Shown here one piece after another: positions 1 to 44,775 of a stretch of 44,775 nt of DNA (its first letter is position 1; every line of letters begins with the position of its first letter). Under the pieces are notes generated by a model. The model made no database searches, was not told the origin of the DNA, and worked only from the letters and a program-made list of their open reading frames with translations. A program made the translations under genes and the position numbers. Origin of the DNA: a virus; the IMG/VR virus record IMGVR_UViG_3300048759_000165, positions 1 through 44,775 of that record. One strand, written 5' to 3'.

Positions 1-52
1 AACCATCTATATCGAATTTAAACCAACTCCATCCGGGCAAAATTTCACTCAT
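1..52 (-). CDS. Start of a leftward gene cut by the window edge, function unknown
   Basis: Reading leftward, an ATG at 52-50 overlaps the TGA of the primase-helicase gene in an ATGA arrangement, which usually means translational coupling. An AGGTGG ribosome-binding sequence sits about seven bases upstream, inside the end of the primase-helicase gene. The frame is open to the window edge and gives MSEILPGWSWFKFDIDG. Seventeen residues are too few to assign a family. Position suggests another replication or nucleotide-metabolism gene of the same leftward operon; that is inference. Confidence 0.6.
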   Translation of the reverse strand, partial: MSEILPGWSWFKFDIDG

Positions 53-2955
53 AATTGATCCACCTGTTCCAAATGTACAGGAGCTGAAGATTCAGCTGCT
101 GCTACTTTATAAGATCGTTCACGTTTCGATTGCATCATATAATTAGAATCTTTATCTACTTCAAACTCTAATTCCCAATCTCTACCACCCTCACGATCTC
201 TACCTCTCACCATCAAACCCACATCTCCATTTTTTGTTAATGTGGCAATACCTATACATAAATCACATTTTTGAATGATAGTAGTGAGGGTTTGAATGTT
301 GCTATCTCGACGTAACACAGATGCGATAGCATCATCAAACCTATCCGGTCCTACATTCTTTTCCTGTAACCCTTGAATTTCTCTAGCCGCATCTGACTTA
401 TATTGGGCGGTAATAAATACTGCGCAACCTCTTCCACCAAAAGCATTACGACTAAAACGTAATAATCTTTCAATAACTTCTGATTTACGATCCCAGATAC
501 TTTGTCCATCACGATTACTATCTCCACCTACGGGCATAACTGTATCAATAGGGTCAATTACGATGTAAGTCCATTGATACTTAGACCATGTAGCTTCTGC
601 ATAAGCAAGTAACGCCCCCACCTTATCGTCATCTCCCCGAGAGAGAGCATCAATATTTTGAGGTTCTAAATGCCCAGGTACAATTTTACCTAGACGGAGC
701 TTAGTTAGTAAGGTTTTAACATGACCAAAATCTTCTTCTGTGGCGGTTCGTTTCAATCCTTCCCAATTATTTAATCCTGGGATATGACCTATTTCTTCAT
801 CATCTCTAAAGAAATGAGAAAGTTGAAGAGTTAATTTTTTAAGAAGCTTAGGTTTCTGGTGTTCACCAGCAAAAAATAATCCATGGTGTCCTTGTATAGC
901 TAAATTAAGTGCTATGGAAAGAACAGCTGTGGTTTTTCGGTTATTTGATGGTCCACATAGACATATGTAACGATCTCCATCTAAACCAATATTTGCTCCA
1001 GAATTATCAATAATTGGGAAACCTAGCATCATTTTCCGGCTATCATCATCTCCTCTAAGATCGCGTTCAAAATCAGCTAAGATAGATTCAGTGTTTTCCT
1101 GCCAAGAACCTTGTTCGAAGGTTGTATCCTGTGCTGTACTTATATTCCAATGTTTTCTTAAAGCTTTTCTCGCCCCTTGTATATCACCTTCGGTAAATAA
1201 GAAATGATTGTAAGCTGCACGCCATGCTTTATATTCATGGCGTAAATCTAGTTTTTTAAGGAATTGTTGTGCTGTATGGTCAAAAGTACTTATCGGACGG
1301 TCTGGTAAGTTATTAACAAAATGTATAACCTCATCCTTAAATTTGTTATTTTTAACCGTAGGATCATCATTTACTTGAATAAAGTATGTTAAAGCTTCTT
1401 TATCTGGAAGTTTTTGATGAACATCTATAAATTTTAATAGCATAGACATGGTGTCACCTATAGGCATTCCTAATGTAGGCACACCCACCTCACCTAACCC
1501 CACTTTTTTTGGTGTTTTATTGTTAAATCCTAATTTATCTTTTACTCGTTTAACATAAAAAATAAAGCCATCTTCCCATACTTCTGCGGGATGGTGTAAT
1601 ATAATGCTTAGAAGATCTGTTGCTTGTTGGTTACACTCTATATCCAAAGCATCACGAGTAGTAGATTTTTCCTCCACTTTATCGGATGGACTATCTTCCA
1701 TGACTTTATCCATTTGAATTTCTTGAGCTTGTTCGATAGATGTTTCTGTTTTTTCTAAAACATCAGCGAACTCCAAAATAAATTCTTCTAATCCATCATC
1801 TTTAAAAATAGGACCCAGGTAAGGCTTGTATTTTTGTTTGCCATTTTCATCCAAGGTCTCTCGTAAAATCTTAAAAATTGTTCCGATAGTGACATCAGGA
1901 CAATCATCGGAGAAGCAGTGATAACCAAAGCTGTCCCCTACTACAAACCCGCTGTAAGTAGACCCTGTATGCCGATGCCCAGCATTTAAACAGGTATCGG
2001 TAACCATGATGTGTAATCCACTGGTATCACGCTCTTCTTCAATAGAGAAAGCACCTTGATCTTCGTACCACTTGATCCAATCCGCAGGGTCAAATTTAGG
2101 GTCCAATTCAGGAATATCATTAGTTCGACGGCTGGATATTGGAATTTCGCTACCTAAGGAAATGATTTTTTCCAGGGGGACTTCTTCAATCGGACTACTG
2201 GGTTCTACAAGTTTGTTATAGCGGAAAAGTCGTTCAGGGGTATTGGTACCCTTGCGCGTAGTACTACCATAGGCTCTAGTTAAACGAGCAGGATTGAATA
2301 CAGCGTCATCGATATGGGCTGCCTCACAATTGAATTTTTTTGATAACACTTTCAAGCAATCCAGCAACATGTGAGTGTTGGATATCATATTTAGCATTTT
2401 TATTTTTGCTAGAATATGGAAACCGTTGCCGGAATCTCCAAATATAGGATTGGGCCATTGTTTTTCATCCAAGAAAGCGAGTACACTTTTCGCTACACCA
2501 CATGCTGCTGCTTTTTCTTTTTTGGTAGAGCTTTCATGCTCCATTCCCTTGGCACGTACAGTATCAACATCTATAAATAACCAATTAAGAGAATCTACAT
2601 CTTCATTTCCGGTGAGATGTTGTGAGGGGCCAGTTAAAATGGATTCAACTTGAATGTCTGTGGGGTTGTCTACTAATAACCCACCTTTACCTTTAACGCA
2701 TATTTTACAAGTACATTTCGCTCTTTCTACTAATAGATTCGCTTTTACTGGATTGATGACATAATAAATTGAAGTAACACGAGGGTCTTGATCCAGTTGA
2801 TTTACAACATCCGCTAAGCGACCATGATCGGTGAAATAAAATCCACGCCAAGGACCAGAGGTGAGACGAACACGACATTCAACGAGTTGATGGGGTTGAA
2901 AAAGTAATTTAACGCCTAATTGGATATTAGCGAATTGCGATTTGTTAGTAGACAA
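49..2955 (-). CDS. Primase-polymerase / DnaB-like replicative helicase fusion
   Basis: This 968-residue protein probably primes and unwinds phage DNA at the fork. The N-terminal part has the archaeo-eukaryotic primase (PrimPol) pattern: FIDVD with D129 and D131, the GNGFH motif ending at H180, and a third motif around 216-236 (DDAVFNPARL followed by RAYGSTTRKG). A Cys/His-rich segment near residues 320-355 could bind zinc. The C-terminal part is a RecA/DnaB-type ATPase, with a Walker A-like loop GPSNNRKTT near 667-675 and a Walker B strand YIVIDP near 797-802. The start is TTG; I chose it because a GAGGAG ribosome-binding sequence lies just upstream (2961-2966) and no better start is nearby. 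The gene is divergent from the tail genes and overlaps the next leftward gene by four bases. The fusion of both activities is clear; the biochemical detail is inferred from the families. Confidence 0.85.
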   Translation of the reverse strand: MSTNKSQFANIQLGVKLLFQPHQLVECRVRLTSGPWRGFYFTDHGRLADVVNQLDQDPRVTSIYYVINPVKANLLVERAKCTCKICVKGKGGLLVDNPTDIQVESILTGPSQHLTGNEDVDSLNWLFIDVDTVRAKGMEHESSTKKEKAAACGVAKSVLAFLDEKQWPNPIFGDSGNGFHILAKIKMLNMISNTHMLLDCLKVLSKKFNCEAAHIDDAVFNPARLTRAYGSTTRKGTNTPERLFRYNKLVEPSSPIEEVPLEKIISLGSEIPISSRRTNDIPELDPKFDPADWIKWYEDQGAFSIEEERDTSGLHIMVTDTCLNAGHRHTGSTYSGFVVGDSFGYHCFSDDCPDVTIGTIFKILRETLDENGKQKYKPYLGPIFKDDGLEEFILEFADVLEKTETSIEQAQEIQMDKVMEDSPSDKVEEKSTTRDALDIECNQQATDLLSIILHHPAEVWEDGFIFYVKRVKDKLGFNNKTPKKVGLGEVGVPTLGMPIGDTMSMLLKFIDVHQKLPDKEALTYFIQVNDDPTVKNNKFKDEVIHFVNNLPDRPISTFDHTAQQFLKKLDLRHEYKAWRAAYNHFLFTEGDIQGARKALRKHWNISTAQDTTFEQGSWQENTESILADFERDLRGDDDSRKMMLGFPIIDNSGANIGLDGDRYICLCGPSNNRKTTAVLSIALNLAIQGHHGLFFAGEHQKPKLLKKLTLQLSHFFRDDEEIGHIPGLNNWEGLKRTATEEDFGHVKTLLTKLRLGKIVPGHLEPQNIDALSRGDDDKVGALLAYAEATWSKYQWTYIVIDPIDTVMPVGGDSNRDGQSIWDRKSEVIERLLRFSRNAFGGRGCAVFITAQYKSDAAREIQGLQEKNVGPDRFDDAIASVLRRDSNIQTLTTIIQKCDLCIGIATLTKNGDVGLMVRGRDREGGRDWELEFEVDKDSNYMMQSKRERSYKVAAAESSAPVHLEQVDQL

Positions 2956-2960
2956 AATTT

Positions 2961-2966
2961 CTCCTC
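2961..2966 (-). promoter_or_regulatory. Ribosome binding site that fixes a TTG start
   Basis: On the minus strand this reads GAGGAG, five bases before the TTG at 2955. It is the reason for choosing a non-ATG start for the primase-helicase gene. Confidence 0.7.
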
Positions 2967-2971
2967 AAATC

Positions 2972-3006
2972 GAGGGGGCATCAGTTGAGGTCTGATGCCC
3001 TACCTC
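2972..3006. promoter_or_regulatory. Strong inverted repeat in the divergent hinge
   Basis: GGGCATCAG (2976-2984) and CTGATGCCC (2992-3000) are perfect 9-base arms around a 7-base loop. GAGG (2972-2975) can pair with CCTC (3003-3006) to extend the stem across a two-base bulge. It lies only five bases upstream of the primase-helicase ribosome-binding site. No T-run follows on either strand, so it does not look like a simple intrinsic terminator. It could be an mRNA hairpin controlling the primase-helicase gene, or a protein-binding palindrome between the two transcription units. Confidence 0.65.
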
Positions 3007-3037
3007 AGAACAAATCTCGCGGAGCAACCCGGAGACC

Positions 3038-3604
3038 ATGCTACTATTTTCAATACTGCACCCTTCGAGATTTCTTCGTATTTACTATGATAGTGATTTT
3101 GGGTATTGGGACTATGAGCATCAAAATTGCATGAGTACAATGAAAATTTCGTTGTTGAAGTACGAATTTATTTTTCGTTTGTTGTCCTGGCGAGAAGAGC
3201 TTAGTATGAAATTCCCACCGAAACAAGATAAGCGGCGTGTTCAATTGGCCTACGCTTTGGATGAAATATCGGGTCTCAAAGTTAATACTCCAGAAGAAGG
3301 CTTGAAAGTGATGAATGCTATACCTTTATCAGTAATCCACAGAGTTTTCATTTTATATCGGGCCGCCTTCCTGGAACCGCGGGTTTTTACAACCATAGGA
3401 TTGTACAAAGCACCGGAACCTAATAAATTAGTACGTACGTTTGAGAAAGTAGAAGAGGAACGCGAGCAAATAATGGACAAAGTTGAGAGAGAAATGGAGA
3501 CAAAATTTGGGCGTAAAGAATTGGAAGAACAACGTGCTCTGGAGCGAGAGGTTCTCAAAAAATCAGGAATGAGGGGCGCTGTAAAGGCAACCGAGGATAA
3601 ATAA
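3038..3604 (+). CDS. Putative tail/baseplate assembly protein, first rightward gene
   Basis: This 188-residue protein has no signal peptide or membrane segment. Its core contains FIFRLLSWREEL, a central segment ending GLYKAPEPN, and a highly charged helical C-terminus (about residues 133-188) likely to form a coiled coil. I have an impression of similar small proteins near tail genes in other large phages, possibly chaperones, but I cannot prove it here. The start is uncertain. The ATG at 3038 has GGAG only three bases away; ATGs at 3131 and 3206 are alternatives, and 3206 would lose the FRLLSWREE segment, so it is less likely. The next gene begins directly after its stop. Role is inferred mainly from position upstream of the tape measure gene. 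Confidence 0.6.
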   Translation: MLLFSILHPSRFLRIYYDSDFGYWDYEHQNCMSTMKISLLKYEFIFRLLSWREELSMKFPPKQDKRRVQLAYALDEISGLKVNTPEEGLKVMNAIPLSVIHRVFILYRAAFLEPRVFTTIGLYKAPEPNKLVRTFEKVEEEREQIMDKVEREMETKFGRKELEEQRALEREVLKKSGMRGAVKATEDK

Positions 3605-4690
3605 ATGCAGATAAGCCACGGTAGTCAAAATTCGATGGGCATGGAATTAATGCGTCGAATCGCTGACGGGGATTTGAAAAAAGCTCCCGCTGAGATTGTC
3701 GAAAAAGTAAAGCGAGAAATTACCGATAATTGTGAGGAATTGATTGAAATCGGGGCTCGTATTCGTCCCTTAATGAGCGGGGATAAACAAATCGGCTGGG
3801 TGCGTGGTATACACACCCAAGAACGCCGAATACTTAAGCGCTGGGTACGAGAACCTAATGATTACATTGCTTTAACCCTACTCCATGCGACTTCCCTCAA
3901 CAAAGAAGAAATCGAATCTATGCAAGGATTTGAAATTCGAAGTTTGACAGAAGTCATACGCCAAATGAGCAATTATGATGTTTCTCTTTTCCCCTATTTG
4001 AATGCCTATGTTACAACCCAATCATCGGAAACCTTGTGGTATGGGAAGGGAGAGCGATTGGCATCCTTCGAAAATAAAATCATCACTCTTCCGGATAGTA
4101 AAATCATCAATCTTATGGCACCCCCCGATCATTCCAGTATGTGGGTAACTCTTTGCAATTACAGGGAACAGGCAAAAAAGCGCTTAGAAGAAAATATGAA
4201 CGCTTTATTTATTGTCCGTCCATGGGCTGGGAAGAGCGCTGACCCTATAGCCAACGAATTAAAAGGGGTCGCCAGGTCGTTAGAGACGAACTCAGACGAG
4301 CTATGGGAGAAAGTTGTCAGTGTACCCAAGGAAGTGAACAAGAATGACGGCTGGGGGCATGTAGGCGACAGTGTGGAAGATTTAATGCGGGAAATGAAAG
4401 GTATGATGGAAGGAGATAAACATGAAAAAGTCATAGAAGCATGGCAAAGTCAAATGATTGATGAAGCAGAAGCCAAGAAGCAGGAGATTGAGAAGATTCG
4501 CAAGGATAGGGGCATTACCGCAGCGGGAATAAATTTTGAAACAACGGTGATTATGACGGATCAACAAGTCCGAGAGCGTCAACAAGCATTACGAGAAGGG
4601 AGATCGCCAAATCCCCCACCCTCGAAAAGAGAAAATTTTGAACAGGATGCTACTAACGGAATGCTGAGTAAGCTTAGGTCGTACCGCTAA
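3605..4690 (+). CDS. Hypothetical protein of the tail-assembly region
   Basis: This is a 361-residue, mostly helical, charged soluble protein that I do not recognise. There is no signal peptide, membrane segment or clear catalytic motif. The N-terminal half has alternating acidic and basic helices; the C-terminal 100 residues are strongly charged, with a predicted coiled coil around 255-300. Translation starts at an ATG directly after the TAA of the previous gene, in the same frame, with a GAGG ribosome-binding sequence eight bases upstream inside the end of that gene. Its stop overlaps the stop of the convergent membrane-protein gene. Because it lies between two small assembly-type genes and the tape measure, a role in tail or baseplate assembly is the most economical guess. 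Confidence 0.6.
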   Translation: MQISHGSQNSMGMELMRRIADGDLKKAPAEIVEKVKREITDNCEELIEIGARIRPLMSGDKQIGWVRGIHTQERRILKRWVREPNDYIALTLLHATSLNKEEIESMQGFEIRSLTEVIRQMSNYDVSLFPYLNAYVTTQSSETLWYGKGERLASFENKIITLPDSKIINLMAPPDHSSMWVTLCNYREQAKKRLEENMNALFIVRPWAGKSADPIANELKGVARSLETNSDELWEKVVSVPKEVNKNDGWGHVGDSVEDLMREMKGMMEGDKHEKVIEAWQSQMIDEAEAKKQEIEKIRKDRGITAAGINFETTVIMTDQQVRERQQALREGRSPNPPPSKRENFEQDATNGMLSKLRSYR

Positions 4691-5268
4691 TCAATCCAAG
4701 GTTTTGGGGTGTAGCCATGTTTAATAGCCCAGTTCCATGCTTCGCTACCTTCTCGAAACTCCCCTCCATTTTCCGCCATAAATTTCATATCGTTATCCCA
4801 TTCTCGATTTTTTAGCCAGTTGTGCCAAGGGTCTCGAAGTATCCAACCTAAAAATACAGGGGAGAAAGCAGCAAAAGGAGCGGCAGCAAACCATAATATC
4901 CACCCGATGGTATCGCCAGTCTTTGGGAAATGAAATACCCACACAAAAAGAAATTCAAAAAAAGCGGATAAAAGGAGACCAGCAATCATCCAGCCACACG
5001 CAATAAACATACCCTTGAAACTGCGATGATATGGCGAACCATCAGCGGTAAGGCGCTGGTGCCGACTACACATGCGCGTGATGACCATCCAAAAACTGGC
5101 AACAAGGGGTCCAAACAACAAGTAAACGAAGGCTAAACCACCCAACAAATCGCCGTCGGAGGTCACTGCTAAGGCAATTATTGGAACCACGATGTATAAC
5201 ACAGGGGCAATCAGCAGGAGACTAAATATCAGCAACTGCTCAAGTATAATTCGAATAAGTGTTTTCAT
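4687..5268 (-). CDS. Antisense multi-pass membrane protein, unknown function
   Basis: This 193-residue protein lies on the strand opposite to the surrounding tail genes. It has about four hydrophobic segments (roughly residues 5-35, 43-68, 88-116 and 121-145) and a soluble, tryptophan-rich C-terminus ending KPWID. I start it at the ATG at 5268, because GGAGGGA (5271-5277 on the other strand) is an excellent ribosome-binding site there; the frame extends upstream to 5301 without a comparable site. The stop overlaps that of the convergent gene. A lone membrane gene inserted antisense into a morphogenesis cluster resembles a moron, that is, an accessory gene acting on the host envelope. Superinfection exclusion or a lysis accessory role is possible, but no family is recognised. 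Confidence 0.6.
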   Translation of the reverse strand: MKTLIRIILEQLLIFSLLLIAPVLYIVVPIIALAVTSDGDLLGGLAFVYLLFGPLVASFWMVITRMCSRHQRLTADGSPYHRSFKGMFIACGWMIAGLLLSAFFEFLFVWVFHFPKTGDTIGWILWFAAAPFAAFSPVFLGWILRDPWHNWLKNREWDNDMKFMAENGGEFREGSEAWNWAIKHGYTPKPWID

Positions 5269-5421
5269 CTTCCCTCCACTCTTAGTATACATCAAAAACA
5301 CTGGTTTTGGCTAATTGTAAAGACCATATTTTCAACATTTTAGAGATAATTTTCAAATAAAGAGTATTAACCGTTAGTGATTTCGGCTTTTTTAACTGCA
5401 ACCCCACTTAACAGGAGCTTT

Positions 5422-6051
5422 ATGGATAATGTAGAAAGAGCACAAAGTGAATTACAAGAAATAGCCCCACCAACCCCAGAGATTGAGAAACCTAAATCCT
5501 TGGATGATGTAATCGCAGGACTTCGGGGATTTGGTCTAGAGGATTTTGAAGAAATTCTCACTGTCAAAAGTGGAAGCCATATTCTACAATTAAAAATTTC
5601 AAACATCCCAACATCAGATGAAATGTTGGCTATCCAAGCAGCGGATGAATTTAAAGGCTATCTTTGGATTAAACGAGTCAAGGTAGAACTTCTTTCTCGA
5701 TCCATTTCTTGGATTAATGGAATAAACCTTCGTAACCTTCCCCTAGACCAAAGATTTGTCTCCGACCCCACAGATAAGAGTCTATCAAAAGATTATTTAG
5801 TAGTGCTGCGAAACATCATCATGGGTTGGGGGCAAGAAGTTGTAGAAACTCTTTGGAAAGTAGTAATGAATCATTCCCAAAATGTTGAAGATCGCTTGAA
5901 GGAGCAGTTCCCTAATACCGCAATCATGACGGAAGCAGAAGCGCGTTTGATTGAGCGAGCCAAGAAACAAATGGATGATATACAAAAAGTTATTCTAGAA
6001 GATCAAGTCTCAGACTTATATAAAGAAGAAGAAAAGGAAAAAACTAACTAA
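5422..6051 (+). CDS. Putative tail/baseplate assembly chaperone
   Basis: This 209-residue soluble protein ends one base into the tape measure gene (TAATG overlap). The ATG at 5422 is chosen because AGGAG precedes it by four bases; an upstream GTG at 5377 has no such site. The N-terminus is acidic and proline-rich. The middle (about 45-150) contains SWINGINLRNLP and several amphipathic helices, and the last 50 residues are charged and helical, likely a coiled coil. Proteins immediately upstream of tape measure genes are often tail assembly chaperones, and this size and composition fit. I see no programmed frameshift joining it to a neighbour. The call rests on position and composition rather than a diagnostic motif. 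Confidence 0.55.
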   Translation: MDNVERAQSELQEIAPPTPEIEKPKSLDDVIAGLRGFGLEDFEEILTVKSGSHILQLKISNIPTSDEMLAIQAADEFKGYLWIKRVKVELLSRSISWINGINLRNLPLDQRFVSDPTDKSLSKDYLVVLRNIIMGWGQEVVETLWKVVMNHSQNVEDRLKEQFPNTAIMTEAEARLIERAKKQMDDIQKVILEDQVSDLYKEEEKEKTN

Positions 6052-9000
6052 TGCCCGACGATCCTAACAACCCGCAAGGACCTGGTAATAACAACCCACA
6101 AGGACCAGTTAATCCAGATTTGTCCGCTGCATTAAATGTTTTATCCGGGCTCACTACCACTATGGCAGCTTTAGGAGAGACACTTGAAAAAACTTTTACC
6201 ACAGTAGCGGATATGACTGATAAGGTAGTCGATCATCTTACGGATGGTGTGGGTACTATGAAGGATTTTGTGAAATACAGTGACAATCTTCAAGAAAGTT
6301 ACAAAGAGGTAGCTAAGTGGTCAAAAAAAGCTCAAAATATAGGTAAAGATCAAATGAGGGATACAGATAAGGCAAAGAAAGAGTTAGAAAAATTAATGGG
6401 AATATATAACAAAATTTTAAAAGACTCTAAAGCAAATAGAACTGAGACTGAGTTGCTCAACAAAGAATTGGATAAAGTTAAAAAAGTATATAGCGAAATA
6501 GGTAAGGCGATTAAACTAAATGAAGAAGAGCTAGCTAAGGTTGGTGAGATTGTCAGCGATTCTACAAAAAATGTTTTAGCATTAGCTAAAGCACTTAGTC
6601 AACTTCGTCCTTCATTAGCGCATTTTAAAGGCATCATGGGTATGTTGGGGACCGTCGGTATCGGGAAAGGGATTAATTATAAAATAGACCGTAGGTTAGA
6701 ACAAATTCAAGAATTGAAGGATAAAACTGAAGAAACTAAAAAACATCGTATTGCTGCGACACGCGAACATATGACAAATAAACGAGACGCCGCTTTAGAA
6801 CAAATGAAAAATATGCAGAAAGCTGGGTCTAGTATGTTTGATGAAAAAGGTAAACCCACCAAAGGCGGTATGGATTTTTTGATGAGCAAAATGGGGTTTA
6901 AAGGTAAAAAAGCGGCTGATTTTAAAACCGGAACAATGGCTGAAGGGTTCGAATCTGAAGGTGCAACAGGGGTCGGATATACCGCCGCAATGGAAGGAGG
7001 TTCCGGTGTAGTAGGGGCCATGAGCACTCTTTCCGAAGGTATTGAGGGGGCGATAACAACAGCACTTACAGATTTCGCTCCGGAAATCATGATACCTATT
7101 GAACTTCTCACTGGCGTTATTGAAAGTTTAAGTAAATTATTCACGACTTATGTTCAACAAAATAAGGACATGGAAAAAAATTTAGGGAAGGGGGGTTTAT
7201 TTACAGCAGGATTTGCTGATGCTTTTTCTACAGCACGATACGCTCTTACTCCTAGTATGAAATCTCCTTTAGAGAATGTAAGTTTAGGCATAACTTATAA
7301 ACGTAATTTGGACTTAGCTGGAGCAATCGCAAATGGAGGGTATAATGTTTCTGGTTCACTACGCCCAGATGCCCCATATGCTGCTAATATGCTGCCTGGA
7401 GCTAATGGGGGCTTTATGACTGGGGGTTTGGGTCTAGCTCAGAGATCCATTTTTGGGGCAGCGAGAATAGCTGGGTTATCAGATACTGAGGGCGTTGAAC
7501 ATCTTCTTAAATTGTTAGACAAATATGGTGAAACTTTGTCTACATCTGAAAGATTTTTTGTGCAGCTCAATAAAGATACGTCCGCTGCGGGTATATCCAC
7601 CACTAAATATTTAAAAATCATAGATGAGGTAAGTGGGCATTTTGATCGAATGAATAAGTCATTAGAAGCTACTACTGATATGATGCGTAATCTAAGTAGG
7701 TACGGAACTATAAGTTCTGAATCATTGAAAGATATGATGGAATTCCTTCAGAAAGGCGGCACGTCTCAAGGAGCGGATGATATGACCAAAGTATTTGCCG
7801 CCATGGGGGAGGATCCGCGCATGCATAAAAAAATAATAGACAATATGAAAGAACGCATTGGGGATCTGGCTGATGAATTTAACACTACCGTGTCTGAGCA
7901 GCAAATGGGGGGTAAAGGTATAGAGGTGCCTACTGATATTCGTAAGCGAATGGAATCCGGGGATACTCAAGGGGCGTTAAATGAAATACAAAGAGCTCAA
8001 AATAGAATAGCCGGATTGACGGGTAAAGACGCTACAATGATACAACCACTAACCGCAAAATTAAAAGACCTTACTCAACTTATTGAACAAACCCAAGGTG
8101 CAGAAACCAATCCCATGAAAGCTGAAGCTATGAAAAAAGCGATGGGAAATACAGTAGAACAAAATAATGAAGAAACCATACGTAATATTCATAAGATTTT
8201 ACAAGCAAGTAAAATGTCATTAGGACAGTTTTTAGGCGGTACCGCTTCTAATGATTCTATTCGAGTGGCTGAGGAGGTACGTAAAATGGTAGCCCCCAGT
8301 ACAACACTGGCTGATTTACACAATAGAGTATCAGAACTATCCGATCAATTTCAAAAAAGCGTGGTTACAACTGCGGAACAAGGAGCACCTAAATCTCCAG
8401 AAAGGAGATCGTCTTTAAAAGAACTGGTTAATATGTTCTGGAATCTTAAAGATCGAGGAGGATTAGCTATAACCCTATCAAAAAAAGGAATAATGTCTAT
8501 GGAACAAGTCATGGATAAATCTATGACTCAAGAAAAATTGATAGACGCTTTAGATTCTGTAGACAAAAACGGACAAGGTTTGATACAGCAGGGGGATATC
8601 AATAATGATATAAATAACGATGGATTTAACGCTATGAAAAATAGCGAAGAGTTACTGTACCACATAAATGAAAGACAAAAAAAAGACAAAATTACAGACA
8701 AAGACAGGGAGAAAGATTTAGATGTAGCCAGAATGCTGCCAAGACGAGAAACTACTCCAGCGGATGCAATTGGAGCAATCTTTCAACCTTGGATTTTTGA
8801 ACTTATTCATGGGGTTGAAAAATTAGTAGACTTAGCTACCTTAGGAACTAATGATACAGAGGCACTAAAAAAACTTTACGAGGAAGATAAAGGGTCTATC
8901 CAAAAAGAGATAGATAATACTCAAAAATCCATGGATGATATATCTCAAGGGCTTACAGATATAGCAGGCATACACACCACAGAAGCCGACAAAAAAAGAA

Positions 9001-9389
9001 AAGAGTTAGAAGAAAAAGGTAAAAATCTATTAGCTTGGAGAAATAGATTAGACTTGATTAGTGGTAACCAATCTTACAGTACGCCGGTCGAAGCAGCCAG
9101 CGTAGAAGCAGGATTGGGGTTACAGCCAATTGCAATGGATTTAACTAGCAGGTTACCTAAACAGTTGGACAATGGTTTAATATTAGAGACTAAGGGGGGT
9201 AGTAATCAACCACAATATAAAATAGATCAAAGTTCATTTATTGTAAATCAGTTTAGCGCTCCAATTAACCAGGATGCTGGGCATAGTGACAGCGCAAGCG
9301 TGTCTAATGAACAAGCAGGTAAACAGATGCACCCGGCAATCGCTCCTTGGTTGAATCCTAGTCGAATACCAAATAGGTTAGGGAATTAA
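6051..9389 (+). CDS. Probable tail tape measure protein
   Basis: This 1,112-residue protein would sit inside the tail tube and set its length. Most of the sequence is helical and charged, with long heptad-like stretches at about 75-235 and 880-1000, glycine-rich segments near 300-330, and a hydrophobic stretch near 337-364. Those are normal tape measure traits, and it precedes the virion lysozyme, hub and spike genes as tape measures usually do. An unusual detail is a calcium-loop-like motif at residues 838-849 (DKNGQGLIQQGD), matching EF-hand positions 1, 3, 6, 8 and 12, followed at once by DINNDG, which resembles a dockerin pair. The C-terminal 100 residues look beta-rich, possibly the hub-binding end. 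An alternative is a large baseplate or internal virion protein, but the position argues for tape measure. Confidence 0.65.
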   Translation: MPDDPNNPQGPGNNNPQGPVNPDLSAALNVLSGLTTTMAALGETLEKTFTTVADMTDKVVDHLTDGVGTMKDFVKYSDNLQESYKEVAKWSKKAQNIGKDQMRDTDKAKKELEKLMGIYNKILKDSKANRTETELLNKELDKVKKVYSEIGKAIKLNEEELAKVGEIVSDSTKNVLALAKALSQLRPSLAHFKGIMGMLGTVGIGKGINYKIDRRLEQIQELKDKTEETKKHRIAATREHMTNKRDAALEQMKNMQKAGSSMFDEKGKPTKGGMDFLMSKMGFKGKKAADFKTGTMAEGFESEGATGVGYTAAMEGGSGVVGAMSTLSEGIEGAITTALTDFAPEIMIPIELLTGVIESLSKLFTTYVQQNKDMEKNLGKGGLFTAGFADAFSTARYALTPSMKSPLENVSLGITYKRNLDLAGAIANGGYNVSGSLRPDAPYAANMLPGANGGFMTGGLGLAQRSIFGAARIAGLSDTEGVEHLLKLLDKYGETLSTSERFFVQLNKDTSAAGISTTKYLKIIDEVSGHFDRMNKSLEATTDMMRNLSRYGTISSESLKDMMEFLQKGGTSQGADDMTKVFAAMGEDPRMHKKIIDNMKERIGDLADEFNTTVSEQQMGGKGIEVPTDIRKRMESGDTQGALNEIQRAQNRIAGLTGKDATMIQPLTAKLKDLTQLIEQTQGAETNPMKAEAMKKAMGNTVEQNNEETIRNIHKILQASKMSLGQFLGGTASNDSIRVAEEVRKMVAPSTTLADLHNRVSELSDQFQKSVVTTAEQGAPKSPERRSSLKELVNMFWNLKDRGGLAITLSKKGIMSMEQVMDKSMTQEKLIDALDSVDKNGQGLIQQGDINNDINNDGFNAMKNSEELLYHINERQKKDKITDKDREKDLDVARMLPRRETTPADAIGAIFQPWIFELIHGVEKLVDLATLGTNDTEALKKLYEEDKGSIQKEIDNTQKSMDDISQGLTDIAGIHTTEADKKRKELEEKGKNLLAWRNRLDLISGNQSYSTPVEAASVEAGLGLQPIAMDLTSRLPKQLDNGLILETKGGSNQPQYKIDQSSFIVNQFSAPINQDAGHSDSASVSNEQAGKQMHPAIAPWLNPSRIPNRLGN

Positions 9390-9390
9390 T

Positions 9391-9411
9391 AATCAATAAT
9401 CAATAATCAAT
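9391..9411 (+). repeat. Three tandem AATCAAT copies directly before a start codon
   Basis: AATCAAT occurs three times in a row without interruption and ends at the base before the ATG of the virion lysozyme gene; a degenerate copy (AATTAAT) precedes it. No purine-rich ribosome-binding sequence is visible, so these AT-rich repeats occupy the place where one would be expected. Confidence 0.85.
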
Positions 9412-10866
9412 ATGCCAACAATATATAATTTCAACCAATTAGAGGGTTTTGCAGCTAATGCAGGTTTTACAGGAGATCAAATACCCATCATGGCCGCTAT
9501 TGCTTTAGCGGAGAGTAGTGGGAATCCCAATAAATATAATCCAGACGACCCTGGGGGGTCAGTAGGCCTTTGGCAAATAGATGGGCATTATTGGCCACAG
9601 TATGACCAAAATGTAATAACAGATCCTCAAGCTAATGCTGACGCAGCCTTCGCTATTTTCCAAGCCCAAGGTTACCGTGCTTGGACTACCTTTGGAAGCG
9701 GTGCTTTTTTGGACCATCTAGACCCAAATACAGCAACTCAAGTTGCTAGTACTTTAGGAATTTCCCGGTTTAATGTACTAAATACTCCAGTAGCGCCTCA
9801 AGTAGGAAATATTATTGGGCCTAACACAACCGGTACTAATTACGGATTATCAGCGGCTGATCTTACACCGCCTTTACAGGTTCCGGAGCCAAGTCTAAGC
9901 GCCACGCCATGGTATTTGGATAGAAATTTAGTCACTGGAAATCCTCATGCGCGTGGTATGGTACAACCAGTGAGTTTTGTAGTATACCTGGATCGTAATG
10001 ACCCCACACAAACGCTGAATAACCCCACTAATCAGCAACCTATCGTCATTGAACTCAACACATCAATGACTACATTTGAAATAGCAAGTAAGCATGTTTA
10101 CAATCGCACCCCATCGCGTACAGGTATGCATATCACCCTCTGGGGTATGCAACCGGATCTCATCAATGGTAGCGGCACTACGGGAGTGTTTATGAATCAA
10201 TACGGTATTACAGATTGGTTCAGCACCGCTCAAATTAATGATGAGATAGCTAAATTGGTAGGAGCTGGTTTTAGTAACAATCCCGATACAGAAAGGGCTA
10301 TTAACCAAAACCCAGAAGCCTATCGAGTAGCGGCACAGGATTGTTTTGTAGAATTTTTGAAGTTATTCCAAATGAACGGTAATGTGTGGTATCACACGGA
10401 TAGTTATAACGGAACTATGGGCGAACAAGAACAACAAGCCCCGAATGGTTGGTCTACCAAAGTAGGAGCCAGTTCATTTCAACAACATGGGCGTAACAAT
10501 GATGTTATGACACGCGGGTATGTGGGGATGAAGTATAGAAACAATGTTTATTTGGGGTATTTCAAGTCTTTGAATTGGACCCAAGATGCGGACAGCCCGT
10601 TTCAATGGAAATTTTCTTTTACATTTCAAGTTGAGAATACCTATACATCATTGTATTATCCCAATTTCCAAGTTACTCAACCTCTCCCTAAGATTAATTT
10701 ACTGGCTCAAGCTACAACGCAGCCGATTGTTACATTGACAGAACGTGGGGGATCCGCAAGTGTAGGAGGTCTTACCACAACTATGGTTACATCTGCAACT
10801 AATACCATAGCTCAAACTTTAGGTCCAGTACAAACTACAACTTCAGGACCCGTGGGAGATATTTAA
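9412..10866 (+). CDS. Virion lysozyme-like domain fused to a baseplate hub-type protein
   Basis: This 484-residue protein probably cuts cell wall during DNA entry while forming part of the tail tip. Residues 1-110 have the lysozyme/soluble lytic transglycosylase pattern: ALAESSGNP with likely catalytic E34, then SVGLWQID at 50-57. The remainder (about 165-430) is a beta-rich domain containing YGITDWF and GYFKSLNW, resembling the domain of the next protein, so the two appear paralogous. The C-terminus ends with a 37-residue Gly/Thr-rich tail (residues 442-478) shared with the large hub protein downstream. There is no signal peptide, as expected for a virion enzyme. The start is the ATG after the AATCAAT repeats; no clear ribosome-binding site is seen. 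The stop overlaps the next ATG by one base. Confidence 0.75.
   Translation: MPTIYNFNQLEGFAANAGFTGDQIPIMAAIALAESSGNPNKYNPDDPGGSVGLWQIDGHYWPQYDQNVITDPQANADAAFAIFQAQGYRAWTTFGSGAFLDHLDPNTATQVASTLGISRFNVLNTPVAPQVGNIIGPNTTGTNYGLSAADLTPPLQVPEPSLSATPWYLDRNLVTGNPHARGMVQPVSFVVYLDRNDPTQTLNNPTNQQPIVIELNTSMTTFEIASKHVYNRTPSRTGMHITLWGMQPDLINGSGTTGVFMNQYGITDWFSTAQINDEIAKLVGAGFSNNPDTERAINQNPEAYRVAAQDCFVEFLKLFQMNGNVWYHTDSYNGTMGEQEQQAPNGWSTKVGASSFQQHGRNNDVMTRGYVGMKYRNNVYLGYFKSLNWTQDADSPFQWKFSFTFQVENTYTSLYYPNFQVTQPLPKINLLAQATTQPIVTLTERGGSASVGGLTTTMVTSATNTIAQTLGPVQTTTSGPVGDI
10735..10845 (+). repeat. Shared C-terminal tail, copy 1
   Basis: These 37 codons near the end of the virion lysozyme/hub gene align without gaps to codons at 15000-15110, with 28 of 37 residues identical by my count. 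The shared core includes GGLTTT and TIAQTLGP. Parts of the DNA are also identical, for example GGGGGATCCGCAA. Confidence 0.85.
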
Positions 10867-12032
10867 TGGCAAGCACAAATACAAACAACTCCAATATTGG
10901 ATCAAATGTAAGTACCGATTTTAGTGATTTCAATATAACTGCGGGAAATTCGGCGCAAACATCCCCTGTTCAACTGCCTATTCGCGGAGAGAAACGCATC
11001 ATTCCCTGTCCTATTAGCCCCAGCGATACCAGTAGTCAGATTGAAAAAGCATATACAGCACGGGGACAAAAATCCCCTCAAGATAAGGGTTACGCTGCCA
11101 CCGGTCGAACAAGTCTTGTGCAATATAGCGATTTTTTTACAGCGGGGGCGATGAAACCCTTCGTGGATTATGTACTCGTTCGTATACCACATCGCGGAGT
11201 TACATCCACAGGACAACAAAATGGTAATGCACCAGCAGCTATTTTTCGATTTCTCATTAACCCGTCTCAGGTTCAAGTCAATCGACAAACTTTAGATGGG
11301 CAAGCTATGACTCGTGCTGGCTGGCAGATAGGTGTGTGGGGAGAAGATTCTTTCCAAGTAAATCTCAGCGGTAAAACCGCTGGCCAATATTTTGCCTTTG
11401 GAGTTACAGATCAGTTTCAACCATTTTCAGATTCCTATCGGAATTTAGAGTCTTTGGTCATGGTGTTTGAAAATAACGGATACTGGTTTGAAGGAGAGCA
11501 AGCAGCTGAAGGCCCACTCGCAGCGGATTTCACCAGACGTAGAATCAAAATGCACCAAGATGTCGAATTGTGGGTAGGAAATTTTATTTGGTACGGTATG
11601 TTTGATTCCCTTACTATTAGTCAATCGGCGGAAGCACCTTGGCTGATGAATTTTCAAATCAGTTTTATCGCGTGGAAAGAGAGATTTCGCTCCACATCCC
11701 CGTATCAAAATTTGATTCTCAATAATGTACAACGAGGGCATACTTATGGAGCATGGGCTTCGGCTGCTACCACTTCACAAAATGGTACAACTACAGTATC
11801 ATCGTTGGCTAATTTACCTCCATCAAATATACCAGGAACCAATATTTCTAGTGTTGGGTTTAGTACATTGAATAGTCAACCAGCTTTAGTCTCCCCATCT
11901 GTTGCGGCTGCTAATGTTAACAATACCCTGCCACAAGTAGCTCCTACATCCGTAGATAATATGGCAAATACATCTTTTCTTTTAAACCCCACTAGTGTGG
12001 CAGCGTCTAATTTTTATAACGGAGTTTCTTAA
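10866..12032 (+). CDS. Baseplate hub-type structural protein, paralog of the preceding gene product
   Basis: This 388-residue protein has a flexible N-terminus of about 95 residues and a beta-rich core (about 98-285) running from FVDYVLVRIP, through FRFLINPSQVQVNR and WQIGVWGEDSFQVNLSG, to LMNFQISFIAWKERF. The core parallels the second domain of the upstream protein in order: a WG-containing strand, a GVTD/GITD segment, an FxxNGYW/NGNVWY segment, and a terminal strand pair with SPFQW or APWLM. The C-terminal 100 residues are Ser/Thr/Asn-rich and probably disordered. It starts in a one-base overlap with the upstream stop and has GGGAG seven bases before. A role as a hub or tube-to-hub adaptor is inferred from this similarity and from its position between the tape measure and spike genes. 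Confidence 0.65.
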   Translation: MASTNTNNSNIGSNVSTDFSDFNITAGNSAQTSPVQLPIRGEKRIIPCPISPSDTSSQIEKAYTARGQKSPQDKGYAATGRTSLVQYSDFFTAGAMKPFVDYVLVRIPHRGVTSTGQQNGNAPAAIFRFLINPSQVQVNRQTLDGQAMTRAGWQIGVWGEDSFQVNLSGKTAGQYFAFGVTDQFQPFSDSYRNLESLVMVFENNGYWFEGEQAAEGPLAADFTRRRIKMHQDVELWVGNFIWYGMFDSLTISQSAEAPWLMNFQISFIAWKERFRSTSPYQNLILNNVQRGHTYGAWASAATTSQNGTTTVSSLANLPPSNIPGTNISSVGFSTLNSQPALVSPSVAAANVNNTLPQVAPTSVDNMANTSFLLNPTSVAASNFYNGVS

Positions 12033-15000
12033 ATGGCTATTCCAGTTCCATTTGATCCGAATAACGCAGTTACCGTTACAGGTACAGGTGCAACAGTAGA
12101 AACGCAGAATTCTACACTCCCGAATCAACTACCTATCTCCAATACATCACCTACAGGAGTTACGGGTACAGTTCCATCCCAAACTCCGGCTACTACTATT
12201 AGAAATTTGTCCCAAAGTTGTCAAGAAAGAGAAATAATCAAGACCGCTCCCGATGTTATTGTGTATTTAGAGGGAACCCCCTATTTGACAAATTACTTTA
12301 TCGACGATCCAAAAACCAAAGCTAGTAGTACTTTAGTGAATTTTAATGACCATGTCACAGCATTCAACGCTTCTTATGATACAGATATAATGGTACCCAA
12401 CGCCACTATCGGTTTGCAGGTTCCAAATTTTTTAAGGTACTTGTATAAAATGCCTGGTGGTAACAATCTTTTAGAAACTATGATGCAGGTACAAGTATAT
12501 GCTAAAGGATATTACTTAGCATCAAACGGAGATACAGTATATCGCCGGGTTTTCAAGGGAATTACATCTCACATAAGTTATAACGATAATGGAAAAACTC
12601 TGGAGATATCAATTCAATGTCAAGGGTCAATGCACTTACTTGAAAAGATGCAAATTAATGTTCACCCATCTGCAATGGCAGCGGCAACTTTAGGGAGTAT
12701 GTTAACCTGGCAGCAAAGTATTTTTGGAGATAATAATTGTTTTACTATCTTAGCAAAAGCTTTCACAACAGGTTTTCAATCGGATGGATTTCAAGCTAGT
12801 TCAGTTAGGAGCACAGATGGAGGTTATTTAACTCCAAGTGATATGTTTTATTCCGCTGTTACTAGAGGTTACATGGCGAAATGGCAAGCCATTTTGATGA
12901 ATATGATTAAAGATGTACATATTTATGGGCCAGACAAAGATACTTTAGGGCAATTAGATCAATTACAAGAAGATGAAAATAAAGGGAAGATGGACAAAGA
13001 TAAGAAGTATGCTAGTGTTACATCTCATCCCGTAAAAACTTTTACTGAAACGATTACTGATAACTCCCCTTATTATAAAAAAATACAACAATTTTTACCT
13101 TTTAGAACTCCCGCTAGTTTACAGCTTACTGAGAGTGTTATTGTTAATAGATTGGATCTTATTCGTGAAGTAGTTAAGAAGATGGATTTTGAAGCATATC
13201 AAGATATTGATGGTAAGATTATTATCAAACCACCTTTGTACAATCTGGATGTCACAAACTTAGGTACTCGGTCTAAACAAACTAGTTCCAGCCCTCAAAA
13301 TTTTGACAGTTTAGTTCAATCATCTATATCTACTGCACTTAGTGGAGGCTCGACGCCAACAACAACTACCTCTAGTAATTCAGTGTCTGCTAGTAGCATT
13401 AATCCACCATCTACTAGCAATAGTATGACGAATCCTCTGACTCAAATTTACCCGCAAAATAACCCTTTTGTGGTTTATTTATCAGAAATGTTAACAGAAC
13501 AGGAAACAGAAGATCAAAGCGCCATTCGACGCACGCGCACCACTATAACAGGAAATATTATGCCGTGGCAGGGGAACAATTTTCCGGCACCCGCAAAGCC
13601 AGTAGCGGAGTATATTGATGTCACAAAACTAGCAAAGTTTGGTCTTAGGGAAGAACCCATGCAGCAAGTACCCTGGCTTACAATGGGAGACAAATATACT
13701 CTATTCGCTCACGCTGCCGCAGAAACAGCTAGGACAAATAGAGGGTACCGTACTTACTCGTTTACTATTCCCATGCGCCCTGAATTGAAATTGGGATTCC
13801 CCGTATTTATACCCCACAAAGATATGTACGCATACATAAAATCTGTAGCTATAAATTATCAGGTTGGGGGGTCAGCTACAATGTCCATAGTATGTGATAC
13901 AGTCCGACCTAGAGTTTTGGTTAAGACAGCTCAAACATCTACTACGGGCAATGTTAGTAATTCACCGGCCACAAAATTTTCCGCTTATACCACAGCCCCT
14001 AATTTAATTTATATGTGGACAAATAATCCAGTCGCAGCTACGGTGTTTGATCCCGCGCAACCCCAAAGTTACAATCAATATATTCAACAAACCGCTGGGG
14101 GTAATCAAAATACAAACACTAATATGACAAGTGAGCTAAATGTATCTCAATCTTTACCCGCTGTTACGAAAAACATTGACGGAACAAAATTTGGTCCAAC
14201 AGATCAACAAATAAAAGTGTATTCTTATCTATCCACTACCTTAGCAACAACCGTAGGTAATAAAGCCAGTACTCCTACATCTACTTATGTTATCGTAAAT
14301 GATACGGGGTATTTTAATGGAAGAGCAAAAGACCCAAATTATCCAGGCCGACCAGCGGATGGAGATTATGTAAAGGATATTTGTGGTAATCCAAATTCTG
14401 TTATTCCTTACACAGATGATAAAGGATATGAATTAATATCCCCATTTCCATGGGGGAGATGGAAAGATCTCAACACAACCATCAGTGAAATAACCGAACA
14501 GGGGTGGATTAATATTCCTCAGACTAACGGGTTAAATGGGCAAGATTTACAAGATGAGACAACTTTTCAAAGTACGGAGGCTTTTTTGTTTGCTGGTTTA
14601 GGTACTCCAACGGCTACAAGTGACCCATCGACTATGTTATCCACGGCCATGGCTACCCAACAAAGTACAAATACTACACCTACATCGGTTTCACCAGCTT
14701 CAGCATCAGCTCCAAATTCACCGAATACCGGGGGAAATTCGACAAATACCATACAACCAGATGTTACTGTAATAGTATTAGATTACAGTCAACCAGGTTC
14801 TAATAGTAATTTGTTAAATGCAGCTCAACCAGAAAACGCCTTGGCCGCTAGTTTAGTTAGCGCTAAAAACGCTGGATTGGCCGAACAGCAGCTAGTTAGC
14901 GTATTAGTATCTGGGACTGTAGCTCCAATCCCAGCGGTGCAAGAACAATTATTAATTGCTCAAAACAGTGCGGCTAATGCACAGCAGTCATTTGCTACAC

Positions 15001-15137
15001 TGACCTTACCAGGGGGATCCGCAAATGCTGGGGGACTTACTACAACTAAGGTTACAGCTTCAACTAGTACTATAGCTCAAACTTTGGGTCCAGCGCAAAC
15101 TACAACGAGTAATTTACCAGTAGATATAACACCATAA
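12033..15137 (+). CDS. Large baseplate hub protein (gp27/gpD-like)
   Basis: This 1,034-residue protein probably forms the ring carrying the spike. Residues about 72-220 start with APDVIVYLEGTPYLTNYF and continue with the strand-rich pattern of hub proteins. A second structured part (about 545-640) contains MGDKYTLFAHAAAETARTN and GFPVFIPHKD, which resembles the later hub domain that reports coordinates for the spike interface. A Ser/Thr-rich linker lies near 430-470. After the hub core comes an extra region (about 720-900) with a GYFNGRAKDP segment of unknown fold, then a low-complexity stretch and a 37-residue C-terminal tail shared with the virion lysozyme protein. GGAG lies nine bases before the ATG. 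At twice the length of typical hubs it is unusual. The next gene is a spike, which supports the call. Confidence 0.7.
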   Translation: MAIPVPFDPNNAVTVTGTGATVETQNSTLPNQLPISNTSPTGVTGTVPSQTPATTIRNLSQSCQEREIIKTAPDVIVYLEGTPYLTNYFIDDPKTKASSTLVNFNDHVTAFNASYDTDIMVPNATIGLQVPNFLRYLYKMPGGNNLLETMMQVQVYAKGYYLASNGDTVYRRVFKGITSHISYNDNGKTLEISIQCQGSMHLLEKMQINVHPSAMAAATLGSMLTWQQSIFGDNNCFTILAKAFTTGFQSDGFQASSVRSTDGGYLTPSDMFYSAVTRGYMAKWQAILMNMIKDVHIYGPDKDTLGQLDQLQEDENKGKMDKDKKYASVTSHPVKTFTETITDNSPYYKKIQQFLPFRTPASLQLTESVIVNRLDLIREVVKKMDFEAYQDIDGKIIIKPPLYNLDVTNLGTRSKQTSSSPQNFDSLVQSSISTALSGGSTPTTTTSSNSVSASSINPPSTSNSMTNPLTQIYPQNNPFVVYLSEMLTEQETEDQSAIRRTRTTITGNIMPWQGNNFPAPAKPVAEYIDVTKLAKFGLREEPMQQVPWLTMGDKYTLFAHAAAETARTNRGYRTYSFTIPMRPELKLGFPVFIPHKDMYAYIKSVAINYQVGGSATMSIVCDTVRPRVLVKTAQTSTTGNVSNSPATKFSAYTTAPNLIYMWTNNPVAATVFDPAQPQSYNQYIQQTAGGNQNTNTNMTSELNVSQSLPAVTKNIDGTKFGPTDQQIKVYSYLSTTLATTVGNKASTPTSTYVIVNDTGYFNGRAKDPNYPGRPADGDYVKDICGNPNSVIPYTDDKGYELISPFPWGRWKDLNTTISEITEQGWINIPQTNGLNGQDLQDETTFQSTEAFLFAGLGTPTATSDPSTMLSTAMATQQSTNTTPTSVSPASASAPNSPNTGGNSTNTIQPDVTVIVLDYSQPGSNSNLLNAAQPENALAASLVSAKNAGLAEQQLVSVLVSGTVAPIPAVQEQLLIAQNSAANAQQSFATLTLPGGSANAGGLTTTKVTASTSTIAQTLGPAQTTTSNLPVDITP
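15000..15110 (+). repeat. Shared C-terminal tail, copy 2
   Basis: This is the second copy of the 37-residue tail found at 10735-10845, here at the end of the large hub protein. The two alignments are gapless and both end nine to eleven codons before the stop region, so the motif is C-terminal in both proteins. Confidence 0.85.
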
Positions 15138-15138
15138 T

Positions 15139-17523
15139 ATGCCGCTACTAAGAAAAAATACGGATTTTTATCCACCTACATCATTTGAAAGAACAAATGA
15201 AAGCCTCCACCGCGATATTTTCATTGTAGAAGTTCTTACTGTTGACTATGAGCGTAAAGTAATGACAGTAGAAGATGTCAAAGATGGCCTTATTTATGGT
15301 AATGTTCAAGTATTTCCATCCGCGTCCACTTCATCACAAGGATACGATATGGTAATGCCCGAACAAGGTTCTATGGGAATTGCTTGTAATTTTGCTTACG
15401 ATAAAGGTTTTCGTCAGGTGATGATAATTAGCTGGATTCATATGGATAGGTATCTTGGGATAGATGCTGTTGGGGTTAGACAAATATCCGGCACCCGAAT
15501 CCAAGGTTATAGCGACCGTCTGAGAGGTGTATATCGAAAGGCGTTCCCAGGGCAAAAAACATCAGCTTATACAGGTGGGGCGTCAGAAAAGGTGGATACC
15601 GGCTGGGATAGACAAGCAGCCGATTATAGCAGAGATAAAACGGATGCGGATAAGCGTCAATGGACTCAGATAGCGGCCCGTAGGGTCTCCTATACCGATG
15701 CTGGGGTATCTTTTGAGGGGTCAGTGAATCGCCCTCTGGCATCAAATTTAATCCCTGTGATTCTCCCAGATGGGACAATGGAATATGTAGCCTACCTGCA
15801 ACCCGGAGCCCAACCATCAGATCGATATGTTAGCGGGAAGCAGGATGTAATTCCTTTCGCTGAACACACAGAATTGACGCAGGAATTCTCTCTTGATTAT
15901 CCCATGCCTTATGAAGTATTACAGACCAGTTTGTTTAACACCGTATTAGGTTCTACCGCAGACCCATGGGCACGCACTAAGGTAACCTCTCCCAGCGGTC
16001 AAGTAGCTTACGATAACGAAACTTACATGATTACCCAGACTTGGGATGATCCGTTTGATGATAGAGCAAAAGCCGTGGGTCCAACACTTAATGAAGGACC
16101 TACCCCGCAACGTAGAGCTTTTATTGTAGAAAAATCTCAAGGCACCTTGGTTGGATATAATATTTTTGACCAGGCAACTTACGGTCATGTGTTGAAGCCT
16201 GTTCTATTCCCTTATAATTACTGCGGGCGTTTTGGAGCAGATGTGGAATCAGGATATTTGCCAGTTGTGGATTCCGCGGATCATGAAGAAGCTCGTTTAG
16301 CAGCATCTTGTCTAGCAATACGATTCCCTTATGACCAAAACACTACGCGATTGGATGTAACGAAAGAGGGTTTTATCAGCTTGGAAATCGGATCGACTTT
16401 ACCTAAAGAAAATATTCTAAAGCATTGGCAAGGTGGATATGAACACCCCCACGGTGCTGGCCGTTCTTTAGAAGCGCACCTTGTAGGTAGTGCAAAAATT
16501 GTTATCGGTAAAAATAGAGATGAAGAAGATGCTTTGGACGCTCAAATTTTAGGGCAATCTGTAATTCGTCTAGGGGCGGATGATGCATCTCTTCCGAATT
16601 CTCGTCGCACAGTACAGACTCAAATTCGAAGTAATGGAGATATTCCGGCGACTCGTACTTTACAGTTCTGGACCGAACACAAATTGAATCCAGGGGACGC
16701 CGGTAGCCTAACTATGAAAACGGGTGCTGAGAATATATCTCTTCGCGCTGCTACGGATGGAGGCGCTGTACTACGCTTGGGGGCTAAGAATCCAGCATCT
16801 TTACGCCGTCATTTGATTAATGGGTACTCCGATGGTCCTGGTAAAACCGCTTATCCAGAATCTCCTACAGGACCTTATGGCGGAGGTACTGATTGTGGGG
16901 AACCTTTCCATGGTCGCATAGACTCCAAGAGCCCGGGTCGTCCCACCTACGGAGCCGGGGATAATATTTATCGGTTCCATGATCTTACTCAAGTAGGAAC
17001 ACCCCCGCCAAATTCGGGGACAACTGACTTTAATCCTTTTCCCCCATACGCATGGAGTGGTTCTCCAGTAATCAACATGGATGCTCATGGGCAATCTCTT
17101 GATTTGCATGCTGTGCGAGATGCTTTATTGCGTTTGGGTTCAAATCCAGATTCTGGGCAATCGTTGCTTTTAGACTTAGCCGGTGGAATAGTTGCAGCAC
17201 TGGGAAAAGACAATCAGGGGCGTTCTATTACCGCGGCCTTAGACGGCGGGATTGAGATTACTATACTTCCTAACGCACAAGGAAAAGCCATGCGATTAAA
17301 TATTATTGGTGATGTTGACATCTCTCATAAAGGGCACCTTCAGTACAACTGTGGGGGAGATATAATTACAGAATGTACAACAGCGAGAAGTATTGTAAAA
17401 ACAGATCGTATTGAAACACAGATGAATGCGATTAGTGCTTCTCTTGTTAGCGATAAGAGAGAAGCTCCAAATTCTGTGGATAATAATGGACTTTATGTCA
17501 GCAATGAAAATCAAATTTCTTGA
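15139..17523 (+). CDS. Baseplate central spike protein with OB-fold
   Basis: This 794-residue protein probably forms the trimeric spike below the hub. Residues about 25-105 look like the gpV/gp5 OB-fold: VEVLTVDYERKVMTVED followed by GNVQVFPS, MVMPEQGSMGIAC and RQVMIISWIHMD. The long middle is beta-rich and repeatedly contains RLGA-type strands, typical of spike beta-helices that bury alternating hydrophobics. The end (about 721-770) has short regular strands such as NIIGDVDISHKGHLQYNCGG, like gp5-type beta-prism repeats. No lysozyme domain is inserted here, which fits with that activity being in the gene three upstream. It begins one base after the hub gene stop; no clear ribosome-binding site is visible. 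An 87-base gap follows without a recognisable gene. Confidence 0.75.
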   Translation: MPLLRKNTDFYPPTSFERTNESLHRDIFIVEVLTVDYERKVMTVEDVKDGLIYGNVQVFPSASTSSQGYDMVMPEQGSMGIACNFAYDKGFRQVMIISWIHMDRYLGIDAVGVRQISGTRIQGYSDRLRGVYRKAFPGQKTSAYTGGASEKVDTGWDRQAADYSRDKTDADKRQWTQIAARRVSYTDAGVSFEGSVNRPLASNLIPVILPDGTMEYVAYLQPGAQPSDRYVSGKQDVIPFAEHTELTQEFSLDYPMPYEVLQTSLFNTVLGSTADPWARTKVTSPSGQVAYDNETYMITQTWDDPFDDRAKAVGPTLNEGPTPQRRAFIVEKSQGTLVGYNIFDQATYGHVLKPVLFPYNYCGRFGADVESGYLPVVDSADHEEARLAASCLAIRFPYDQNTTRLDVTKEGFISLEIGSTLPKENILKHWQGGYEHPHGAGRSLEAHLVGSAKIVIGKNRDEEDALDAQILGQSVIRLGADDASLPNSRRTVQTQIRSNGDIPATRTLQFWTEHKLNPGDAGSLTMKTGAENISLRAATDGGAVLRLGAKNPASLRRHLINGYSDGPGKTAYPESPTGPYGGGTDCGEPFHGRIDSKSPGRPTYGAGDNIYRFHDLTQVGTPPPNSGTTDFNPFPPYAWSGSPVINMDAHGQSLDLHAVRDALLRLGSNPDSGQSLLLDLAGGIVAALGKDNQGRSITAALDGGIEITILPNAQGKAMRLNIIGDVDISHKGHLQYNCGGDIITECTTARSIVKTDRIETQMNAISASLVSDKREAPNSVDNNGLYVSNENQIS

Positions 17524-17610
17524 AAAGATAAGGGGATATAGTGGAGACAGCCTACTCTTTCAAGACGAGCAGAATACGGCGTGCTTAAACGTAAGGCAGA
17601 GAGAATATAA

Positions 17611-20600
17611 ATGGGCAGCATACCAGGACTAACACAGGCAGAAAATAACGCGCTTTTGTGGCCGATCAAAGCCAAAGGACAAGTGAATCGTTTAAATCCT
17701 CTTGGGGATCCTACGATTGAGCAATACTACCACTCTGCCATGGAGCAAGGTCGTTTCCTAGAAAAAAGTATAGCTGACGCTAATAACTGGATTCTTCAGA
17801 AAAAACAACAAGCCTTAAAGTACATTCAAACCTACACCCATATGAATTCTTTAGCTGTAGACGGACAGCTCCAACACGGTCCTCGTGCGGTTAAATACAT
17901 CGCGGACTCTATCAGTATCCTAAAAACTGTAGCCCAATTTGAAAAAGAAATTACTGGACTTGCTCAAGCAATTCAGCAGAACCTTACTATGCTTCTGTCT
18001 ATTGAACAAAGCATGCTGCAAATGGTTCAGACTAATTCAAATGCTTTAGCAAATTTGCTGAACAATGTTTGTAACTGGGGACTGCCAGCTCGTCCATCAA
18101 TCCCCAATCTTTTACCTGAGGGTATGTGGAATTGGAACGGTTTTAATTTTGCTCCGTTAGCTAATTTTGCTAAAGCGTTTGCTACGCCTCCATCATTCAA
18201 TTTCAATTTTTCTTTCAGTCAATGTTCGTTGTCTATTCCTGGATTATTTAATTCAGGGGCATTGGGGAATAATATTCCGATATCTGTTACGACTAATAGT
18301 GGATTAATGCTCGGTACGGCGCAGTATATTCCACCTTTAGGGGGTTCTTCATCCTCAGCACCAGGGGCATCCCCAGTTTATGGACCTACATTTAATCCTA
18401 ATACATCAATGAATGGAGCGGTACCCGACCCCCATACTATTGTTGATAATTATTTAATGCCCGCAGCTACTTACATGAACAACATTGTATCCATTACACC
18501 GGTGTTGAGAGGGGATACAGTAGAACCTACAGATGCTGATTACTCAAACCCCAATTATACAGTTAGGGCAGCAGGGTTGCGCAAAGACCTAATTCATTTC
18601 ATCACATTAGGTAATATCGTAGCCAATAATTATGATCCGTTTATAACCAGCGCGTGGATTTTATACCTCAATGCTACGCACATCGGGCGGGGTGGCAATT
18701 GGTTACCAAATTTTGAATCCGTGTACGAACAATACATTCAACCGTCCATCACTTATTTGCAGAACACTCCTGTGCCTTACAATAATGTCAGTGGAAATGG
18801 TGTAGAGTACATGAGTATTTGGGGAACTACAGTAGCATACCAAGTAAATGACGTGGTAACTTACAATGGAAATTTGTATATAGCTCTGCAAATCAATACA
18901 GGGTATGAACCAGACACGAATCCCACATACTGGCAGACACCTATTCCTCTAAATACTGTGTATGAAAACGCCCCAAACAACATACCTCTGATCGCTACCC
19001 TTAACAGCTTAAGTTTAGGAGATAGAAATACGCTGCTGTGGAAACTTTCATATATCGAAGCTTCTTTATTAGGTTACACCAGAAATCAAACATGGGATGC
19101 TTATCAAAACGCCAATTACCTTTCGAATGTAACTGGATCAGATTTGGATTACACACCTACGGCTATTTCAACTACAACTAGCACTTTGATTTTAGGAGAG
19201 GGTGTAGCAGATTTTCCTACGCCTATTACATTCCCTAGTTCTATGACAGTGCAATTGAACGCTGTCATAGCAGCCGCAACTATAAATATTCAAAACGATG
19301 TTGGATATCTATCAGTTCGTTTGGGGAACCGGTACACTTACAATCAGTTTGCACAAGCAACCTTAGTCGATAGATTTAGCCAGTTTTGGCGCGATTTTGC
19401 TACCAATCTTAAAATTCTTCTGGCTCAAGATCCTTATCTTGTTCAATTTGTAATCACATATTTTGGTACATTGAACGGAGCCTTAAACCCCCTAGCTGAT
19501 GCTACGGCATATAACGCCCTACAAGTAGACACTTCGAGTAGAAATCGATCCTGGACGCCTGGAACCCCCTTGCTGAGTATCCCAATCGCACCTATAGTAT
19601 CCTACACTGACAATGGTTCTCCCCCATCTACAGGGGGTTGGATCAATCCTCCAATAGATTTTGACCCTAATACTTTTCTTGCACGCCCCGATGTACAGGG
19701 ACAACCTATTCCAGTGCAGATGGCCATGCTACGTACAAACATAAGCTACGCCGCCCTACAAACTTTCAAAAACAACTTCCAAAATGAAATTGCGGGACAA
19801 ATTGCAAATGCTCAAAGTATCTTGGCACAATCCCAACAAATAGGGTTTCATGTGACGGCTGTGAATGATACCACAACCGTACCCTCGGGGGCGAGTATTC
19901 CTGTTCTATTTGATGACAGTACAAATTCAGCTTTGGGGGATTACGATTACACGGGAAATGTAACTAATCCCACTACTTTTACAATTCAAGCCGCAGGTGA
20001 TTATGCTGGTTATGGACAATTGGATTGGGTTGCGACAGTTGCCGGAACTTATAATGTTACGATAAATCAAAACGGTGTTGGAATATTTACTACATCTGTA
20101 ACTACGACATCAGCCAATGCAAGTTTAACATTGCCATTTTCGTTTGCGGGTAGTTTTGCTCAAGGAGATGTGGTGCAAGTTATCGCCAATCAAGATAATG
20201 GGGTACCCCAAAATGTTATACCCCAGAGTTTTTTTAGCCTGGTTCAAACAGGAGCTCAAACTACTAGCAGCGGTTCTCCTCCTGTAACTCCTAGTGATAC
20301 TACCACCATGTTTACTATGGTTAATTCCTTACCCACTTGGGTAAGCAGTCCCGTACCCGCGGCTACGGTTGTACAAGTTATTCAACCAAATGGAAATGTA
20401 GTACCAGTGGATCCATTTGTTCCTGGTGTTTCTTTAATTCAAATCACGAACCCTAATGTGGTTATGATTACTGTAGATACTACACATCATTTCTTTATGG
20501 GGCAATTGATAGTATTTTCTGGGTTTGATGCAGCCAGCTTTGTTAATAATCAAGTCGCTCTTATTACCGGAATTACAACAAATACATTTACAGCTACCTT

Positions 20601-20967
20601 TATTTCATATACTCACGCGAGTTACGGTCCAGCATCAGACACAGGGAATGTGTATTTAGCGATTGATGATTCCGGATCAATTTTATCTCCGAATCCTGAT
20701 GGAATTACAATCGCTTCCGCAGCTGCGGGGAGTATGGTAAGTGTTAATACGATTTACGGAGAATCGGTGCAGATACCAGGTCTTACTTTAACTGTTGGAC
20801 AACCTGTTTATGCGGGGTTGAATGGTGTATTGACTCAAGACTATACAACTCTCATCACTCAAGTAGGGTGGGTAATGTATATAGGAATGGCCATACCTGG
20901 AACTTTAACATTACCGCAGACTGATACTATACTTTACGAGCCGCACATTCCAACAATATATATATAG
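17611..20967 (+). CDS. Large tail fibre-like protein with sugar-binding-like and jelly-roll domains
   Basis: This is a 1,118-residue structural protein. The first 170 residues are helical (likely a coiled-coil trimer or attachment region), followed by an aromatic Asn/Phe/Pro-rich segment. Around 404-446 there is a carbohydrate-binding module 5/12-like pattern, WGTTVAYQVNDVVTYNGNLY, ending with a tryptophan. Residues about 750-900 look like a C1q-like jelly roll (GDYAGYGQLDWVA, then FAQGDVVQVIANQDNG). Residues 947-1015 are one copy of a beta module (GQLIVFSGFDAASFVNN) found in several other proteins of this window. The C-terminus contains GQPVYAGLNGVL, a pattern common at ends of phage fibre or decoration proteins. 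A fibre or baseplate-attached receptor-binding role is inferred. It converges on the next gene with only three bases between stops. Confidence 0.6.
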   Translation: MGSIPGLTQAENNALLWPIKAKGQVNRLNPLGDPTIEQYYHSAMEQGRFLEKSIADANNWILQKKQQALKYIQTYTHMNSLAVDGQLQHGPRAVKYIADSISILKTVAQFEKEITGLAQAIQQNLTMLLSIEQSMLQMVQTNSNALANLLNNVCNWGLPARPSIPNLLPEGMWNWNGFNFAPLANFAKAFATPPSFNFNFSFSQCSLSIPGLFNSGALGNNIPISVTTNSGLMLGTAQYIPPLGGSSSSAPGASPVYGPTFNPNTSMNGAVPDPHTIVDNYLMPAATYMNNIVSITPVLRGDTVEPTDADYSNPNYTVRAAGLRKDLIHFITLGNIVANNYDPFITSAWILYLNATHIGRGGNWLPNFESVYEQYIQPSITYLQNTPVPYNNVSGNGVEYMSIWGTTVAYQVNDVVTYNGNLYIALQINTGYEPDTNPTYWQTPIPLNTVYENAPNNIPLIATLNSLSLGDRNTLLWKLSYIEASLLGYTRNQTWDAYQNANYLSNVTGSDLDYTPTAISTTTSTLILGEGVADFPTPITFPSSMTVQLNAVIAAATINIQNDVGYLSVRLGNRYTYNQFAQATLVDRFSQFWRDFATNLKILLAQDPYLVQFVITYFGTLNGALNPLADATAYNALQVDTSSRNRSWTPGTPLLSIPIAPIVSYTDNGSPPSTGGWINPPIDFDPNTFLARPDVQGQPIPVQMAMLRTNISYAALQTFKNNFQNEIAGQIANAQSILAQSQQIGFHVTAVNDTTTVPSGASIPVLFDDSTNSALGDYDYTGNVTNPTTFTIQAAGDYAGYGQLDWVATVAGTYNVTINQNGVGIFTTSVTTTSANASLTLPFSFAGSFAQGDVVQVIANQDNGVPQNVIPQSFFSLVQTGAQTTSSGSPPVTPSDTTTMFTMVNSLPTWVSSPVPAATVVQVIQPNGNVVPVDPFVPGVSLIQITNPNVVMITVDTTHHFFMGQLIVFSGFDAASFVNNQVALITGITTNTFTATFISYTHASYGPASDTGNVYLAIDDSGSILSPNPDGITIASAAAGSMVSVNTIYGESVQIPGLTLTVGQPVYAGLNGVLTQDYTTLITQVGWVMYIGMAIPGTLTLPQTDTILYEPHIPTIYI
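20449..20655 (+). repeat. Beta module type B, copy 1
   Basis: About 69 codons encoding the pattern: a strand, a Gly-containing turn, SGFDAASFVNNQ, a Val/Leu-rich strand, NTFTATF, and an ending DTG. Six further copies occur in three other genes. This is a protein-level repeat; DNA identity is low. Confidence 0.7.
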
Positions 20968-20970
20968 TAA

Positions 20971-22107
20971 TCAGTATTCATATCCAATTAGAGTAAAAGT
21001 GACATTTGCGGTTGTTGTATCACTCAACTGACTGATACCAATTTCTTGTCCCCCGGCAATCTCTAAACCATCTGGAATACTAATCTCTCCGTAGCCCGCG
21101 TTGTTTGTTACACCAGAAGTACTTAGTAACAATCCAAGAACAACCGGAGAAGAAGCATTTACAGTGCTCGCTGATCGTATACGCAATTTCACATATTCTA
21201 CAACAGAACTAGGTTCTTGAATTGACGCGCAAAAAGACTGTATTCGTAAAGTTTTCCCAGTTGTCACAGTATAAGTAGTAGCTGGAGAACTAACGGTTCC
21301 TGCGCGATTGGCACCAACATTAATCAAAGTCTCGGATGTAGTGGTAGCGATAGAATCAATAAACCATACGCAATAAACCCTTCCTGTATCTTTGTATTCT
21401 ATTACAAAAAGATTTTTATTTGTATCTAAAAATAAAGGTTCCAGTACATTACTAGCGTTTTGCCCCATCGCTACTGTGCCTGTAGGTGTGGTTACGGATG
21501 CTCCAGCGGTGTATTGGGTTCCTCCCCCACCCCCTGAATCTACGATTACATGCTGAGCACTGGGAAAAACAACTGTGGCGTTTAAACCGGCCGCTGCGGG
21601 TTGAGATACAATAAGATCGCCGTCACCATTCACTGAGATATTAAGCATAGCCCCGGCAGCATCCACTCCAGCGACTAAAACGGGATTAACTGTAGTTGCA
21701 CTTGTACCCGCAGCTTGAATTCCCTGCACTAAAGGATCAGCCCAAACAGCCGTTGCATTACCTGGTTGCGAAATGGGGATTTGTCCAGCATGGGTTAGGA
21801 TTCCAATAATTGGTATGCCATTGATCTCTGTGGCGTTGATGACACCAGAGCCAGTAGGGCCTAAAGTAGCACCAGAGCCTACAACTAGATTCGCTGTGGT
21901 GTTTATCCCACTGAGAATTCCATTAAATGCTATGGATCCCGTGGGGGAAATGAGGGTAGGGTCAATAATTCCCAACGCATTTAAAGAGACGATTTTACCT
22001 GAATCTGCAACGCCGCTACTGGTGACTACCACCCCCACTAGCTGTTCTTTTGACGGACCGCCAGGAACAGATTGGGTTATCGAGAAAGTTTTATAAACAT
22101 CAGGCAC
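20971..22107 (-). CDS. Antisense tail fibre-like or virion surface protein
   Basis: This 378-residue protein is encoded against the direction of the structural genes. Near its N-terminus it has GKIVSLNALGIIDPTLI, a motif I associate with phage fibre and appendage proteins. The middle is Gly/Ala/Thr-rich with low complexity (GGGGG near residue 190). The C-terminal half (about 240-378) is a beta-rich sandwich ending TFTLIGYEY, plausible as a receptor-binding head. It starts with GTG; GAGGA lies seven bases upstream, which supports that start. It converges on the preceding fibre gene. Independent expression from the 22108-22183 region is likely. No signal peptide or enzyme motif is seen; the function is inferred from composition and the one motif. 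Confidence 0.6.
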   Translation of the reverse strand: MPDVYKTFSITQSVPGGPSKEQLVGVVVTSSGVADSGKIVSLNALGIIDPTLISPTGSIAFNGILSGINTTANLVVGSGATLGPTGSGVINATEINGIPIIGILTHAGQIPISQPGNATAVWADPLVQGIQAAGTSATTVNPVLVAGVDAAGAMLNISVNGDGDLIVSQPAAAGLNATVVFPSAQHVIVDSGGGGGTQYTAGASVTTPTGTVAMGQNASNVLEPLFLDTNKNLFVIEYKDTGRVYCVWFIDSIATTTSETLINVGANRAGTVSSPATTYTVTTGKTLRIQSFCASIQEPSSVVEYVKLRIRSASTVNASSPVVLGLLLSTSGVTNNAGYGEISIPDGLEIAGGQEIGISQLSDTTTANVTFTLIGYEY

Positions 22108-22146
22108 AATTTTATCCTCGTTTAAAGAAATGAATAGTCAAGCTAC

Positions 22147-22175
22147 ATTAAGTTGTTGAAAATAAAGACATTCAA
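22147..22175 (-). promoter_or_regulatory. Possible weak sigma70-type promoter for the antisense fibre gene
   Basis: On the minus strand, TTGAAT (22175-22170) and CTTAAT (22152-22147) are separated by 17 bases. Each matches four of six consensus positions, so this is a weak prediction supported mainly by its location upstream of a GTG start with a good ribosome-binding site. Confidence 0.3.
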
Positions 22176-22183
22176 ATAAAATA

Positions 22184-22213
22184 TTGACAATTTTCCCCAT
22201 TTTAGGGTATTAT
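22184..22213 (+). promoter_or_regulatory. Strong sigma70-type promoter before the lysis cassette
   Basis: TTGACA (22184-22189) is a perfect -35 element and TATTAT (22208-22213) a near-perfect -10, with an 18-base spacer. It is the best host-type promoter I found in the window. The predicted start is near 22220, at the foot of a stem-loop. Confidence 0.7.
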
Positions 22214-22222
22214 ATTCGATGG

Positions 22223-22256
22223 GGAGCTTCAGGTCATTGATCGACCGAATGGCTCC
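22223..22256 (+). promoter_or_regulatory. Stem-loop at the predicted 5' end of the lysis transcript
   Basis: GGAGC (22223-22227) pairs with GCTCC (22252-22256), TTC with GAA, and GGTC (22232-22235) with GACC (22243-22246), leaving a seven-base loop and small bulges. It begins within a few bases of the predicted transcription start, about 105 bases upstream of the first lysis gene. It may stabilise the mRNA or be a regulatory leader; the lack of a T-run argues against a terminator. Confidence 0.55.
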
Positions 22257-22361
22257 TAAAAGTGTTTATGGAGGAAAACAAAATATAAGTCCTACCAATT
22301 CAATGCTTTACGGTGGACGAAGTAGCTACAAAATCTTGTAATTCAGAATAACGGAGATTAT

Positions 22362-22883
22362 ATGAGAGCATTACTGTTGCTCGTCACCATGTGGGTGCTT
22401 CCCGCTTTGGTGGCTGCACAAACGTATGACAAGCAAAAGATTGACTCATTCGCATCTGCGATAGCACACGCAGAAGGATTCAATGTTAAACATTCTATTC
22501 CAGCGAAATACCATAACCCAGGTGACATAAAAAGTCGCCCAAACTTCCATCCTTTTCCAGGTCAAAAGGCTATAGGTAAAGGTGGACACATTATTTTCAA
22601 AACAGATAAGGCCGGATGGGACGCTTTGAATGATCAAATCAAAAAAATGATTGATGGTCGATCAAAGCACTTCAATCCCAACATGACAATTGTTCAAGTA
22701 GCAAAACGTTACGCGCAAAACTGGAAACCTTGGGTTAAAATTGTGACGCATGAATTGAATGTCAACCCAAATATAACCCTAAAAAAGCTGCTAACCTCCG
22801 ATGAGCCTGAGATTTTTCTACCCTTGACAGCTTTTAATTTACCTCCGCCTACGCTAATGCTCCCAACATTAGCGAAAAATTAA
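22362..22883 (+). CDS. Exported murein hydrolase (endolysin-like, lysozyme fold)
   Basis: This 173-residue protein starts with a Sec signal peptide: basic MR, a hydrophobic run to about residue 17, then an Ala-rich cleavage region near 18-20. The mature part contains AIAHAEGF with likely catalytic E38, and NPGDI at 52-56. This EG...NPGDI arrangement occurs in a family of small phage and bacterial lytic transglycosylase or lysozyme-like proteins. The end (about 110-150) has KRYAQNWKPWVKIV and ITLKKLL, also typical of that family. Export by the host Sec system would put it in the periplasm without a holin. CGGAG precedes the ATG by five bases, and the upstream sigma70 promoter gives it independent expression. 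The reaction is inferred; a non-lytic envelope function is possible. Confidence 0.7.
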   Translation: MRALLLLVTMWVLPALVAAQTYDKQKIDSFASAIAHAEGFNVKHSIPAKYHNPGDIKSRPNFHPFPGQKAIGKGGHIIFKTDKAGWDALNDQIKKMIDGRSKHFNPNMTIVQVAKRYAQNWKPWVKIVTHELNVNPNITLKKLLTSDEPEIFLPLTAFNLPPPTLMLPTLAKN

Positions 22884-22904
22884 TCTCGCACAGTATTAGT
22901 ATGC

Positions 22905-23198
22905 ATGCGCGTAATCCAATTACCGGATGTACTATTCGAATATCTCGTCCATGTAATTGAGAAGCACTCCTCTTCCGGCATCCATCCGGAAGAGGGTCTA
23001 GCTGTTTTTCAATTATGGGACATTCTAAAAAATAGGTCTACTCACATTGATGATGCTGCTATAGAAAAAATGACAGCAGCTGGTTCCCCAGTAGGGCAAT
23101 CCCCAGCTGACCCTTTAGGGAAAATACGCCACCCAGAAGATGAGTCTGATATTCTTCCCAACACAAAAGGAAAAGCTACTGGAGTGTGTGATTTATAA
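22905..23198 (+). CDS. Small hypothetical protein in the lysis region
   Basis: This 97-residue protein has no signal peptide or membrane segment. The N-terminal half is helical; the C-terminal half is polar and Pro/Asp-rich. I recognise no family. It starts 21 bases after the exported hydrolase gene and probably shares its transcript. No ribosome-binding sequence is visible before the ATG, which lowers confidence. It fills the only sizeable gap between the hydrolase and the convergent lysozyme gene, which favours a real gene. Confidence 0.5.
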   Translation: MRVIQLPDVLFEYLVHVIEKHSSSGIHPEEGLAVFQLWDILKNRSTHIDDAAIEKMTAAGSPVGQSPADPLGKIRHPEDESDILPNTKGKATGVCDL

Positions 23199-23218
23199 AC
23201 CGTGGGGCGTAGCGTAAA

Positions 23219-23647
23219 TCATTGCCAAGTTCCGGTTATGAGTTGGGTAGCTAAACGGCCGTATCTGGCTGGGAGTTCTTTAGCGGCGGCACTTTGTAGC
23301 AAGTTTGACGCTGCTTCGTCCCATTCCCCTCGCTGCATATATGATAAGGTGTTGTGAAAAGCGAGTAGTCCATGGACGCCTACATTAAATCCTACATTAA
23401 TAAGAACACCTTGTCGTACTACATCTAATTTTGAGAACCAGGGTAAATTAGCGTTGAGATTAGCCACGACACTTGTCACATCATCATTCAAAATAGAGTT
23501 GCTTTGAGCTAAAGTAATACCGCACCCCCGGCGTTTATCAATACAATGACCTGTTCCTATTGTCCAATAACCATCATCATCTGGGTATGCGTATAAAACT
23601 GTTCCTTCATCCCGATCGAGCTGTGAAATAATATCTGTAATTGCCAT
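23219..23647 (-). CDS. T4-type lysozyme (glycoside hydrolase family 24 endolysin)
   Basis: This 142-residue protein cleaves the bond between N-acetylmuramic acid and N-acetylglucosamine in peptidoglycan. The catalytic triad spacing of phage T4 lysozyme is present: E14 in RDEGTVLYAYPD, D23, and T29 in GYWTIGTGH. Later conserved parts are also visible, including LINVGFNVG, EWDEAASNLL and a final TGTW. There is no signal peptide, so release would need a holin, none of which I can identify in the window. AGGAAG lies six bases before the ATG. It follows a fibre-like gene by 14 bases on the same minus strand and converges on the small hypothetical gene. Confidence 0.9.
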   Translation of the reverse strand: MAITDIISQLDRDEGTVLYAYPDDDGYWTIGTGHCIDKRRGCGITLAQSNSILNDDVTSVVANLNANLPWFSKLDVVRQGVLINVGFNVGVHGLLAFHNTLSYMQRGEWDEAASNLLQSAAAKELPARYGRLATQLITGTWQ

Positions 23648-23661
23648 TGTTATCTTCCTAT

Positions 23662-24447
23662 TTATAAAGCTACATCCACATACACTTGATCTAAAGCAAA
23701 ATTTATTGTTAAAATCATATGGGATTGTGCGGGAGTAGGATTGATAGCTGCTTCCCCTAACGAACTAGCTGGGGAATAACCCTCTATTACTCCCATCGGA
23801 TTTGCTAAGGTTAACGTAGTAGACGATGATCCCAGACAGTTAAATGTCCCGTTATTACCAGCGTTTACAAAACCCTTGATTGTAAGGGAGTACCCTGTAT
23901 AAGCGTTGTTAATCCCTCCGGGGATAGTTCCTATATATGTTGTACTATCGGGTGGAGAGCTTAGTTTTTCCACGGATACTAGAGAAAACAACCCTAGTTG
24001 GTTGCCTGCATCAGGTGAAAAGATAATTGAAATAACACCGTCTGCATAGGTTAGTCCTTGAGGGGAAAATCCTTGGAGTGATCCGTTGTAGTTATCGCTT
24101 AAAGCAAATCCATCAGCTAGTAAAAATTGCATCCACATCGGTAATTCTGAGGCTTGAGTAACGGGAACACTTTGATCTAAAATTACCAAGGATGCTAAGG
24201 AAAGCAGTACTAAACCATAGGTAGGAAAGGCTGCTGTGCTTCCTCTGTATGGATTAGGGCTGTTAGCAAATTCTGTGTACCAGGAAGCGTATACAGGACC
24301 TATATCCTGCACACCATTGGTGTAGTGAGTTCCGTCAAAAGAAAATCCGGTGTGGTTATTTGCAACTGGAAAGTAAAACCCATCATTTGTTCTGGGTTGT
24401 AAATCCAAGGAGGCTACTGTATCGATATTTAGGTAGTTGTAAGCCAT
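23662..24447 (-). CDS. Hypothetical virion-associated protein with a shared beta module
   Basis: This 261-residue protein is probably co-transcribed with the lysozyme gene that follows on the minus strand. The first 100 residues contain aromatic segments such as DGFYFPVANNHTGFSFDG and ASWYTEF. Around 167-222 there is a 55-residue module (TTYIGTIPGG, then NNGTF and TTLTLANP) nearly the same as two modules in the giant Ig-like fibre gene. The rest is beta-rich, ending DQVYVDVAL. No catalytic motif or signal peptide is seen. The shared module ties it to the fibre proteins, so a virion surface role is likely. Lack of a clear ribosome-binding site leaves the exact start less certain. Confidence 0.6.
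   Translation of the reverse strand: MAYNYLNIDTVASLDLQPRTNDGFYFPVANNHTGFSFDGTHYTNGVQDIGPVYASWYTEFANSPNPYRGSTAAFPTYGLVLLSLASLVILDQSVPVTQASELPMWMQFLLADGFALSDNYNGSLQGFSPQGLTYADGVISIIFSPDAGNQLGLFSLVSVEKLSSPPDSTTYIGTIPGGINNAYTGYSLTIKGFVNAGNNGTFNCLGSSSTTLTLANPMGVIEGYSPASSLGEAAINPTPAQSHMILTINFALDQVYVDVAL
23781..23949 (-). repeat. Beta module type A, copy in the antisense gene
   Basis: This 55-codon module has the skeleton TTYxGT, GG, NAYxGY, GF, NNGTFxC, TTLTLxNP, GV. It closely resembles the modules at 31027-31209 and 31293-31457, with local DNA similarity around AACGCTTAT. Confidence 0.8.
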
Positions 24448-24504
24448 ATCTAATAACTATTTTGTTAGTTGATTTGAAAAACCCAACTATCGTTTCCTAA
24501 AGTG

Positions 24505-24909
24505 ATGCGGCAGAAAAAAGAACTTAAAGGATTGAAGTTTGGATTTTTATCAGTACTAGGTCTTGGGCTTCCCCAAGGAACGCGGAATAGACCTACTTGG
24601 ATAGTTCGTTGTATTTGTGGTAAAGAGAAGTCTATTCGTGAAGATGTCCTTGTGTCTAACAGAGTTAAGAGTTGTGGGTGCGCCTCCGGCCGATTAAAAA
24701 AATCAAAAATGGAAAAACGATATGGTCTTACGAATAAAAAATTTGGTCGGCTCTGGGTTGTATGGCGTATTGGATCTGTTCAAATAGGGAAATCTTATCA
24801 TTCTCTTTGGATGTGTAAATGCATTTGTGGGACATTTCTTACTGTGCAGGGCGGGAAACTTACCAGTAACAAAACTACAAGTTGTTCAGCTTGTGCGATG
24901 GAGGATTAA
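24505..24909 (+). CDS. Small protein with two tandem zinc-ribbon-like repeats
   Basis: This 134-residue basic protein contains two related halves. The first has KFGFLSV followed by CICGKE and SCGC; the second has KFGRLWVV followed by CKCICG and SCSAC. Each half therefore supplies two Cys pairs for one zinc ion. This FGxL...CxCG...SCGC unit is familiar from the N-terminal parts of phage HNH/AP2-type homing endonucleases and from stand-alone small phage proteins. No HNH or AP2 catalytic part follows, so it may be a DNA-binding remnant or a small regulator. A GTG at 24502 is an alternative start. Its stop lies directly before the next ATG, and its end provides the GGAGG ribosome-binding site of that gene. 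Confidence 0.65.
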   Translation: MRQKKELKGLKFGFLSVLGLGLPQGTRNRPTWIVRCICGKEKSIREDVLVSNRVKSCGCASGRLKKSKMEKRYGLTNKKFGRLWVVWRIGSVQIGKSYHSLWMCKCICGTFLTVQGGKLTSNKTTSCSACAMED

Positions 24910-27900
24910 ATGTCAGACCAATATGATCAGAAACAATACCCACTAATAGTAAGTCGTACACTTAATCCCTCGATGAAAGCCCTCGCCACCGTGGTGGCGC
25001 GGCACGACGCGGAAATCACTGACGCGGATATCAATTTAATCCAAGATCTTCAAGATTTAAAAAGGTCTCAGATACTTCAAGATAAATCGTGTGTAAGCGG
25101 CTGTTTGACTTACGCACCTCTGCAATATAATACAGCCATTGCTAATACTTTTTTCATCCCCACCTTTGATGTGTTGTGGAACAATATTGAAATACTAACT
25201 ATCGCTGGTAATATGAGTCCCGATTTAACTCAAAACCGTGTGCAAATACCCACACCCCAAAATTGGACACCAGGTGTTAACGCTCAAGATGCTCAGATAT
25301 ATGTTGTATTTCTTGAGATATGGTATCAAGCCCTTAATCCAGTTACCGGGCAGGGGTATTATCAAGATCCTATTACCGGTTTGAATTATTTTTATCCTTA
25401 CGGAGGAGTCAATCCCGATCCATCCAATGCTGAAATTGTACCTGATGATTCTATTGATCCGTTTGAGGGGTTGTTTACAACTGAGAGAGCACAGATCCAA
25501 TGGCGCATCAATGTTCAACCTGTAGCTCTAACTTATAATTTTCAGACCTACCAATTTGGTCTAGACCCTGATACCACAGATGCCTCACCTTATGGTGTTC
25601 CTCTTAATGTATACGCGCAAGCTGGGCAACCAGCCCCTATAGCAGCATCTCAGTACCAATTTTACAACATGGGGAATGTAAACGGGGATACAGGTTTATG
25701 GCGAGCTGGGTCTCCTCCATGGAATTCAATAACTACTTACAATCAAGGAGATGTTGTTACTTATTCCGGTTACACATATTCTAGCACTCAAGGTAGCAAT
25801 CTCAATAATATTCCGTCATCTAATTCATCGTGGGTAGTTACTAGTACAGGAAACGTAAATAATTCTTTGGGTACAATGGATGGTTACAGTTATGCAATGC
25901 CGCTGGCTGTTATCTTTCAACGTAACACCGGAATTTTTGATGTGAACTCCAATATATTTGGATGCGCGAGCGCTACTACCCCCAATTCCGGGGTATTGGC
26001 GAATCCCGTTTCTGGACGTTTTGATTCTCGATTAGCCGACCAGATATTTTCTGATAATGTAGTAGACACTCGTATCATAAACACTTTAGATGCTTGGGAT
26101 GGAGAACTTCTTTTAGGGAATGGATTTGGAGATTTAGTACAAGGTAAAACACAGTTAGCGCTTTCTCGTGGATTATCATCGGGCAATAAAGCAGAAGATT
26201 TAGGTTCCACTCTTCCTTACTATGTATCTATTGGCACAACCCCATCAGGAGGTACAATCCCTAATACATTCCCCGCTGGGTTATTTGATGGTTTTATGAA
26301 CGGGTTTAGTAGTGATGCACGAACTTATGAATCCACCTATCAAATTACTACGAGTCAAAAATCTACAGGCATCTCAGGAAATAACTGGGTGTTGGGGGAT
26401 TCCTTTACTATTACTTTACCTTCTACATCTCAAGCTACAATTACCGATATTAGTGTAACGGCTCTTGTAACTCAAGGTACAACCAAAGTGCCCGCAGCTT
26501 TGTTACAGGGTCAGATTACTATTACAGGGCTAGGGTCTTCATCCGCCACAGTTACCTTTACTACAAATCTTACCGGTACACTCTTTGATCCGGGGTCTAA
26601 TAATCTTTACGCCACTATTAGCACAACTTATGCAGCTGGTACGAATGTAAATCTTCAGCAAATTCCATTTACTGTGGATGGTGGAAGTATTTTTGACGCA
26701 CAAGCAGGTGCAACAATGCCTGTGTTTGGTATATCAGAATATGATGTACAAGTGCCACAAGTAGTCCTGGCACCGTCGAATCCTGTATATCAAACGGGGG
26801 GCGCTTCATTTGGTGTTTCAGCTAACTCTGTATATGCTATAAGTCCGAAATATTCTGATATTGTATTGGGTACAAAAATTTGGCTGGCAGTACCAGGTTC
26901 TCTGGGAACATCCCAGACGATAGGTGGAAATTCTGTAACTACTTTCATGCTTCCAATGACCGGCATATCCGGACAACTAAATGGTTTGTACTGTACCTCA
27001 GCATGGGATTTAGCTTCTGACGCACCCTATACAATATCTTCCTGTGTTATGACATCTACGACCCCAGCGGGAATTATGCTTGTTGTTCAACTCCAAGCTT
27101 CTGTATCCCCAAGCTCTACTATTATTTTTTCAATCTTAGCTCAAAACACTGTTCAAACTACTTACAACGCTCCGGTGAAAGGTATTACATCAATTGAAGA
27201 AACTGTTATGTTTGGTAACTATCAATTGAACCAAAACGCAAGCCAAAACTTTCCTTGTGATACGCGAGTCGTGGTAGAAAATGTAAGTCAACCCGGAGGA
27301 TCAGGCACACCCACTACAATAGTTTTAGGGGCTAATGGATGCACTATAAAGGGAATATCCGGAAATGATGTGTCAAGTTTGATTTGGGTAGCAGATAATT
27401 CAGGAAATTTAAATTCCCTTCCAATCACCAGTATCAATTTTGTAAATGATGTAGTAGTTGTAGTTGTGCCAGGTACTGTAAATCTAGTAGGAAATTCTGC
27501 TCAACCATTTTTATTTTGCGGTAGTATTTTGCCCGCCTTATCTGCTACATCTACCTTTATTGTAGAAATTCGTTACATACCTTATCAAGGGGAGGGTGTG
27601 ATTAATAGAGATTATGAAATTTTAGCATCAGAAGATAACGCACTGGTGACATCTAACGGAACGGGTTCCGCCCCAATTATTGGATTAACAGATGTTTATC
27701 CCTATAACAGAGAACTGCCAATTATTACCACGCTCCCAGCGCAATCAAGTTGGGGAGATGCCGGTCTGACTAACACTCCACTAGCTTCTGTATTCGATTC
27801 AAATTATGTAGCTATGCGAGCAGACAATGTAGAAACTACATTTTTGGTTCCTTTACATACAAATGATTTTATACCCCCTATCAATAAAGATACTCGTAAA

Positions 27901-28950
27901 ACTATACGTTTTATAACCCCAGGGCAGCGTGGCTTTGCTACAGCAACTCCCCACATCGGGTTCGCTATTACAGCCCCCACCCCTCGTACAGTATTAGGAC
28001 AGAATCTACAGAACACTACTGCACCAATTACTTTATACGTGGACAACTCCGGAGCTGGGAACGACAATAACAGCGGATTGACGGCGCTTGAAGCTAAGGC
28101 TACATTTGCTGGGGCTATGGCCGAACTTCCTCCAGTATTGAGTTTCCCTTGTGTAATTATTTTCAATTCAACTGGGGTGCCTTATAGTATTTCAGCTCTT
28201 CAAAGTTCCCTGCAAACAGTAGCTTTAGGGGATGGTGATATTCGCTCACAGAAACAGTACTGTTTGGGAAATTTGTCTCGGACTATTCAAGGAGAAGGCA
28301 GGTTAGTAATTTCTCAAGCCCCGCTTGCTTCGAGTCCAGTGATAATTACAGCATCAGGATTCGCAGGATTTGGAGATGGGCCTACGGCTGCTTTTTACAT
28401 TGATACCAGTCGAGTAATTTTAAATGGTATACAGTTTGTAGGGTTCACCAATCCAGCTATTGTAGCGTATAACGCTGATATTGATATGGTTGGATGCTCA
28501 TGGATTGGTAATGCACAAGCAGGGTCGTACATTGGTTGTGACAGCGTTATTCTAGATGGTGGATATACATCCTTGGCAGATAACACCACAGGACATGTAT
28601 GTGTGCAGTCAAATTTAACTTCTTCGAATCATAATCTCATAGTTAGCGGACCATCTGTCCCCCCAGAGCCTGGTATTTTTTATGTAGGAACTAGAGGGTC
28701 TACCGTAAATCTGCAAGTACATGCAGCTGGTTCTTCATCGCAGACAGATGAAAATTGGACAGTACCCACACCTACATTTATTGTAGTAGAAGCTCAATTG
28801 AATTCCAGTGTAGCAGTATCATCTACTTTTCAAACTAATGGATCGGCTGTATTACAAGCCAATTCTGTATTACAACAAACAGCAGTTACTAATTCGTTTT
28901 TAGGTGGGGTGGTGGTAGATGCTAGTTCGTCAGTAGTGACCCAAGTATAA
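24910..28950 (+). CDS. Large baseplate-linked fibre protein with C-terminal beta-helix
   Basis: This 1,346-residue protein likely joins the baseplate at its N-terminus and contacts the host surface at its C-terminus. The start has HDAEITDADINLIQDLQDLK, a helical pattern seen in baseplate-attached phage proteins, and later GRFDSRLADQIF in a conserved-looking core (about residues 330-400). Around 264-312 a carbohydrate-binding module 5/12-like segment is inserted (YNQGDVVTYSGYTY, ending SSW). From about 1042 the sequence reads LYVDNSGAGNDNNSG, the typical opening of a pectate-lyase-like right-handed beta-helix, which continues to about 1250 before a short beta C-terminus. GGAGG lies five bases before the ATG. 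It is the first of the rightward adhesin genes. Enzymatic cleavage of a polysaccharide is possible but no active site can be assigned. Confidence 0.6.
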   Translation: MSDQYDQKQYPLIVSRTLNPSMKALATVVARHDAEITDADINLIQDLQDLKRSQILQDKSCVSGCLTYAPLQYNTAIANTFFIPTFDVLWNNIEILTIAGNMSPDLTQNRVQIPTPQNWTPGVNAQDAQIYVVFLEIWYQALNPVTGQGYYQDPITGLNYFYPYGGVNPDPSNAEIVPDDSIDPFEGLFTTERAQIQWRINVQPVALTYNFQTYQFGLDPDTTDASPYGVPLNVYAQAGQPAPIAASQYQFYNMGNVNGDTGLWRAGSPPWNSITTYNQGDVVTYSGYTYSSTQGSNLNNIPSSNSSWVVTSTGNVNNSLGTMDGYSYAMPLAVIFQRNTGIFDVNSNIFGCASATTPNSGVLANPVSGRFDSRLADQIFSDNVVDTRIINTLDAWDGELLLGNGFGDLVQGKTQLALSRGLSSGNKAEDLGSTLPYYVSIGTTPSGGTIPNTFPAGLFDGFMNGFSSDARTYESTYQITTSQKSTGISGNNWVLGDSFTITLPSTSQATITDISVTALVTQGTTKVPAALLQGQITITGLGSSSATVTFTTNLTGTLFDPGSNNLYATISTTYAAGTNVNLQQIPFTVDGGSIFDAQAGATMPVFGISEYDVQVPQVVLAPSNPVYQTGGASFGVSANSVYAISPKYSDIVLGTKIWLAVPGSLGTSQTIGGNSVTTFMLPMTGISGQLNGLYCTSAWDLASDAPYTISSCVMTSTTPAGIMLVVQLQASVSPSSTIIFSILAQNTVQTTYNAPVKGITSIEETVMFGNYQLNQNASQNFPCDTRVVVENVSQPGGSGTPTTIVLGANGCTIKGISGNDVSSLIWVADNSGNLNSLPITSINFVNDVVVVVVPGTVNLVGNSAQPFLFCGSILPALSATSTFIVEIRYIPYQGEGVINRDYEILASEDNALVTSNGTGSAPIIGLTDVYPYNRELPIITTLPAQSSWGDAGLTNTPLASVFDSNYVAMRADNVETTFLVPLHTNDFIPPINKDTRKTIRFITPGQRGFATATPHIGFAITAPTPRTVLGQNLQNTTAPITLYVDNSGAGNDNNSGLTALEAKATFAGAMAELPPVLSFPCVIIFNSTGVPYSISALQSSLQTVALGDGDIRSQKQYCLGNLSRTIQGEGRLVISQAPLASSPVIITASGFAGFGDGPTAAFYIDTSRVILNGIQFVGFTNPAIVAYNADIDMVGCSWIGNAQAGSYIGCDSVILDGGYTSLADNTTGHVCVQSNLTSSNHNLIVSGPSVPPEPGIFYVGTRGSTVNLQVHAAGSSSQTDENWTVPTPTFIVVEAQLNSSVAVSSTFQTNGSAVLQANSVLQQTAVTNSFLGGVVVDASSSVVTQV

Positions 28951-28952
28951 TT

Positions 28953-31900
28953 ATGTCAAATCCAAATGTACCTCTTTATAATTCGGCTCCAGCAACGGCG
29001 ATTGTAGACCAAAACTACAATCTAACTTTAAGTTGGGTACCAACACCAGATCCAAACACTGGGTTGTATACGCTCTATGATCACTGGGATATATCATCTA
29101 CTGTTGATTCTCTCCCCACTCAATTGGTTAAGTTTTCCCCACCCGCTGGGTGGAGTACGGCGGGTGGTAGTTTAACTTTCACACAAGTTCTATCGGCAGG
29201 AAATGTTGTTACTTTAAGTATGCAAGCATGGTTAGATACAGCAGAAACTACTTATCTAACTAATCCATGGGAAATTTCAGACCTTGCAACCCCAAGATTT
29301 TTTCCCAACGCTTTAGTGTCTTCTACTTTAACCTTTTACAACGGTACATCAAATTCTACATCCCTAGAGTTGGGACAACCTCTTACTGTAACTCTCAATC
29401 CAGCTTATGTAGCTGCCGGTCAATGGCAAATACTTTGGCCCGATGGAACTAATACAGGTTGGTTACCTTTGTCTATTCGAGCAATTACTAAATCTTTCTC
29501 TACACCGGGAGCTGGAAATGTAGTAATTCAAACTCGTTATAGCTATTCTGGAAGTCAATATGACCCGCCCACTACACTTATTCGTCAATTTACCCAACAA
29601 ATTTATGTAGTTGATCAACAGTCTCCCCAAACACAAGGAACCACCGTAGGGTTAACTGGTTATTTAGGTATCAGTGGACAACAAGGATTTGAAATTGTAA
29701 CATCTTCCACACCAGGATATACAATTCAACCTTGGGAAGTCATCGCACGAGCAATTGTCAGAGACACAATTACTAATGAATTAAAACTTCTGGTTGCGAC
29801 ATCCAGATATTCCAATGCTAGTTCTTTATTTGGCACTATGGCGGTGGATGTGTTTCCACTGGAGGGTCGTCCTCACGCAAAAGGGCTGATTACTCCTCCG
29901 TACGAATTGACAACTACATCACAAACAGAAACATCGCCTGTAGTAATATCTACTACATCTCTTCCAAATTTGATTGTAGGTAAATCTGTAACTCAAATAT
30001 TGGGGGGAGTACCACTGCAATTAACTACGAGTGCGGGAAGTGGCATAGCTCCTTTTATTTGGAATTCTACAGGACTGCCAAATGGCATTGTAATGAATAC
30101 TAGTGGAGTAGTTAGTGGAACACCATTGGAATTAGGATTGTTCTACGCAACTTTTTCTGTGCAAGATTCCAGTATTCCATTCTCTATCGCAGAAGTAACC
30201 TTACCTCTATTAGTAACAACTGATTTGTTAGTTGAAATAGCTCCGGGGCAGACTGACGCTAACGGTAATACTTTAGTACAAACTGGAAGCACTTTGGGTT
30301 GGGCTCAAGTTAATACACCGTATGCTGTTCAGATGCAGGTTGGAAATATAAATACTTCAGTGTCTATTCCTGGAGGACTTCCTCCTTATACTTGGAGTAT
30401 TCCAGCGGGCGCTTTACCAGTTGGTTTGAGCATCAACCCCAATACAGGATTGATATCGGGAAGTCCTTGTACTTATAACTCAACCACAGACTTTTCTACT
30501 GTTTATTCAGCTACAGTTCAGGTAACAGATGCTATTGGTGCTAAAGCCACTCAAACTTACACTATGCAACTAGAGCCTGCAATGTTGACTTTTGGGCAAC
30601 TAGATCAACCAGTGATATACGCTACACAACAGTTTAGATTAGTGGTTCCCGTTTTCGGTGGACTGTCCCCTTATGTTTTGTCTGATTTTTTAATTCCATC
30701 ATCTGATTCTTCTTACTACAGTACCGCTAGTTTGATCGATGGACAGGTGATACTAGATTGTAATTTCCCTCAAAATGCTACGGGGGTTCACACGTTTTCT
30801 CTTATCGTACGTGATAGCGCATCTCATACTGCTAACTCGTCTTTCAATGTTAACGTAGAGTCGCAAACAAACGAGTCATTTTTAGTGCCAGGTTTCTTAG
30901 ATTATGCGTGGCAAAGCTCTACTGATGTTTCTAAACCCACTCCTATACCAGTCACAGGTAATTTTTCAGGGTTTATTTTAAACGGATTGATTGTTGAACT
31001 AGATGCCGTTGCCGCGGCAGCGGGGGGAACTACAATCTATACAGATAGTGGATTTGGGTGTTCTTTTGGTGGAGGATCAGCAAACGCTTATGCTGGGTAT
31101 ACTTTTGCCGTATCGGGATTCCAAAACTCAGTTAATAACGGAACTTTTTTATGTACTGCATCTACAACTAGCTCTTTGACTTTGAATAATCCAAACGGAG
31201 TAGCTGAAAATCTGTTTCCGATTACATTCACTTTAACTTCAACTTCGCCAGTTACAGGTGTTCTTACTAATGTTGATTCCCCTTTTATTACAACTACAAC
31301 ATACACTGGAACTGTTTCTGGGGGTGCTGGCAACGCTTATGCTGGGCAATCCTTTGAAGTAAGCGGATTTCCAACCGCCGCAAATAACGGAACATTCTAT
31401 TGTACTAATTCTTCATCAACTACTCTAACATTATCAAATCCTAACGGTGTAGCAGAAACTGGGATATCATCTCCACCTGCGACTGCTGTTCAATCTTCCG
31501 CTAAAGCTCTACAAGTTCAAAAAGGAGCCGTCTTATCAAACGGCATCACTGTAGCAATCGATCCTAATGTACCGGAAATTGAATTTTCTGGCCCACCGTC
31601 TGGAGTTATCGGAAATGCACAATACATCGTACCTCTCCAATTTCAATTAGAATTTGAAGGGAGTATACAGGCTACTATTTCACAAACCTTTACAACCTTA
31701 GCGGCTAATGCTATATCACCTCCTTGGCTCACCGGAGATATTGGGGCTATATCAACTACTACTCGTCCTTATTTATTTGGGGCATCGCAAAATGAACTGG
31801 TTGGATTAAATCCTCGTAAACCTTTTTATAATTCACCAAGCATTCCTGCTTTTAGTCCTACACCCACACCCACGGATGGTCCATGGGTAGCAGCCGTCCA

Positions 31901-34568
31901 GAGCGGTTCCGGACTTCCTCCTGGTTTGTCTCTTGACGCTAATACAGGATTGATTTATGGAACTCTGGTTGGTTCATATTTTAGTCCAAGTGTGATACAG
32001 TATGTAGGAACATCAGGGACAATTCACGGTACGGTGACAATTTCTTGGACAGTCGTCCAAAGTATGTTCCAGTTACAGGATAACATTATCGATAGTGAAT
32101 TACTAGGTACAATGTATCCATCAAATAGTAATATCTCTGTTCCTGGGGGTATTATTCCACAAACAGCTTCTATATTATACGGAAGATTGCCCTCTGGATT
32201 AACCCTCAGTGGTACCCCAACAGGACAAAATTTCTTGATCACCGGCACCCCACTGGAGGCTGGATACTTTGATGTCTGGTTTCAGATAACATCAACAAAT
32301 AATCAATCATCATATTTACACCACCGTTTTTCAATTAATTTTATTAATCCTTTGACAATTGTTACGACATTATTACCCAACATCAGCGCTCAATCTTTCG
32401 CTCCTTATTACGCGCTTTTACAGGGATTCGGTGGAGTACCGCCCTATACTTGGTCGTCAAGTAACTTCCCCGGAGGTACGGGTATCGGGAACTTCTCAGG
32501 GCTGACTTTATCTAGTAGTGGTGTAATATCTTCAGCATCTCCTTGGACGCAAGCCCCAGCTACTCCTACGGATTTGGGGGATATTTCTATAACTTTAACA
32601 GACTCTCGTGGTAGTAATTCGTCTGTAAACACATCTCTGGATTTATACTACAGTAATAGTTTGACTATTATAACTCCATCGCCTCACGGAATTGCAATAG
32701 TGACTGATGATCCTAATGGGTACGCTTTTATCATGCAAGCAGCGGGTGGAAATCCACCGTATTCCTGGAGTTATTCTGGTGGTACTTTGCCTAGCGGTAT
32801 ATCATTTAGTTCTTTAGGTGCGTTTTCAGGTATATGGACTGGAAGTCCATATGTCGCAACTCCAATTACGATTACAGTACAGGATAGTACTTCCCCGACC
32901 CCTGTTACTACATCGGCGGTTTTCAATATACAAACCGGATCACTTACAGCGGGGATTGAATTTTCAACTGGTAGTTTTAGTTTATTTAAGCCTCGTGTTG
33001 GAACTGTAGGGTTTATTCCACGAGGAGAACCATATCAAGGAACTCTTATAGGGATATGTACTCAGCCCCCAGTAGCATGGCAGATAGCTCCAACAGCAGC
33101 TTATTCCAATACTTTATTATCTGGATTAACTTTACAAGCTAGTGGTAACGGGGCTACGGCTACTATTTCTGGGACATACTCAGGAGTGCCTCATGTAGCT
33201 ACAACTATAGACGGAATATCTATTACACAAGTAGCTCGATCTGGAACCTTGACTACTATCACAGCTAATAATACATTACAAGTGGGGGATTATGTTATAG
33301 TAACATCTTCATCTAATTCATCACTGAATGGAACATGGCTTGTAACATTTGTAGATGGTACATTCCCAGCATCTAATACATTATTCAAATTTAATACTGT
33401 GGCCTCAGGTACAATTCTTCCCACAGCGGATACAGGAACAGCTACGGGATTGGGGTATATCATACGAGTAATCGCTGTCGATAATTTAGGTGATACAGCG
33501 GAGGCTCTGATACCCCTTATAACAGGAACTAACTTAGTTGTCATAGGGTGGGATACTATACCTCCATCGAATTCCCCCTTCGGATATTCTTTTCCTTTAC
33601 CGAATGATATTATTACAGCACCTTATGGTCCTCTTCAGCTTATCGCAACCCACGGAGTACCGGTTGGTACTAATACAGATGGTTATAATCAATACACCTG
33701 GAATAGCCCACAGTTTCCGTTAAACGGCCTCATACTCGCAGCGACAGGAGCAACATCAGGTCAAATATCTGGTGCAGCCTCATCTTTATTTAGTCCAAAT
33801 CCTTTGAATTGTAGCTTTACAGTTACGGACAGTATCTATAATCAATCTACAATTATTTTACCCCTATTTTCACAAGTATCTGGACTAACTATTACAACGG
33901 TTGTACTACCTAATGTAATAGCCGGTCGAGCTTACGGTCCGATACAGATTACCGCGGCACTGGGTACCCCTCCTTATACATTCTCTGTGTCTCCGCGTAC
34001 GGCTAGCCCTCTACCAACCGGAATCACTCTAACAAGTACAGGTGTTTTATCTGGTACTACTACTTTAGGTGGATACACAGAAAATGTGACACTGCGAGTT
34101 ACGGATAGTATCGGTGCTTATTCAGATACGACCTTCCCTCTGGTCGTTAAAGCTGGGTTGAATTTACAGACAGGTATCGACTATACGGACAGCACAAACA
34201 CTTTGTCTTTAGGGTATATAACAGCGGCGGGTAATACTAACGATATAACCCCCAACCCAAATTTGTCTTTTTATGTTATAGCAACAGGGGTAATTTCCAC
34301 CAGTTTGTCAAACCTTGTAATTACATTAAGTAACCCCAATGTTAATGCAAATCCCATCAGTCTAGTTAACGGGGTAGCTACATTTAGAATAAGTGAAACA
34401 ACATCAGAGGGATTGAGCTTAGCATCTTTAGGTGTCAATAATTTAAGTGTAACAGTAGTGGATTCAGGAGTTAGTGTTACCAAAACATTTACATGGACAG
34501 TATACAACGATGGAGTCATGGTGGTAGCCCCCGCAACGGGATCACTGCCAACACAAACAGTAGGATAA
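28953..34568 (+). CDS. Giant adhesin or fibre protein with about ten Ig-like (He_PIG-type) repeats
   Basis: This 1,871-residue protein is a chain of beta domains. From about residue 337 to 1735 I count around ten putative Ig repeats of the He_PIG type. Each has a GG-PPYTW-like strand, LPxGLxL, TGxxSGT and a terminal xVTDSxG strand; clear examples are GGLPPYTWSIPAGALPVGLS and GTPPYTFSVSPR. Two type A modules (about 692-752 and 781-835) and one type B module (about 1430-1500) interrupt the series. The N-terminus (1-300) is beta-rich and may attach it to the baseplate. There is no signal peptide. Such repeat proteins usually form long stalks for surface binding; this role is inferred. It lies two bases after the beta-helix fibre gene with no visible ribosome-binding site, so coupling is likely. 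Confidence 0.7.
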   Translation: MSNPNVPLYNSAPATAIVDQNYNLTLSWVPTPDPNTGLYTLYDHWDISSTVDSLPTQLVKFSPPAGWSTAGGSLTFTQVLSAGNVVTLSMQAWLDTAETTYLTNPWEISDLATPRFFPNALVSSTLTFYNGTSNSTSLELGQPLTVTLNPAYVAAGQWQILWPDGTNTGWLPLSIRAITKSFSTPGAGNVVIQTRYSYSGSQYDPPTTLIRQFTQQIYVVDQQSPQTQGTTVGLTGYLGISGQQGFEIVTSSTPGYTIQPWEVIARAIVRDTITNELKLLVATSRYSNASSLFGTMAVDVFPLEGRPHAKGLITPPYELTTTSQTETSPVVISTTSLPNLIVGKSVTQILGGVPLQLTTSAGSGIAPFIWNSTGLPNGIVMNTSGVVSGTPLELGLFYATFSVQDSSIPFSIAEVTLPLLVTTDLLVEIAPGQTDANGNTLVQTGSTLGWAQVNTPYAVQMQVGNINTSVSIPGGLPPYTWSIPAGALPVGLSINPNTGLISGSPCTYNSTTDFSTVYSATVQVTDAIGAKATQTYTMQLEPAMLTFGQLDQPVIYATQQFRLVVPVFGGLSPYVLSDFLIPSSDSSYYSTASLIDGQVILDCNFPQNATGVHTFSLIVRDSASHTANSSFNVNVESQTNESFLVPGFLDYAWQSSTDVSKPTPIPVTGNFSGFILNGLIVELDAVAAAAGGTTIYTDSGFGCSFGGGSANAYAGYTFAVSGFQNSVNNGTFLCTASTTSSLTLNNPNGVAENLFPITFTLTSTSPVTGVLTNVDSPFITTTTYTGTVSGGAGNAYAGQSFEVSGFPTAANNGTFYCTNSSSTTLTLSNPNGVAETGISSPPATAVQSSAKALQVQKGAVLSNGITVAIDPNVPEIEFSGPPSGVIGNAQYIVPLQFQLEFEGSIQATISQTFTTLAANAISPPWLTGDIGAISTTTRPYLFGASQNELVGLNPRKPFYNSPSIPAFSPTPTPTDGPWVAAVQSGSGLPPGLSLDANTGLIYGTLVGSYFSPSVIQYVGTSGTIHGTVTISWTVVQSMFQLQDNIIDSELLGTMYPSNSNISVPGGIIPQTASILYGRLPSGLTLSGTPTGQNFLITGTPLEAGYFDVWFQITSTNNQSSYLHHRFSINFINPLTIVTTLLPNISAQSFAPYYALLQGFGGVPPYTWSSSNFPGGTGIGNFSGLTLSSSGVISSASPWTQAPATPTDLGDISITLTDSRGSNSSVNTSLDLYYSNSLTIITPSPHGIAIVTDDPNGYAFIMQAAGGNPPYSWSYSGGTLPSGISFSSLGAFSGIWTGSPYVATPITITVQDSTSPTPVTTSAVFNIQTGSLTAGIEFSTGSFSLFKPRVGTVGFIPRGEPYQGTLIGICTQPPVAWQIAPTAAYSNTLLSGLTLQASGNGATATISGTYSGVPHVATTIDGISITQVARSGTLTTITANNTLQVGDYVIVTSSSNSSLNGTWLVTFVDGTFPASNTLFKFNTVASGTILPTADTGTATGLGYIIRVIAVDNLGDTAEALIPLITGTNLVVIGWDTIPPSNSPFGYSFPLPNDIITAPYGPLQLIATHGVPVGTNTDGYNQYTWNSPQFPLNGLILAATGATSGQISGAASSLFSPNPLNCSFTVTDSIYNQSTIILPLFSQVSGLTITTVVLPNVIAGRAYGPIQITAALGTPPYTFSVSPRTASPLPTGITLTSTGVLSGTTTLGGYTENVTLRVTDSIGAYSDTTFPLVVKAGLNLQTGIDYTDSTNTLSLGYITAAGNTNDITPNPNLSFYVIATGVISTSLSNLVITLSNPNVNANPISLVNGVATFRISETTSEGLSLASLGVNNLSVTVVDSGVSVTKTFTWTVYNDGVMVVAPATGSLPTQTVG
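31027..31209 (+). repeat. Beta module type A, first copy in the giant fibre gene
   Basis: It encodes TTIYTD, then NAYAGYTFAVSGF, NNGTFLC and LTLNNPNGVAE. It shares the 15-base word AACGCTTATGCTGGG (31083-31097) with the next copy, 249 bases further on. Confidence 0.85.
31293..31457 (+). repeat. Beta module type A, second copy in the giant fibre gene
   Basis: It encodes TTTYTGTVSGG, NAYAGQSFEVSGF, NNGTFYC and TTLTLSNPNGVAE. It is the closest match to the module in the antisense gene at 23781-23949, although the neighbouring copy is only 83 codons away. Confidence 0.85.
33240..33452 (+). repeat. Beta module type B, copy 2 (divergent)
   Basis: TITANNTLQVGDYVIV, then SSLNGTWLV and a final DTGTA match the type B pattern, with a longer loop before the DTG. 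Confidence 0.6.
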
Positions 34569-34572
34569 AAAT

Positions 34573-36750
34573 ATGCCAACAGTAACAGAACAAATTAAAG
34601 TAACAGTAACCGGAGCTAATCCAAATACTTATACATATTCTTTACCTGTGGATGTAACTACTGGATCTGGTGGTCCTCTAAGTATTACATTAACCGGCGT
34701 AAACCCAGGTCTGGACACAATTACGGCATCTATGGCATCTCACGGATATACATCAAATCCGGTAGAAGTAGCATGGCAACAAACAAACGGAACAGTGGCG
34801 GTAGGTCCTATTTCCATAACTACTTACTCTTGTCCTAATGGATTTGTGGGTTATCCTGGTTTGACCGGTATTCTAGGGGGTCCTGTGATAGGTAATTCCC
34901 TAGTTCTTAACCAAGAAAATGAAAACTGGCCGATTTCAGGATTTAATGACACTTTGGTACCTTGGGGCGCTTCGCATCCTACTCCTGATGGAGGTGGGTA
35001 TAAATTAAATCCAATGATCGTCGTAGAGCAAACATCATCGGGTGCTTACGCTAGTTATTTGGCAATACCTGGAACCGGTGGGAGTTTCACTTTAGATATG
35101 ACGGGTAGCTTCGTGGTTAGTACCCCAGGAACTTACACTTTCTTTGTGGCTTTTGTGAACAGTGGCAACTACGGGGTATACATTGGAGGCGGGGCTACGG
35201 TAAGTTCCGCAACTAATGTTATTGGTCCCAACCCTTTTCCTTCTGTTGGACCTGTTAGTGGATTTCCTCTAGCTAGTCAAGTAAGTACAAACCTGGGTAC
35301 TTATCCTCCATACAGCTATATATATGTAAATTTTCCAGCGCCCGGGGTCTATCCATTCGAGGCAATTTATGTGCAAAGAACTTCAATTGATCCGGGGGGG
35401 TCTTCAAACGGAGCTTTTCAAATAGTTTATTTAGCTGGTACGCAACCAGATAATAATACCAATGTTGGATACCAGTCATATCCAGTTTCCCTAATATCAA
35501 CACCGCCGAATAGCAATCCCGGCACGGCACAGTTAGTGTTAACACCAACTGGTAGTGTAGCCCTGCAAGGAACATCTGATACACTCACTCTTGTAGTTCA
35601 AAACGTAATTTATACATCTTTTCCTTATTGTCCAATTTTCGAAGGAGTAAAGGGGTCTCTGTATGTGTCAAATGGGGTTAGTTCCGTTAACCCGAATTAT
35701 TTTATCTATCCCACATACAACGGGAACAGCGTCAGCTTGACCGCCGCCGCTACACAAGGGGTTATAAATCTACAAGGAAATAACACATCATGGCAGGGTC
35801 GTTTAAGTCTTGCAGCCGATCCATCAAACAATTGGTTTGACTTAAATTACGGGGGTCAAAGTTTTGATTCCGGCGTAGCAAATACTCAACTTACAGTATA
35901 TGCTGATGATGTGGCATGGTATAATGCAGCAAATAAATCCTTCGATTCCTACGCGCCTCACTACCATGGGTACAACGGGGCGATTAGTTTTGGATTAGAA
36001 GTAGACTACATGGTTAATCCGGGTTTGAATTCTCCTCCGGTTACATCATCTACGACATCTTTTTGGAGTTCAAGTTTCCCTCTAGGGTGTACAATCACTC
36101 TTAGTAAGCCCTTTTCACCTCAACAACAGGGAACTTTAGGGGACACGGGGAATTCTATTAGCTCGTCTATCACAGCCTCTGGAGGTGTGGTAATAACATC
36201 GACTAAACCAAATATTAACAGCTCTGGGTTTTTGACAGGTTGGACTCTTTATTTGCAGACCCCTCTTACTACCACAAACATTAATTTCAACATCATCGTT
36301 AATATTAGTGGTACGCTTACTTATTTGAATGGCACAAATTTTACTACGAAAGTTCTAACCTATGTTAATAACTACGCCATTCCATGCCTAGTTGTTGGCA
36401 GTCAATATCAAGCGCCAGTGTCTTACAGCTTTAGTACTACACCAGCATCTGGAAATGTTGCTGGCACATTTCAGTTATCAGCAACGGTGTATACAACAGA
36501 CACGGGATCAGTGACTTTGAACTTTTTTAGGCAACCTTATCTTGGTGGAACATCTACTATATTGGGTGCTGGTATTTTAGGTACTCCGTATACAGGTACC
36601 GTGGGAGGTAAGACTGTATACTATAAACCCTTTACTCTGACTGTTACTATACCAACCGGGTTAGGGGATATGCTTATGGGATATATAGCAACTGATACTC
36701 TTAGTACCTTGTTTACCACTTATTACAGTTCCACGGAGTATAGTAGCTAA
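34573..36750 (+). CDS. Fibre or adhesin protein with PA14-like domain
   Basis: This 725-residue protein is beta-rich throughout. The first 90 residues look like an Ig-like attachment domain. Around residues 157-290 the sequence resembles PA14/GLEYA-type carbohydrate-binding beta-barrels: GSFVVSTPGTYTFFVAF, then YGVYIGGGATV, and after an insertion FPAPGVYPFEAIYVQ. The remainder contains Asn/Thr-rich strands without recognised motifs. AGGA lies seven bases before the ATG, five bases after the giant fibre gene. Its stop overlaps the next ATG by one base. A sugar-binding virion protein is the best guess; the PA14 assignment rests on pattern only. Confidence 0.55.
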   Translation: MPTVTEQIKVTVTGANPNTYTYSLPVDVTTGSGGPLSITLTGVNPGLDTITASMASHGYTSNPVEVAWQQTNGTVAVGPISITTYSCPNGFVGYPGLTGILGGPVIGNSLVLNQENENWPISGFNDTLVPWGASHPTPDGGGYKLNPMIVVEQTSSGAYASYLAIPGTGGSFTLDMTGSFVVSTPGTYTFFVAFVNSGNYGVYIGGGATVSSATNVIGPNPFPSVGPVSGFPLASQVSTNLGTYPPYSYIYVNFPAPGVYPFEAIYVQRTSIDPGGSSNGAFQIVYLAGTQPDNNTNVGYQSYPVSLISTPPNSNPGTAQLVLTPTGSVALQGTSDTLTLVVQNVIYTSFPYCPIFEGVKGSLYVSNGVSSVNPNYFIYPTYNGNSVSLTAAATQGVINLQGNNTSWQGRLSLAADPSNNWFDLNYGGQSFDSGVANTQLTVYADDVAWYNAANKSFDSYAPHYHGYNGAISFGLEVDYMVNPGLNSPPVTSSTTSFWSSSFPLGCTITLSKPFSPQQQGTLGDTGNSISSSITASGGVVITSTKPNINSSGFLTGWTLYLQTPLTTTNINFNIIVNISGTLTYLNGTNFTTKVLTYVNNYAIPCLVVGSQYQAPVSYSFSTTPASGNVAGTFQLSATVYTTDTGSVTLNFFRQPYLGGTSTILGAGILGTPYTGTVGGKTVYYKPFTLTVTIPTGLGDMLMGYIATDTLSTLFTTYYSSTEYSS

Positions 36751-37418
36751 TGGCAGACAATCTTGTTTACGGATACGCGGGACCACCATTCAATTTTTTG
36801 GGGCATTTCAGTGCAACGCAATGGAAGGCTTTTCAGAGCTACGTTAACGCTCGCACTAAAAATTTCCCAGCGATTCAACAACATTATCAAATTCGTGCCG
36901 CCCAACTGCGGAAGACCGCTGGTTTACTTGAAAAATTCTACGCCACAGTAAATGACATCCCACTTAACCCAACTTTCAATAAATTGGTTTGGAAACCAGG
37001 ACCTCAAGGACACTTTTACTACCCATTTCGGGATGATCATCTACCCATGGTCGCTATGTCCCAAATAAAATCGTATATGAGAGAACAATTTCAACGAATG
37101 GATGAAAGTGTATTTTCAATGAATCAGCTTCGCAATATCATTGAGAAAACAGAAGATAAAGCTCAAATTGCTAACATAGCTACTACTGATACTACCAGGG
37201 ATATAGCTTCATTAATTACTCAAATCAACAGTTATTTTAAGCAACCTCGCTTTGAGACTGTACTTGTAGACGATGTTTCAAATGTTTATCCAGCCGGGAC
37301 GAGTAATCCTCGTTATAGCTGGCATAATTTAAACCCTCGTACACAATGGGAGATTGAACAAGTAGCAAATCCAGCGGGTACAGGAGCGTCTGTAAATATG
37401 CAGGATTTAGGGACATAA
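36750..37418 (+). CDS. Hypothetical baseplate-associated protein
   Basis: This 222-residue soluble protein is unlike its beta-rich neighbours. Residues 20-160 are mainly helical with many Gln and aromatic residues (ATQWKAFQSYVNAR, HYQIRAAQLRKTAGLLEKFY). The C-terminal 60 residues are extended and polar. I do not recognise the family. It overlaps the upstream gene by one base and is followed after one base by the gp25/W-like gene, so it is probably a baseplate wedge component or its assembly partner. GGAG lies eleven bases before the ATG. Confidence 0.6.
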   Translation: MADNLVYGYAGPPFNFLGHFSATQWKAFQSYVNARTKNFPAIQQHYQIRAAQLRKTAGLLEKFYATVNDIPLNPTFNKLVWKPGPQGHFYYPFRDDHLPMVAMSQIKSYMREQFQRMDESVFSMNQLRNIIEKTEDKAQIANIATTDTTRDIASLITQINSYFKQPRFETVLVDDVSNVYPAGTSNPRYSWHNLNPRTQWEIEQVANPAGTGASVNMQDLGT

Positions 37419-37419
37419 A

Positions 37420-38214
37420 ATGGGTACATATGATTACAATGTATTGACTAGCGACCCAATGTCTAAAGCTCCCATTGGAGCATGTAACCACGTTATCTCC
37501 TTTGAGCGGATGGTAGTAAATCAAAACGATTTCCGTACTTTGAACTACGCTGGAAACACCACTCTCAATATGAGAGGTCCAATTAACGGAAGTACGAATG
37601 TGCAAATTTGGATTAGTGGAGAAGAGATTTTCTCCGATGATCCCGTTTACGGCTGGCAAGTTGTAATAGACCCAAATCGGATAGATACTTCAATACCGGC
37701 GGGTATTTTTTACAAAATAGTATTTAATCAATCGGTCAGATTAGTAATCCCACTAATTGAGGTATCTTATATTACTATACAAGGGTTCTGCTTAAAGTGC
37801 AGCGCTACGGGGTATGTGAATGATTTAAAACCATCTACTTCAGGTAATTTTTTACATGTTTCTGGAGCTAGTAAGTTAGTGCAAAAATCATTTAAATGGA
37901 TTCTTGCATCAATGTGTCCCTTTTACCCTACTTTTATATGTCAGATTAAAAATTATCTAGGGAGAAAACTAGGGGCTCAAATTACAGATACCGATATTCA
38001 AACAGAAGTAGTGAATACTCTTAGTACGATGCAACAAGTTCAACAAGCGCAGGGAACAGTACAAAGTCTTGACCCACGGGAGATTCTAAAAGATATCATA
38101 AATGTAGTCGCTATTATTAGCCCAACTGATCCGACCACAATTTTACTGACAATTACGGTATCTAATTATAGTGGGCAGACGGTACCAATGAATTTTGAAT
38201 TACCAATGAATTAA
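37420..38214 (+). CDS. Baseplate wedge protein, gp25/gpW-like
   Basis: This 264-residue protein probably forms part of the wedge that binds the sheath. Residues about 118-190 contain GFCLKCSATGYVNDL, a two-Cys segment, then a helical core ending IKNYLGRKLGAQITD. The C-terminus (about 218-260) has DPREILKDIINV and a strand pair ending MNFELPMN, similar to the C-terminal layout of gp25-like proteins. The extra N-terminal domain (1-115) is beta-rich. The strongest support is order: the next two genes are J-like and I-like, exactly the W-J-I order of P2-type baseplates. AGGG lies seven bases before the ATG. The family call by motif alone would be weak. Confidence 0.55.
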   Translation: MGTYDYNVLTSDPMSKAPIGACNHVISFERMVVNQNDFRTLNYAGNTTLNMRGPINGSTNVQIWISGEEIFSDDPVYGWQVVIDPNRIDTSIPAGIFYKIVFNQSVRLVIPLIEVSYITIQGFCLKCSATGYVNDLKPSTSGNFLHVSGASKLVQKSFKWILASMCPFYPTFICQIKNYLGRKLGAQITDTDIQTEVVNTLSTMQQVQQAQGTVQSLDPREILKDIINVVAIISPTDPTTILLTITVSNYSGQTVPMNFELPMN

Positions 38215-38218
38215 ATAT

Positions 38219-41200
38219 ATGTCATCACCAGCCACAACATTATCGCCGTTTATATTGGTCACCCCAGTTCTTCCTCCGGGTACAACGGTATTGTCTACGG
38301 ATTCTTCGGTATTGCCGTTCATTATTAACGCTAGTTTAGATACAACGAGAATAGAAATAGGCATCTACAATACCGTTTATGGGGTTGATACTTACACTAC
38401 AAACACCAATCAAAATCAGTTTACCTTAAGTGTACCTTTAATTCTTACGACAGCAAATACTAATGTACAGATAATTGGGCGTAATTATGATCCCACACAA
38501 TTTCCTAACGGCTGGCTCGCTAGTACATCCGTAGCTCCAAATTTTGATTTTGCTGACCCCAACGGAAATGTTCAAGTGGTGTTGGGTACTTTAGTAAATA
38601 ATCCTTTATCTTTAAATATCACATCTGGCACTACGGGAATCGTTCAACCATCATGGAATACCGCTATTCCAGCTAATATCACATATGTGAGCCTAGCTTA
38701 TGGAACTTCAGTAATAGCTACACTCACAGCCGCTAATAATTTTGTAGCGGGACAATATGTTTACCTTACACGATTGACCAACGCTTCATTTTTGAACGGG
38801 CAACTGGTGGTAGTTTTACCGGGAGTAACACCTACTCAATTTCAAGTAGCTGTAATTAATACCCCTCTAACCTATTTGGCTCAACCGGATACGGGTTATG
38901 CCCAATCCATTACCCTAGATAATGGGGTTGTATGGACAAACATAGGGCCTATAGCTGTCACCCCCATTGTTAAATTTTCATTACTGGCGTATCAAAGTAA
39001 TTTATCTATGGCGATTTCCCCGCCCTCTGGTATTACCGCTAGTAAAAATCAATCAGAGTGTTTAATACAGTGGGTTACTCCAAATTATCCGGGCTTCATC
39101 GGGGTCAGAGTGATGCTGTCTACTGATCCAGCTGGAATCAATCCCCCATACACTCAGTTTGGGGATTTAGTTTCAAACATCAGCAGCACCGCACCTACAA
39201 TTATTGATACTGAAACCACCAGTGCAACCAATGTGTCTGAAGTTATTATTACCGGCATTGGTATTTTTAACAATGTCTTGACGGTACAAGCACAAAATAC
39301 ATTCACCCCGGGTACAGTGGTTCAGTTTTCTAATATAGCCAACGCAGATTTTCTTGATAATGAAACGGTCACTATATTGACGACCACACCGTCTCAATTC
39401 ACAGCTAGTTATACATCTTTGAATTATCCTAACCCTACCACTTCATCCCTCTTTATTGCAGCAGATACAGGACAGGCTACAAGTATCGTATCCACAAACA
39501 TTGTTACAAATACAAGCACAGTAATGGAGACAAATTATAGCAGTGTAGAGATTCCGTATACAACTATTAACAATTCCATATTTTATGCTCTGTTTTCCAC
39601 GATAATTCAAGACCCAGGAACAAATACAATGTACGAGTCTGTGCAAAACGGACCTTTAACCTGCGGCTTTGTAAACCTACAACTGGCTAATCCTACAGAT
39701 TTTCCCGTTCTACAACGCAAAGAAGACATTGCCGGTAGATTGATTACTCAAATTACTCGGCAACTTCCGAATTTGGATTTGTCACCCCGTTCAGAAATCC
39801 GTGATATGTTTATCGATCCTTTTTCGATTGAGCTAGCAAGTATGTCTGTGCGTGAATGGTTCGCCAGGGTTTCAGAATCTATCTCCGCTATTTCTCAAGT
39901 TGATAATGTTAGTGGAAACGGCGTATCCGACCCATTTCAATCATCACCATATAAACAACAAATCGCTAGGGCTTTTGGTTTATCCGCAATAAGCACTCAA
40001 ACCCTTATCAATCAGCAGTTTGATTTATTGGGTGGGCAGGCTGGGTTAACTCGTTTGGGGGCTTCTACAGCTACCGGAGTTGCTACATTCTACGCCTATC
40101 AGCAACCGCAGTCCAGCATTACGATTCCCGAAGGGGCAGTGATCGCCACATCTCCGGATTCTAACACTGCCGCGGTGAGTTTCACTACTCTAGGGCAAGG
40201 GGTTATTAATTTATCTAATCTATCCGCGTTCTACAACTCCCAATCTGGCTGGTGGGGAGTAAGCGTACCCATACAATGTACGCAACCAGGTTCAATCGGC
40301 AATGTAGGCGCTGGTACAATTACTCAAACAGTCACAGGTGTTCAGGCTGGGGTGAGTGTTACTAATTTAACCGCCGCACAATACGGAACAGACCAAGAAA
40401 CCAATGCTGCATTTGCTGCTAGAATTCAAGCTCGTTTGGTAACTGGAATTGATAATAGCTCACGAAATGGGTATTTGGTCAATGCTTTAAGCACTCCCGG
40501 TATCATTGGGGCTCAAATTGTGGCAGCTGGTGATTTGGACATGCTCAGAGACTGGGATCCTACTCGACAAAAGCATGTCTTTGGCTGCGTGGATATTTAT
40601 GTGCGAGGTACTACATACTCAGAGCAAAATGAGTTTGTCCCATTTCAGTACGCCAACAACGGAACGTACGGCATCTATAATACCTATTCTTCACTCGTTT
40701 ACCAAGCGGGGACACTTCAGTTTCAAATTCAAGGTTATAATACTTTGGCGTATCCTCCATACGATGGTGTGGAACTACTGGTATCTCGTTCATCTACTCA
40801 GAGTTTTTATCTGTCATTAGATAGAGCCCAATTCGTGAATAACACTGTTATTCTAAACCCCAATGATATAGCATATCAATATGCAGGTAACTCAATTACA
40901 TATGCTAAGGTTGCGCTGAATATTAATAATGTTCCAGCCACAAATCAAGCCGCCTTAGCAGCTATCTCTGGTGCTTTGGTTAATACTTACACTTTTCAGT
41001 TGTTATTCCGTGAAAAATCAACTTTTATCCATGCTCCTGCGTTACAGCCTATAATTCAAGTGAATTCTATTACAGGGGAACCTACTCCTACTGGCACAGG
41101 CGTGGTTAATTCGAATATTGTGAGTTTGATTCATACATCAGATTTTTTACTCAACGGTGGATCAAACAACGCTGGGGATCTGGTTGAAGTAGCAATACAA

Positions 41201-42967
41201 AGTCAACCTATTACAAATGTTATTACAGCCAGCACTATGAATCCGGTGTTGATTGACACCGCGATGGATGTCCCCCTGAATAATAATGGAAATCCTTTGA
41301 ATGTTTTATCTGTTCTTAGTCAGGATATGTCAACTTCTTATATTTATGGAACAGACTACACTATCGTTCCCTACGGTCCTTATCATCAGTATGGTTTGCA
41401 AGTTCTTACTTCTACTGTCGTAGTCACGGGAGTGAATATAAGTAATAATGTGATTACAGTCATAGCAAATAATGAGTTTGGTATAGGATCTTCTGTAACA
41501 TTAAACGGGTTTACAAACTCATCTTTCTTGAACGGCCAAGTTCTTACAATCGCCACAGCAACGTCTTCATTTTTTACAGCTACCTTTACTTATCCCAGCT
41601 ATGTCGGTATAGATAGCGGTACAGCGATGGGCAGCGCCATTCAAAATAATCAACAGGTATCTGTAACATATAACAAATTTGTCTTATATGAACGCCTGAA
41701 CTTTGTAAGCGAAGAAACTCAGATACTTACCGGGTCTCTTCCTACTATGTTGGATAACGATGGTTTTGTATATAATGTATGGTTGCCTCAGAGTTACACA
41801 ACTGGGATACCTACTTTTCCCGTTACTCAGCTTGGGTATTCTTTGCTACTTGATGGATGGGACGGGCAGTATAACACTATAGACGGTGGTTTGGATACAG
41901 GGGGTTCTTTAACTTTTGATCCATCTGGTCTAGTGGGTAATCAAGTTCCTTATGCCTCTAGATATATCAAGGTGACATATAATAATGGAATTTTAGATGT
42001 AGTGATGCAAGAAGGTTTAGATTTTACTTTAACCGTCGATCCTACAACAAAGGCAGCAACCATTACTCGTATTCTTACTGGTAAGATACCTGACGGCGCT
42101 ACAGTTAATGTATCGTATTTTACCTTGGAAACTTTTACATTTTCTACCCAGTATCCATCTTTTGTACAAGTTTTAGCAACCGCCATCGCTCAAACTCAGT
42201 CTGCTTGTGCAGACGTAGCGATTAAAGCTATGGTAAGTAACCCTATTGATATTACACTTACAGTTACCCTTAACGCCAGCACATCTCCAGCAACTGTGGA
42301 TCCTATTATTCGTACAGTCATTGATATTGTGCTAGATAACGCCGTAGGTACATTATATCAATCTGAGTTGATTACACAAATCCAGTCGATTACCGGAGTG
42401 CAAAATATTGAAATACCTCTTTTGAGATGCGCTAAATCTGATGGCAGTTATGATATCGGGGTTGTAATTCCCACAGGCACGAAATGGATTCCACTTTCAT
42501 CTGACTCAGCTTTCGCCGGTATTAGTACCCCAAAAAATAGTTGGATTACAGCGGACCCCGTGCTGCCGGATACTACGATTCCATCTGGAGGGGCGGTGGA
42601 TGCTATTGTAGATTTTCTTTATCAAGGACAGGCTTTTCAAAGAGCTTTATCTATTCAAAATTTTCTAACCAATCCTGTGACAGTTCAAAATATCGCTGTT
42701 CCTCCAGGTGCTACTTATGATACTCCCGGCTCATTTTATATCATAGGGCAGAATGATGAGATTAGTTCCACGGTGTCTTTACCCAATTCTTATTCTCAAA
42801 GAATTATCGCTACAGTCCCTGAAAATATTTTGAATCCGTCTTATTATAGTTACTTCTGTACTTATCAAGTTTATAATGAAGGGGGTGCGTCCGATGTAAC
42901 TGTATCGCCCACAGAATATCTATCCCCCGGGACTGTTACGATCGCATATCAAATAGCGGGGCAATAA
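38219..42967 (+). CDS. Baseplate J-like wedge protein, greatly enlarged
   Basis: This 1,582-residue protein belongs to the gpJ/gp6-like wedge family. The J core begins near residue 487 (RKEDIAGRLITQI, then SEIRDMFIDPFSIELA), and includes GSIGNVGAGTITQ near 695 and GTDQETNAAFAARIQARL near 720-740, which are family signatures. Typical J proteins are a few hundred residues. Here about 480 extra N-terminal residues contain an FN3-like stretch and two type B modules (155-229 and 341-420), and a third type B module (1067-1138) lies in the second half. The C-terminal 150 residues are beta-rich. It follows the W-like gene and overlaps the I-like gene by one base. No ribosome-binding site is evident, suggesting coupling. 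Confidence 0.8.
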   Translation: MSSPATTLSPFILVTPVLPPGTTVLSTDSSVLPFIINASLDTTRIEIGIYNTVYGVDTYTTNTNQNQFTLSVPLILTTANTNVQIIGRNYDPTQFPNGWLASTSVAPNFDFADPNGNVQVVLGTLVNNPLSLNITSGTTGIVQPSWNTAIPANITYVSLAYGTSVIATLTAANNFVAGQYVYLTRLTNASFLNGQLVVVLPGVTPTQFQVAVINTPLTYLAQPDTGYAQSITLDNGVVWTNIGPIAVTPIVKFSLLAYQSNLSMAISPPSGITASKNQSECLIQWVTPNYPGFIGVRVMLSTDPAGINPPYTQFGDLVSNISSTAPTIIDTETTSATNVSEVIITGIGIFNNVLTVQAQNTFTPGTVVQFSNIANADFLDNETVTILTTTPSQFTASYTSLNYPNPTTSSLFIAADTGQATSIVSTNIVTNTSTVMETNYSSVEIPYTTINNSIFYALFSTIIQDPGTNTMYESVQNGPLTCGFVNLQLANPTDFPVLQRKEDIAGRLITQITRQLPNLDLSPRSEIRDMFIDPFSIELASMSVREWFARVSESISAISQVDNVSGNGVSDPFQSSPYKQQIARAFGLSAISTQTLINQQFDLLGGQAGLTRLGASTATGVATFYAYQQPQSSITIPEGAVIATSPDSNTAAVSFTTLGQGVINLSNLSAFYNSQSGWWGVSVPIQCTQPGSIGNVGAGTITQTVTGVQAGVSVTNLTAAQYGTDQETNAAFAARIQARLVTGIDNSSRNGYLVNALSTPGIIGAQIVAAGDLDMLRDWDPTRQKHVFGCVDIYVRGTTYSEQNEFVPFQYANNGTYGIYNTYSSLVYQAGTLQFQIQGYNTLAYPPYDGVELLVSRSSTQSFYLSLDRAQFVNNTVILNPNDIAYQYAGNSITYAKVALNINNVPATNQAALAAISGALVNTYTFQLLFREKSTFIHAPALQPIIQVNSITGEPTPTGTGVVNSNIVSLIHTSDFLLNGGSNNAGDLVEVAIQSQPITNVITASTMNPVLIDTAMDVPLNNNGNPLNVLSVLSQDMSTSYIYGTDYTIVPYGPYHQYGLQVLTSTVVVTGVNISNNVITVIANNEFGIGSSVTLNGFTNSSFLNGQVLTIATATSSFFTATFTYPSYVGIDSGTAMGSAIQNNQQVSVTYNKFVLYERLNFVSEETQILTGSLPTMLDNDGFVYNVWLPQSYTTGIPTFPVTQLGYSLLLDGWDGQYNTIDGGLDTGGSLTFDPSGLVGNQVPYASRYIKVTYNNGILDVVMQEGLDFTLTVDPTTKAATITRILTGKIPDGATVNVSYFTLETFTFSTQYPSFVQVLATAIAQTQSACADVAIKAMVSNPIDITLTVTLNASTSPATVDPIIRTVIDIVLDNAVGTLYQSELITQIQSITGVQNIEIPLLRCAKSDGSYDIGVVIPTGTKWIPLSSDSAFAGISTPKNSWITADPVLPDTTIPSGGAVDAIVDFLYQGQAFQRALSIQNFLTNPVTVQNIAVPPGATYDTPGSFYIIGQNDEISSTVSLPNSYSQRIIATVPENILNPSYYSYFCTYQVYNEGGASDVTVSPTEYLSPGTVTIAYQIAGQ
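38681..38905 (+). repeat. Beta module type B, copy 3
   Basis: TLTAANNFVAGQYVYL, then NASFLNGQLVVV, FQVAV and DTGYAQ. It is in the N-terminal extension of the J-like protein. Confidence 0.8.
39239..39478 (+). repeat. Beta module type B, copy 4
   Basis: LTVQAQNTFTPGTVVQF, then NADFLDNETVTIL, FTASYTS and DTGQA. It is the second copy in the N-terminal extension of the J-like protein. Confidence 0.8.
41417..41632 (+). repeat. Beta module type B, copy 5
   Basis: VITVIANNEFGIGSSVTL, then NSSFLNGQVLTIA, FFTATFTYPSY and DSGTA. It lies C-terminal to the J core. Confidence 0.8.
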
Positions 42968-44775
42968 TGGCTAATCTTATTAATAATAACCCAGATTTAC
43001 TATATATCCGTAGCCGAGAAGATTTACTACAATTTTCTGACAGTCGGCTGAACTCACTTTTACAAGCTGTGGCGAATTTTTACACTACTCGTAATGACCA
43101 ATCTACGTGGGGTAATTTTCTTCGAGCCTTGGCGGATGAGCTAGCAACCCTAGATTATGATTATGCCTATGATATCGTCAATAAAAGTCCCAGCTTTCTC
43201 ACTCCCACGGATATTCGTCGCCGCTGGGCAGCACCTTTGTATGTAAGTTCTAACTGGCCCAGCCAAGGGCAGTTTGATTTGGCGTTTAAAGCCATGCTCG
43301 TAGAGTTGATTGCCGCTTATCAGCAAGGCACCACAGTGGCAGCTATTCAAGATGTAATTTATGCCTACACAGGTATTGATATTCAGGTACAAGAATTGTA
43401 TAAACAGATAGGGAACGGAGTTTACGATCAATCTGATAGGAATTCTCTTCTGGTTAGTGTGAATGTGGGAAATGCGGGTTCAAATCCTCTTACAACTATT
43501 ACATCTCTGGCACAGCTTCAAACTATCATTCAAAGTTTATATACAGCCATTGATCTAGCAAAACCAGCACATGTGGGGTTGGAATTTACTACAGTATTCA
43601 GTGAAGGGGAGCAATTGGACTGCATACTAAGTCCAACATACTTGACCCAGCAGCAGTACATTACAATGACCCAGGGTGTACAAGCGTACTATGTTAAAAC
43701 TGGGTATGTTCCGACCAATCCCCCATTATTTTGGTTGGGAAATACAACCTATTTATTAAATAGTTTGGTTCTAGATTCGAATCAAAATTTTCAGTTAGTG
43801 ACCGGTTCTACAGGATTGGGGGAGACAGGGGTTACTGTACCAGTTTGGAATACCTTATCAGAAGGTACGACAAATGATAATCAACTCACATGGACAAATA
43901 TTTCCCCCGCGGTGACAAGTATTGAAATACAAAACAATATAGTTACTGTTAGCCTTAATTTTTCTGCCCCTTTGAGTTTGGGAAATATAGTTACTTTGAT
44001 AAATTTGGGGTACGCTACTTTTTTGAACGGTGTAGCTCTTACTGTACTCTCTGTAACGGGTAATACTTTTACAGCTGCCTACAATTATATCAACTCCCCG
44101 CCAAATTATGGACCTACTACCGAAACTCAAGGTACCGCAACTTTTGTTTTTCCGCCAGTGATTACAGCGACTCAGTGGCTTGCCTTACCGTTACAGTGGC
44201 AGGCGTTATATCAGTTACAGTACACAAATGAGAATTGTCAATCTACCGGAATTAACGATATCTTGCGAATTTATGTGCGCCAAGTTGAAACTCCACCGTG
44301 GGGACCGATGTTGATACAAGCTCCTGTGCTAGACCCAGCGAATCCGTCTACTACAATTGCGGCGTATGGAAGATTATTAAGTCCTACGCTTACACCGAGC
44401 GCCTGGTCAATATTGCCTAATATTTTTGTAGATGTAACAAGCGCCTATTCTGATGGTATGAACGCTACCTATACTTATATTCCTCGCACTCAATTTCTCC
44501 ATGATGGGGAACAGCTAACCATAACAGGGTTTACAAATCCAGCGTTAAATGTAACCGCTAGGATACATAAGGTTACAAATTTAGTTGCCAATGTGACGGG
44601 AGTAAATATCACTACTATGGGCTCGCCTCCTGTTAGTACTTTAACTGTAAGTACCGACTCTAATTTTTTATACCCAGGGGCTATTGTTAATTTTGCTAAT
44701 ACCGCTGAATCTTTTTTGAATGATACAGAAGTGGTTGTACTTACCGCCAGTCCAACAGGATTTACCGCTATTGCG
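42967..44775 (+). CDS. Baseplate protein I-like, cut by the right edge
   Basis: The ATG at 42967 overlaps the J-like stop (TAATG) and the frame stays open to the window end, giving at least 603 residues. Residues about 1-215 are helical (LLYIRSREDLLQFSDSRLN, ATLDYDYAYDIVNKSPSFL, LVELIAAYQQGTTVAAIQDV), with the size and helix-rich make-up of the P2 gpI-like tail protein that follows J. From about 225 the sequence turns beta-rich and includes two type B modules (316-391 and from 543). An aromatic-rich segment (ATQWLALPLQWQALYQLQY) lies between them. The I assignment rests on gene order and the helical N-terminus. Such a long C-terminal extension is unusual for gpI and suggests that this protein also reaches outward as a fibre. 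Confidence 0.65.
   Translation, partial: MANLINNNPDLLYIRSREDLLQFSDSRLNSLLQAVANFYTTRNDQSTWGNFLRALADELATLDYDYAYDIVNKSPSFLTPTDIRRRWAAPLYVSSNWPSQGQFDLAFKAMLVELIAAYQQGTTVAAIQDVIYAYTGIDIQVQELYKQIGNGVYDQSDRNSLLVSVNVGNAGSNPLTTITSLAQLQTIIQSLYTAIDLAKPAHVGLEFTTVFSEGEQLDCILSPTYLTQQQYITMTQGVQAYYVKTGYVPTNPPLFWLGNTTYLLNSLVLDSNQNFQLVTGSTGLGETGVTVPVWNTLSEGTTNDNQLTWTNISPAVTSIEIQNNIVTVSLNFSAPLSLGNIVTLINLGYATFLNGVALTVLSVTGNTFTAAYNYINSPPNYGPTTETQGTATFVFPPVITATQWLALPLQWQALYQLQYTNENCQSTGINDILRIYVRQVETPPWGPMLIQAPVLDPANPSTTIAAYGRLLSPTLTPSAWSILPNIFVDVTSAYSDGMNATYTYIPRTQFLHDGEQLTITGFTNPALNVTARIHKVTNLVANVTGVNITTMGSPPVSTLTVSTDSNFLYPGAIVNFANTAESFLNDTEVVVLTASPTGFTAIA
43912..44139 (+). repeat. Beta module type B, copy 6
   Basis: IVTVSLNFSAPLSLGNIVTL, then YATFLNGVALTVL, NTFTAAYNY and TQGTA. 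The usual DTG is changed to TQG. Confidence 0.75.
44593..44775 (+). repeat. Beta module type B, copy 7, cut by the window edge
   Basis: LTVSTDSNFLYPGAIVNF, then ESFLNDTEVVVL and GFTAIA at the window end. The DTG part, if present, lies outside the window. Confidence 0.7.

What the first reader, a model, noticed from the sequence alone, without database searches (positions are those of the whole stretch)
4687..5268. Antisense membrane gene inside the tail-assembly cluster
A four-segment membrane protein with its own strong ribosome-binding site is inserted between two assembly-type genes, with its stop overlapping the convergent stop. This is moron-like placement, and such genes often alter the host envelope or block superinfection. 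I recognise no family for it.
Basis: inference. Interest (0 to 1): 0.55.

Follow-up and report, generated by a model that had tools for sequence, protein, structure and literature searches.

The report
Antisense membrane-gene slot beside phage tail genes
In a group of giant soil-bacterium viruses, one small gap between two tail genes is either empty or holds a backward-facing gene for some membrane protein, usually behind the same kind of switch, which suggests an exchangeable accessory gene that changes the infected cell, possibly to keep rival viruses out.

Summary
The gene is real: 4687-5268 (-), 193 aa, about four membrane segments, SD GGAGGG, stop overlapping the convergent stop. The window is a fragment of a virus related to the 309-kb jumbo phage Tunturi_5. 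Among 53 syntenic loci, the slot between the gp259-like gene and the tail-assembly-chaperone gene is empty in 22 (15 distinct), holds an antisense membrane ORF in 29 (18 distinct), and a sense homing endonuclease in 2. The antisense ORFs fall into several families without reliable kinship, yet 15 of 18 sit behind GTATACT just before the start. In the window this is the best promoter of its class in 44.8 kb. That class elsewhere precedes non-structural genes (helicase, sigma factor, rIIA), so the gene is probably expressed apart from the tail genes. It matches no known family. The window's own clade is wholly filled; the sister clade is empty. Moron placement is supported; a lysis role is unlikely. 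Superinfection exclusion at DNA entry is the likeliest function but unproven: window and its twin L002 differ mainly in this gene and the tape measure, but tape measures also vary between empty-slot phages.

The parts
4687..5268 (-). Membrane protein gene, 193 aa, about four predicted membrane segments
   Evidence: homologues in the same slot
5272..5277 (-). Ribosome-binding site GGAGGG, 3 bases before ATG 5268
   Evidence: Sequence
5284..5313 (-). Promoter: TAGCCA, 18 bases, TATACT (with G before it: GTATACT)
   Evidence: best-scoring site of its class in the window
3605..4690 (+). Convergent gene, like Tunturi_5 gp259 (hypothetical); its stop overlaps that of the membrane gene
   Evidence: 45% identity, E 5.7e-101
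5422..6051 (+). Tail assembly chaperone-like gene (Tunturi_5 gp258), divergent from the membrane gene
   Evidence: 45% identity, E 8e-58
6051..9389 (+). Tape measure-like gene (Tunturi_5 gp257); 55% identical to L002 although the flanks are nearly identical

Best explanation
The gene is a moron: an accessory inner-membrane protein gene in an exchangeable slot of a jumbo-phage lineage, with its own promoter of a class used by non-structural genes (shown by sequence comparison). It is therefore probably transcribed early or independently, while the surrounding tail genes are late (inferred). The protein inserts in the host inner membrane (predicted). Its likeliest task is to stop further phages from entering the infected cell, by interfering with tape-measure-guided DNA entry as HK97 gp15 is thought to do (inferred from membrane nature, turnover, place beside the tape measure gene, and one twin-genome comparison). 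The confidence given is for this function; the moron and exchangeable-slot part alone I put at about 0.85.
For: Slot empty in 22 of 53 loci, antisense membrane ORF in 29, several families. GTATACT before the start in 15 of 18 distinct filled slots, not in empty ones. The same promoter class precedes helicase, sigma factor, RIIA, HTH and metallophosphoesterase genes; none of 13 scanned of 21 is structural. Window and L002: no substitution in 49-4690 or in the chaperone gene, 23 in the membrane gene, tape measure 55% identical. In L006 the gene has stayed with chaperone and tape measure while the gp259-like gene lies elsewhere. HK97 gp15 lies between chaperone and tape measure genes, and its block is escaped by hybrids with another tail tube and tape measure (PMC10883804 passage).
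Against: The tape measure is also exchanged where there is no slot gene (L024/L025 49% identical, L048/L051 86%), so the twin comparison does not prove a link; one recombination tract may explain the 23 changes. dN/dS there is 0.68, not above 1. No match to any known exclusion or defence protein. The known tape-measure cases in the passages seen are of non-contractile tails, and Tunturi_5 is a myovirus. Expression time was not measured.
Confidence: 0.4

Rival explanations
1. Host-takeover membrane factor: it alters host envelope physiology (transport, stress response, receptor display) to favour the infection, without acting on competing phages.
For: Same facts of membrane nature, promoter class shared with other non-structural genes and absence from many relatives.
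Against: The place beside chaperone and tape measure, and the window/L002 pattern, are not explained by it.
Confidence: 0.3
2. Lysis protein: a holin, antiholin or lysis-timing membrane protein.
For: Small multi-segment membrane protein; the only four-segment ORF in the window; RIIA shares the promoter class. Holins appear among chance-level Foldseek hits (E 0.8 and worse).
Against: Absent from 22 of 53 loci. The lysozyme gene lies at 23219-23647, 18 kb away. The promoter class is that of non-structural genes. No holin family match.
Confidence: 0.1
3. Selfish or neutral cargo: the slot is merely a site where mobile DNA lands, and the proteins do nothing for the phage.
For: GIY-YIG endonuclease in the same slot in L019/L020 and HNH endonuclease beside the membrane gene in L006; 16-bp direct repeat with one mismatch flanking the L012 insert.
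Against: All 18 distinct non-endonuclease fillings are antisense with at least one membrane segment, mostly behind one promoter type; mostly synonymous changes in L007/L008; presence throughout a clade.
Confidence: 0.1

Closest known systems
HK97 gp15 moron (superinfection exclusion)
   Same: Accessory predicted inner-membrane protein gene beside chaperone and tape measure genes (PMC10883804 passages)
   Different: HK97 gene 15 is on the sense strand, 189 bases with stop (62 aa by that length), between chaperone and tape measure with a putative terminator after it; ours is antisense, 193 aa, before the chaperone; HK97 is a siphovirus (recalled). No direct comparison of the two proteins was run.
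P22 SieA
   Same: Small multi-segment inner-membrane protein (about 160 aa, three segments) that blocks DNA injection (PMC10883804 passages)
   Different: Prophage-expressed, short-tailed phage, acts on ejection proteins by hypothesis; no family match of ours to it in the libraries scanned; not compared directly
TP-J34 Ltp
   Same: Exclusion protein whose block is overcome by tape measure changes (PMC10883804 passage)
   Different: Surface lipoprotein of a Gram-positive host (PMC3952083 abstract start in the search listing)
SNIPE
   Same: Membrane protein that associates with the tape measure during DNA entry (PMC13190303 passages)
   Different: Bacterial defence protein with a nuclease; no nuclease or PADLOC match in ours
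PHROG 944 (moron, 'membrane protein')
   Same: Weak local match, E 0.026 over residues 87-172
   Different: Not significant; not seen for L005, L006, L007 or L009

Membership tests
Moron (accessory phage gene with its own expression signals between conserved genes) | Present in some and absent from other relatives at a conserved junction | tested here: met
   29 of 53 loci filled with an antisense membrane ORF, 22 empty, 2 with an endonuclease
Moron (accessory phage gene with its own expression signals between conserved genes) | Own promoter | tested here: met
   By sequence only: TAGCCA-N18-TATACT, best of its class in the window
Moron (accessory phage gene with its own expression signals between conserved genes) | Own terminator | tested here: not met
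   No terminator-like site after the gene; the one minus-strand hit lies inside it. I count the terminator as usual, not defining
Superinfection exclusion protein acting on the tape measure (HK97 gp15 type) | Blocks DNA entry of a second phage | not testable with these tools
   Needs infection assays
Superinfection exclusion protein acting on the tape measure (HK97 gp15 type) | Escape or specificity maps to the tape measure | tested here: inconclusive
   Both change in window/L002 and L012/L018, but the tape measure also changes without a slot gene
Superinfection exclusion protein acting on the tape measure (HK97 gp15 type) | Sequence kinship with a known member | tested here: not met
   No significant family match for the window protein; no direct comparison with gp15, SieA or Ltp
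Holin | Holin family match or adjacency to the endolysin | tested here: not met
   No match; lysozyme gene 18 kb away
PHROG 944 | Significant profile match | tested here: not met
   E 0.026

The most novel reading that the evidence does not exclude
These jumbo phages keep a dedicated 'exclusion slot' beside the chaperone and tape measure genes: a standing antisense promoter behind which unrelated membrane proteins are exchanged, each matched to the tape measure type the phage carries, so that slot and tape measure evolve as a self/non-self pair.
Probability: 0.2. Interest if true: 0.75.

Novelty: new variant of a known kind. Interest (0 to 1): 0.5.

Why it matters
It gives a fixed genomic address at which jumbo phages of this lineage exchange small membrane proteins of no known family, with an expression signal by which to find more. 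If the exclusion reading is right, the slot is a catalogue of naturally varied blockers of DNA entry, and an isolated relative (Tunturi_5 with its Tunturiibacter host) exists in which it could be tested.

Tried and rejected
Known-family assignment: Pfam, PHROGs, PADLOC, NCBIfam, PDB sequences, phage records, plasmids and bacterial genome contigs gave nothing significant for the window protein. For the other slot proteins the only passing matches were the endonucleases and, weakly, L052 to phrog_14925 (unknown function, E 0.0004). Structure route: AlphaFold2 on a 7-row alignment gave pLDDT 60.8, and Foldseek against PDB and BFVD gave nothing at E 0.001 or better; holin names among those hits were disregarded for that reason. 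Kinship of slot family A (window) with family B was tested and not found (hhalign probability 2%).

The idea that tape measure and membrane gene must change together was weakened: in L007/L008 the tape measure is 100% identical while the membrane gene has 9 substitutions, and in L024/L025 and L048/L051 the tape measure changes with no slot gene. Positive selection was not shown (dN/dS 0.68). A plain AGTATAC count in the window is not above chance (6 against 6.6 expected); only the full element, in its place before the gene, is unusual.

Full report
What is there. The ORF at 4687-5268 on the minus strand encodes 193 aa from ATG 5268 with the ribosome-binding site GGAGGG (5272-5277); its stop overlaps that of the convergent gene 3605-4690. 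Hydropathy shows four membrane segments, the last weak. Loop charges (N-terminus 2 K/R, loop 1 none, loop 2 five, loop 3 one, tail six with nine D/E) suggest both ends inside, an inference. The record is a 44,775-base virus contig. Its tape measure gene matches that of Tunturiibacter phage Tunturi_5, a 309-kb jumbo myovirus of an Acidobacteriota host (PMC11924767, passages). In Tunturi_5 the genes gp260, gp259, gp258 (tail assembly chaperone) and gp257 (tape measure) follow in the same order (gp260-like is window 3038-3604), but gp259 and gp258 are adjacent, with no membrane gene.

The slot across relatives. The chaperone profile found 51 loci in viral contigs. I examined 53: 50 of these, L002 (which stands for L004, the same contig), the window and Tunturi_5. 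Twenty-nine hold an antisense ORF with at least one membrane segment, 22 are empty, and L019/L020 hold a sense GIY-YIG homing endonuclease. For L023, and for L024, L025 and L039, I read overlapping or split gp259-like ORFs by eye as empty slots. L012 also has an antisense soluble ORF of 440 aa. Setting near-identical contigs aside leaves 18 filled, 15 empty and 1 endonuclease. On a quick tree of both flanking proteins the window's clade (9 loci) is wholly filled, its sister clade (L024, L025, L026, L039) wholly empty, and at least six changes are needed in all. L012 (filled) and L018 (empty) are about 92% identical before the slot and 87% after it; the insert is flanked by a 16-bp direct repeat with one mismatch.

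The contents are of several kinds. Family A (window, L002, L005, L006, L007/L008; L009 by a held-out profile, E 6e-5) and family B (L013, L032, L040, L052, L049; L010 by a held-out profile, E 7e-7) show no reliable kinship with each other (E-values are for a set of 19 proteins). L030 and L036 form a third; L030 also gave E 1.5e-4 against the family B profile, which I leave open. L027 carries a related pair of its own. L012, L021, L022 and L031 stand alone, though L031 gave E 0.002 against L030. L010 has the family B protein in a phage of the window's clade, so contents have been exchanged or replaced. Family A was found in 5 of 35 whole records, each time only in the slot; the profile includes those five.

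The promoter. In 15 of 18 distinct filled slots GTATACT stands just before the start (in L010 before a 64-aa ORF that precedes the membrane gene); L036 has GTATAAT, and L012 and L022 lack it. Ten of 18 have GTATACT-N5-TGGAGG exactly (tallied by eye). A weight matrix trained on 23 sites away from the slot (from regions fetched because they matched the pattern, so not chosen blindly) scored the window's slot site 26.5, best in the window; the next was 18.2, and the highest of 40 Markov controls 17.2. Slots of family A score 18.7 to 26.5; family B ranges from 1.3 to 24.7, and several other slots keep only the -10 box. Empty slots reach at most 4.6 (15 tested). The GTATACT-TGGAGG pattern occurs 22 times in 9 of 19 records, against once for the reversed pattern; a pattern with the -35 box occurs 19 times in 4 of 9 records, against none. 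Of 21 genes behind such sites I scanned 13; named ones are a DinG-like helicase, a sigma factor, an RIIA protein, a metallophosphoesterase and an HTH protein, and none matched a structural family. I infer early or independent expression; no expression was measured.

The twin genome. L002 is identical to the window over 49-4690 and the chaperone gene. The membrane gene has 23 substitutions in 578 bases (15 of 20 changed codons alter the residue, most in the C-terminal half). The tape measure is 55% identical. One substitution lies in the intergenic stretch and three downstream genes differ by seven in all. This fits a pair of interacting partners. In L012/L018, where slot content differs, the tape measure is 44% identical with flanking proteins at 90-93%. 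Against it: the tape measure is also changed between L024/L025 and L048/L051, which have no slot gene, and one recombination tract may explain the 23 changes. In L006 the membrane gene has stayed with chaperone and tape measure, with an HNH gene between, while the gp259-like gene lies about 22 kb away.

Reading. A moron in an exchangeable slot is well supported. For function I favour superinfection exclusion at DNA entry, by analogy with HK97 gp15, whose gene sits between chaperone and tape measure and whose block is escaped by hybrids with another tail tube and tape measure (PMC10883804, passage). A host-takeover membrane factor is nearly as likely. Lysis is unlikely: the gene is dispensable across the lineage, the lysozyme gene lies 18 kb away, and its promoter class precedes non-structural genes. 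Five literature searches listed no paper whose title or abstract start describes this slot; I read passages of three papers only, so absence from print is not claimed.

Noticed in passing
window 6051-9389 against L002: The tape measure proteins of two otherwise almost identical contigs are only 55% identical, a sharp mosaic; tape measures are likewise exchanged between L024 and L025.
   Followed up: partly
L058-L077 (records G002, G004, G014, G015): A phage-wide promoter class (TAGCCA, TATACA or TGGACA, 18 bases, GTATACT) precedes helicase, sigma factor, RIIA, HTH and other non-structural genes.
   Followed up: partly
L018 7860-8010; L012 650-760 and 3020-3190: Empty and filled versions of the slot in related phages; the insert is flanked by a 16-bp direct repeat with one mismatch.
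   Followed up: partly
L006 6765-7976 and L016 7962-9089 (same contig): Rearranged locus: the membrane gene stays with an HNH endonuclease, chaperone and tape measure, again overlapping the stop of a convergent gene, while the gp259-like gene lies about 22 kb away.
   Followed up: partly
L019/L020 7298-7963: A GIY-YIG homing endonuclease occupies the same slot on the sense strand.
   Followed up: partly
window 22362-24909: Lysozyme gene 23219-23647 (-), a protein with a signal-like N-terminal hydrophobic stretch at 22362-22883 (+), an antisense gene 23662-24447 related to Tunturi_5 gp248, and an HNH endonuclease match at 24502-24909.
   Followed up: no
window 20971-22107 (-): A second antisense gene (378 aa, no membrane segment, no family match) in the structural cluster.
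   Followed up: no
L024, L025, L039 just before the chaperone gene: The gp259-like match is split into a long ORF and a piece of 66-78 aa, as by a frameshift or an insertion.
   Followed up: no
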